DNA from: Epinephelus fuscoguttatus
Lineage: Eukaryota; Chordata; Actinopteri; Perciformes; Serranidae
Reading direction: 5' to 3'
Length of the DNA stretch: 64,000 bases
Assembly (NCBI RefSeq): GCF_011397635.1
Contig: NC_064761.1
Location: 26,019,643 to 26,083,642 of the forward strand
Shown here in pieces: positions 1-64,000 of the stretch; position 1 is the stretch's first letter, and every line of letters begins with the position of its first letter. Position numbers and translations under genes: made by a program. The notes under the pieces were generated by a model. The model saw only the letters and a program-made list of their open reading frames with translations, was not told where the DNA came from and searched no databases.

Positions 1-1014
1 TCTCCGGCACCATGAACTGGCCCACCCAGAGTAAAACCACTGAGTCCAGGAGTTCACTCACACACAAGCAGCTACATCCAACTGTGATTCCACGTAAAAC
101 GAATTAAAGCAATTATTGGTTATAAGCATTGTAGTCAAAGCTTACTTAGTAGAGAGACACCTACTAAGTGTGTGTGATACAGGTTATACACTAAATATGT
201 GTCTCAGAGGGAAGAGAGCTTGTAGGAATTTATTTTCAATATTAAAACAGTCATATTGACATGAAGAGCTTCTATGGATCACCATGACCCTTAAAGTGAT
301 ACAATACAAACACATATATTTGACTAAAATTGCTTTTTTTAAGGCGGTAATATGAGTAATATTTTACAATAAGTACAATATACTTTATAGGTCATTAAAG
401 AATCCTTTAAAACTCACATTATGATAAATAAATTTCAGTCGTATTTCTAATTATTTTTCTTGTGCATATTTAGATTCATAATTAAGAATCGGCATTAGCA
501 TCAGTTCAAGTCAAAGGCTTCAACACGACACCCAGTGCAGCATTTTGTGTCCTACAGGTTTTGAATAAAAGATCAATATCATCAAACTTGCTCGAACTTT
601 GGTCTTCTACAATTAAAACAATGCTCAAATCCATTTTTTTTTTCCAAAATAAAGACTAAAAAAGATGTGACATTAAGGCAATGAGACACCTATTTCCAAT
701 AAAAACTCTCTGGAGTTCTATTAAAATTCTTGAAACAGGTGAAACTTCACTGGACACATTCTCAGCTTGCTCTGATCTTGGTGAATATTTTACTGTATGA
801 CTTTCCTCATGTGAAACTTGACAGCCTTGCGACTTGACGCGCCATAATGGTGTCATTTGCATTGAGACAATCCACAGCATGAATCCCATAATCATTCAGT
901 GATTGATTTGTAATTGCACTAATAGGGTCACGACCGAGACAATAGGATGTGTAAAGCAGAGTCCCTGCTCTCACTCGGCCTCACAGACTCACAGCGGGCC
1001 TGCTGAGCGCTGCC

Positions 1015-1560
1015 TGTGTGGTCTGTGGGGACAATTAGCACAATCTCCATACTAATGGCAGCCTGTAATGGACACTGCTGAGCCTGCCAGCCACTGTGTG
1101 TGTGTGTATGTGTTTGCATATGCATCTGTGTGTGAGGGAATGTTTGCATACGCGCATATCCTTCAGTGTGAGTGTCTTCCTGTGTGGAGTTGAGAGCGTG
1201 CCTGCCTTCTGGGGTGTGTGTCTGTTTTAAGTGCACACTGACTTTCTGTGCTTATGTTTTTATGTGTGTATGTGTGTGTGCGCCTTACCAGTGTGTGTAA
1301 GTAAGTAGCCAGTAGCCTGTATTTTACTGAGGTGACCCCCCCCCCTCCATCACACCCCCTTTGCTCGCGGCTCTAACCCTGATCCACGGCCACTCATTAG
1401 CACCATAATAAAGAGTTGAGACGACACGTAAAAGGTTATATACTGCTGGACTGCTGTTTTCCTATCAATTATCAGGCCTGTGATTTATGGCCCCGACCCG
1501 ATGCTATTCTCTGAGGAGAATTGGGGGAGTGTTTACACCCCTACACAGCGGGGTGAGGGG
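1015..1560. promoter_or_regulatory. candidate conserved non-coding block in rnf220 intron
   Basis: Complex, non-repetitive sequence with several homeodomain-type cores: ACAATTAGCACAAT near 1030, ACTAATGG near 1052, CATTAGCACCATAATAAAG near 1393, and CAATTATCAGGCCTGTG near 1466. It sits between (TG)n-rich stretches. The call is by compositional impression only, without alignment. Confidence 0.3.
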
Positions 1561-2302
1561 TCAATCCCGGCAAACTTTGACCTTTAAGGCAGGGGTGCAC
1601 CGGCACTGATGAGAGTTTGCAAACAGCTAAGCAGCACTGGAAGTGACTGAATCGATCAGTGGGTATTTAAGGATACATGTGTAAGTAATCTGCGCTGTTT
1701 GAACTGTCACATGCACATGATTACGTAACACAGCAGAGGTAACTTTCTCCCTAAATGTCTGAATTGTTTATTTCTGCTGTCATTTTCAGCTCTAACTGTA
1801 GCGTTTAAAGACATGAAGTTAAACACGGTGGTCTGACCTGTCTGATGTTTCTGCTGTGCTTGTTTTCTGCACTGTGACTTTATGTACATGACGCAGGAGT
1901 TTTCTGCCCAAAAGTTAGTGCAAACAAACATCCAGTCTATAGAGTAAAGCACTGAGTGTGTACTGAGCTATATAGGGAGCAGAATGAGCAAATGAGGAAG
2001 TCTGTGCCTTCACACGGACACTTTGCAGCTCCCTCAAGATGTCTTCTTTTTATTCAAATTCCACAAACATTACAAAAAATGCACATTTGATCATCGACAA
2101 TGGCTGCCAATCTTGCTCATGAAGCCACTGAATGATGTCGGGACGTCGTGTATTTGGGAAGTGAAGCTATCACGCCTGGCATGCCTTTGACGTATTGGCT
2201 TTTGTCAAGCTCCTCCACAGCTGGGAGACTTGCAACAAGCACCAAGTGACATGCTGTAATGAGGTTTGTGTGTGACACGAGGCAAACACACATATGTGAC
2301 AC

Positions 2303-2348
2303 GCACATATTATATATATGTGTATGTGTGTGTGTGTGTGTGTGTGTG
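2303..2348. repeat. (TA)n/(TG)n microsatellite
   Basis: An alternating purine-pyrimidine run: TATATATA followed by about twelve TG units. Confidence 0.9.
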
Positions 2349-2773
2349 AGTTCCTGGCTGCCATCCAGGCGTGTAGGATTGGTGTGGTCTTGCTGTCTGT
2401 CTGCGCTGCTCCTCTGCAGCATGTGTTTAACCCCAGCGTTTGGCCTCTCTGCCCTCTCTATCTGCCTGACTGATTTGTTAGGCTCCGGGGACAGGACGGA
2501 GGATGTGAGTTTGTGCGTGTGTGTGTGCCACCTCTTGAGAACATGCGTTTTACTCCGCCTTTACCCTGAGCCTTTCCTATACCCGCACACACATACACAC
2601 ACAAACCAGGTCTTTGATGTGAGATCAGAGGCAGCCCGTGATGCAAGTCGATCAGGTGCGTAGAGAGAAGAAGTAGAAAGAGGGAAAACGGAGAGATGGG
2701 AAAAAGGAACGATGGCCTCAGTTAAAACAAGGCTGTTGTTTTAACGACCTCTGGGCCTCGCACTCATTATGAC

Positions 2774-2791
2774 CCTCTCTCTCTCTCTCTG

Positions 2792-2824
<33 letters not shown>
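2774..2824. repeat. (CT)n microsatellite
   Basis: A CT-dinucleotide run interrupted once by GCCTG. Confidence 0.9.
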
Positions 2825-2827
<3 letters not shown>

Positions 2828-4477
2828 AGCACACTCAGCCTCCCTGTCCTTTTACACAGAAGCAGTGCTGTTCGTGTGGGCCGATCACAGTGGGTGACAG
2901 AGGCAGATGCAGCGACTACAAGATGTGTTATGACTCATGTAGCGGCGGAACATTCTGTTGACCATCTAACAGGTGCTGATGGTCACCACAAAAAGCCCCC
3001 CCCCCCCCCACACACACACAGATTTCCCCACGCTACTGTAAAGTCCTTCTGCCAGACTTATAGAAATCCTGTCTGTCTCCGACAAGCCGTGTGGTCCACA
3101 GCCTGTTTGAAGATCCATCGGCCTGCATGGAGGCTGCAACACACACACATATACGCACACTGCATCCACAAATACACAATCGCGTATAAAACCACAAAGA
3201 CAACATGTAAATCTAAATACACAAGGAAGAAAAAACTCCATGTTCCCTCTCTCCATCTCTCCAGCCCTTATAAGATGAAGGGAAAGGAGCTAAAAAGCCA
3301 AGAAGAGTTTCCCCTCCTGCCAGGATGAAAGCCTCTTTTACTTGGGAGAACATTAGGAGAACAAACTACCATCACAACAGGAGGGGGAACAGTCAACCGC
3401 GGCGTGCTCTCACATCAAACACAACCACCATTAATATTGTAATGCTTCCTCCCCGAGTGTTTGAAATCAAGAACAAGACTACCAGTGTGGTCAGTGAGAG
3501 AGCTGGGTGCAGATGTCACTTATTTGAGACAGCGTAGCTTTGAAAGCGGAATGAACGAGGCAGTGGCTGCTGTGTGCGATGATGTCGGGTAAAAATGATT
3601 AGTAGGAACCATGAGTTATGTATCTTGACTCTCACAGCTCGTCTTTTTGAGTTATCGAATGGTTTCTAAAAAGATTTATTAATGCGTGTTGATCCTAAAC
3701 TTGATAAAAGATGAAAAAAACTCAGATCAAATGTTGTTTTTTTACATGAAAATAATATGTTCTCTATGTCTACATTCATTTTAGATGCTTGTTTGTGTCA
3801 TTATTTCCTCCTGTCTTTCCATCAGCGAGCATGTTCAGTCGTGTTGTTCATGTTTACACCTCCTCAATACTGCAGTTTCCCTACTAAAGTTTGTTCGTGA
3901 CAGATCACACCAACACAAAATCACACACACACAAAGAGAAAACAACTAGGCATAAGCATATGGTGAGTGTGACTGTTGATGCATGGAGTGCACATGCAAG
4001 TCCGCCTGATAAGGAGTATACACCCTGGGAATAATAGCGGGCAACGGATACTATATGTGTATGCATGAGAATCGAGTGCTTGCTATTGATCTCCTGTGGC
4101 CTGCCAGTGGGATGTAAACACTGTGTCTTTCAACAGGATGCTCCACTCAATACGAGCGGCTGTCAACGACTGCTACACAGAAAACACAGCGCACAGGCAG
4201 CCTCCCTGTTATCAAATCAGCACACACAGCTAGAGTATACTGCCTCGTGTGTGTGTGTGTGCTTGTGCTTGTGGGTGAGAAAAAGAAACGTCAATATAAC
4301 ATACAAACTTATGTGCACAAATACGTGCATAAGAAATATGCACAAACATGTTTTGCTGGTGTGTGAAAACTGTGTAACGGCATGATTTTGATTATTTCAC
4401 TGATTTAATGAGTGAATGACCACAAGCTCTGAGTCACATTCGTCTATACGTGTGCACACAGGCATGCTCCCTCCTTC

Positions 4478-4480
<3 letters not shown>

Positions 4481-4518
<38 letters not shown>
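4481..4518. repeat. (CA)n microsatellite
   Basis: About 19 uninterrupted CA units. Confidence 0.95.
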
Positions 4519-4520
<2 letters not shown>

Positions 4521-5634
4521 GCATGTAAGCTGTGTCCGGAACAAGCTCAAAGCCATCAAACTTCAGCACAGAGATAATCCACGTGCCAAATCTAAGATGA
4601 ATCTATGTAATATTGATTCTGTTCAGGCGCCGCACTCGTCCGCTAACAACCCATGAATAACCGACCGTGGAGGACACTTACACTCTGAGCGCATCTGGTG
4701 GAGAATCCTCAACGTGTTTTACGCTAACATGTTTCCCCTCTATTAACTTCCTGCAGGGTTTCTTTTCTGCACAGGTGAAGATTTGGCGAGTCCCTCAGCG
4801 CCTCCTCATCCCGTTAGGAGAAGACTTCAGCGGCATGTGCAGGATTCAAAGGCCTGATGCACAGGTTTTGTTGTGGAGTTTTGCCCATGTTAAATACTTG
4901 TGGTCAGACTCATTCCTTGTCTGTGTAAGCTTTAATGTGAGCATAATCTTTAAATAAGAAATATTTTGAAATGTTATGTCAAGTGCTGATATAGGAAGAC
5001 ATTTCTTAAGTTAAAAGTCACAAACCAAAACCTAAAACTGACGGCTGTCCAATAACATATGACAGGAAATAACTAATCAATAGACTGACTTTCTAATAAT
5101 AATAATAATTAAAAAACATGACAAATTGACATATAAGAAAAATGCCAGTGTCATTTCTGTGAGTGTGAATCTGTTCTTACTGGCCCAGTTATATGCTAGG
5201 AAACAAACTTGATGAAACATGAGAAAATTTTCTTTTTTGACTGCATATTTGCTGCGACCCATGCACAAGTATGCAAGAGATGTGCAAGCCACACTGAAAT
5301 TTGCGAGCGGCAGTATTTGCAATCTACGTAAAAGCAGTGCTCACAGACTGCGTTTCTAAAACTGGCTCCAAGTCAGCCCAGTAGACAAAAAGGAGGACGT
5401 GAGAAAGCTGTACTGAAGTCACTGATACATTAGGCTGCCAGTTGGACAACAGCTGACTTGATCTGCGTTTGGTGGCCTTCGTGAATCTCTTTGTCTGCTC
5501 TGCAGGTGAAGGGTTTCACTTTCCTGACAGCCACAACCGGGAGTTTGGTGTGTAACAAGCATCACAACACAGGGGCTCTCAAACATCTGGCTCCAGTTAT
5601 CACAGCTCTCACTCAGCTTTGCCACCACAGTATG

Positions 5635-5636
<2 letters not shown>

Positions 5637-5685
<49 letters not shown>
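5637..5685. repeat. (CA)n microsatellite
   Basis: About 24 CA units. It produces long Thr-His and Cys-Val open frames on both strands that are not genes. Confidence 0.95.
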
Positions 5686-5687
<2 letters not shown>

Positions 5688-7249
5688 CACGCACACCACT
5701 CCGTCAGCGTCTGGCCTTGCTGTGTTTTGCCACTCCACTCCTCCGCTTTCCCAACTTGTGTTTCTGGTAAAGGGCCATTTTAGTTCCAGCTCAGGCCCGC
5801 GGCGGAAAGCATCTCCCTGAGGAAAATAAGCATGACTCGCTCCAGTGAAGACATCTGCCCTTTGAAAGCGAGCGTGGCTGTTTGAACAGCTGTCAGAGCA
5901 CACCGTGCGTCTCAGACCTTCCCTGATAAAACAGAGGCAAGTCTGGGAGGCAAAATCGACAGAGGACAGACGCTAAACGGGCAGAGGGAGACGGCCACTG
6001 GCAGATGTGAAGAGGTGCTCTACCTGCATGGTGTGTAGACTGACCAGGAGCTGTGAGAGGAACGGCAGCACATGGTCACCTGTGCTCACACCTGGAGACT
6101 ATACGTCATGGCCTCAAAACGTCAAATCTGTTTACTCTGAAAAGTTTTGACATAAGCACCATCATATCACTCCAGATTCAAATACACTTCAGCTGTTGGG
6201 AGGTATTTAGTTGAGCACTGGTGGCCAGTGTCCAGGGACTGACTCCAGTTTTAAGGGCAGCACCAGGCACATTCCTAATACCTGATATGGAGACCAAAGC
6301 ACTTGGAGGAAGCCCTTACAGACACGGGGAGCACATGTGACCCTTCACAGGAGGTCGTTTCAATTATGAAGAAAGCTTAAAAAGTATAAAAGTAGGTTTT
6401 TATGGCTTAGTTTGCACTTCAGTGGGTATTTGCATCGCCAGCACTGCAGATGAATGCGAGCAGCAGACACACTCTCACAACCCAAGAAGATTTCAAGCTT
6501 AACAGTTAAGACTTTTGGTCCTGAAGTGACTGTCTGTTACCCAGTCAAGAGGAACAAGTGTATGTCAGACTTAGAAAAGTGCTGGGAGCTCAATTGCATT
6601 AAAGCTCTTAGTTTGCCTGAGCTCCAATCTAATTGGATAAAGCTGGAAAAGCAGCTTCCAATGTGCACGAATCCTTTTTTTTTTTCCCAAACTCATTTTT
6701 TTGGCGGAGAGATGCTCCCCGTGTTCTATTCCGCCCGTCTTTTGTCCTTGTCAACATTCCCCAAATGAGATTCCCAAAATCAGGAGGTGAGGGGAGCACG
6801 CATGCACGAGTGCACTGAGCAAACATTGTCAGACAGACACACCTCTCACACCAGCATGCTGGCTGGCATCTCTTTCCTTTCCCGTCCTTATTAAAATTCC
6901 ATATTGAGATTCCTTCCTGCCACTCCGCCTCCCTGGCCCTGTCACTCAGCCACCAACCGGCGACAAAATCAGCAAGTTTCAACAAAGACACACACATATG
7001 CATAGAGACACACACGGCACACAATCCAAACTTTTCTTAAGACAACTCGTCCCTGCTCCCGCCCTTTATGTGTGGGATGAAAGTTTCCTTTAGGTGATAT
7101 GTGTGAGAGCGTGTATCAGCGTCTCTCCCTCCTGCCTTCGCCCTTCTCCATCTCTGCCCCCCCCTCATTGTCATTATTTTCGATGGTGTCCCCCTCTGAT
7201 CTGCTGAGCCTTTGGGTGCTCTCTCTCCTCTCTCTGTCTTTCTCTGGTC

Positions 7250-7560
7250 CCTTTCATCTGTCAGGCGCTCCCCTTGGCGACCGCCACTGAGGGGGTTTGA
7301 TTTCCCATCATGCCTAGCATTGCCTCCCTGACTCCGGCTCCCTCTCTCCCCACCCCCTCTCCCTCTGAGGCGAGTGTTGTGCCCCCGCGTCGTTGGGCAA
7401 TTATCCCCGGGAGTAATGAGGAGCGGCTCTCCCTCCGCGGCACACTGACTGACACCTCTCCCACTCATTTGTCAACAAATCAGACGGCTGGTGTGGGCGG
7501 CCATATTGAGCTGAGGGTTGTCGTTGGGAAGCTCAGGCTGAGGCGCATCGCCGCGTCTCT
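7250..7560. promoter_or_regulatory. candidate enhancer or alternative promoter in rnf220 intron
   Basis: A CpG-containing, non-repetitive island inside an otherwise CT-rich intron. It includes CCCCCGCGTCGTTGGGCAAT near 7382, a CCGCGGC site near 7435, and GGCGGCCATATTGAG near 7496, which matches a YY1-like core on the minus strand. No open frame here has recognisable homology. It could be an alternative first exon or an enhancer; evidence is weak. Confidence 0.28.
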
Positions 7561-8140
7561 CTCTCTCTCTCTCTCTCTTTTTCTCTATCCTCCTCCATCC
7601 CTTCCTCTCTATCTCTGCCACCTCGTTATCTCTGACAGGGTGTCATTCGTTCCAACTCTCACTCCTCCTATGTCAACCCTCCACACGCTCCGATGTATTT
7701 GTGTTCCTCAGCCGCCAAGAAAAGTCTGACTTCCAATAGGCCTAATGGTCATATGTGGCTAATGATCACTAAGCTGAATAAGTGACACTATTCAATTTAT
7801 TTGTGTCAAAGTCAGTCACAGCCAGTCGCTGTAAACACTTTGTCCAACTAGACGATAAAGGCTAGAGTGCAAAAGGGAAAATATTTCCAGATACGTCTTT
7901 GCTCACAAAGGCGCCTTTCAATTTGTCACCATTAGTGGATGCAGCTGTAGAGGATATGTAAATCTCATCTGCCGTGTCGTGTCAGGGTGAGCAAGGTCTT
8001 TGATGTGCCTCTGTATATTTCACTGCATACTTTAAAGATGAGAGATGAGGGACTGTGTGTGAGCTTTAGACGTGCCATGCATGTTTACATACCAAAACAT
8101 GCATCAGCTGTGTGTCCCTGCGAGTCAAGTGTGTACTCAC

Positions 8141-8732
8141 TGTGCTCTTTGCGCTCCTCGGGGCTCGATGAAGCCTCTCCGTCAGATAGCAGGCCGGACA
8201 TGGAGAACAGCTTCCTCCCTGAGTCCTCCCCAGCTTTAAGGGAGCTTCCCGGGGAGCCGAAGTCAAACTCCTTCCCCTCCACTTCCGGGAAGCAGCTTTT
8301 CAGCCTCTTGGCAGGGGTGAAAGCCGACTGGTAAACCCCCGACTCCCTCTCCTCTTGCGGGGAGGAGAAAGGTCGGAAGGCGCCCACCCCGCTGTGGTTG
8401 AGCATGCTCAGGGTGGAGCAGTCCAGGTTCGGTGGGGTGAACTGGGGGTGCAGGTGGAGCAGGGAGGCTGGGAAGTCTCGGGAGGGGAAGGTGCCCGACA
8501 TAGGGCCTTGGCGCTGGTACATAGAGGTGAAGGTGTAAGAGGCAGAGGGGAAGGGGAGGTGGAGGTCTTTCTCCACAGAGGCGGGGACACCGAAGGGCCT
8601 GGGCGCCTGGCAGGGGACGGAGGCATCTCGGCCGGCCTCGGCAGTGGAGGCGAGGACCATCAGGGCGGGGGAGGCCAGTGGAGCTGGCAGGTAGGAGGGG
8701 CTGTCCATCTTGAAGGGGCGGTGGAGGTCCAT
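8141..8732 (-). CDS. rnf220: RNF220 E3 ubiquitin ligase, first coding exon (partial gene)
   Basis: This exon encodes the N-terminal 197 residues of RNF220, a RING-type E3 ubiquitin ligase known in vertebrates to act in Wnt and Shh signalling and neural patterning. The protein starts MDLHRPFKMDSPSYLPAPLA and contains the family-typical runs ASPALMVLASTAEA, LHLHPQFTPPNLDC, MLNHSGVGAFRPF and SAFTPAKRLK. The C-terminal RING domain is encoded by later exons beyond the left edge; none was found in 1-8140. On the minus strand the exon opens after an acceptor (CTCAG, exon edge 8752), reaches ATG at 8732 and ends at a GTGAGT donor at 8140, after codons for SPEERKEH plus one base. The 20 bases from 8752 to 8733 are 5' UTR. 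Overlapping open frames on both strands come from the GC-rich composition. Teleosts can have two rnf220 paralogues, and the a/b assignment cannot be made here. The identification rests on recalled family sequence and is strong. Confidence 0.93.
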
Positions 8733-10036
8733 TCACCTCCCTGTTAGTGGTGCTGAGGAGAGGTAGAGAACACACAGAGCGTTGAGGTGAGGCGTGAAGA
8801 AGAAGGCATGAGACGAAATTACAAAGTGTTTCAGAGGAGGCTCTTTTTTATTTCAAACATGGTGCACAAAAAGTAATCATTTTCTTTGCTCTTTTATTGG
8901 ATAATAATAATTAATTTAAGCAGACTTAATAAGAAATATACATTTTACTTAGTCTGAAAAAATACATAGAGCATATTTAGTTTTGTTAAGCTTAGAGTGA
9001 TTTTTTCACAATCTCAAATTCCAAAAAACACACCCAGTTGCAACTCTAGAGGCATTTTTACGATTACAGTTTTGGACTAATTTCAATAGAAAAGGGTTGG
9101 AGGAGGCCTACTGTGCCTGTAAATAATTACGACGGAATAAACTGACAATAAAACACACACGTAGCCGAAGCCTGCAAGAGATAAATTTGATAGTGAAGTA
9201 AAAGCAATTGGATTTTGGAAAATCCTCCACACACGTTCAGAGAAAAAAGACAAATTCCTCCCTTTTCTTTTTTTTCTTTTTATAAGTCAGGAATTAATTG
9301 TCAGTAAATTGTAAATAATTGGGTCCAATAAAATAAAAATCGAGGTGGGAGTTGTAAAGCAGAATAAGCATTTTGGGAGGGAAGTTTCCCAACATGTATT
9401 TTCTGAAATATGTATCTTCACAAAAAAAGTTTAATTAATTGTAGCTTATTTAAAATATATGATAAATGTTTATGGGTCACGTATTAGAATCGGAAAAACA
9501 GCTTCGTCTAATTAGCTGGTTTCCTGCTATTTAAAGTGAATTTTGATAAAATAATTATATTGGCATTAGTTCTGAGAAAAGGCCGAAATAAGACAGGAAA
9601 GTTTGGGCCCTGTGATTCACCTTTCTTTAACTACATCAATCCCTTTTTACAGTTTATCAACTTAAACATCTGTGAAATTAACCAACTTTACGCACGTGAC
9701 AGATTTAACTCAACTTCAAAACACTTCACCTGAACATGAAAATACATATCGCCTATTTTTTTGCAATTAAGTGACAATTAAGCGACAATTCACAGTCTTA
9801 CAGCGCACAGGTCAAGCTTTCACCCTCTTATGTCGCAAGAATCCAAATTGTCTCCAAGTCTCCACATGGTTTCAAACATCACAACAGTTTTCCAGCAACA
9901 AAGTTCCCTCACTTCAGAAGAAAAAACTACCACAAAGCTCCACAGCCGACACAACACACGGCAATCAAATATCCAGTTAAAGCAATTAAAACAAATGAAG
10001 CTGTAATCACTTGTGTCATCATCAGCCGCCACTTAC

Positions 10037-10300
10037 CGCGCGCACTCGAAGCGAGATTTGTTTCGCCGTCAACTCCTCTCCGTCTCTTTCAACTTATAAT
10101 TTCAAGGACGCGGCACTTTTTCTCCCGATCGCGCAGGGAAAGAGAGAAAAGAAGAAGAAAAAGAAAAACGTGCAGCTGCAGACAGCGTCGGCTTTTCCAG
10201 TCCTGCTCCAGATGTTGCGAGTGTTGAGCAGCAGTGAGTCACCGCGGAGCTGTGCGGAGTTTGGAGGAGCTGGAGTCGGTCGCTTCTGGGGCTGGATCAG
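10037..10300 (-). other. rnf220: probable non-coding first exon and promoter region of rnf220
   Basis: About 1.3 kb upstream of the coding exon the minus strand shows a strong splice donor (GTAAGT at 10036-10031) preceded by a CpG-rich stretch (GTGCGCGCG). Base composition changes sharply from the AT-rich intron to a GC- and CpG-richer block at about 10030-10330. This fits a 5' UTR exon spliced to the acceptor at 8753. Only the donor side (10037) is well defined; the transcription start is a guess. The right-hand part (10360-10450) is a C/G-rich low-complexity tract. Confidence 0.5.
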
Positions 10301-11275
10301 GGCATCAGTGAGTGGACTGGCTGCGGGTCGGTCTCTCCTTCATGCGCTCCGTGTGACAATCCCCCCACCTCCACCCCTCTCCCTCTTTCCCTGCCCTCTT
10401 TCTCTGTAGCCTCTACCCCCCCCCCACCCCCACCCCCACCCATCCCCTGCTCTCTCCCCCTGAGACGCGCTGCTTGCGATGGACACATTCAATTTCTTGC
10501 CCTCGCTGCATGTGTTAGAGTGAAATTGAGTCAAAAGGAAAATATTCAGTTTTGCCAAAGAGAGGAACAAGAGAACTTTGTGCCACAGAGGTGTCAGAGC
10601 ATATAACTGAACATATAACTTCCTTTCTTATTATGATCACTATCTTATTGCACATCATAACTTTTACAGGAATTACCTGTAAACACAAGGATCACACCAT
10701 CTACTAGAAAGGACTTGCATGCACTATTATATCCATTGCATTAGGTACACAAGTTAACCTACTCATCACTTTTACTGTGTGTGTTGGTGTCACTGCTTTG
10801 TTACTGGGAATGGCAGGTGATGGAGTTATCCTCTCCACGGTGGCTCACTGAAAAACCCTACAGTCTCCGGGCGTGTGATTGACACTTGGGAACATTCCCT
10901 TTTGATGAGACACAATGCAAACCAATGGCATTATTTGTCACAGATAATCTGCTTTCAACTCCAACACATTACACGTAGCGTAATATCTGCATTATTCATA
11001 TCTGATTTCCAGCACATTGTCAGAAAGCACAGCTCAGAGCGCCACAAATCAGCCCAAATCACTCTTAATTTGTTTTTATCGGTATTGGTATTGCTTAAAG
11101 ACTTTTTGAAATAATGTAATTGAAATAATTCCTTATTCCCCCGAGCCAATCCAGAGGCTTTACACTGCTAATCTAATGTGACACGCAATTTCCGTCTCTC
11201 AGACGATTGCTTCCCCTCAGGTCCCTGTCTTTAATGAACAGCCATTTGGCTGTGAGCCTGTGTGCGTGCATGTGA

Positions 11276-11299
11276 GTGTGTGTGTGTGTGTGTGTGTGT
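11276..11299. repeat. (TG)n microsatellite
   Basis: About 12 TG units. Confidence 0.9.
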
Positions 11300-13358
11300 A
11301 ATCAGAGAGCAAGGAAGAGTCCTGAGATAGGAAATGAGTGAATTGGGAATATCGCAGGCAAGAAGGAGACACGAGGAGGACGCTTGTGGGGAGACATATC
11401 TGGAAATCAGTGGGGTTCACCGTGCTAACTCAGGCTGAAAACATACATTACTACATTACCTATATAACACTGAGGAGAACCATGATTTACACAGGACACC
11501 TCATATACCTCTTACACCCATAAAGTGATTCCTGAGATGCAGCCTTCCATGTGAGCCTCCTCCTCTCACACCTAAAGACAGCCGGTCGGCGAGGAGGTGG
11601 AGGGCCAGACAGCAGATGCAGACCTTTAAACGGACACATAAACCAGAGTCCAGACTGACTCTGTAACAGTCTTTCCCTCGGACCAATGTGGGAGCGTGTA
11701 ACACATGTCTTCCTTGTGACAAGGCAAGGTCATTACTCCGCTTAGGGAGCACCCTCTCCCTCACACATTGTTTTGGGGTTAGACAACCACATGCCATTGC
11801 ACACAGTGTCAAACAGATAAACTCAGAGTCCAGGGTCAGATAAGACAACACGGGGGCTGAATTCCCAAATCAAATCTGCTCACAGCAAGGATACCCTTTG
11901 TTTCATTTCAAAATGATAATCAAAGGTAATCTGGATAAACAGTGTTCTCCTCCTTACGCGGAAATGCCAAAAATATCCTAACTTGCCAGCTGATCAGTAA
12001 ACACACTCACTACAAGTGGCTCATTGACATTCTGATTATTATTTCTACCCTGTTCCTCCAATTTGCCCTGTGTGCTAGTGGCTGTGGGTGGTGTATAGTG
12101 GCTGATGATGGGTGTGTGTCCTGCAGGCCCAGTGAAGTGTTAATGATGTCCCCGCTGCCTCAGCCAGGTTATGGCACAGGGGCCGTTAGCCGCCCTGGGT
12201 AAACTGCATGGCTCCCAGAATAAATTGCCACCCGGAGCCACGCAGGCTGGTCAGCCAGCCAATTACAGGCCTGCCCGCTCAGCTGAGGATGATGGGATAC
12301 GATGTTAATTGTATGTCTTCATTTTCTGGCAGGAGGTGAGTCACTTGGCTTGTCTTCTTCGCTGTCATACACACACATGCATATACAGAATGTAACATCT
12401 TAATATATGCTGTTCATACATCTTTGCTGATCAGCGTGGTCACATTCCATCTCCATCCCGTCTCACAGATGCAAGTTTTGAATCCTTTTCAAGCAACTGT
12501 AATATCATTTAAATTTTACAGCTTAGTTTATGTGGTCTTCCTTGTAATTCCCAACAAGTAAGAGATGAGCTGAGGCAAATGAAATCAACGTGATGAGAGT
12601 TCTCCACTTCTTTTATTACGATGCCAGCGGTCATCAGCGGAGTCTTTTAACTTTAGCAATGTGTAATTGGAGTGGTGAACAGTAAATAGTCACGTCTTTA
12701 GTTTTTTTTTTTTTTTTTACTCCACTCCTTTCATTCCCAGGTCTTGTTTTTGGGGCGTGGAGTAAACTAAGTTACTGCTGTAATCATTTCCACAGACCAA
12801 TTAGTGATAATTACCTTTTGCTGTGAGACTCACAATCTCCAATTACAGCAGATTGCCTTCAAAATTCATACGATTTGCCCTAATCAAAAGCAGAGGAGCA
12901 TGAAAATGAAAAAAAAAGATTTGTTTTTAAAGTGATTGTGCCTGCTGGAGAAGCTGAAGAGAGATGTGACTCAAAACAAGTGTACAGGACAACAGAATGC
13001 CCCAGCAGGAGCCTCGCAGTGGCAGCAGCAGCGGTAGAGATGAAGAGTGCTCAGTTCTCTGGAGTCAGTTGGGTAGTAGTTGTGTGGCGGAGTTCTACAC
13101 TCTCCTCAGTATATCAACATAGAGACTGTCTGGTAGCAGTGCTATGGAGAGAGAGGTTAGCTACTATATTAACATAGGGAGAGACAGCGCCAGAGCAGAG
13201 CAGTCTGCCAAAGACTGAGCAGTGGAAGTGAGACAGAGAGAGAGGCCATCGACCAGACAGCTACAAGATGGAGTGGAAGGGAACGTGTGAGAGATGAGCT
13301 GTCGAACATGTGACAATGTGTGTGTGCGTATGAGGGAAAGTGGAAGTATGTGTGTGCT

Positions 13359-13362
<4 letters not shown>

Positions 13363-13399
<37 letters not shown>

Positions 13400-13510
13400 C
13401 AGCTCCCCAAAGCAGCCAGCGAGCGTGAATGTGAGGAGGAATACAGAGAGGTGCATTATGGTCTCAATCATTGATCGCTTCCTCCCAAGGGGGCTGGTGA
13501 CTGCCCCTCA

Positions 13511-13559
<49 letters not shown>

Positions 13560-13560
13560 C
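13363..13560. repeat. paired (TG)n and (CA)n microsatellites
   Basis: A (TG)n run at 13363-13398 and a (CA)n run at 13512-13560 lie about 110 bp apart in opposite sense, so the strand could fold into a hairpin with the two runs as arms. Confidence 0.9.
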
Positions 13561-14116
13561 TAGTATCCTGTATGTTTACACATTCACAGCACACCCGTGT
13601 CGGCGGGCCGATACTGTTTGCATGTACTCAACTTTGTCTCTTTGTGCTGAAGTTAAATTCCCTGAACTGAAAACAGTTTCACCAACACAGCAGTCTATAA
13701 ACTATACATTTTTGTATGGTATTTTTCTATAGCTCACTGACCTTGACCTTTGACCTACGACCACCAAATGCAATCAATTCATATCCAAGTGATTGTTCTT
13801 AGTTTATCTGAATGTCTGAGTAAATAACATGTATATTAAGCCACAAAAGTAAACACCTGCATAGCTTGGAACTTGACATGAACATTTGCTATTTTTACAA
13901 TCCAAAATGGCCACCATAGAGAGTTTTAAAAAAGCAGAAACCTTCGTTTTTATATTCCTCATGTTGTAACGATTTCAAAAATGTACAGTTTATAGACTCC
14001 CCAAGAATTCTGAACGAAAATACATTTGAAACTGGACTAATAGCTTAAAGCAACATTATTTTTTTTTTTACCTTATAACAACTTTAAAATCATTTTGAGG
14101 GCAAACTGACTTGTAA

Positions 14117-14260
14117 CAGGGCGGAGGTACAGTGGTTAGCACTCTTACCTCACAGCAAGAGGGTTCCGGGGTCGAACCCGCCGGCCTGGCTGGGGCACTT
14201 CCGTGTGGAGTTTGCATGTTCTCCCTGTGTCAGTGTCGGCTTTCTCCAGCTTCTCTGGCC
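14117..14260 (+). repeat. SINE-like dispersed repeat, copy 1 (truncated)
   Basis: It contains GTACAGTGGTTAGCACT, a tRNA box-B-like GGTCGAACCC and the AGTTTGCATGTTCTCCCTGT block, all shared with the copies at 28970-29288 and 62879-63096. The 3' part diverges after about 14260. Confidence 0.7.
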
Positions 14261-14346
14261 TCCACCTAGAGTCCATACACATGACAAAGACATGTTCTTG
14301 CATGTAATTTCAGTGAGTGGGTAATCAGGTTGTAAACCTATTAGAA

Positions 14347-14643
14347 CAGGGATACTCAACTTGGAGGCCAGGGGCCAGCAGCCCCAAACAGGTATGGTGT
14401 ACACAGGGGCTTAGCCTGGACCTCTGTTGGGTTATCCTGAGGTCCAACACTGGCATTTTTCTGATAAACAAGATCTATTTTAATGCTTAGTGCACTTTGG
14501 CACCTTATCTACTTCAAAAGTACAAAAAAACTTCCCAGTATGAATCCATCTATTATCATTGTAAATTAGAATATGGTCTGGGGCCACCTGGCATGCTACT
14601 GAGGGCCAGATTTGGCACACAGGCCATAAGTTGAGTATCACTG
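14347..14643. mobile_element. hAT-type non-autonomous element (MITE), 297 bp
   Basis: The ends are inverted: CAGGGATACTCAACTT at the left, and at the right the complement of CAGTGATACTCAACTT (15 of 16 bases match). It is flanked by an 8-bp near-duplication, TATTAGAA (14339-14346) and TATTAGCA (14644-14651), the size typical of hAT insertions. There is no transposase frame inside, so it must have been mobilised in trans. Confidence 0.85.
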
Positions 14644-14778
14644 TATTAGCAGAAGCCAGCTTGGTATTCTCAGTACATTCTCAGACATTACGGCAGAGGG
14701 GAAACCTCATACACTGTTAGCAATGCATGAATTACATTATTGCTAACTATATACTTGTAATTGATCCCGCCAATGTCC

Positions 14779-14850
14779 AGTGTTTCCCATAAATTGATTT
14801 ATTTGTGGTGGTCCACCACAACATCGACATTCCACCCAATCGCCTGAATA
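14779..14850. repeat. possible dispersed repeat fragment with a short palindrome
   Basis: CAGTGTTTCCCATAAATTGA followed by the palindrome TGTGGTGGTCCACCACA (14804-14820). From memory this resembles a repeat common in fish genomes. The far end was not identified. Confidence 0.35.
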
Positions 14851-16304
14851 AATGTTGGCATTGTAAGTTTTCTTTAAACCACGGATATGTAACATATGTA
14901 AGTTACTATGGAGCAGATATTTAATGGTTAAGATGTAGTTATGTTTAGGCACAAAAAACTCTTGGTTATGGTTAGGAGCAGATCATGCTTTAACTTAATA
15001 AACCCAGGTTTGGTGCCACAATCCCTGCTGGAAATGCTGCAGTGTCCTGATTAAAATGAAAAACACAGGCTTTTGTTTTTGTTGGTCTGCCACTTGGGAG
15101 CCGTCTCGTCAGGTCTCATGCCATCCACCATCCCCTCAATCTCCCAATGACAAAGTCAGCATATACGTATGAAAAGTACATTTATAATGTAAAATATAAC
15201 GTGAAACATGGATTGCGGAAACGTACACCGCCAACACTGTCTTCTGTGATTATGTTGCAACACTAACCGCCACATATTGGTTTCACTGATTAAACTGGGT
15301 AAAACATATTATATTGTAGAGGTGTGTGCAGAGCGTTGATTTGCTCAGTTCCTCCCTGCCCCGCTCTTGCTTCTCTGCGTCTCTCTGTCTCTCTCCATTG
15401 ATTAGACCTCAAATGACACAAGAATAAGCTAGCTAGCACACCCTGTGGTCCCCCCGCCTCACTCCCCGCTGCTGGGAGACTATTTTCAGCTTTGTATTAA
15501 GACACATTTAACAGCATGTGAATATTTACGGACAATGAATGTGGGACTGACTCAAATATAGCGTCCATGTTCGTCATAATGAAGGAGCATGATATCCAGC
15601 ACAACATATCATAGCTTCGGGACAACATGGAATTCTAGGACAATAGTTTTGTCTAGGGGGACAAAACTATTTCCAACTTGTGCCTTTAAGACAAATATTT
15701 TCAGGACAGAAACAGGAGTGAAAAGATGTAAGAAAAGTGTTCACTGTTTCCCTTTTCTTCTGCTCACCTTAATCTTTAGTCTTATGTAGCCACGAGGCCA
15801 AGAGTAAAGTGCAGTGACAGTCAGTGTCCTCAACCCACCCCCAACACTTCAGTCTACACACATATACACACATAAGCACAACACTGCCCACCACCAAACA
15901 TCACACCCTTTCCCTCCCCTCCCTCCACGCCTCACCCATCCAGCCAGTCGGGGGCCCCCGCCCTCTCTCCTCTCTCACCGCCACGAGGCTGACACTAATG
16001 TGACACTCCGGAAAATAATTACCAACAAACGCACTGCTGACTGCAAACAGCTCGCTCCCCTCAGTGGACTGTCACTAGTCATTAGTCTGAACCCTGGGAG
16101 AGGACAGGACCACCGAGAGGGGGGGTGGATGATGAGGAGGGTCATACCATGTGGAGAAGAAGGAGGAAATAAAGAGGAAGGGAGATCTGACAGGTGAGAT
16201 GGAAATAATCTGCTTTCAGGTTGTAAAACATGTAAAAGAGTGTTGTGAACTTACGCGTCTGGTTGAATTAGAGCCGAATCCTCTGGCCCAGTCCTCATCA
16301 TTGG

Positions 16305-16317
16305 CCCCCTCTGGTGG
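16305..16317 (-). promoter_or_regulatory. candidate CTCF site
   Basis: The minus strand reads CCACCAGAGGGGGC, close to the CTCF core but with one mismatch near its 3' end. It lies just upstream of two copies of CACAGACTGTGTTA (16383-16419). Single-motif evidence only. Confidence 0.3.
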
Positions 16318-18217
16318 TTTACATTATATTAACTGTGGGACGGCAGCAACACCTGGCCCACTTTGTCCAGGAGAGTCCTAACACACAGACTGTGTTAGCA
16401 GCACAGACTGTGTTAACACTCTTAGTATATTGGTTCCTAGTGCAGGCACTGTCCCTTTGATTTTCATCTGAAGCAGATGCGTTCGAGGGATTTAAAGGGG
16501 CAGGGTTGCTGGACGGGGACCTGAAGAAAAAAGGGAAATCCAACATTTGAGGGTTAGTGAGCTGAAAAATCTGTGGTCCAGGTAAGCAAACAAGTAAAAT
16601 GAAGAAAGGGCGCTCAGCCTGAAAGCTGTTCAAAGGTGGCAGCAATTCCAACACAATTATCCAAATGCCACAGGGTACATCAATTCTTTGAACACCAACC
16701 CCCCCCTCCTCAAGACCGTTATTTGAGTTGCCTTGGGGGCCAGCCGTGCCACAGAGAGATTAAAATTTTTTAGAGCTCCCACAATGGCCAATATTAAAAT
16801 GTCTCAATACATCTGCCTGGCTATTTTGATTGGTAACTTAACCCCTGACTCCTGAGCGAAAAAAGGCCCGTTCTCGGAGCTATTGTCAGCGGGCTGGAGT
16901 CTAATTCTTGTATGATTCAGGCTAATGAGCCGGTAATAGGTCCTGTGTGTGTGCGTGAATGAGGAGGATATTACAGTGTAGTGGGGAGAGGAGGAGGAGG
17001 ACAGGGGTGGAGGGCTCTCATTGTTCAATAATCGGAGGGTATAAGGTTTAATCTGTGAGCAAGAAACAGTTTCCTCTCTTTAAAATACAGCAGGGGTTTT
17101 CATTGATTCCACAGTTTCCACATAAACAGGCGGATGTGATTGAAATAAGTTCTCATTCTGAAGTCAAGACAGTAACAGGGAGCGAGAGACAGGGAGTTAG
17201 AGGGAAAGTGAAAGTGTCTGTCTGTGTGTCATCCAGCCAATGGCTTTATCCAGCCTTATCCTGAACCATGAAACCATAGTGCATGACACCCTTCTATGCT
17301 CTGCACAGATATGGCTATTCACTGTTAGCACAGAGATTTGACAAGCCAGACTGCTCTCACTCAACAGCCTGGGTCAAATGGATGACTGTCACAATCTTTT
17401 TATCTTTCTCTCTCTCGCTCTTCCTCTCTATTCCACTCTGTGCACGCTCCTTTTGCTTCCCACTTGCCGCCAATCTCTCAACTTTGCCTGTTCAAATTGA
17501 CAAATTCAACCAGCTACAAAGGAATAAATGAAAGAGAGAGAAGAGGCCTCTGAAGGGGATAATCTTTGCAAAGGGGAAAGATGTGGTTGACTGGGAGACA
17601 GGCAGGTGAGCACATTCATCTGTTATTCACAGTGTAAACATGCAGATGTAAATGTGTCTTTCCATGAAAACAGAGTCACAGTGAAGCATCGAGAAACTGT
17701 TTTAAAAAGAATTGTTATTCAAAGTTCTTGTTATTTGAAAATTCTACAGAGTAGTGGTCAGAGGAACGCACTATGAGACGATGAAGATTTGTCACCCTTA
17801 TCCTGGCCAGAGGACAGCAGTGTAAGTGTGTGTTTGGTACATGCCAGAAATTTGACTTAGCTCAATTTCTGTTGAAGGCTCGTGCTCAATTTATGTTTGA
17901 CGCATCCTTGATGGTCTCGAGTGTCTGCATGGCTAGCCATGGCTCTTAATGGTGGTCCTGTGGGATGGGTTTTCCTCGACATTTTCCTACTCCATGGACA
18001 TGGATGGGCGTAGAACCAAGCTGTAGACGTAAGTCTTCGATACACTGCTGCCTACAGTTTGGGAGAATATTGATTTGTTGTTAGGAGAAACCGCAGCAGT
18101 ATAAAAGATCCAAATGTGTCATTGCCCTGCAACCATCCATGCGGAAACCATAAGTGAGCCTTTACTATCAATGTATGGAAGAGTTAGTGGTGGAATAATT
18201 ATTCAGATTCTTTGCTT

Positions 18218-18945
18218 AAAGGTACGATGTAGAGTTTTTGACCTCTGGTAGCACTGTAGAGCAAAGCTTTTATGAGTGGGTCCTCCTTTTCTTTGGATGG
18301 TTCACACATGCAAGCTTGCAGATGTTGTGATTATATCAATAAATACATAAATAAGTATCTGCTCAAGAACTGCAGGTGGTACACTGCAATCTGCTAAAAT
18401 CTGGGCCATTTGTGTTTTTGCATTTTGGCGTTTCTGCATCAGCCACCATGGTTGGCAGCCTCTCAGCAACGAGCAAACACCAATTTGTAAAGTGAAACTG
18501 CTTTATTCAGTGTTTTCACCAGTATAAATCACCGGGTCTGTTTGTTTTGGAGAGGAGGAGACCTCTGTGGCTAATTCGGCTCCTGGTTAAAACCTCCTAA
18601 ATATCTGGATCAGAAAAGAGTAAGCACACACTAAATTATCAGAGAAAAAAGGTGAGCACACATTGGCAGGTGCCTAGCTAGCGTCCTCTTCTCAAGCAGC
18701 ATTGAAGAAATACTGATTCGTAACATGAAACTGCTTTATTCAGTGTTTTTACTGGCTCAAATCACTTGGTCTGTTGTTTTGGAGAGGAGGAGACCTCAGC
18801 ACAAAATTTAGCTCCCGGTAAAAACCTTCTGCACAATGCACACTGAAGAAATTCTAACCAGTAGAATTTCCTGCTGGTTGCAATCTGCAAGTCTCACTGC
18901 TATATGCCACTAATTCCCCCTAAATCGACACACTGCTCCTTTAAA
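18218..18945. mobile_element. MITE-like element with internal direct duplication
   Basis: The left end reads TTAAAGGTACGATGTAGAG. The right end is the complement of TTTAAAGGAGCAGTGTG, giving an imperfect terminal inverted repeat. Inside, a segment of about 100 bp occurs twice in direct orientation (about 18494-18595 and 18725-18825): AAACTGCTTTATTCAGTGTT, then GGTCTGTTTGTTTTGG/GGTCTGTTGTTTTGG, then GAGAGGAGGAGACCTC. No coding frame. Confidence 0.6.
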
Positions 18946-19603
18946 TAAAAAATAAGATCCAGGAATTCTTCAATTGGTGCAGACAGACATGGAAATAAAA
19001 ATCCCAAGGCACTCCTGCAGGATGGAAAATTCATGTACACTCAAAAATGTACTTGAGTGCAGTAAATGTACGTAGTTACTTTCCACTACTGGAAAATGAT
19101 GTATGTTTAATAATGTTTTGCGCAAATGTTTGCCCCCTTTTTTGCTCACCTGTGCACATCATGCAAGAAGTGTCTTGTGTATAAGATTCAAATAAAAGTA
19201 TGCATTTGGTATTTTGCCACAGCATCATTCAAATCTCCACCGTGTAAACCTTGTGTTATGTTTTCCTTGTCTCCGCCGTAGTGTTACCTTTGTGTATGTC
19301 TACCTACCTCTAAGCCCCAAGAGGCCTTTTCATGCAGGCCTGTGGTTTTGTGTGTGTCAAAATCCTAATCACCACACACTCCCCAGCCCCTCTACACACA
19401 CACACATACACACACGCACAGTCTATCGGTGTTCAGTCAGGTAAAGGTCTCTCAGCCGTGCTCTGTGAGTGGCCTCTGCTCAAACAGATCAATAGACACT
19501 GGCACGTCTCTCCACCAACCAAGAGAAAACAATTAAAAGCCATCGATCCTGTGCCAGGCTTCTCCATGAATATGCATGTGTCCTTGACCTTCCCTTGCAG
19601 AGG

Positions 19604-19647
19604 AGAAGAGAGAGAGAGACAGACAGACAGACTGACAGACAGACAGG
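19604..19647. repeat. GA/CAGA simple repeat
   Basis: AGAGAGAG followed by repeated CAGA units. Confidence 0.8.
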
Positions 19648-20867
19648 TGTAATAGTGCTCTTTCTTTCCCCCTCTGTTGTAATGTTAACTGCTTTGTGAT
19701 GTTTTGTGTAGCCCTGCTGTTGCTCTTTTCTCTGTGAATCCGCTCACGTCAAATCTCAAACATGCCTCGCAAGCTTACACGAGGCAAATCGTCGCATTAA
19801 AGCCTGTGAAACCAGTTGCTCTTTTATAAGCCCGTCTTAGGCGCAGACTGCTCTTTCCTCAGCCGTGTCGGGAACAGAGATCAAGTGGTCCCACAACAAC
19901 TGTCCCCTCCAGCCCTCCCGCTGCCTGCCTCTTTTCTAATTACAGATGTGTGACATGCACATGGGGACGTCTCCATGTTAGCACATCACTGTGCCTGTCC
20001 TGACACATCCTGTGGTCACAACAGCATGGGGCTGCAGGGGACAGCCCTGCCCTGTCCCCCGTCACTGGGGATTAGCATTAGCATGCTAACAGGACCCCCG
20101 GGGGAGCGCTGTGCTAAGGGTCAGGCTGACAACTGTCAACAGCCTGCTTTAATTAGCTGAGCCTGGTCATCAAGGAGCTATGCTGGGGCTGACTCTATAT
20201 TCAAAGTCCTGTTTGCTAAAACCATATCCTGCACAGTTAGAAAAGCACCACACTGGTTTCTGACAGATGGTAACTGACGGATTCAAGCATGACAGGTGTT
20301 GCAGTTGTGTATAAAAATATGAGTGTTACCTCTGTATCTCCTCTAATCCATCATTCATCATCAATCCCCACTCACCCCGACCCAGCCTCCGTTTGCTTTA
20401 ATATTGTACATCAGGAGTCAACTGTGTGAGTGCTCACATGTCACAATGGTTGGCTCCTAACCTGACAGTATCAAGATGGCGTTGTCATGGGCCCGGAGAC
20501 GAGGTGAGAAGCAGAGTGTGAGAGAGGTAGAGTGTATCGTCAGTCAGACAGTGCATTATCCAGCTGTTCTGTGGCTGTCTACCTTTTTCTGTGGCGGGGT
20601 AATGGGAGTGTCACACACTAGCAGACAGTCGGAGTCTCACTATTCAGCTGAGAGGCCACATCCATATACACTGCCTGCTAACTGACTGCCAACACTGCTG
20701 AGGCTGTCCCGTCTGCCCCACAATGACTGTCAGCGGCAACCTGGGGGCTGGCTGGCGTGACTGTCAGCGACTGGTCACAAAGCATTTACCTGCTGACAGA
20801 ATTGCAATTAGTCCGGGGAATGTTGTTACTGGGAGAAAGAAAAAGAGAGACGGAGGAGAGGCGTAGC

Positions 20868-20886
20868 GGGGGGGGGGGGGGGGGGG
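20868..20886. repeat. poly-G tract
   Basis: About 19 consecutive G, followed by purine-rich sequence to about 21060. Confidence 0.9.
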
Positions 20887-22858
20887 CAGGGGGGACAGGT
20901 ATAGGAAGAGAGGGAGGGGAAGGGGTGGATAGATGGAGAGTGAGAGGTGGGTTGATAAAGAGGAGAGAGGGTGTGTTTGGGGGTGGTGGAGAAGAGATGT
21001 GGAGACAGCAGCAATGGAGAGTGAGAGGTGAGTAGATAGAGGAAGGTAAAAGAGGATTGTGAGGAGTGGACAGGTTTGATCTCCGAAGCACCCAGCATAT
21101 GTGTGTGTGTGTCTGTGTGAAGAAGATTGGCTCGTAGCATCGTATCAGGGGAGTGTGTCTGTCTGTCAGTGTCCCAGGTCAACATACATTTACTTAGTGA
21201 CACAAACCTAATGAATCTCCCCAGTCATATCATCCCATCACACAAACACACACACACACAGACAATGCCAATGACCTTCTGGAAAAACTGGTGTCTGGAA
21301 GGAAGAAAGGAAGGAAGGAAAAGAGGAAGGAAGGAAGCTTGTCATTTAATATGTAACCTCTTTTCAGCACCATGGACAGCTCTGTATCTCTTCTCTCTAT
21401 CTGTCCCTCACATTTCGACACATCCACATTTTCCCAGCACAAAGATTTGCACTGAAGGAATCACTGGCAGCCAGTCCTCTGGAGTCACACAGCCACATAA
21501 CACACTGCGACCTCGCACAAAGCCAGCGCCGCTCTGCTTTCTCTCAAACTCTGGAACTCATCACCATCCGCTAATGACCTCTCTCCCTTTCTCTGCAAGC
21601 TAGTAACGCTCCCCTCCCGCCTTTCACTCCCCATCTCTCTCCATCCCACACACTCTTTGTGTGTGTGCTCTCTGCCTGATAAGAGAGTGGCAGGGGCTCC
21701 TCCCTGGCCCCTAAGGGAGAGACGGAGCGTGACCGAAACTGTAGTCCCAAACCAAACACAAGTGGAAATTGGTCTATGGGCCAGGATCAATAGTGAATTA
21801 GCCAGTACGCTGGTTCTATGGGGGGCTGCTCAGCTCTGATCTGATGATCCATAGGAAAAGGCCACGAGTGGAGACTTGAGACAAGCGCAGAGGCAAAGAG
21901 GACCTCAGGGTTGTGACGGTGGCATCCACTATCCAGTGGTGACCTACTCCAACTGAAGTGTGTCCTTAGGAAACTTTGTATGTAGAGAACAACGATTGAT
22001 CTACCAAGAGTGACAGCAACAGTCATTCCGGTAAATCTCCAGTAATGACATATATTTACATTCAAGTGACAAAGATCTCCAATGGCCACAGGACTACTGT
22101 CCACTGGAGGCAAAGGATGAATTAAATATAGAACCACAAAGTCCATGTGCAGAGAAGGTTGGGATGGATGGGTGAACAACACTTTGAACTTGAACACAGG
22201 GGATTGCTGTTGGGTCACCGCTGGTAAACACGCTCGCCAGTGAAAGTAAAAGCAAAGCCAACCTCATATTCACTCTCATTTAGTGTTTCACCTCGCTATA
22301 TTTACATTTTTTCAGCCCTGCGTCTCCTGGATACCTGCTGCTTACTGTCTGGCACCTGGTCGCTGTGGGAGTACATGCTGATGAACAAACCAAGCACAGA
22401 AAATAAGGAGAAAATGAAAAAATACAAGCAGAGGACTCTGTAGATAAGTACACCGTCGAACACTTCTACTGGATAATGAGTGATGATTGATGGGGATTAC
22501 TTTTGTATGAGTCTATATGTTGTTTTTAGGAAAGTCCTGCATAGTATGTCTTTAACCACAGCGTTGTCACATCATAAAACACATTTGCACAGTACTGTCA
22601 AAGAAATTTGTCCTACTGAAAACAGTCTCAGAAACCATTTATACATGTCATTAAGCAGAGCATGTACAAACAGCATTTCATTTGGAGGACTTGTTGGAAT
22701 CTGCTTGATGTAAAAAGTACTGTATTTTTAAGCAGGAAGAAAGAACTTTTTGGGGGCATGTTATCCTGCTTAAAGTCTGACAATAAATGATAAGAGTGAT
22801 TCAGTGATAAAGTGATTTAGTATTGAACTTCCACAACATTAGGCCACTCACACACATA

Positions 22859-23930
22859 CAGTTGCATCTAAAAAAATAGAATATCATGGAAAAGTTAATT
22901 GAAAGATTGAGATATAAAACTTGAAACTTTCATATATTCTAGATTTGTTAAACATACAGCGAAATATTTCAAGCCTTTTTTTTGGTTTTGATTTTGATGA
23001 TTACGGCGTACAGCTTATGAAAATCAAAAATCCAGTATCTCAAAATATGAGAATATTACATGAGAACAATCACAAAAAGGATTTATAAAACACAGGAATG
23101 TCGACCCTCTGAAAAGCATGTTCATTTTTGCACCTAATACTCGCACGGGACTCCTTTACCACGAATCACTGCATCAGTGAGGCATGGCATGGGGACAGTC
23201 AGCCTGTGGCACTGCTGAGGTGTTGTGGAAACCCAGATTGCTTTGATAGCAGCCTTCAGCTCATCTGTATTGTTGTGTCTGGTGTCTCTCATCTTCCTCT
23301 TGAAAATATCCCATAGATTCTTGATGGGGTTCAGGTCAGGTGAGTTGGCTGGCCAATCAAGCACAGTAACACCATGGTCAGCAAACCAGTTACTAGTAGT
23401 TTTGCCATCTCCATAAAGCTTGTCAGCAGACAGAAGCATGAAGTGCTCTAAAATCTCCTCAAAGATGGCCGTGTTGACTTTGGACTTGATAAAACACAGT
23501 AGACCAACACCAGCAGATGACATGACACCCCAAATCATCATTGGACTTCAATCAACTTGGATTCTGTCCTCATTGCTCTTCCTCCAGACCATGGGACCTT
23601 GATTTTTCAAATAAAATTCAAAATGTATTCTCATCTGAAAAGAGGACTAGAGACCACTCAGTCCACTGCAAACAGCCAGCCCTTTTAGCAGTGACATTCT
23701 GTGGGTTACCCTCCATGTGGACGGTGTCAGTGAGTGTCCTCTGTACAACTGTAAAGTCAGCAGTCTTCCCCATGATTGTTGCTGTATGTACTGAGCCAGA
23801 TTCACAGATCAAAGGTTCAGGAAACCTTTGCAGGTGTTTGGAGTTATTTAGCTGAGCAGAGCTCTTCTCAAGACTGCGTGGGTCACTTTCTGAAATAACT
23901 GACAAGAAATACTGAACTGAGATGCACCTG
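22859..23930 (-). mobile_element. Tc1/mariner-like DNA transposon, inactivated
   Basis: The minus strand carries two transposase remnants in different frames. The N-terminal part (23905-23618) has IMGKTADFTVVQRTL and, after an internal loss, the FSDEN motif of the catalytic core, then a stop. The C-terminal part (23541-23134) has MIWGVMSSAGVGLLCFIKSK, the DWPANSPDLNPI motif and a normal-looking C terminus. Compared with intact Tc1-like transposases, the piece between the N-terminal helix-turn-helix and FSDE is missing, the region carrying the second catalytic Asp (after YGD) is shortened, and a frameshift separates the halves. The left end CAGTTGCATCT follows a TA dinucleotide (22857-22858). 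The right end, read inward on the minus strand, is CAGGTGCATCT, so short terminal repeats bound about 1.07 kb. It cannot move by itself. Confidence 0.85.
23134..23905 (-). pseudogene. Tc1-like transposase pseudogene
   Basis: The degraded coding part of the element above: N-terminal remnant 23905-23618 and C-terminal remnant 23541-23134, separated by a stop and a frame change, with at least two internal losses that remove DDE-domain sequence. The conserved C-terminal DWPANSPDLNP motif makes the family assignment secure. Confidence 0.85.
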
Positions 23931-24597
23931 TGTCCGCACTTTTAGTCCCTGGTATGGGTCAAGCTCAATAATGCACGATCCTACACTTCCCATAATGCAA
24001 TTCTACAGCATCTTTTGTTAGAACATCCCTGCCTGCTCTTTCACACTCTCTTCCCCCAATTTTTCTTCGCAGGCTGCTCCTTGTGACCTGTCAAATCAGT
24101 GGAGTTTCCATTCAAAGACACAACAGAAGATTAAATTTTACATTAAAACTGAAACATTAGAAAAAAAATCTCTAATGTGCAGCATTTTGTCTCTGAAGGT
24201 TGTCTCCCATAAGCCCTCTGAGGCCACGGTCATGTCCGGGGACATGTTGTGTCGCCCAGTGCCGACATGCTCTTTGTGGTGCAGGTGTGAGTGCTCGACT
24301 AAACTAACCCTACTGTTCATCACTGCCTGCCCCGATCCCAAAGGTGTGTGTGTGTTTGTCTGTGTGTGTGTGCGCATGTGTGTCTGTCTGGTGATTAATG
24401 AGCGGCAGGGCCTGATGGATTGTCCTGATCACAGAAGGGACACCATGTTGAGGAGATACACACGCACTAAGTGGGGATATAGGCTGCTGTCCAGCACACA
24501 CACATATGCAAATGTATGCAAACACACACACAAGCATGCATCCACATACATGTAAGCACGTATACAGTACATGCATTCACACATGCTGTCAACCCAG

Positions 24598-24598
<1 letters not shown>

Positions 24599-24644
<46 letters not shown>
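24599..24644. repeat. (CA)n microsatellite
   Basis: About 22 CA units. The surrounding 24.3-24.95 kb is rich in short CA/TG stretches, including another run at 24912-24944. Confidence 0.95.
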
Positions 24645-24647
<3 letters not shown>

Positions 24648-24911
24648 AACCTCTATCAGTCCATTACATCAGGAAGAGTCATCTCAAGCACATTTTTCCA
24701 TCTGCTGCCTCACACACCTGCACACGCCCTCAAACACACTCTCACACATTCACCCTACTCAACCTCCTGCACCTGGTCCAGCTGACAGAGTGGAGAAGTT
24801 TCCAGAGGTGAATTTGTGACCCCAGTGGGCAGACACCATCATCATCTCATCTCTCTCTTGAAGCTTGTGATGTGATCATGAGATGAGAGGTATCTCTGCA
24901 GCTGCAGGTGA

Positions 24912-24947
<36 letters not shown>

Positions 24948-25288
24948 CATACACACTAAATCAAGGTGGCTTCTTCCCTCAGGCTTAGCAGAGAACACAT
25001 GTAACAATGCGCCTCATGTTGCCTCGTTGTTATGGGTGTTTCTTTGCCTGGCGAGGAGGGTTATTGTGATCTGAATCCACTTTGCGACGCTCACCGTTTG
25101 ACTGAGTTCTTAAGGTGATTCACATCGATAGAGTGGAGCTTTCTGGGGTCCAATGAATCGCATTTGGAATATCCCATTTTGCAACACAAACACATGCAAA
25201 GGTGAGGCCGCGTACACACACATGCACATGCTCCCCCCAAGCAGTCTGATAAGGTTGTCTTATCAGAAAAGAAAGGGGGAGGGAGGAA

Positions 25289-25309
25289 GGGGGGGGGGGG
25301 GGGGGGGGG
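25289..25309. repeat. poly-G tract
   Basis: About 21 consecutive G. Confidence 0.9.
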
Positions 25310-25329
25310 TAGCTGTGTGATAATGGCTT

Positions 25330-25560
25330 TCACCAAATCCCTCCTCTGTCACAGATTAAAATGCCTGCTTGGAGAGCATTAGCAATCTTTCTTTTCATCT
25401 GTCTCCTCTTTTTTTCCCCTCTGTCGGCGAGTGCCATCGGATTTCTGGGCCAATCTATTGTCACAGGCCTGCCACACATACAAGGAGAAGTCAACCTCAA
25501 TCTGATAGGCCATTGTCTTATTCTCCCCATCGCTGATTCCTGCTCATGGTATCGATCGCA
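25330..25560. promoter_or_regulatory. candidate conserved non-coding block
   Basis: Non-repetitive sequence with two SOX-type ATTGTC cores (CTATTGTCACAGG near 25456 and GCCATTGTCTTATTC near 25510) and a homeobox core in GAGCATTAGCAATC. It also encodes a fortuitous hydrophobic N terminus from the ATG at 25361; this is judged chance translation of a pyrimidine-rich stretch. Confidence 0.3.
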
Positions 25561-25959
25561 AAGCTGTCCCCCCTCACATCTCATCACATCGCTCTGTGTG
25601 AGCGAGTGTGTTTGTGTGTGTGTTTGTGTCAGCCAGTCTGATGGAAGATGTGGTCAGTGTCCCATTGGAAGGATCTTCCCATTGGGAGAAAATGCCCAAA
25701 TTAGAAGTCTTTTTCTGTAATTACACAGATGTATAGGCAGCCGAATCGCATGCTGGAGCTATGTAGAATTGAGCCCAGTGGACTCCTACCTAATCCGGTC
25801 GCTCCAGGTATCAGGAGATCACAGAAGTGGGGAGAAGAAGCCACTCGAAACTAACTGTGACACTGCTCAGCCACCTTCCCAGTAACACCCCCCACCCCAA
25901 CCTTCGCCTCCTCCTTCTCCTCACTCTTGCGCCTCCTCCACCATGCCTCACAGGCCCGT

Positions 25960-26170
25960 CTGTCACCCCTCTATAATTATGAGGAGTGAGAGTAATGTGT
26001 TGCAGTATGAATAGGATTGTCGGCCTGATTGTGATGTATAGGCTTTCATTACCATGTCCAGGCCTGTGCCCTTCGCCATGTAGGAAATCCTATTTAGGCC
26101 CTAATTTGGGAGCCTCCCCGACCGTCCCGCCTGATAGCAATCACACACAGTAATTGTGTGCTGGGGCAAC
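25960..26170. promoter_or_regulatory. candidate conserved non-coding block
   Basis: Dense non-repetitive sequence with TATAATTATGAGG, GGCTTTCATTACC, ATCCTATTTAGGCCCTAATT and CAGTAATTGTGTGC. It lies between a C-rich low-complexity segment and a purine-rich tract. Alignment was not possible. Confidence 0.35.
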
Positions 26171-26399
26171 TGACAAGAGTGGAGGCTCAGACATGGAGAG
26201 AGGGAAAGAAAGAAGGATAGGAGGAGGAGGGAGGAGGAGGTCCTGACAATGATATATCTGCATAGTTTGGTACATTATTCAAGTCATCCTCTGCAGAATA
26301 TGTATGTTTTTGTGTATGTCAACTTATTTTAAGGTGGTTTGTTAGCATGGGAATAATTTAGAGGCACTTACGGTAAGACTGGGAATATTCACGTGCAGG

Positions 26400-27065
26400 A
26401 TTTGATTTTTTAAAAACGGACAATTGGAGGGCTTCCCCCTTTCCCCTCTCTCATTCCACTTCAACAATGCTACATAGCTAATTGGGAGGAGAGATCACGC
26501 TAACTCAATAATTATGATTTATGAGACAATCTCTGGTGGATATCGCGTATTCTCCCCCTGATTTGATGACAACATGTAACCAGCCCTCTAGCAATCAATA
26601 TTTGTACATTTTCTGTGTCTAAGTTGTTAACTTTTTTAATATTTCATTAGTTCCTTTTTAGAGGGGAGTGATTCTCTGCACCAACATTTATGCAGATCTG
26701 ACTCCACTTATAGGCTTGTAGATAATGAATGTCTAATTGACTCATTTAAATACTGTTTGCCTGCAGGAGGGCCTTTGCATTAAATGTTTGATTGCCCTCA
26801 TATTAACTGTCATTAATCCCCTCTGCTCTTAATAAGGACTTTATGAGGCTTTCTTAAAACTTCTCGCCTACCTCACTATTCCCTTTGCATAATTAAGTAG
26901 AATATTCAAAAATATGGAAATGAAGGAGCTCCCAGGATTTGACTGATGGTCTTTGTGCCACCGAACTCTAATTATAGGCAAACCTTTGCATTTTCTGTTC
27001 TGCATTGGGCCACGGTTCATTAGCTCGGGTCAATGTGGGTCGATACAGTTAACTCTTCTGTTTAA
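26400..27065. promoter_or_regulatory. candidate enhancer-like block with three POU-type octamer sites
   Basis: This is the longest block of complex, AT-leaning non-repetitive sequence in the interval. The exact string CCTTTGCAT occurs three times within 220 bp (26772-26780, 26882-26890, 26983-26991), the second followed by AATTAAG as in POU-homeodomain sites. Homeobox cores (AGCTAATTGG, CTCTAATTATAGG, GTCTAATTGACTC) are spread among them. This is typical of vertebrate developmental enhancers, but the call is inference. Confidence 0.42.
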
Positions 27066-27659
27066 TGTCCAACTTGAGTCCACTTTTCATGCCGCGCTCA
27101 GCATTTGATCAAACCCATGGAAGTCCTTATACCTGTTGTGCTTGCAGACACATTCAGGCACCGCGGTGTCCTTTAAAAGAAGATGTACGGCACAGAGCCA
27201 ACTTTTGACAGCCATTACAAACTGTCACAGCGCCAGAGTGGGTGAGAGACACAAACTTGTGTCTGTGTTTATAGCTTAACTGATCCTCTTATTCCTGCTA
27301 CTCCTCCAGTCTCTCTGCTCTGCCCTAATCTCTCCGGGGGTCTTACTGGCCCAGGATGACAAATGGGAAGGAGAGGCCAGCCAAGCGTGGGCTCTGTGGA
27401 GAGGCTCAGGCCGGGGGTCTCACTAAGCCCCCTCAGCTCCGCCCTGGATCATCTCTGACATGGCCTGCACTAACCCCAAGGATGTAGAGGCCACACATAC
27501 CACACACACAAACCCAGGTATGTATACAGGACACCACACATATAGAGTTGTGAGCATACATGCAGGGAAACACAAGAGGAGATAAACCTCTGATCAGTAC
27601 ACTGCACCAGATTGATTTGTCTCACAGACACATCTAGCTGCTCCCTTATATCACATGTG

Positions 27660-27661
<2 letters not shown>

Positions 27662-27715
<54 letters not shown>
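27662..27715. repeat. (CA)n microsatellite
   Basis: About 27 uninterrupted CA units, the longest in the window. Confidence 0.95.
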
Positions 27716-27718
<3 letters not shown>

Positions 27719-28969
27719 CTCCTCAAAGTTGCTCCAACAATCCAGAGCAGGTATGTGAATGTCAGCTCCGTACTGGTGTCACCAGATAAAACCCAGCCGG
27801 CTCTATTTTAGTATACACAGTCCAGCTCAATAAGAGCATGTACTAAATGACTGCAATGTAATGAGTGGCTGTGCAGCTGTACTCAGAGCTGCGACTCTGA
27901 CAGCGCATGAGAATGTAATGCGTTGAAGCCCCCTTCTCTTCCCCCCTTCTCTCTCTCTAGCTCCATGCTCCTCTGCGCCCCACTGCCTCTCAGCCACGGG
28001 ATCAGCTGCAGGCGCTAATGAAACGTCAGTCAGGTAATTGAGGCTCTGGTGGTGGCGGGCCAGCCAGGCAAGCAGTCAGCCTGTGTGGGTGATGACACCG
28101 GGACGCTAGCAGCTACAGGATCTCAGCAACCCCCCTATGAAACATCACAGGAACTGCTCCAGGACCCAGCGGGGTGGAAAACATTGCATTTATGCTGACA
28201 TTTCCCCATGTCTTCCTGTTTGTGTTGGGGAGAAATTTGAGCGATGAGCGGTAAGGTGTGTACCGCTAAGTTGAGTCGTCAGCTCAACTAGAGATTGTTA
28301 ACCAGCTTGGTGAAAGCTGCTGTTGGTGAGGAGGGTGTTCTGCCAGTAGCTCCAGCGAAGGAGTCAGAGGTTAAAATCCTTTGTTATTGCACCCCAGAGT
28401 GATGTTACCATCCCTGCCGTCCGCTGACCTGCTCAGCACCCCCAGTGAGTTATGGGTAATGTTTAATTCCCCAGCCGTGACAGCTGTGGATCCGCATGGT
28501 AAATTGGATTTTTTTTTTCTTTGTTAGAATTGTGCTTGTGCAGGTAAAGAGAGGGACATTCGCTGGCACTGGTTTGCCGAGGTAACTCTGTCACATATTG
28601 TTCGGAGGCCTCTCTATCTCTCACTGACAAATCAAATCAAAGCGGTTTGTTTCTGAGCACTGATGGTAGAACAGAGTGGAGCTGATGTGTCCGAACTGCT
28701 CTCATTTATAGTCAGCATGCAATCACAGCTCTGACCTGGACAGGCCACACTCCGCTCACCCCTGTGTGCCCCGCTTTCTTCATCATGTTAGCCCGGACAG
28801 ACGATAAAATAAAAGTACTAATACACAGATACACACAGAAGCTGAGGACCAAACTGGGACATGCATACAGCTACTGTACCCTGCATGGTTTTACAAGTTG
28901 TTGGGTTGTCCATTCCCTGGTTTGAAAATCTTTCTTAACACCTCGGAAAGCTGTGTATTTGCCGTATCA

Positions 28970-29288
28970 GCAGGACAGGGGTGCAGTGCTTAGAATTGTC
29001 GCCTTACAGCAAGAGTTCCTGGTTCGCACCTCGGGTGGGGAGCCCTTCTGTGCAGAGTTTGCATGTTCTCCCTGTGTCAGCATGGGTTTTCTCTGGGTAC
29101 TCCGGCTTCCTCCCACAGTCCAAAGACATGCAGGTTAATTGGTGACTCTAAATTGCCTGTAGGTGTGAATGGTTGTCTGTCTCTATGTGTCAGCTCTGTG
29201 ATGGTCTGCCTCTCGCCAATGTCAGCTGGGATAGGCTCCCACAACCCCCAGCAGGATACGCCGTTATGGAAATGAATGGATGGATGGT
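28970..29288 (+). repeat. SINE-like dispersed repeat, copy 2 (most complete)
   Basis: It begins GGGGTGCAGTGCTTAGAATT and has a tRNA box-B-like GGTTCGCACC, followed by AGTTTGCATGTTCTCCCTGT, CTCCGGCTTCCTCCCACAGT and TCAGCTGGGATAGGCTCC. It ends in an (ATGG)n tail. The family is shared with 14117-14260 and, in reverse, 62879-63096. The tRNA-like head and simple-repeat tail suggest a SINE. Confidence 0.8.
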
Positions 29289-31489
29289 AGGTAAAAATTA
29301 ATGTTTGTAAACAAGTAACAACTCTTCATCTAAACCCACTTGGTTTGAATTTTGTACCACACAAGGAGATCTCTCCACCTAAAACAACTTTTTCCATTTC
29401 ATCACCACCCTACCTCCATCCTTGGGTAGGACACCTTGAAAGACAACAACACCTGACCGGAGATGTTCCCGAGAGCAGCACAGTACCAGAGAACAGGAAG
29501 TCTAGATTTAGTCCGCTCTACTCCACTCCACTCTCTTCTGCCTCCCCGGGGCTTTAATGTGGAGAGTGGACAGTGGGGTTAATGCCTAGCTGTAAGCACT
29601 GCTTAGTGCCAGTGATTGGGTTTGTGTTGCAGCAGGCCTTCCCCCACCAGCAAAGAATCCAGTGGAAATGACTTCCACTGTCCAGCCCTGTGGGCACTTG
29701 TGATTTTCCAACCTGCAGTTTCAACTCCCCTCCCCTTTGTTGCAGCTCAGTGTCCCAGAGGGCACAGGTGAATTTGATGTGGAACAATGATTAAAAGTTT
29801 TCTCCCTCAAGGTGACCTAAATAGGAGGAGGTGAAAGTCAAAGTGAGGGACATGGAGATGAGAGAGGGGCACGGAGGTGAAAGTCTGTTTTGGACATTTG
29901 TTATGGCCCATATAGTGAGTGCTCAATCCTCAGCTTTAGCAGGAAATTATCCAGACCCTGTCCTTACACTCCTATTGCACCGCTCCTGCCTCTTTCCCTT
30001 GTAGTAATCAGTGATTGTATGTGACATTATGGGTATAAAGCAGTGTGCCACAGCAAGGAGGCATCGACAATCTAATCATTGTCACATCAGTGATTACCTC
30101 AAGGCGTGATGTATTTGAACAGGGCTCTATCACATCTGCTATTACCTGCCTCTTCCTGCCTTATGTCCCTCAGTACACATCTTTTCTCTTAACTGTGTGT
30201 TCAATCACCACCACCAGCATTGCCTGCTGGTGCGGCCGAGCAACCCCTCGACAGTGACGTATGCCAGCGATTAGCCTGGATACAGTTCAATTATGATAAA
30301 CAGCCAGCGCACCTCTTAGGCCGTGATTAAAGCCTCAGCCTGGCCTTGATAAAGAGATCCCATCTCAATGCCATCACAACCACATTATAAGACACTCCGC
30401 TGTGGTGTTCTGCCTCATGCTTTTCACATCAGTGTTGCAGAACGTACACTGTAGCCTGGATGGAGCTCATGGCAGATGGAGCAAGATGGGAGCTGCTGAG
30501 GGTCTTTATCATTCACACATGGCTGGTGATGCATTCTCTGCCCACCTATTTTCAATTTAGACTAGTATTTATTAATAACCTCCACTTTCCTGAAGCCTAT
30601 CTTACACGATACCTGCCATATAACTTAGGATGGGTTTAGATATTGAGAGATAGAGAGGGAGAGAGGAGCCCCAGTTTTTGATAAATGGATGAGCAGTGAT
30701 GAAAAGAAGATATCAGAGGAGCATGAAAGGAGAGAGGGGGAGAGAGCAGAGCATTAATCCAACAGCAGGCTGGTGGAGAGAGGGAGCCAGAATGAGAGAC
30801 AGAGAGAAAAGGGGGGAGAGAGAGGGGAGGAGGAAGAAAAAGAAAGATAGCCTTTCGGCTGTGTTCTGTCAAGGGAGAAATTACACATTTACGGAGGTTT
30901 TTTCAAGCAACGACGGGTTCCATAGATCAAACCACTGGATTTATGAGCCAATTTTCAACATGAAATATAGACACAGAGAATCCATTTTACCCATGTTTAC
31001 TTGCCTTCTCTTACTCTTTTCCTCTCTCTCTCTCAATCAAACGGCCTACAGTGCGGATGGGCTTAGAGAGCTTATTAGAGCTGTAAATGAAGGTGTTTTT
31101 ATTGTGGTGGTGAAGCAGCATTTGGTGGATTGGTGTAGTGTTTTCACCTATAAGTTAAAAAGGGAGGCTTCTGAAGTTAGAGAGGATCATTACTTTAACA
31201 AAGATAGTTTAAATTCATGCTATTTTCTTTTGCCAAATCAACAAAATTCCACTTTGATTTTAAGGTAAAATGATACGTTTTACCTTCATCTGCAAGTGAC
31301 CATTGAATTGTTTTTGGTTTTAGACCAAGATATGTGATAAGAAACTGCAATTTAAATAATTTAGTGTTTGTATGCAAATTGCAGTGCCTGAAACACTGGA
31401 ATTTTTGCAAAGTATACATCTTTATAGACATATAAATACACACAGAATATGCCTAGATCACACTACTCTCCTCTTCTGGGCAAACGTTT

Positions 31490-31770
31490 TCAGAATTTGC
31501 ATAGAAATTAATGTCTAAGTAGGCTAAACGGCATAATTGACATGCAATTAGCAATATTATGGGGAGGGAACCTAATGAAGTTTCAGTGGCCGTGCCAACC
31601 AAAGAATGATCACTGCTTAATTATCATATTAATGAAGTCATTAGTTGTCACTTAACTTAGATGACAGGTAAGGTAAGAATGTCGTGATCCTACAATTTCC
31701 CCGGCAAATGTGTGTATTCAACACTAATTACCTCCATGATCTCATCTGAGAAGGAGTGTCGGACGTTTGA
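31490..31770. promoter_or_regulatory. candidate conserved non-coding block downstream of dmap1
   Basis: Non-repetitive sequence crowded with homeobox cores (GCATAATTGACATGC, CAATTAGCAATATT, GCTTAATTATCATATTAATG, CACTAATTACC) just beyond the likely dmap1 polyadenylation site. No alignment available. Confidence 0.33.
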
Positions 31771-31838
31771 GATGTGAGAGGTAGGCCGACGTTGCATAAA
31801 CATGCATAGCATGAAGGAAAGAAAAAAAAACAATGGGG

Positions 31839-31844
31839 TTTATT
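31839..31844 (-). terminator. dmap1: candidate dmap1 polyadenylation signal
   Basis: AATAAA on the minus strand, 685 bases after the dmap1 stop codon. It is the first clear canonical hexamer noted downstream of the stop. Confidence 0.5.
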
Positions 31845-32353
31845 GAATCATTGACGAAAGCATCTTCAAGGTCACCTGAGGACAAACAACACAAATGAGC
31901 CCCGCTAGCTTAACATAAAGCACGGGCAGCAGATGGAAGTAGAGCGAGACGCACTCCAGGTCGAGAGGGAGCTGCAGAGGGGAGGGAGGGGGTTACTAAA
32001 GGCTAACACAAAAACACATTTCCAGTAAACACTATGGCATGATTAGGCACCAAAAAAACCTCAGATGGGTCAAATGAGCATTGCGGCTCGAGGTCCTCCC
32101 ACTCCCAGAGTCTCTTCTTTCATTCCAATTCATTTCAATTACCCAGTCATTCCCACCTTCTTCCCCATGTCCCGATTAGCTCTGCCTGGCAATTTACAGT
32201 TGATCTTGCCTCATCTAAGGCTGAGCAATGGTGGAGGCAGGGAGACGAGCAGTAATGGAATGAAATGTCACTCAGTTGTTGCCTTTGTCACAAAGATGCT
32301 CGGCAGGCCAGATGGGGAGAGCTCGGAGAGGTCTCCGTTGGTAGGTGAAAAGT

Positions 32354-32376
32354 TGTGTGTGTGTGTGTGTGTGTGT
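32354..32376. repeat. (TG)n microsatellite in the dmap1 3' UTR
   Basis: About 11 TG units, 150 bases beyond the dmap1 stop codon. It would read (CA)n in the mRNA. Confidence 0.85.
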
Positions 32377-32528
32377 AGTCGTAGGTGCTTCTGACAGCAA
32401 TGTGGTGTCCTGCTCCCCCAGTGTCCCTGTTGTCCAACCATAAAACCTGTGGGTGTCTTCACTGTGACCAGAGTAACTCGAACAGTCCCTTGTCCTCCAC
32501 CGTGTACCAGCTGGTGCTCTCGTTCTCA

Positions 32529-35500
32529 TCAAGGCTTCTTCACCTTTTTCACTGAAGACGAGCTGGATGCCGACTCTCTCCGTTTGCGCTACAATGTGAC
32601 AGACACAACAATCACATCAGGGTCTAACAAGGATCTCCTCCTCTTTCTGCATTCCTAATAGTCATGAGGGTATTTTACCAGTTTAGAATCAATAGCCATT
32701 TCTAAAACATGTCTGCCAAACTGCACAGCAAGCTGGAAATAAATAGTGACTGCTGTTTAATAAATGACGGGATCACCATGTTCTAAAATGGCCTACTGAA
32801 GCAGGCAACAGACTTGCTTAAAAGGTGCAGCAAATTCTGTTTTCAATTTCAATTTTTTCTTATTTCAGTTTGAAATCATCAGTTCTCGATGCCCTGCTGT
32901 TCTTGACACTGCTGGCAGTCGTGTCTCCAACCAATACAAGTTGTTTTTACTTGCACGGATCTTGATAATGAGAACATACTCTGAGCATACGCACACAAAC
33001 CATCTTCTCAGATCTCGCCTATTTTCATACAGGAACCCAAGCCAATCTCAAGCCCCTCAAACACTGCCAGTTGAAGGTGGGAATGTCGTGCCATTACTCT
33101 GCCTCGCTGTTCTGTATGAAAGGTACAACCACAGGATGGTGGGACAGAGTTGTCTTGCCTTTAAGCCAGCAACAGAGGTGGTAACAGTGTTAAATCAACG
33201 TTTATGTAAAAGGGACAGCCAGCAGGATAGGACCGGAATGACGTTTTTGATGACATGTTATTTGTATCGCTGGGAGATTTAAAAAACAACCTACAGCAGT
33301 TAGTAGCTAACTCAAAGATGAAAAACAGCAACTGAAAATGCCCACAAATTGGGAGAAACAATGAGGTTCAGGAACTCCTTAGCCTTCAACCAGAAGACCA
33401 GATCACCCGCCATGTAACAGTGATGGTACATGATTGTTATTGCTATGTTATGCCATGGTTGTTGTATAGAAAGCACTAAGTGACATTTATGTAATCATAA
33501 TAGAGGCTGACGCTGTTTTAGCTACACGTTTCTTTTGCTTCCGGAGTTGGCATGCTATTTAAAATCACACACTAGGGCAGCATTATGCCAACATTGTTTG
33601 GTTCTGTATAAAAAAAGCAAAGCTGAAATAATGAAGGGACTTTGTTGCAGCCTTACTGCAGGATCTCTGTGTAAAAGGACTGCAAAGACTGGATCTCTCC
33701 CTGGGTTCCCACTCATTAACACTGCCAAGTGATGACTGAATGATAGGAAGACAACATCTGCTGTCGGCTCCAGGCTTAAGTTGGCCAACATCACCAAAAT
33801 GAGTGATTTTATATTACTCATCATCATTCAAATTTTTTTTTTTAAGATAGAAAAATATAGATAAAAGTCACGTCTCACAAACTTGAAACTTGCCCTGTTA
33901 CAACTTTTGACTGGGACTTGGTCCAAAAGACTTAAAAACAGCTTAGTTGAAAGATATCTTCACCAAATTCTCAGTGATGGTTTTAAAGAGTTTGAGTCTA
34001 CGCTGTGCAGACTTACTGAGTTGGGGGTAAGTGGTGCTCCTACAACATCAATGATTTGCTCCTTGGCTTCCACCTTGATGTCGTCTGCACTGGGCCAGGA
34101 CGGAGCTTCACCCCCTGGGGTGGATGCTGTAGTGCTGTTGGTGGCATTGAGCTCTCCACCCTGTGTTGCGGCGGCTGGTCCGGCCCCTGTAATTCCACTC
34201 AGCCCGCCTCCGCTGCCGGCCTTCAGTAGGGCCTCGTAACGATGACGCAGCATCTGTTGTTCGTATTCACAATTGCTGTGGGCCTGTTTCAGCTCGTACA
34301 GCAGCACCAGGTCACTGCGCAGCTCATTGAACATCTGAACGATCTCCTCTGTGGGCATGGGGTTAAGATCTGGATCCACAAACAGAGGTAAAGGCAAAGA
34401 TGAATGAAAATAAAATAAAAGACCTACTACATAAAAAAATAAACACCACAAAACTTTTTTACAACTGTGAGGTCATCATGGTAAGTGGAAGATGATGGTG
34501 TAACCGATGTGTGCATTTGTCCCACAGTGTTTGGTACAGGGCTTTTGATTCAGTATGCAACTTAGACAGCGTATAGTTGAAGCCTTCCTAGTCTGTCCAG
34601 TCCAGCAGGAAAGGTAGTATCTTTGATCTAATTTAGGATCCTTATATTGTAAGTCTGTTGCTGAAAAGAGTTCAAAACGGAAAACTTTACAATGTTAGCA
34701 GATTTTAAATACTGATCTATATCTTCACTTACCCACTCCTTGTTCCAGCAGGATCTGCTCAATGGCCTTGATCTTCTTCTGGCCTACTGAGCTTGGCAGT
34801 TTCATCTGAATCACACACACAAACACACAGAGACACACACACACACACTGGGGGTATTAGGATAAACTGCTCCACCTTGGGGCTTTTAATTCGTATGAAA
34901 TGCACTTCAGCGGGCCAGATCAAAATGTCTTTATCCACTGAACTCTGTCTGACTGATTAGCTAGAGGGGTACTACACTTCTTTAGCCGTGCTAATGCATT
35001 TTCCATAGAGAGCGGCAGCTCCTCATCAGTCTTGAAGATGAATAAGAGTCCCCTTGCTAGGTCTTACAGATATTAGGGAGTCACTAACAGGATTAATCAT
35101 CATGGTGCTAATGAGAGATAGCTTGCTCAAGTCAGACACACTGGTTTCTCACATACATCAACTGCAGGGTCAAGCTTCAATAAAATAGTTTACATATTAG
35201 TGGCTCAAACTAAACTAAAGTGATGAATAAATGTCAGCACAGTGCGGCAATATCCAAGATCTTAATACAGAGCTAGGGGATCATTTCTTACTACTGTGGT
35301 TTCAGGTTTCTTCTTTGATTCAGATCGTGTTTTAAGGCCCTCACTGGTATTCGAGAGCCAAGTTAAGTTTTAGATGAACATTTGCTTTAGAATACCCTTT
35401 TTGTAGTTTTAATACCTCAACAGGATCCAGCTATACTCACCCTCTGACTGCGCAGTGTGACTCCCGCTGATTTGAAGTCAGGGAACTTGATGCCTGCTGT

Positions 35501-37921
35501 CTCTGGAACAGCCTGAACAAAAGGAAATCACTGATAAGAGACAAGATATGACACTCCCTCTAAACATTGGACATATTATTCATATTATTATTATGGGATA
35601 AATCAGGCCTTAATTTCACAAACTGAGTGCCTTCAGTTTCTTTAGGAAAAAGCTGTTCCATCAAAATAATATAAGATGTTTAACACAAAATATTGAGACT
35701 GAGCCAAATCTTCATTACTTCAGTGTACTACTGCTTTGAATAGGCACTATAATGAGGTTGACAGCTGTGCCATCTCAATAATAAAAGGACGCTCCAATTT
35801 ACTGGTGAACATTTCTCAAGCACAAACGATTGGCTTGTGCTTTACTTCGCTCTTTTTGTATGAGTGCACATCATACCGGTTTTTCTGTCTCTCTTTTTTG
35901 TGGGAGCTTCTTCTTGGAAACTCTCTTTTCAGCTCGTCTTAACTCTGTGGTTGTGTCAGCTGCTTTAATGAGTTTCTGCAGATCCTGAGTCTTCTTCTCC
36001 CGCTCCTTCTTTCTCGTCTCAATCTTCCTTAGCTCCTGAATAAGATATTCCTCTTCTGCCACCTGCAGGAAACACAAGAGAAGTGCGATCTTAATATTTA
36101 AAGGACAGGCATCTCACAAGCTTTGGCAATATCTTTTTGTTGTTGATATTACTGCATTAATATCTGCAATATTTCAGTAATGAAAGCTTAACAACAGCAC
36201 AAGAGTCAAAATCAATCTAAAAAATGATGCACTTGTTCAGGTGTGCGATTGAAGAGCTTGTCCAGTTGCTCTTTACGACGTCTTTCATGGCCGGCATCAA
36301 AGATGTAGATCTTGGGTTCCGTCCCTGTAGCTGCGCGGACTTTGGTCAGCTTACCACAAATACTATAATACCGTTCTTTCAGGTCCTCCACAGAACGTTT
36401 CTGAAAAGCATAAATGGGAGAATGTCATCCCAAATATGTTCCTTACCTTATAGCCTTAAGATTTTTGCAAATACCCTCAGTGAAAGGGAATGTGAATACT
36501 GTAGATGAGTGACTGAGTAATTACTCTGTATTGCTGGTGGTCGTAACGGTCATGGACGACAACAAAGCGCAGGTCAAAGCGCTTGCACAGGTCAAACAGG
36601 TGATCTGTCTCTGCTTTAGTCCAGCCATCGTCATGGAGATGTATCTGATACTCCTGCTCAGAGTACACTGGTACCTGCACTGTCTATAAAGGGAGGCAGA
36701 ACAGAGAGAATACAGTGAATCAGGATGAGTGACTGAAAGAGTAATTCAGCTATGTATACATGTGGTATATATTTGAAAGTGGGGGAGATGACAGAAGATT
36801 GGTAGCCGTGAAAAACAGTCCTTTTAAGTTTGTATTTAATAAGTGGTCAGACTAAAGAGGAGAATGCAGTGGTCCCTACTTTGTTGAAGCGAGCAAAAGG
36901 GTAGTCCTTGCCCTCCTCTGCCACACGTCTCCAATGGTGGAATATAGCCCCATCCCTGCGAGCTGGGTTGGTGAAGGGCATCCACTTCCAGGGACGCACC
37001 TTTTTACAGCCCAGCTTGGCTTTGACTGTCCTGTAGCCCTGAGTAGTATCGCTAGGCAGCAAAGGGGGTGCATCTCTGGGAATTCACAGGGAAAACAAGC
37101 CTTGTTAAAGCAAAATATGTGAAAATCTCCTTTATCAATTTTGTTACCTAACCAGCTCAATTTGGATATCCAGCACATGCAGATACAGGACAAAAATACA
37201 TAAATAAGCATGTTTGCAGTATGACAAGTGTGTCAGGGAGCCCAAAACAGGGCTACACAATATAAAGCAGGTTGTTAACTTTGAACATTCCTAGGAGAAG
37301 CATTGTACAAAAGAAGCTGAAACATAATGGCAAGTAGTATCATTTTTTCTCTATCTTTTCTGAATTTATGTTGAACACTTAATCTACACAGATGAAGAAG
37401 CCATTACCACATCTCCCTTTACTCGTTAATCTTACCAGCTGCATGAATAAGTAAAGCAGTTACAACACACAGGACTTGAGTCAAACCCTTAAGGGTAATT
37501 CAGCACATGTTTTTAACAGAAAATCAAAAACAGCCCATACTTTTTATCTGAATAGAGCAGAGCATAGACCTCTCGGTGCATCCCCTCTGGTCTCTTGAAG
37601 GTCAGCGTTTCTGTTGTCTTCTTGCTTTTTTTCTGAAACAGGTGATGGAGAAATTATGTACCTCGAGAATACTAATAATTCTCGCAGACACATGATGGCA
37701 ACACAAATTAAATTTCAGTTTTGTGTAATTGAGTCCCACAGCCTGTGTCATATTGGAAAATAACACGGGTGACTTGTGAATACAGGGACAGGAATCATTA
37801 TGAGTATCTTATTTTTGTCCCTCACCTTGTCTGAGTTGATGAGGTCTTTCTTGCTGATGGGACCGTCATTTTCTCCTCCGGCCAGCTCCAGAATATCCCT
37901 GACATCAGCACCAGTAGCCAT
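32529..37921 (-). CDS. dmap1: DMAP1, DNA methyltransferase 1-associated protein 1 (complete, 10 coding exons, 484 aa)
   Basis: DMAP1 is a nuclear subunit of the NuA4/TIP60 acetyltransferase and SRCAP chromatin-remodelling complexes and binds DNMT1. Coding exons, 5' to 3' on the minus strand: 37921-37826, 37632-37541, 37075-36880, 36683-36525, 36400-36233, 36062-35877, 35512-35441, 34805-34733, 34369-34017, 32588-32529. Together they give 1455 nt in one frame. The N terminus is MATGADVRDILELAGG. The SANT/Myb-like domain is at about residues 135-205 (SEQEYQIHLHDDGWTKAETD), followed by a charged helical region (about 240-290, RKIETRKKEREKKTQ) and the TPNS/RKRRESASSSSS basic-serine tail. Length is close to human DMAP1 (467 aa). 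The final exon is only 19 codons plus stop and lies 1.4 kb beyond the ninth. Exon 5 ends at a weak donor (GTGCAT). The last intron (32589-34016) shows nothing else recognisable. Confidence 0.96.
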
Positions 37922-38270
37922 GACTTTATATGGTGTAAATTAACGCTTGTAACAGCCTGTCAGACGTAAATACTGTTCATTCATTCACAGGCGCTCGTTC
38001 AGTGAAGCGGTAACGTTATCTCACGAATACGCTCCTAGCTAAAGGCTAACGCTAACGTTGTCATGTCTACGCTACGTTAACTTTACATAGAACCGCAAAC
38101 ATTCAAGTAACGACTGTGTAAGATTTGTTTTCGTAATATTATCCTATACGTTTCTGTTATACATGAAAGTTACACAGACAGTTAGTAAGAATATTCACAA
38201 GCCATTGTTAAGGCTAGGTGAGTGGCAAGAGTGGCTAACGGCTAAACCAATGCTACTTCCGCCCGGGCTG
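37922..38270 (-). promoter_or_regulatory. dmap1: dmap1 5' UTR and promoter region
   Basis: Upstream of the dmap1 ATG (37921) the minus strand contains GGGCGGAAGTAG (about 38265-38254), a GC-box-like sequence joined to an ETS/GABP core. No TATA box is placed convincingly. The transcription start probably lies between that site and 37922. ETS-driven, TATA-less promoters are usual for such housekeeping genes. Confidence 0.45.
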
Positions 38271-40080
38271 AAGTCGCTGTCATCTAATCTGTAATCGACT
38301 GTCGCCCCCGTGAGGTCTGGCGGTGCATTGCAGCTTCTTCTTCTTCTTCTTCTTCTTCTTCTTCATGACCACATTAATAGCTTTCTGTGTCAGTCCTTTA
38401 AGTGTTTTAAATTACAGTTTGATTTCTATGGTGGAAATGGTGGATATTGGGTTTCCTTTCAGACCATTTACATTTATGGATGAAAAACTAACTATATATC
38501 ATGAGATGGTTTAAAATAAAGACATAACTTCTGTCCATGTCATTTTTCCATAATAAAAAAATAACATATCCTTCTTCAAAAGAATACTTTTTTTAATGAG
38601 ACTAAAAACACCAGCGTGTTTCATAAAATCATAAAACTTTAACAATCACTCTAAAAACCTTTAAATGATAAATCACGAGTCTTGTTTTACCTTCTTCATT
38701 ATAAAACATAGAATAAGCATAGAAAATTAAATTGGTGCAAGTCCAGTTTGATATAAATCTTCAAATTATGTTTCAGTTACAGGAACCGAGTAACACATTT
38801 TGATATGTAGTACAGTGTCATACTAGTCTATGAAGAGTAGTGCTATTCATATCAAGGAAGTTTATGGGAGACATATTTAGGTTAAAGCTAAAGGAACGTG
38901 ACAAAGAGAGAAGAGACAAAGTATTCATATCAGTTTGTCCATATGATATAAAACAGTCAAAAATGTTCTTTCTTTTAACATGTTTTTTTTTTGTTGTTAA
39001 TTGTTAAGATTCTTTTTGGTTGTTTGTTTTAGAGAATTGAAGAAAAGCAAAATAACATCAAGGTGTATGTAAGACCTTTTTTTTTAGCCAGTCAGCATCA
39101 TCATTACAGGTAAATCATCCTACTTTTTCTCAATATCTAAACTGACAGGTGACAGAGAAAGATAAGTGACACCCCTGTTCAAGCAGTATGCATTATTTAG
39201 GTGCAGTAAAGCACTGTTCTCCAGAGACTGCTATGTAAAAATCAAAATATGCACAGAATAGGTGCTAAAAGTTGAGAATCAAAAGGGTTAATTGGGTTAT
39301 TGTTTTCCATATTACACTGGGGTTGTTTTCCCAACTAAAATATGACTATTTTGACCCAGTATTTCAAACAATAAGCGCCAAGTTTTACCTTGAAAATGTC
39401 ACATATATTCATCTAGTTCTACAAAACAACATGCACATGAGCTTCAAAATAGCAAAAAGGAGACACATGACAATGACTGTCAGTGAATTGTGACATTTAC
39501 ACCATTTACAGCACTTAAAAAAAACACAACCTCAATACACAATGCATTTTTTATTTGATACAAATTTTAAAAGGAACCTACAGTCATTTTTAAAACCCAT
39601 ACACATTATTCCTATGATCTCAGACAGTTCATAAATATTAGAAAAAAACAACCCTTCCCCAAATCCAGGAACTAGAGTGCTAAAACTCAAATGTGTGATG
39701 TTGTAAGTCATAAAGTCTGGAGCTGCATCACAGATAATGAAGTGGGAAAGATGTTATATGACACTGGGAGCACCCAGGGGAATGTTTTGAGTATACGGGT
39801 ATTTTCTGCTTGAGAACTGGACCACAATAGAATAAAGCTCATTTTGAGATTTATATATACCTCCCAATCAGCTCCACACTTTATGACATCACAAGCTGAA
39901 ACTTACTTCTCTGTTTTCTAGCTTTGAGAGAGAGAGAGTAGCTCATGTTAGCTCATGAAATAACATATTGGAATTCTTAATATTGTTGTTATTCCCCTTT
40001 AATCTTCTAGTATTTATCTGTCTGCATTCCGGGCACTTTTAATTTGAAAATCCTCTTTGTGCCGTGACCACTTTTACTTT
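38270..40080. other. intergenic spacer between divergent dmap1 and hnrnpm
   Basis: AT-rich sequence with a (CTT)n run at 38336-38363 and several A/T tracts. No exon, RNA gene or transposon was recognised. Confidence 0.6.
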
Positions 40081-40090
40081 TAAAGGACAC

Positions 40091-40166
40091 ACCGGAAGTC
40101 ATCCTTAGATTTAAAATTCCCAGCATTCGTTGCTCGTGCTCACACTGGTTCTCTCTCCGCCATTTT
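40091..40166 (+). promoter_or_regulatory. hnrnpm: hnrnpm core promoter region
   Basis: A perfect ETS/GABP-type site ACCGGAAGT lies at 40091-40099. At 40157-40166 CCGCCATTTT is the reverse of AAAATGGCGG, a YY1-type core. It is preceded by the pyrimidine run CTCTCTCC, which could be an initiator. The start codon is about 130 bp downstream. Confidence 0.5.
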
Positions 40167-40294
40167 CGGTAGCTGGTGTCGCAGAGGTGGTCAGCGCTGT
40201 CATTTTTTTTAACCAAGAAGATTCGCTTGTTAATATCAACGAAGATAGTCTAATATAACAGTTTGATTAAGCAAGATAATAACTGCGCAACAAG

Positions 40295-43200
40295 ATGTCT
40301 ACCGAGCAGGCCGAAAATACGAACGTGACCGAGAAAGCAGGCCAGCAGGCGCCTCCGCCGCAGCAGCAGCAGACGGGGTAAGTCCATTCATCGAGGTTCC
40401 TTTGTTGGCGCTTGCAACATAGCTAATCACAGAGTTAGCCGCAATTATTTATATCCATGAATGTCGTTCTTCGACCAGTCTCTCGTGAAAATGTTATATT
40501 AGTTGCATTCTTATGAGGCAATCATAGATGAAGGCCCAATGTGCATTTAAAGTTTGTTATAAAGCTGTGCGGTTATCCTCTGTTGGAGGTGTGTGTTTGG
40601 GACCCGTCTATTTACCGGAAGAACCCACCCATTTTACCGAACATAGAGTAGCTTAAGTTCAGAAGGCTACTTTTTAAATGTAAAATAAGTGTTTTATTTT
40701 CCATTTGATGGCATATATATATCTAAATTTAAAAGTATTATAACGTTATGTCAGTAACGTAACTGTAATTCAGGCCCACTACGTCCAAAGAGCGGCCTGG
40801 TCATGCGGCTTTAGTGCGAGTGTGTCGATGGCTAACAGTTGCAGACTTCCATTACAGCTTAGTGCATTGAAATTGTTTCTGCATAATACCTTTTTAAACA
40901 TGTTTTGGTAGGATCAGTAGGTGTAATACTGAGTTGTAACTCAAGTATTTAATTTTTTTTTTTTTTTTTTTTTTTTTGAAAAAAAGTTAATGAAAAGCTT
41001 TGGCCCTTCTGAAGAACAATGAATGAGCGGAAGTCCAAATGGCGCGGCCTGTGTTATGGTATTAAGTATTTTACCTTGTAACAAATAGCAGCCAGGTACC
41101 ACTAAATGTGCCTGCAGTAAAATTACTTATAGTTAAATGTCCCCAGAAGCTGTTTTTCTAGCTTTTGATTTCACGCCTGGCAATCTAATCATGCTTAATT
41201 CTTTGCATATGTGGGCTCGACTATAAAAGCATTTGATTTAATCATTATTAATTGATCTCTTTATACAGAGAAGTGAATGGGAAAGCCAAGCATGAGCCCA
41301 GTTCCAGCAGGAAGGAGAGGCCCCAGAAGAGAGGTGGAGGCGGTCGCTATGAACCCTATGGAAACGTGAACAAACGATACCGCGTGTTTGTCAGCAACAT
41401 ACCATACGATGTCAAATGGCAAGCTCTCAAAGACCTGATGAAAGAAAAAGGTAAGGTTTATGGATAAGGGATAGACTCAGTCAACTTTGGACATGATTAA
41501 ATAAAGATGCAGCATCCAGGGTCATTTTGTTGACCTCTGCTGCTCTGAAGGGCTTCTGGGAATTTGTGCAGACCCTTAAGTTGTACAATGTTGCTTGATC
41601 TCATGGGAGATATCTGGAACAAAGGTTTTGGACGAGGTCCCTCTCATTTGTCTGTCAACAAAGGAGTTGCTGCAGACTTGCACAAGTGCTTTGAACCTGG
41701 ATGTTATACTGAACATTTATTCTCCATCGAGATTACTAAAACCTATTGTGGTTTTGTGAAGTGCGGGTTGTACATGTTTAAAGCCGTCCATTACTGTGAA
41801 AACCCAATGGCTTGGTATCATGAGTGGCATATTGAGATGCTTTTCCCTGAAAAATGATGAAAAACGTACAGTACATTGCCGCAATGTAATGACTTTGCCC
41901 AGAAACAAGGGACGAGTTGCTCTCAGTTGTAACATCTAAGTAATGGTAAAAACCTGAGCTCTCATGATTTATAAATAATTAAAAATTTTGGAGACCTGTC
42001 AAACGATATCATTTGTGATGCAGCAACCTTCAGCAGGGATTAGCCTTAAGTTATCTTAAATGTGCAATATGGGTTTACATGTGCTGTTACTCATGTGAAA
42101 GTACTTGTAGTTATGGGGTATTGGAAAGTGTTTGATGTATTAAGTAATGCATCTCATTGGCATTTTCTTGAAGTTAAAGCATGTGTTAAGAAAGGTACAA
42201 TCCTTTTTCAGAAGGAGAGCCTGGTATTCGTTGTATTACAACTGACTGGAGTTAAATTGCATTTTCTCTTTTAGGTGTGACCTTGACAAGCAAATGTTTT
42301 CTCAGCAGATCTCCATGTTGTGCCAAACACGGCTATGCGTTGGGGATTTCTTTGGGGTACAGGTCTACAAAATGAAGCAACTTCTTATGCACTGTCCTTG
42401 TTTCTAGAGGTTTGGTCACTGATGTCCATTCGTTGAACAGACACGTGATCTGGAACGCAGGCGTGGCTGTGGTCGACGCTGAATCAAAATTCTGATTGTG
42501 CGCTTAAGGAACAGGTCCTCTTTAAGAACAGGATTGCAGTTAGATAAGTTTCTCTCACCTAAGAGCTTGCATTCATTAGGATTATGGTTAGTTTTCAAGC
42601 TGTAGGTGTCCTCATAGGCTCAGTTGATGGGCGAGTGAATGGATGCATCGGCCTGATGTTTAAAATGGCGACATTTCACAAAGTATGCACAGGTTTGCAA
42701 TGAAATGGACTGAGGTATTGAATGGGTTTTGCCTACTAGAAATTTTTGGGTTAATTTTCTTAAGGTAGAAGGTGGTGTTCACGGCATTATATACAAATAG
42801 GCAGGCTGATGGCCATCTCAACAGTTGTTGTCCTCAGTCTATTGCTTCTGGTGCTTCGGGAATTCCAACAAGGACAGGCTAAGAAGTCTTACTTTTTTTT
42901 AAAAGACCCAAGCTTGCTTTTTGTAGACCTGTACCATATTGTGCTGCTGCTGAGGTGCTGGGGGAAGGCGCAGGACTGGCAGTCTGAGCTCACTGTCACC
43001 GGCCACCCTACTTTTGTGTCTGCTCTAAACCCCCATTGTTCTCTCGGCTTCTCTCCCCTTGGTGTGTGTCGTCTCTGGAATCTGATTTGTAGTGGGTGAG
43101 GTAACGTACGTGGAACACTTAATGGACGCAGAAGGCAAATCGAGGGTAAGTGCAAATACATACAAATAAAACATGAATAATCCTAGACAAACCTGTGTTT

Positions 43201-46200
43201 GTCAGCTTTGGTGTCTTTATTTTCATTGTTGGGAATTGTTAAGCTTCAGAAACCTGGTGGGGTGTGTGAGATGTTGACATGCCGGAGGTGTGTTTATCTG
43301 GTGTCGTTTGTGGCACTGGCTTGAGGTCATCCCGAGGGTTGATGCCCTTTCAAAAGGACTTCAGCTTTGTAGCCAATCCTGTGGGATTGCAGTATCTGAC
43401 AATGTCCCTTTGGTTGCTGGATTTGCTCCTTGTGAACTAAAGGGGTCTAGTCTGCAAGAGGTTGTTACAAGGCTGTTAGATGGTCGTAAAATATAACTCA
43501 TTCCGTAGAACTGCTTCACTGGAAATGTTACCTCCAATATCTTAGTTGCGGGGAATCCTATCTCCCTGGATTTTCTGCCTTTTGGATGTTGGGGAAAAAT
43601 ACGCCGTAATATTCACCAGACTTGTCTGCATTGTGGTAGTGACTGAGAAAAAAAATGAGATGTCAAAATTGTAATTTTATTTGGAAGCACAGAGTTGTGG
43701 CCAAGGCTGTAGGCTTGTGTGATGAATTTTTGATTGTGCATGAAATTTTTTTTATTTTACTTGCATTTTGTGTCAATTTCAGCTTATATTATAACCATTG
43801 CTTTTACTAATTTGAATTACTGTTTACTCCTTTTGGTGCGGCCTGTTCTGATGTCTTCAATCAACAAAGGGTTGTGCGTAAGTAGTCTCTATTTATCTAT
43901 TATAATTTTCAATTGTTTGTGTCAGTGCTTCTCAGATTAACCAAATAGAAATGTTGCTATCCTGTTCACGTTAACCAAGCGAAAACACATGCACCGGTGT
44001 CCATGTTAAAGACAGATGTTTGGAGGGGGTAGTAGTTAAAAATCTGAGTTTGTTTATTTAGCTCACTCACAGGATATACTGTATATCTCTGTCAGTGTTG
44101 TTGAGTTTAGGACCGAAGAGCTAATGAGGAAAGCAGTGGAGAAGGTCAACAAGCACAACCTCAATGGACGACCACTAAAAGTGAAAGAGGTAGGCCACAG
44201 CAAAAATGAACAGAAAGACAAAGACCATAAAATGTGAGTTGCTGGTTTTCCTGAGTCATGTGTTCATGCTTTTTTGCCCAGGACCCTGATGGTGTGATTG
44301 CTCAAAGAGAAATGAACAAGGGTCAAGGTGGAGGCCCTCCAGGAGGCCACGGCGGGATGGGAGGAATGGATCGCATGAACATGGATCGAATGGGCCCTGG
44401 ACCAACTGGACCCATGGTCAATATTCCTCCTAGCCTGATGAACAACCCCAACATCCCCAATGAGATCATCCATGGTCTCCAGGCTGGCAGGATTGGCAGC
44501 ACTGTCTTTGTGGCTAATGTGAGACTTCCAGAGTTTTCCCACTGATTGTTTTAACTTTGCAAAAAAAGTATGTAGAAAGTATAGAATTAAGTCATATGAA
44601 GAGAGGCAGAAAATAGATTTTAGAAATTGCAGCTACTAAAGAAGTGGTGGTTTATTTGATTAAAATAACATTCCTGAATAATGGCTTCAACATTCTGCTG
44701 TAAATTTAATCAGTATTATTGTTTGCAAGAAACCTTAGTTACGTGTCTTTTTGCCTTAACCTGTAGATGGAACAAGTAACCAACCACCCCTAAAATTGTG
44801 TCTTGTGCCTACAGCTTGACTACAAGGTTGGCTGGAAGAAGCTGAAAGAGGTATTCAGCATGGCGGGCATGGTAGTGAGGGCCGACATTCTGGAGGACAA
44901 GGATGGGAAAAGCAGAGGCATGGGCACAGTGACATTTGATATGCCTATTGAAGCAGTCCAGGCTGTCTGTATCCTTTTCAAAGTGTTTGATTGGGAATCC
45001 CTTTGTGTTTTGTGTCCACAGAATGTTAATTCAGTAGAATCTCATTGATTCAAAATGTCTCTGGTACACTTTCCTTAATGATTTCACAGCTATGTTCAAT
45101 GGGCAGCTGTTGTTCAACAGAGTCATGCACGTCAAACTGGTAAGTTGATTGATCCTCACTGTACATTGGATCACACAGTGATTGCAGTGCATTGTCTAAA
45201 TGTATTTTTGGCTTTTCTTCAGGATGAGAAATCCCTGCCCAAAGATTTTGGACCACCTGACAACAGATCTGCTGCTCTTCCCCGTAAGTATACATGTAGT
45301 TTTTTTTTTTTTTTTTCCCTTCACTGGGGTAAAAAAAAAAATAAAAATAACAAATGCCCTATGAGTATAAAATCAATTAAATTACTTAAGGAAAGGTCAG
45401 TGTTATAATCTCAGTATTCTTGCAAGTAAATGTAGTTCCTTCAGTTTGGTGCAGAACTACATCAGTTATTTGTTTTGGGTGGAGAGTAAAAACACCCAGG
45501 TAGCAACAGTGACACCATTTGCCACTCATAATAAAGTAAATACCTGCAGTATTGATACCGTAGGTATGAGTTTTTTGTTTGTTTGTTTTTTAAAGACATT
45601 TCCTATGTAGACTATTTTCATACTGTAACCATTTTCTTTTGCTCAGGTGGCCTGAGTGGTATTGGTTTGGGACTTGGACCTGGTGGTCAGCCCATTGATG
45701 CTACCCAGCTCAACAGAGGAGGTGGTGGTGGTGGAGGAATGGGCAACATGGGCCCTGGAGGTAACCAGCTCAAATGTTGTTTTGTTTAACTCTTCAATAA
45801 AAGACACCTGTAAAAAATCTGGGGCTTATACATTACTCTTCTTACTTGTAGGAATGGATGGCATGGGCTTTGGCAACATGGGAGGTCGTATGGGAGGCGG
45901 TGGCGGCAGCGGAGGAGGTATGTTCTGAAGGTCTTAAGTAGCTTGGTTGGTTAAGTATTTACCCCAACTTCTGCAATTACTGTTAAAGCCAAAAAACACT
46001 TCGTGTAGCTGTATCATTTGAGACACTTTCCACGGTTCATAGTATAATTCAAGTACCTGAAACTGTTACTGGGAAACATTTGCGACAAGTTTTTAACTTG
46101 GTTACAAATGGCCTAACAGTCGGAGTGCAGCAAAAATTCTATTTGTATAAATAATAAATTATATTTTACAACCCAGATCCTGCATCATAAAGGCCTGAGA

Positions 46201-47651
46201 TATCCATACCCAGCCTGTCCATCTAGCTCTGTTTGTGCCCTCATTAAGACTTTTCTTTTTGTTCTAGGAATGGACAACTTTGGAGGAATGAACAACATGG
46301 ATCGTTTTGGCTCTTCAGGAATGGGCAGAATGAACGGTAAGGAGAGATTTTAAGATGTATTAAACACTCCAAAGCAAGCGTGGAACAATCTCACGTTTGC
46401 CGGCTATTTCTAATGGTTTCATCTCTTGCATTGTCAGAGATGGACCGTGGGATTGGTGGTGCTTTTGACAGGGAGTTTGGGCGAAATGAAATGGGAATGT
46501 CTCGCAATAGTTTTGGAGAGTCCTTTGAAAGAGGAATGGGTTAGTATTTTAAGGATTTTGTTGGAAATCCCTGTGATAGGCCTCATCTGTTGTAATGCTC
46601 ACTTTTTCTAAGACAGTTGCTGCAACCTTTTTATTTATTGTTTCTTTTATTAATTTGCTTGTATAGGAAACTCCATGGGTATGGACCGCATGAGCTCTGG
46701 AATGGACCGCCTGGGAGCCAGCATTGACCGCATGGGTGGGATGGATCGGATGGGCATGGACAGGATGGACCGCGGGTCTGACCTGGACAGGCTGGGTTCT
46801 GGGTTCGACCGGATGGGCTCAGGGATGGACCGGCTGGGGCCCAGTATGGACAGGCTTGGACCTGGCCTGGACCGTATGAGCTCCAGCATGGACCGCCTTG
46901 GCCCAGCTGGGTTTGACCGCTTAGGCCCGTCTGGTTTGGATCGCATGGGTTCTGGCCTGGACTTTGGCTCCCCGATGGGTATGGATCGCATGGGCAACAC
47001 CGGGCTTGACAGAATGGCCAGCAGCTTCGACCGCATGGGCTCTGCCGCAGGACTTGACCGCTTCTCCGCCGGTGGCCTTGACCGCATGAGCTCTGGCATG
47101 GATCGGATGGGATCTGGAGGTGTTGGTGGCCAGTTTGATCGCTCTGCTGACATGGATCGTGGATTTGGTGGTAATTCCTTTGGCGGAGCTGGAGGGGCTG
47201 GAACTGGAGGAGGCAACATCAGGAAGGGATGTCAGATCTTTGTCAGAAATGTAAGTATTTATCTGCAGCGTAGTAACTTTAATTAATTTGAGTGTCTTTT
47301 CTCTCATGATTCTAATTAATTTTGAATCATTTTTGTTTTTCAGCTGCCATTTGACTTCAACTGGAAGATGCTTAAGGACACCTTCAACACATGCGGTAAA
47401 AGCATCCATAGTTTGTTCATAAAAGATAAATTATTGTATGCATTTTTACATTTAAATGACTGAACATTAATACTCTTCCCTCTGCAGGCATGGTTCAGTA
47501 TGCTGATATTAAGATGGAGAACGGCAAGTCCAAGGGCTGCGGCGTGGTTCGCTTCGACAGCCCTGAAACTGCTGAGCGCGTCTGCCGGACCATGAATGGC
47601 TACCGGCTGAATGGAAGAGAAATTGACGTTAGGATTGATAGGAATGCATAA
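40295..47651 (+). CDS. hnrnpm: heterogeneous nuclear ribonucleoprotein M (complete, 16 coding exons, 690 aa)
   Basis: hnRNP M is a nuclear pre-mRNA-binding splicing regulator with three RRMs. Coding exons: 40295-40377, 41269-41450, 43093-43145, 43870-43877, 44096-44189, 44282-44518, 44815-44968, 45090-45139, 45223-45283, 45647-45760, 45852-45917, 46268-46336, 46438-46539, 46667-47250, 47344-47395, 47488-47651. They sum to 2073 nt in one frame. The protein has a short acidic/Gln-rich N terminus and a basic PY-type nuclear localisation stretch (KRGGGGRYEPY). RRM1 has RNP2 VFVSNI and RNP1 KSRGCAVVEF; RRM2 has VFVANL and KSRGMGTVTF; RRM3 at the C terminus has IFVRNL and KSRGMGT-like KSKGCGVVRF. 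Between RRM2 and RRM3 lie Gly/Met-rich linkers and the DRM/DRL repeat exon. The paralogue myef2 is the main alternative; the long methionine repeat favours hnrnpm. Only the combined exon set, including the 8-nt exon, keeps the frame. Confidence 0.93.
41451..43092 (+). other. hnrnpm: hnrnpm intron 2
   Basis: The longest hnrnpm intron, 1.64 kb. No exon, transposon or convincing snoRNA was recognised. An ATGATGA followed about 95 bases later by CTGA (41857-41956) lacks a terminal stem. Confidence 0.6.
43870..43877 (+). other. hnrnpm: hnrnpm microexon (8 nt)
   Basis: GGTTGTGC lies between an AG (AACAAAG) and a perfect GTAAGT donor, with a branch-point-like TACTAAT at 43805-43811 upstream. Exon 3 ends in phase 0 at AGG (43145) and exon 5 opens with T-GTT-GTT-GAG-TTT (44096). 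Only insertion of GGT-TGT-GC joins them as Gly-Cys-Ala-Val-Val-Glu-Phe, the expected RNP1 sequence. Without it the frame reads Cys-Cys-stop. Confidence 0.9.
46667..47250 (+). repeat. hnrnpm: hnrnpm exon with about 18 DRM/DRL repeats
   Basis: This 584-nt exon encodes a degenerate tandem repeat of roughly seven residues built on (M/F/L)DR(M/L)G, for example GMDRMSSGMDRLGAS. About 18 DRM or DRL units can be counted, plus DRG, DRF and DRS variants. Mammalian hnRNP M has an analogous run based on ERMG. The exon ends with a Gly-rich stretch and RRM3 RNP2 (IFVRN). The repeat makes a 189-codon open frame on the opposite strand that is not a gene. Confidence 0.9.
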
Positions 47652-47931
47652 ATTATGAGTCTGGGGGCACACATATCACGTTTCATTTAGTCCCCGATGT
47701 CCAAACGCTCTGTATCATCTGACTTGCTCTTCAGCATATTCATATTATATGAATAGGTTTGGTAGATATTTGTCACAGTGAAAATGTTATTTTAGTTAGT
47801 AATTTGTCCCAGTGAACGTGTTTTAGTTTTTGCTTTAAATTTTACTTTATTTTTTAGAGACCAAATTTTTAATTTTTTTCCCCTGTCATGCTTCACCTGT
47901 CATTGCCTTTATTCTATAAGGTGTTTTGATA

Positions 47932-47937
47932 AATAAA
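47932..47937 (+). terminator. hnrnpm: hnrnpm polyadenylation signal
   Basis: AATAAA 281 bases after the hnrnpm stop (47651), followed by a T/GT-rich element (TTGGTTTTTTTTGTGTG). This fits a short 3' UTR ending near 47960. Confidence 0.75.
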
Positions 47938-48261
47938 CCTCAGTATTTGAAATGCTTTGTTGGTTTTTTTTGTGTGTTACTGCATTGCCTCTCAAGTAGG
48001 CTTGTCAATGAACAGTTAAGGTCATCAACTAAAATCTTTAACGTGCTTAACACACCTACGCCAGAGTAGTCACGTGTTCTTAACATTTAATGACCCTGTA
48101 GTAATGATCAGGATGATGCTAGTGTAAAGGTACAGAGCACTGCACGTGATTGAATAATGCATTTTTTTTTTAAACGAAATATGTAAAATACGCAGGGTAA
48201 AAACATGTAGAGGTAATGAATGAGCTCGCGAGCCCTCCTCCCCTCGAGGATATGGAAGGTC

Positions 48262-48307
48262 ACCACCGGAAGAAGGTCATAGCAATACATTCAAGATGGC
48301 GACCCCC
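48262..48307 (+). promoter_or_regulatory. timm44: timm44 promoter with ETS site and TISU/YY1-like start context
   Basis: ACCGGAAGA (48265-48273) is an ETS/GABP-type core. CAAGATGGCGAC (48292-48303) includes the start codon and matches 11 of 12 positions of the TISU consensus SAASATGGCGGC; it is also a YY1 core. TISU marks genes with very short 5' UTRs and is enriched in mitochondrial-function genes, which suits timm44. Confidence 0.55.
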
Positions 48308-51300
48308 TTGTGTCAGTGTTACCAGGTGAGTGTTTGGGAGCTTTCGTGTTAAATAAAAGCATTTAAACACCACCAATCGACCAGGGGAGAACTTAAAATG
48401 TATTTTTGAACTACCAGTGTCATCAGTGATGGGTAGTGTTTGACTATTTATTTCCGTGACGAGAATGCTAACAGCGTTAGCTAGCTAAGTTAGCTCTTTG
48501 AATGTGCAGCTGTAGCGTTAGAGCCGGTGTTTGAACTCTGAAGCGCAGGTCGAAATCTTTTTCCAAGTGAAATATCATTTTGGGCATCTAGCTGCATGTT
48601 CACACTTCCTCCATGCCTTGTACTGAACAAAGCATATGTCTATAAATCATAAACGCGCTTACTTTATTGGCTTTTGTTACTAACTGCTTTTCTTTCAACA
48701 CTAATGACAGGCCAGTCTCATTTTACATTTGACATTTCAGTTAAATATTACAAGGTTTTGTACAGGAAGTGGTTTGTTAATGACATGACCAACTGTAAAG
48801 GGTTTGTCCTAAGCGTGGTTACAGAGCAGTCCACTAAAGTTTTGAGGGTGACTTCGTGTGTCTGTCTCCAGATGTGTGTAAGAAGAGGCTTGGTGAGATT
48901 CCCTTCCTCTTACATGCTACTTCACAACAGACCCAACGTCTACAGGATACATGGGGTCCTATCCTGCTCTCCACAGGTACCAACACCTGACATATGCTGA
49001 GTTACTTCCATATCTCCATCTGGATATTCTGTTCTTTGCAGGCCATGTGTCACTATCTGCCATTGTGGAGGAGTTTCCTGATGTGAGGTTGGGTTACACT
49101 CTCAGCCCCAAAAGTTTTTATGACTTTTGGTTTTGGATAGTGTTGTTGTAACCTAGCAGAATAATCAGAGTCAGTTGCCAGCATTGGGTTCACTTGGGTA
49201 GTACTAATGCAGTCTACTACAACTGTCATGTAATAAATCCTTCCTTCATGAAGTACAGTCTTTGTTAAAATTATTTTTAAAGAGGTGTTAATTTGACTAT
49301 GGAGAGGTTTTTCTATTATTTGGCCTACCCTTAAAGTTATTAAAGAAACAGAAACACCTGCCATTTAGTGTTGTCAAAAATATAGATTAATTGGTACACT
49401 TTCTGCAGCATCAGCACACCAGTACCTGCTGCACTTTCCTGCTTTCTCTTAAAGGAGATTGCCAACAAAATAAAGAATTCCAATATGTTATTTCCATCCT
49501 GCTGTTTTCTGCCACTAACCAACAAAATAAGTGATTGTTGTCATGTCTTTGCATTATTATAATTCTCTTTTGATAAATATTTTAACTTGTATGCCCTCAA
49601 TGGCAGTTTTTCCCTGTGGTATCGAAAATAGTGGAAAGCAGGATTTATTGCAGGATTCGTGTATTAGACTGCATTAATTTGTTAAAAAAAAATATAGAGC
49701 ACTTTCAAATGACAGAAATAGACTTTATTCCATGAGCTGGCATCTGCATTGACATTTTTAGAGCTCTGAAGGAAGCACACATTAGCAGAAACATCAGCTC
49801 TTGGCATGAACCGTGCTATAGTGCATATCTATCATGTGCTGCTGCTGGCTTTGCAAGCTATTATGCTTGTTTCATACTGTAATTTTATCAAGATATCTTG
49901 AGTAGTAGGGCACACCTCCCCTGCGAGTCATACGTTTAGGTTTAATTGAACTGTTCCAGACATGCTTGGAGTAAATTAACAGCATGTTTTTTTTCTTATT
50001 CATACCAACAAGGTGCTTCAGTCACCCCTTCTGCAGGTACGGCACTTGTCAGGGGAGAGAGGCGGAGGCAGAAAAGGTTTCATGGGGGAGCTTTTGGACA
50101 ACATCAAGCAGGAGCTGAACAAGAACAAGGAGATGAAAGAAAACATCAAGAAGTTCCGAGAAGAGGCCAAAAAACTGGAGGAGTCAGATGCATTAAAACA
50201 AGCTCGAAGGAAATATGTGAGTACTTGGCCACACGCACAAAAACACAGCTTCTATCCATTTTGTAATGAAAAACTAGCATTAGGTTTACCAATACGCTAT
50301 CTATTTCCCAGAAAACTATAGAGTCTGAAACAGTGAAGACCTCCGATGTTCTCAGGAAGAAGTTGGGACACCTTTCTGAGACAGTTAAAGAGGTAAATGT
50401 GCTCAGTATCTCAATCAGATGTCATATAATAGATGTCCAATCTATTTGGATCCATCCACTATAACAACGGGTCACTCTGTGTGTGTACAGGGCCTAGAGG
50501 AGGTCAGTCGTTCAGAAATTGGGAAGAAAATCAAGGATGGAATGGAGGAAGCAGCCAAAACAGCAAAGACCTCAGCAGAGTCCGTCTCTAAAGGTGGAGA
50601 GATGCTTGGGAAGACGGGTGCGTTCAGAGCAATATCACAGGTATGAAGTCACTGTGGTTATGGTGGTTATGGTGCAGATATATTTCCTCGTTTACTGAAA
50701 GTCAACCTGCAGTTACTGGTTTATGTGTCTCTTGAATAATGAAAATGCATGATCATTGAAACCTAATCCTTTCTTCTGTTTTCAGGGCATGGAGAGTGTG
50801 AAGAAAGAGATCGGTGACCTGGGTCACACTGGCCCTTATCGGCCTCCTGCCACACTCAGGAAGAGGAGTGAGTTCTCCTCCAAGGGGCCAGGGGATGGCA
50901 GCAAGGTCTTCGAAGCCAACGAGTACGTGAGTGCCCTCTGCTTTGCCCCGATACTGAGATGGGGAAGCCTCTTGGGTTCAGAGAGACAGCTGATGACACT
51001 TATATGGCTCCATACATTATTATTAAAAATGCAGGAAGTGAAACCAACTTAAAGCTGAAAAGCTTAGAATCACATCTGGTCAGGTACCAAGACACTCTCT
51101 TTCTGTACTACTATTAGGAACACTATTGGGCCCTGACACACCGTCAGTCGAGGTCGAGCTGTCAGTGAGCGTCTGTTTCCCTAGTTTTTGCTGTGTGTCC
51201 CACACCATTGGCACTAGTTTGCCTTGTCTGCTTTTTCCGGACGATTTAGCATGTTAAATGTGCCTTCGAGACGGTATCACTCTGACTGGCAGTTCAGCTC

Positions 51301-53002
51301 AGTTCAGAGAAGAGAAACAAAAGTGAGGAGAGCAAACAAACAACTAAAGTCAAGTGAGCATGAGATTGAAACAGTCTTGTTATATTATGTAAGATTATTC
51401 TTTTAGCCATTGAGCTCTAGCAGAAACGGTAGTAATTGTTCATGTCATTGGTTGCTGGCGTGCAGTAAATATCATTTGTTCTTTCAACATCAGGTTGTGT
51501 TGTTGATTTGCCATCTAGCTAATAAGTGTCTACAATCCATCCTGTTGGTCTTTCTTTTTTGAATGACAAATGCTGCAATGAAGAGTTATTTCCTCTCATG
51601 CAGGTGCAGAACATATGGGCTAGTTGGCCATTGGCTGTAATCTTTGTGGTGTGTTCAAGTGCAATTTTTTGGCTGAAACACAGGCGACATGAGGCGGCGC
51701 AACAGTCAGCCTTTGTTGCCACTAGCTCTTTGATGCTGGTGTGTTGTGTCTGGGTCTTAGTTACAATTCTCAAGGCTGAATTTTGAGAGTGTTCCTATAC
51801 TGTTCTTGCTATGAATACAGCAATGTCTTCCTCTCTTGGTCAATATGGTTAAATGTGATGGTCAGAATGAGTGCAGCAACACAGACACCTGTTTCCCTCG
51901 GCCCACTGTTTGAAGCTTTATTGTGTGTGTTCTTCAGGGAAGCTATGGGTGTGGTGCTCCACAAAGACTCAAAATGGTACCAGCAGTGGAAGGACTTCAA
52001 AGACAACAATATGGTCTTCAACAGTAAGGACCTCTTTTTCTTTCTGTCTCTTTCTACATCATTGTCTGTTTACTCATACTCAGCATTTAACGAGTGTACC
52101 AGCAGTTTTGTGTTGCATGCGCAGTCAGTGATATGATAAATATACAATTCTATGTGGGAAAAGAGTCATAAATGAAATGGGGAACCTCCACTCTACTTGA
52201 TTTGCAGAGTAATGTTTAAGTTAAACAACAATGTGGGTAATCAGTTTGCAAGAATTTTTGGGTATGCTCATCATTCAGGTCGTCCTGCATGTGATGCTGC
52301 TATTGTTGTAAGTGTTACACAGCTCTGGTTAGATAAATGAATCTATAGCAAAGTTGTCCAAGTGCTAAAACTCATGTAAGATATATTTGTGCCTGAGCCT
52401 GGACGTCGTGGAACACTTTATTAACCTTTAAGCTCACGAGGCTCACTAATCAGCATGTGCTGAAAGTGCCTGTTTAAAGAAGGTGCTGCTATTGGATCCG
52501 GTGGAGAGTGTGTAACACAGGGGTGTTAAAAAATGAACATCACTGTGCTGATTTAATCGACATTATGCACATTAGTAGGGGAAACAGCACTGATGATTAA
52601 TTATGTGTGGACAGGTGAAAAAAGTTACCGGGGTTACAGTGAGGACATTGTGCAGAGTCAGCAGGTCTGCAGCTATGTGGATTTCCATAGATGCTGTTGC
52701 AGCATCAACACTTTTTTCTCTCCTAAATACTGTGAAGTACTGTGACCCAGAACATCAGGATTCAGTAACAGGATAAATCTACAGCAGATCTGCTTTTTGG
52801 GCTGATTTAAGCCTGCAAAATAATTGCTCCTCTGTATCTTCAGTGGAAGTGGTAATATGGGATTTCATATGACTGCACAATATCTTACACAGCATAAATA
52901 AACCCACCCACAGCACTCACATGGTATAAGTTCTGTTTAAAAGCTTTGGTGTCTAGTGGGAAAGTTTTGCACCATAGCCCAACCGTGCTAGATAGGCTAC
53001 AT

Positions 53003-53035
<33 letters not shown>

Positions 53036-56000
53036 CTCTGTGAGTGCACTGAATCAATGTGAGTGTGTGTTTATGTTTATCTATCAGGATATGTATTGGA
53101 ACCACACCATAATTCATCAATCACCCAGCAGCGATGCACAACAGCTTTTTGCTGAGCCTCAATTTTTCCGCCTTTTCATTCCTCACATTGTCTAACCAGC
53201 AGGCCCTGTGGGATTTCATATTTTTGACACCAAGAATTACGTTTATCTCTCTGTATGAACTTACTATGGATTTTGAAGGATATGCTGATCTAAGACTTGT
53301 GTGTGTATGTGTGTGTGTGAAGGAGATTGAAGCCTTTGTTTTCAACTTTAAACCTCTCCTTCTTGCGTTCACTGCAGGGTTCTTTGAGATGAAGATGAAG
53401 TATGATGAGAGTGACAACATCCTCATTAGAGCATCTCGTGCTGTCACCGACAAGATGACTGACATCATAGGTGAGAGACCTCTGGTGGGATGTAGTCTGC
53501 ATTAATCACACTGAGAGGTTGAATCATTGTTTAACAGAAAACATGCAAAGTTGTGTGTACTTGAGGGTATCTACAGGTACATATAAATTCTGAAAAGATT
53601 ACGTTCTACCGCTCAAAGATATTTCTTTTCATTTTTACATAAAGACAGATTTAAAGTGATTTAAACTTTAGTGATCAGCACAGAATGTAAAGCCGTAGTA
53701 AGACATGTTACGAGTCCAGCAGTAGATCATTGGACATCAGCAAATACACAATGCATTTGTTGTAAGTGAAACACAAAACTACTTAGCTGCAGTCTGCCCA
53801 CCTGCTCATTATCTGATTGTTAAATGCCGTGTGTTTCCTGTCAATGTTCATGTGTGTCCAGGTGGGCTGTTTTCAAAGACGGAGATGTCTGAAGTACTAA
53901 CAGAGATTTTGAAAGTGGATCCAACCTTTGACAAAGATTCTTTCCTTAAGCAGTGTGAACGAGATATCATCCCCAATATACTGGAGGTATGTTACAGTGC
54001 AAACGATGCTGGAACCAGTGACTGTGTAACTGAATTGTTTTATCCATTTGAGAAATGTTGTATATGAATCAAGTTGGGACAAACGGCAGACGATGTTTCT
54101 GACAAGAGATGTTTTATTTTTATGCGACATTGAATTACAGTAGATGAAATTATGATTTTTGGATCAAGATGTACAAATAAAAGTCAGTGTTGCAAAGAAT
54201 AATTGTACCTTTAAGTCACTTTTGCACAGCTGAAATATAATGGATAATTATGAATTATAAATGCTGATGAGTGAATTAAGTCCCAGTGCACGTCTGTTGA
54301 CTCAGTGTCTGACACTCAGTGGGAAGAGTTGTACGGTTTGATGGCCATGGGCAGGAATGACTTCATGTGGCGCACTGTGGTGCATCCTGGGGGAATGACT
54401 CTTGTTCTTTATATGCTGATGTTTGCTCTGTCTCCATGCAGGCGATGATCAGAGGGGAGCTGGAGGTACTGAAGGACTGGTGTTATGAAGCGGTACGACC
54501 TTTCTCACACAGGAGCTGAAACACAGATACCATAGGCCTCTTTTTTTACTGATATGTAAAGACAGCAGTCAGACTGCCCACAGAGCACTGTGGTGAAACT
54601 GGTACACACATTGGGTGGGTAGCTGTTTATGAAATGTCTTATGTTATCTTTTTTCTCCACATTGCGTGTGCAGACATACAGCCAGCTGGCACACCCGATT
54701 CAGCAAGCCAAGGCCATGGGACTGCAGTTCCACTCTCAGATCCTGGACATCGACAATATTGATGTAAGTTTATCCAGAATACACTACACAAGATGAATAA
54801 TGAAGCCTTGAGTATTGACAGTGCACAACACTTCCAGGTTTTACTAAATCTCAGTTAACACAGTCTGCAATTAATACAGGTGTACTGGTAGGCACTGAAA
54901 TGTCTAGAGTTTTGGCCTCCTGTCAGTAGCTGCTGGTCTAAATGACAGTTGCTGGTTGGAATATTTTTACAAACCAAATAAAGTAAAATACATTTTCATA
55001 AACAAATGAAACAGGTTGTGGTTATCAGTTTAAGGCCTCGATCACAGAAAGCATTTTAGCAGCTGGAGGCAGCTTTTTGGAATTGTTTTAATGAGAATTA
55101 AGCTTTTTGCTCGCAGTTTTTTGCGTTATGACGCACCTCACAATTAAATTGAATTAAAAATTAAATGAAAGGTAGATTGCTCAAACGGCAGGGTTAGTGT
55201 AAGAATGTGATGGGGTGGTCACCTGGCAGCAATAAAATGGCGCAGCATGTGTTTTGTTTTGTTTTCCACCTGTGGCCTTCAATGTTTAAAAAGAAATTGT
55301 CTTATCCGTGTCTTTTTTATTGGCTTTGCACCGCTTTGTTTTCCTACATGAGAATAACAACACTAACAGTCAGATTTAAGCCATTTTAATGCACAATTGT
55401 GTCACTTTGACTTGAAGAGCTTGTGGTTACTATGTATATGGTGATCTGCAGGGACAGACAAAAGTTTGCAAATATGCTAAATTAAAGCATGCAACCAAGT
55501 CAGGCAAATATCAGTGTTGTCAAATGTATGGAAAAGTTATGAGCAAGTGTTACTGGTCTTTAAAAATGTTCTGTATTTTGTGTTTGAGTGGAACCATTTT
55601 AGCCCTTGCAGAAACTCTATCAACCATAATTCCTGTATTTTTAGGTCTATCTTGAGCCACATCAGCACTTCAGTGCTATCTAAAGATAATGCTTTTTGGT
55701 TCAGTGAAGTGAATATGTAATTCTCTTCTCCAGCTGGCCATGGGGAAGATGATGGATCAGGGTCCAGTGCTGATTATCACCTTCCAGGCTCAGTTGGTCA
55801 TGGTGATCCGAAACACCAAAGGAGAGGTGGTGGAAGGAGACCCTGTGAGTCACACATACACAGATAGATACAGAACACAAACACATCAATCTGATTTTCA
55901 AGAGTCTGCTGTGTGATAAAGTTAAAGAGCATCTATAACACAACAAATGTAAATGTAATTGCATTTGTGGCATGTAATGTTGTAGAAATAACACAAAGCT

Positions 56001-56801
56001 TTAGCTGGCATTTTGTCATAATCACAAATGTGCACCAACAGAATGTTAGGAGACAATTAAGCCACTTTTTATTTGGGCATGGCTTTTATTTATTAAGACC
56101 CAGGACCCAGGACTAAAGCTTTATTGGTTATAAATCAGCTGTGTGGTCCACTCAGGGCTCCTCGGGGACACCTGTGATTGGTAAAGAGGTCAAGGTATCC
56201 ACTCAGTACCATGCAGCTGGCATCTGCCCAGTGCTTAGATTAAAAGACTATTGCAAGAGGATTAATGGTGGATGTTCTGTTTTATCAGCTGAATCCAGAC
56301 TCTGTCCTTACGGACTACAGTATTAAGTGTCTCTTCCTCTCATCCTCTCACTGGTATTCCTCATCTGGTCGCAGACTTTTAAATCTTTTTCTGCTTTCAA
56401 ACTTTTTTGGTTGTAGAGACAAATGGGCCAGCGAGGTATTGACTGGGCACAGCTAACTCAAACATAGTCTGAGTCATCACTCTTGGTAGCTAAATCATTT
56501 TCACGAGTACATTGACTTGTATATATAACCCATACTGACATTACATTAGGCTAACATAATCACAGAATAGCTTTGATTTGTCTAAAATCCCATTTGAAGT
56601 GTGTCTGTCTTTCGTCTCTTACAGTAATGATGCAGAGCTGAACAGTTAAGAATAAGTGCACCCATCTGTTTCTCCCTTCAGGAAAAAGTGATCAGGATGA
56701 TGTACGTGTGGGCTCTGTGTCGAGACCAGGAGGAGCTCAACCCTCATGCTGCCTGGAGACTACTTGACATCTCTGCCTCTAGCACCGAACAGATCCTCTA
56801 A
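48296..56801 (+). CDS. timm44: TIMM44, mitochondrial inner-membrane import translocase subunit Tim44 (complete, 13 coding exons, 460 aa)
   Basis: Tim44 is a matrix-side peripheral protein that tethers mtHsp70 (the PAM import motor) to the TIM23 channel. Coding exons: 48296-48325, 48872-48976, 50013-50216, 50312-50392, 50491-50640, 50786-50922, 51938-52023, 53378-53470, 53862-53986, 54442-54492, 54674-54763, 55734-55844, 56682-56801. They sum to 1383 nt in one frame. Residues 1 to about 57 form a basic presequence; RHL-S at 55-58 resembles an MPP processing site. A charged helical region follows (KQELNKNKEMKENIKKFREE). The C-terminal Tim44 domain (about 265-460) includes KDSKWYQQWKDFK, LKVDPTFDK, TYSQLAHPIQQAKAMGLQF and the terminal LLDISASSTEQIL. 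Exon 6 must end at GTACGT (50923) rather than the nearby GTGAGT to keep the frame. Human TIMM44 is 452 aa. Confidence 0.96.
51128..51756. mobile_element. possible degraded MITE in timm44 intron 6
   Basis: The left end GGGCCCTGACACACCGTC and the right end, whose complement is GACCCAGACACAACACACC, form a weak inverted repeat about 600 bp apart, with no coding content between. Similar ends occur in fish MITEs as I recall them. Lies inside intron 50923-51937. Confidence 0.4.
53004..53033. repeat. (TG)n microsatellite in timm44 intron 7
   Basis: About 15 TG units in intron 52024-53377. The rest of that intron shows nothing recognisable. Confidence 0.9.
54309..54410 (+). repeat. possible dispersed repeat fragment in timm44 intron 9
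   Basis: The stretch around GATGGCCATGGGCAGGAATG, followed by CACTGTGGTGCATCCTGGG, resembles a repeat seen widely in fish genomes. The resemblance is from memory and has no second copy in this window. Confidence 0.3.
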
Positions 56802-57056
56802 GACTCTTTGATACGCCCAAGACACTCAGAGAGAGAGAACATACTGTACCCGAGCAGGCCCTGGAGCTGGCTGGGAAAAAGGGGAGGGGGACGTGGACAG
56901 ACACCTGGGACATGGGCTCATTTCACAACGGAAATATTGTGGAGTAGTGCTGCTAAACGCTAGGTGCTTCACTGCTCCTTTTTTAAGTATGCTGGCTTTG
57001 GGTTCAGTCACTGCAATCCCTGGGATCTCTGAATGCCTCTAACTATTCCTGTGGCT

Positions 57057-57073
57057 CACACTAGGGGGCAGTA
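57057..57073 (+). promoter_or_regulatory. candidate CTCF site in the timm44 3' UTR
   Basis: CACACTAGGGGGCAGTA fits the CTCF core (ACTAGGGGGCAG) very well, with one mismatch in the leading CC. It lies 256 bases after the timm44 stop. Confidence 0.5.
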
Positions 57074-57425
57074 GACTACCAACAACACTCATTACTTTAT
57101 GCAATGCCTTTCAATGTATTGAAGCTGCATGGTGCAGGGCAACTGTTAGCATTAAGGAGTACATGAATTCATCTAACCTGGGTTCTTTTATTATGAATAG
57201 GAGAAAAATGTGGGAATCAAGGGAGCTCCTTGATGTCAGTATGTCAAAAATGATTTTCCTCTGTCCACCAGTCCCTCACACTCTCTCTCTTCCTCTCCGA
57301 GGCGTCGTCATCATGGTAGTGGGTGGTGGTGTGGTGGCCAATCAGTGCTCTCCTTGACCCTTGTTTGTATGATAATCGTCCACTGTAATTATTCAGATGT
57401 GAGAAAGTCTATATTTATTATGAAA

Positions 57426-57431
57426 AATAAA
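57426..57431 (+). terminator. timm44: timm44 polyadenylation signal
   Basis: AATAAA 625 bases after the stop at 56801; a second AATAAA lies near 57471. This implies a 3' UTR of about 650-690 nt. Confidence 0.65.
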
Positions 57432-57489
57432 GAATGACCCCTGTTTTTCACACTAACAGACATTTTTGAAAATAAATTTCTATCAAGTA

Positions 57490-59320
57490 TTTTGTACCCT
57501 CTGTACCCTGCATGTGGTTAAGCTTCTCTTCTGATCCACAGGATGTCATGTGATTGCTTCTGGGGCAGTTGCTAATTATTTTTTGTAAAATTAATTCCTC
57601 AAGTGGGATTTCAGTGTTCGCTATATTTCCTTTGGGAAAAATGCTGTTTCGGAGTGAGTTTTTACAGTTGTATTTCCAGAGCACGGCTAGAGCACTCATT
57701 TGCTTTGAGTGGAATTTAGCTTCCTTTGTAAAGCGGATCGTAGTGAATGACTCATGAAAATTTGGCAGCCACAGTCCTGACTTTAACACTAGTGCCATCA
57801 TACAGTTGTGTTCAAATTCACGCTCTGACCTTCAGTGTTGTGTAGAGTTATAAGTCACTGCTACATGTGTTCAATGTGCCATGTCGTTGCTCTGCACACC
57901 AGAGCCACATGGCCTCCAATCATCAACCCAACCTCTCTTAGATGAATGAAACGATGGAGGCTGCGAAGGCTAGATGGCACCCATTTCACCAAATCTCACC
58001 AACAGTCTCTCAGCCTTGTCAGATGTGCCGTCACACAGCTCCGTACAGATGGTGGGATGCAGAGCAGCATGCAGCGTTGCCTGCTCTCACGCAGCAGGAT
58101 TGATTACAGCAGCCTTGGTTGAGACAGTGGGGGGGTTGCTTATAAACTTGCATGTTGTGTACACCTGCACTGTACTATATGTCTGTCTGTACATGTAGAC
58201 CAGCAGCTCCACTGTTCCAAGGCTGTCCTGGATGATGGATCCTCTCTGTTGCTGGGTTGTGCTGAGATTGCAGCTCCCCAGTGTAGCGCTCATCGCTCAG
58301 GGTGCACCCCCACAACTCCCTCACACACACAGCTGTCAACACAGGTATCCAGAGGAGCCACCCTGGAGAGCTTACTGCTGGGGACACATGGTCAGCTGGA
58401 TCCTCTCAGACCACCTACTGACCAGGAGATCTGACTCATGTTTGTGAGTTTGCACCACAGCGTTTTACACTGAGCTGACCTTAGAGTGATTTACATACCT
58501 CCCCAGCAGTGTGATAATCAGCTCACAGCGTTGTTAAGTTTGCTCACTGATGATGATCCATCACACTAAATATTTAGTCCCCTTTAGTTTTTGTGAAAAC
58601 TACTGTTTATTATTCCAGCGGGAGCTCTTTTGAAAAGTGTTTGTTGTTGTTGGTGCATTCAAACATTTACCACCTGAGGCAGAAGGAGCTGGGTAGCGCT
58701 GGGTGTTGCACATGGATATGTTATCAGAAAATTAAACCCTGAAGACACATGTAACTAAACCTGTTTATTGTGAAAAAGAATAATCTATTTGGTATTAGCT
58801 TGCCTTTAAAAAGTCAAGAAAAATAATCGAGCTTGCAACAGTGTTACGACGTAATAAAAATGTCATTTGGCAAAAATGTATAGAATCCTCGACCTGGGAA
58901 ATGGTTTGCAGTATGTAAAGTATATCAGAATTAGATAAAATATGTACACAAACAAAGCTTGTATTCACTGGGGCTGTACAGTTAATAAAAACACATCAAA
59001 ATACGTCAAAATGCATCAAGTAAGATGTGCCACAACAGTCCATTATGAATAAAACATTGTGGTGCAACAGAGATGCTCCAGCCTAAAAATCATATACCAG
59101 ACGTAATGTAACATGCTTGTTTGGTACAGGCCCCAGCAAAAATCACATTGTCACCATTGTTATATTTTTCCAGTGAAAATGAAATGCATGAACTACCATT
59201 TTCACTAAAATTGTGACTCATGTTTCAATCTCAATATCTGTCAAAATGATCACAATATGATTTTTTTGCCTATCGTTCAGCCTCCCAAATAATCACCAGA
59301 TCTAAACCGTACCTTAACCT
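57490..59320. other. intergenic DNA downstream of timm44
   Basis: No coding exon was recognised on either strand. CTXN1, a neighbour of TIMM44 in human, was looked for and not seen. The open frames at 57.4-58.4 kb lack homology. Confidence 0.55.
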
Positions 59321-59321
59321 C

Positions 59322-60357
59322 AAAGGAAACTTTGGTATTTTGATCCTGGATGCTATTTTCCCATGTTTTTGTGTCTAAGTGACTAATGGAGACAACAACT
59401 TTTAAAATTGGTGCAGTATTGAGAAAGAGTGACGCAGCTGCAGCCCCGAAACAGACTGCAGTGTGATCCCTACGGGCTATTGCGCACTGTCAATTTAAGC
59501 CAATTAAAAGTGCTTGTTTTGCCTCTGACAGGCTCAGATTGTTACTATAAGTGTCTGACAACATAAATGAAATGACCCCAGGGAAGAATTAAACAATTCT
59601 TTCTTACCTTACACCGATTTTGTCTGTTTGATACTGTTTCACTCCAGAAGAAGTCTTATTCTCCTCCAATGTGGCATAGAAAAGTTTTTAATGTTTTCCA
59701 CATGAAAAAAACAAACTCGTGGAAACATGTCATGGGTCATCTTCCTGCTGAAACTTATAATACATTAATGAAAGGACAATGTTTTCTAGAATATAACCCT
59801 CTGAGACATGACGGACTGATGATGGGACTGAAGTCTTCTAATACAGTTATATATAGTAATGAGGATGGACTCTACTGAACAATGTTGTCTTGTATTATTT
59901 TGTGCTGTCTTGTGCTAGTTTACAGGGTTTATGTTGGTGTTATGGAAAGTAATTAAATTATTATTAAAAAAGAGGAAGAAGAGGACTTGTTCTGAATCTT
60001 ACAGACATTTCCATATTGTCAAAGTTAGCTAAATATTCAGCCATCACATTGAGAATCTCTTAGATAAAACTAAGCTAAGCTCTCTCCTTGAGCGAGACTT
60101 GGACACAAGACCAGGAACATTTCTCTGTAGGGTCTTCTTCCTTATGTCACTTAAAATAACAACGCGAGCCTGTCAGTGGCAAAAAGAATTCAGTGGTGCA
60201 CAGTTGCCCATTGGAATTACATTGCAGTCTGTTTTGCTGATTCGGCTGTAGAGGTCTCTCTCAACACTGGACCAGTTTTAAAACACTGCTGTCTCCATTA
60301 GACACAAAAGCATAAGAAAATAGGGTCCAGGTTGAAAAATACCCAAGTTTTCCTTTA
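59322..60357. mobile_element. foldback-type non-autonomous element with long inverted arms
   Basis: The left arm (59322 to about 59585) is matched, imperfectly but continuously, by the reverse complement of the right arm (about 60100-60357). Paired stretches include AAAGGAAACTTTGGTATTTT with AAAGGAAAACTTGGGTATTT, TTTTGTGTCTAAGTGACTAA with TTTTGTGTCTAATGGAGAC, AAACAGACTGCAGTGTGAT with AAACAGACTGCAATGTAAT, and CTCTGACAGGCTC with CACTGACAGGCTC. About 500 bp of AT-rich sequence separates the arms. No transposase frame was found. Confidence 0.8.
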
Positions 60358-60739
60358 AAGCCAACTCTAATGCCAAACCTTGATGCTAGAAATAGCTTAC
60401 CTACTCTAGTCTAAACTAACCCTAGAAATAACCCCTACTTACACAAATAATCCTCCCTTTAAAGGATGACCTCATCTTACTATGTCATTTGGTCCTGGGA
60501 CAAGAGTGCATTCTCACAAACATTTGTTCACACTGTACCTTAATGCTGAATGCACAAGATGCCAGGACACACACATATACACATGTGTAGTCTACAGTTT
60601 TCTGAAGTGAGCTCAGCGGGGACACTTTGCTCTGACTCACACATACGCAGAGTACAAACGTCACTGTCTGAAGAGCTAAGAAGGTAACAGCTATGCAGCT
60701 GGCCAACCGGGGGCTACTCTCACATGTACGTCTTTCCCC

Positions 60740-60772
60740 CAGACACACACACACACACACACACATACACAC
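60740..60772. repeat. (CA)n microsatellite
   Basis: A run of CA units interrupted once by TACA. Confidence 0.85.
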
Positions 60773-61663
60773 ACTGAAGTGTTGCTCGGTCATGTCCCAA
60801 GGAAGTAGGGCAGAAGTGTCACACAGACTCTCTCACTTGACGGCTGAATGCTGACATCCCGCTGTGGCCTGGGATCCAGGTTGGCAGCTGCAGCAGGTCT
60901 AACAAGCAGAGTGACAACTTGAGCAAAAAAAAATAAAAAAAAAATTGCACGTCACAAAGCAGGGTGCAAGAATTTAACACACGCTTTACAGTCTGTTTAA
61001 TGGTGTTAAAGCATTCACAGGTGACCTTTATGATAAATTCAGAAACAAAATGTCAGTGAACAAAAACACTAAAAGAAACAAAAGATCATGAGAGAAAATA
61101 TCACAGACTGTGAAAGCTTTCAGAGTGATGCCATCACAGTAAGTGACTGCGGCGTTCAGCACCACTTACGGTTACGATTCATCTTTGTATCACAAATGGA
61201 AATTTTCCAACACATGTCACGTGTCTCTCGCCTGTCAGTCGTCCTTTTATCTAACATCCGCCCCATTTCCTTTCTTCCCTGTCATCTGTCTGATGCCCCA
61301 TTAACTATGCTGTCCTTGAGCTCCCTTGGCACACAGTCTCCTTAAGGCCGATTTAACCAGCATCGTCCTATCTCTAGTCCTCCTTCCATCTAATTATAGC
61401 AAAACTATACAGGTTAACTTCATCCTTTCCTGTATCTGATTAAATCAGGTAGGAGAAGCGATATAGTGGCAGGCAACAATTACCATCTGACTCCTCTGAG
61501 CAGCAAAGAAAATACAATTTTATGCATCAGATATTTTCAGATGGGCTTAATGCAACATGACATTGTTCTTGATCTCGAGTTGAGCGTCGGCTGCTGCAAC
61601 AACTCTCCAATGTGCCCGATGCGTGGTAAGCCTTTTGGAAAGAGCTCAAATGAAGGTCACTAA

Positions 61664-61664
61664 A

Positions 61665-61690
<26 letters not shown>
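61664..61690. repeat. (TG)n microsatellite
   Basis: About 13 TG units. Confidence 0.9.
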
Positions 61691-61696
<6 letters not shown>

Positions 61697-61939
61697 ATGT
61701 ATGGGTGCTCACTCTGACCCAGATTCACCAGTGCAGTGGGGTACTGTGCCAACATGTCAATTCATAGGCACGTAGGAAAAAGCACAGTCACATTCATGCA
61801 GGAGGTCAGACCACAGAGCAGGGAAAGGTCAGGAGGGTGTCCCGGTGAGAGAGGGATTATGCAGGACGGTTGTGTGTGTGTCATGGAGCTCACTGGAGCG
61901 CTGTTTAAACAGAGGACAGGTGGAACCTTTCACCTCTCG

Positions 61940-62275
61940 TATAGAGCATGGACTGTGTAAAAATAATGGAGCTAGCCACTGTGACACCACCCACTGGTTT
62001 TTGGACTCCTGTTTTGAAGCCTTAAGTTTGGCATTTTGGCCATTGCCATCTAGAGAGTGCATAACTTTAAGCCTTCATACCATTTAAACAGATGAGTTGT
62101 ATATAGCTGTCATGATTGTTTTTGTATGAGGCTGTAAACACTTCTTTGTCTACGAGGATTGACTCGCTTCTGCAGCCAGCGTCAAGTGGCCATTTGAGGA
62201 ACTGCAGTTTTTGTCACCTCCACATTGGCTTCATTTTCCAGCCCCTGAGGTTGTTGCCGGGCATAAACTGGAAAC
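61940..62275. mobile_element. degraded dispersed repeat fragment
   Basis: It contains ATGGACTGTGTAAAAATAAT, GTGACACCACCCACTGGTTT, TGTTTTGAAGCCTTAAGTTT and, further on, CCTCCACATTGGCTTCATTT. As I recall, these blocks occur in this order in a repeat family widespread in teleosts. The ends are uncertain. Confidence 0.45.
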
Positions 62276-62843
62276 TTAGGCCTTGTGGGGTTAATTTTTG
62301 TTAATAAAAACATTCTGTTTTCTGCATGAGTCATGTGTGTTATTATTCCTTTGTAATCTTCTCGTATATCTGTGTGTCCCCAAACCAGGTAGGCTACAAC
62401 ATCAGTGCCCAGGCAAGCTGTCAACCCCCACAGGATTTCAGCGCTGTTGTGTTCCTGTCGGGGCTTGTAACACTTTCACAATAACATCTCACTGGATGCT
62501 GCTGCCCTCCACACTCCTCCTGTTATAGAAAAATCATTCATCAGTACATGTAGACTATATAAACTATTATATTTGAGACAATTTCTCCACTAATATTACG
62601 TAAACTATATTCTGTTACTTGTGTAACAGGTCTCAGACTGAGATCCCAAAAACAGATAGATTCCTGTAATAACAGGAGAAAGAATGAGACAGGCTACAGG
62701 TGCTTCTGTTCAGTGCAGCTTCACTCAGCAGAATTTATTTACCAATATGCAAAATACCTAGGCTTCTTACAATCTCTGTATTGCTTTAAAATAAAACACA
62801 TTGTCCATTATCATTTAAGTCATTCTGAGCTCAATCAGAGTGC

Positions 62844-62893
62844 TACTGCATTCATGGGCTATCCCAGCTACTGCATTCATGGGCTATCCCAGC
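62844..62893. repeat. 25-bp tandem duplication
   Basis: The 25-bp unit beginning TACTGCATTCATGGGCTATC occurs twice in direct succession, at the edge of the SINE-like copy on the minus strand. Confidence 0.85.
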
Positions 62894-63096
62894 TGACATT
62901 GGGCGAGAGGTGACAACCATTCACAACTGTACCATTCACACCTGTGGGAGGAAACTGAAGTACCCAGAGAAAACCCACGCTGACACAGAGAGAACATGCA
63001 AACTCCACACAGAAGGGCTCCCACACCCGGGATCGAACCAGGAACCCTCTTGCTGTGAGGCGACAGTGCTAACCACCACATCACCATGCTGCCCTA
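62879..63096 (-). repeat. SINE-like dispersed repeat, copy 3 (internally deleted)
   Basis: On the minus strand it reads, in order, AGCACTGTCGCCTCACAGCA, a box-B-like GGTTCGATCCC, AGTTTGCATGTTCTCTCTGT, GGGTTTTCTCTGGGTACTTC and TCAGCTGGGATAGCCC. Compared with 28970-29288 it lacks part of the centre (after the CTCCGGCTTCC region). Confidence 0.8.
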
Positions 63097-63198
63097 GTTC
63101 GCAACAGACTTAAAGAAAACATTACTATGATTTCTAGTTTCTCATATTCCCTTATGTAACTTCATTACTAGTGCAAATAAAACAGCTAGCACATTACT

Positions 63199-63585
63199 AG
63201 TGGCGGTGGGAATCACCAGAGGATCCACAATAAAATATCATTGCTATTTTAAATTTATTGCAATATTCTGAGTATTGTGGTAAAAAAATATTGCGATACA
63301 TCATGAGTTACTACCTTTTTTTCAACTGTAAATTATATCCTCTAAGGAAAACTTTATCTTATTAGATAGTCTGTTCATCTCACTTTAGCCATTTTCTGCA
63401 GTAGCAAAATGTATCTAGTAGACTGAGAAAGCAATTTATTGTATTATTCTAGCAGGCTATCTAAAGTTTCATTTGTATTTGTAATATTAATAATTTCCAT
63501 GATAAAAAAATCATTGATACAAAAGACAATACAATCTTGACACAAAAATATCACAATACTATGCTGTATCGATTTTATTGCCCCT
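63199..63585. mobile_element. possible AT-rich degraded repeat
   Basis: GGCGGTGGGAATCACCAGAG is followed by many ATTGCGATA/ATATTGC-type words (TATTGCAATATTCTGAG, AATATTGCGATACAT, ATCACAATACTATGC) and ends near GTATCGATTTTATTGCCCC. Similar AT-rich elements occur in fish, but the family and ends are not established. Confidence 0.35.
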
Positions 63586-64000
63586 TTCACAGTTCAGTAA
63601 TGCACGAGCCGAAGACCTACAGAAATCTAACCTTTCAAAGTGCTTGAAATGTCCAAAAATGTACACATTAAATTATAACACCAATAATATATCCACTTGG
63701 AACAGCTATTGTAGCAAGAAAAATAGTATTTAATGCCAAATTGAAATGTACTGGAGCCATCCTTTTTGGCAATGATAGAATATTTACATGCTTACTCCTG
63801 GTCATGGGTTAATGTTTTCAATGTCTTTTTTTTGTGCATTTCCCTCTCCCTCCATTTTATTGGGGTGGAGGCCAAAATTTCAGATAGACAAACAAAAGCC
63901 ATCTGCACGATACCACCACAGCAAAGTGAGAAAATATTCTTTGTATTTTGGATGAACCAACCCAAATAATCTGTGCTGTGACTGAACCCAGTAATTCAAT

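Follow-up and report, generated by a model that had tools for sequence, protein, structure and literature searches.

A predicted frame-critical 8-nt exon with an unusually weak AAG acceptor in hnrnpm of Epinephelus fuscoguttatus and in its myef2-like paralog

The stretch of DNA analysed here (hereafter, the window) comprises 64,000 nucleotides of contig C10 of the Epinephelus fuscoguttatus genome, which was searched as 1.05 Gb in 26 contigs. It contains the hnrnpm coding region on the plus strand (40295-47651), consisting of 16 coding exons with 690 codons plus the stop. The 690-codon product possesses three RRM stretches (Pfam PF00076, RRM_1) and, in the C-terminal half, hexapeptide M/D/R repeats of the hnRNP M kind, of which 19 are found with a relaxed pattern and 11 with the strict pattern. 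Three RRMs followed by a C-terminal run of such repeats are taken to be the hallmark of hnRNP M, and it is by both features that the product was assigned to this family. Elsewhere in the window, an open frame on the minus strand (23137-23547) with DWPANSPDLNPI resembles the end of a Tc1/mariner transposase, judged by the motif.

Exon 3 of hnrnpm (43093-43145, 53 nt) ends in phase 0 at GGCAAATCGAGG, where AGG is followed by gtaagt. Intron 3 (43146-43869, 724 nt), with the borders gtaagt and aaag, leads to exon 4, an 8-nt microexon GGTTGTGC located at 43870-43877 with aag before it and gtaagt after it, and intron 4 (43878-44095, 218 nt, donor GTAAGT) separates the latter from exon 5 (44096-44189, 94 nt), which follows tcag, begins with TGTTGTTGAG and carries the stop codon encountered when exon 4 is skipped. 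All these features are on the plus strand, and introns 3 and 4 are both above the median intron length of the gene (127 nt). The original prediction had placed the end of exon 3, the 8-nt exon with its AG and GTAAGT flanks and the start of exon 5 at these very positions, and all of them hold. No pairs of inverted repeats were detected in the region 43093-44189.

When the microexon is included, the joined frame is GKSRGCAVVEFRTEE and the RRM1 peptide reads GKSRGCAVVEF. Exon 4 alone supplies Gly-Cys and two bases of the Ala codon, and together with the first base of exon 5 it encodes the Gly-Cys-Ala of the RNP1 strand of RRM1. With these residues RRM1 matches the Pfam model with a score of 65.4 bits, and its RNP1 region aligns to gkskgcgvvkf of the solved hnRNP M RRM entries 2dgv and 2dh9. 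The third and fifth positions of RNP1 are usually occupied by aromatic residues stacking on RNA. If this consensus is applied, RRM1 has Cys and Val at the two positions, and RRM2 (GKSRGMGTVTF, residue 250) and RRM3 (GKSKGCGVVRF, residue 649) likewise have no RNP1 aromatics. The earlier description of the product of this exon as the RNP1 strand that contacts RNA is thus right about the strand and needs qualification about the contact, and the translated frame shows the microexon to encode the first part of this strand, minus the usual RNA-contact residues.

Direct joining of exon 3 to exon 5 gives ...GKSRCC-stop, i.e. Arg-Cys-Cys and a stop, exactly as had been foreseen. The stop falls at codon 109 and precedes the exon 5-6 junction by 85 nt; 11 junctions follow downstream, the last of them after 1574 coding nt, so that the stop is premature and lies well before the last junction, as is characteristic of essential exons. 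Retention of intron 3, of intron 4 or of both leads to a stop as well. Nonsense-mediated decay (NMD) is the expected fate of a skipped transcript of this kind, and the microexon would therefore formally act as an ‘essential exon’.

The protein search of the genome, performed with hnrnpm residues 1-328 as a query, gave 12 matches, with 44 of 44 first-look candidates scored, and revealed a paralog on the minus strand of contig C2, exons 2-9 of which were modelled. The protein encoded there is presumably MYEF2, which is paralogous to hnRNP M in vertebrates. Exons 3-9 of the paralog have lengths of 53-8-94-192-154-50-61 nt vs. 53-8-94-237-154-50-61 nt in hnrnpm. Exon 4 of the paralog, GGTTGTGG (C2:37824798-37824791, minus strand), is also 8 nt long, is preceded by ccaag and followed by gtaaga, and lies in the same phase as in hnrnpm. 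With this exon the joined frame of the paralog reads GKSRGCGVVEFKDD, and without it SRCGGVQR followed by a stop. Both exons are internal, have canonical AG/GT borders and are far shorter than the 27-30 nt taken as the upper limit for microexons. The two genes share 7 of 8 bases in exon 4 (too few for any claim of extra constraint), as compared with 42 of 53 for exon 3 and 60 of 94 for exon 5. Since hnrnpm and the myef2-like paralog both have the 8-nt exon, the comparison argues that it is real and predates the duplication, and if the C2 protein is MYEF2, the exon would also be older than the fish-human split.

As for the other matches, the only one crossing the junction residues (contig C1, 28% identical) appears to belong to another RRM protein having no RGCAVVEF and was discarded. 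A retrocopy on contig C4 was considered as a natural cDNA and likewise rejected, as it starts inside exon 7 and so does not cover the microexon region. This 5′-truncated myef2-like retrocopy (about 5407-5750 of C4, minus strand) comprises exons 7 to about 11 without introns, contains an internal stop and is preceded by a sequence of repeat-like appearance. A search of the genome for a processed copy spanning joined hnrnpm junctions, with up to 3 mismatches allowed, gave 0 matches, and collections of prokaryote and virus contigs contained no relative of the locus, as expected for such collections.

Another feature seen in both genes is intron 7. In hnrnpm this intron (44969-45089), which interrupts RRM2, resembles introns of the minor (U12) type by the consensus, with the donor GTATCCTTT and TTTCCTTAATGATTTCACAG before exon 8, the respective sequences of the paralog intron 7 being GTATCCTTCT and TTCTCCTTGACTC. 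The strict TCCTTRAC motif is absent at hnrnpm intron 7, and GTATCCTTT is the sole exact match in the window, yet 35 of 100 shuffles also contain one.

Splice sites were scored with a matrix derived from the sites of the two genes themselves, each of them being left out in turn and the two microexons never being used for training. The matrix, which differs from standard splice models, was built from 20-21 sites, and the exclusion of the microexon sites lowers their scores somewhat. On this scale the microexon acceptors are the lowest two of the 23 modelled (-8.4 in hnrnpm and -1.4 in the paralog, the next being 0.5), and 332 of the 444 other AGs in the hnrnpm unit score at least as high as the microexon acceptor. 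Both microexons have an AAG acceptor, with CAG or TAG at the other 21 of 21 modelled. The donor of the hnrnpm microexon scores 6.8, which is the twelfth lowest of 23, and has the consensus GTAAGT on the intron side and C as the last exon base. The T fraction before the acceptor is 0.31 at positions -20 to -5, the lowest of 15 exons, and 0.47 at -60 to -21, i.e. the strong acceptor and the T-rich stretch 5-20 nt upstream that mark constitutive microexons are not found here.

The acceptor is preceded by an AG-free zone of 85 nt (43783-43867, plus strand), and the corresponding zone of the paralog has 91 nt; these rank third and second of 23, the longest being that of hnrnpm exon 3 (102 nt). The zone contains TACTAAT at 43805-43811 on the plus strand, which precedes the acceptor by about 59 nt and could serve as a distal branch point; this is the only TACTAAY of the unit, and at the window rate a stretch of 85 nt would be expected to hold 0.009 such motifs. 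A branch-point candidate in the ordinary range is represented by CTGAT at about -19. It is possible, judging from these elements, that the branch point is located farther upstream than usual and that the first AG is reached by scanning, and the weak AAG acceptors behind long AG-free zones leave room for regulated skipping. The microexon acceptor is outscored by one at 43783 (-7.6 vs. 2.7), which with the same donor would define a 95-nt form of the exon (43783-43877); this form runs into a stop at codon 110 and might represent a poison exon. Near the candidate branch point, TAAC and ACTAAT (43792-43811) resemble a QKI binding site. UGC occurs at -33, -71 and -108 relative to the microexon, and no RBFOX motif was found within 120 nt on either side of it.

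With an acceptor this poor, it had to be considered that GGTTGTGC is a chance match and that the real transcript is assembled otherwise, and in addition the 16-mer AGGGTTGTGCGTAAGT has one other copy in the 1.05 Gb genome, on contig C12. However, when every AG between exons 3 and 5 was paired with every GT 1-400 nt farther on, 1152 possible cassettes resulted; the frame is restored by 82 of them, and an RNP1-like string, RGCAVVEF, is rebuilt by 43870-43877 alone. In 5000 dinucleotide shuffles of 43146-44095, an 8-mer coding for Gly-Cys-Ala with AG/GT flanks appeared in one shuffle and, when a GTRAGT donor was required, in none, while a looser RNP1-like 8-mer with the same flanks appeared in 32. 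The AG-GGN-TGY-GC-GT pattern has a single site in the 64-kb window, which is the microexon, and none on the minus strand. The presence of the same exon in the paralog also speaks against coincidence, which we regard as extremely improbable. The proposal that a frame-critical 8-nt exon supplies the Gly-Cys-Ala of RNP1 is borne out by the joined frame, by the unique cassette and by the paralog. The second exact copy of AGGGTTGTGCGTAAGT itself (C12:37921147-37921162, minus strand) lies on a contig without an hnrnpm-like protein match and is probably due to chance.

The frame can also be kept by routes that bypass the microexon. Among the acceptors to which exon 3 could be joined directly, seven stay in frame, six of which score no more than 0.3 and one of which, 44073, scores 10.4; in addition, an alternative donor of exon 3 at 43105 (score 4.2) keeps the frame when joined to exon 5, with the loss of 40 nt of exon 3. 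The original prediction that the exon must be included is therefore correct as regards the stop upon skipping and too strict in view of these acceptors and this donor. The acceptor 44073, in which cacag is followed by GATATAC, would add 23 nt (44073-44095, plus strand) and give R-DILYISVS-VVEF without the microexon. It might be suggested that this is a productive isoform, DILYISVS replacing the GCA of RNP1, and that it yields an RRM1-impaired hnRNP M without being an NMD target. The frame is open, no other in-frame direct acceptor scores above 1, the acceptor of exon 5 at 44096 itself reaches 10.9 when its sequence is part of the matrix and just 5.0 when left out, and the Pfam match of the RRM persists, falling from 65.4 bits with the microexon to 47.8 via 44073 (and to 40.8 via the weak acceptor 44106). 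The suggestion is nevertheless an unlikely one: the conserved RNP1 residues are lost, if one of the CTCAC motifs shortly upstream serves as the branch point, it would lie too near to this AG, and the paralog has no upstream bypass acceptor in the interval searched, which starts 20 nt past exon 4 and takes in about 60 nt of exon 5. Due to the fact that its 5 in-frame bypass acceptors are weak (scores of -0.9 or lower) and all located inside exon 5, the 44073 route is probably incidental. A second 8-nt cassette at 44073-44080 (RDILVVEF) was rejected because it leaves a 15-nt intron.

The reading we prefer, with a probability of roughly 0.93 judged from the sequence of the two genes, is that the 8 nt at 43870-43877 form a frame-critical coding exon in hnrnpm which is common to the myef2-like paralog and older than the duplication. 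The microexon would be included in most transcripts, its recognition presumably being helped by the GTAAGT donor and by the downstream intron (218 nt, and 97 nt in the paralog). Scanning for the first AG would lead to the pyrimidine-poor acceptor, perhaps from a branch point farther upstream than usual (TACTAAT at 43805, with CTGAT at about -19 as an alternative), and transcripts missing the microexon would be destroyed by NMD. It is a known kind of feature, old and frame-critical, with an unusually weak acceptor; what is new is the copy of the exon in the paralog and the unusually weak AAG acceptors of both copies.

An autoregulatory switch, also envisaged in the original prediction, would add to this explanation and does not exclude it. 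According to this hypothesis, which is plausible and partly anticipated in print, hnRNP M binds the GU-rich intron 3 of its own pre-mRNA and blocks the microexon acceptor, the skipped transcript being degraded in a negative feedback; we consider it possible, with odds clearly below even. The GU-richest 200 nt of the hnrnpm unit (43190-43389, plus strand) begin in the intron just upstream of the microexon and contain 26 G/T-only hexamers vs. a unit mean of 6.6 (sd 4.9), which makes them a candidate hnRNP M binding region. The acceptor is the weakest in both paralogs (the lowest two of the 23 modelled), and low T next to it with more T farther out is the pattern of alternative micro-exons in a vertebrate survey (PMC4317164). 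Human HNRNPM is described in PMC8346284 as binding GU-rich intronic elements and preventing aberrant exon inclusion, and a figure legend of the same paper mentions an HNRNPM eCLIP track over its own gene. In PMC6547761 an essential exon of human HNRNPM is listed as a plausible candidate for alternative splicing coupled to NMD (AS-NMD) with a dPsi of -0.13, and a precedent is given by the non-triplet essential exons of C. elegans fubl-1 and fubl-3, which autoregulate (PMC13247117).

On the other hand, the 100 nt on each side of the microexon centre rank no higher than the 82nd percentile for GU and are surpassed by exons 3, 10 and 13; the peak is absent from intron 3 of the paralog (3.4 vs. 6.4 per 100 nt in hnrnpm); hnrnpm intron 7 is GU-richer (7.4 per 100 nt); and 1.3% of the plus-strand 200-nt windows are equally or more GU-rich. 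As introns 3 and 4 make up about 1/8 of the unit, the peak could land there by chance. The human candidate has a q of 0.7, and the text of PMC6547761, as far as it is accessible, does not name which HNRNPM exon is meant. Slightly more tentative still is the suggestion that the 8-nt essential exon with its weak AAG has been kept in hnrnpm and myef2 since before the duplication as a level sensor, in which rising hnRNP M or falling microexon-splicing capacity would lead to decay. An example of such capacity might be PRPF40A, which is needed for microexon splicing (PMC11463390).

In the accessible parts of PMC8652244, PMC12179342 and PMC11463390 there is nothing bearing on an 8-nt exon of hnrnpm. 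Among the literature matches listed, as represented by titles and the beginnings of abstracts, no 8-nt exon of HNRNPM or MYEF2 is named, and the combination of MYEF2 and microexon gave no matches. Exons of 8 nt are easily overlooked by aligners and annotation pipelines, and in this case the omission would make the gene of a splicing regulator look broken. Public gene models presumably include the exon. If its poor recognition is used for control, the level of a splicing repressor would be tied to the capacity of the cell for tiny exons, with a feedback point in two genes.

Neuronal microexons dependent on SRRM3/4 are mostly in-frame optional inserts. The hnrnpm exon is similar to them in size and differs in its length of 8 nt, which is not a multiple of three, and in the lack of an RBFOX motif within the 120 nt mentioned above. 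About 81% of micro-exons were found to be constitutive in the vertebrate survey of Li et al. 2015, where constitutive micro-exons are said to have strong acceptors and a T-rich region 5-20 nt upstream, and alternative ones to be poorer in T within that region and richer in it at distances above 20 nt (PMC4317164). The hnrnpm microexon is like the former in being a tiny coding exon needed by the protein and unlike them in its weak acceptor and the lowest T fraction of the gene, although our values come from our own matrix and those of the survey from MaxEntScan and a U2AF2 motif. In these respects it resembles the alternatively spliced group of that survey, though its coding role demands inclusion. 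The long AG-free stretches before the acceptors, 85 and 91 nt, are reminiscent of exons with distant branch points as presented in PMC1431707, but they are below the 100-nt cut-off for ‘large’ used there, and an ordinary CTGAT is present at about -19. With the essential exons of AS-NMD described in PMC6547761 and PMC13247117, the exon shares a non-triplet length, an early stop before many junctions and location in the gene of a splicing regulator, and for human HNRNPM an ‘essential exon’ has already been proposed with low confidence (PMC6547761). The hnrnpm exon differs from these in being only 8 nt long and known here from sequence.
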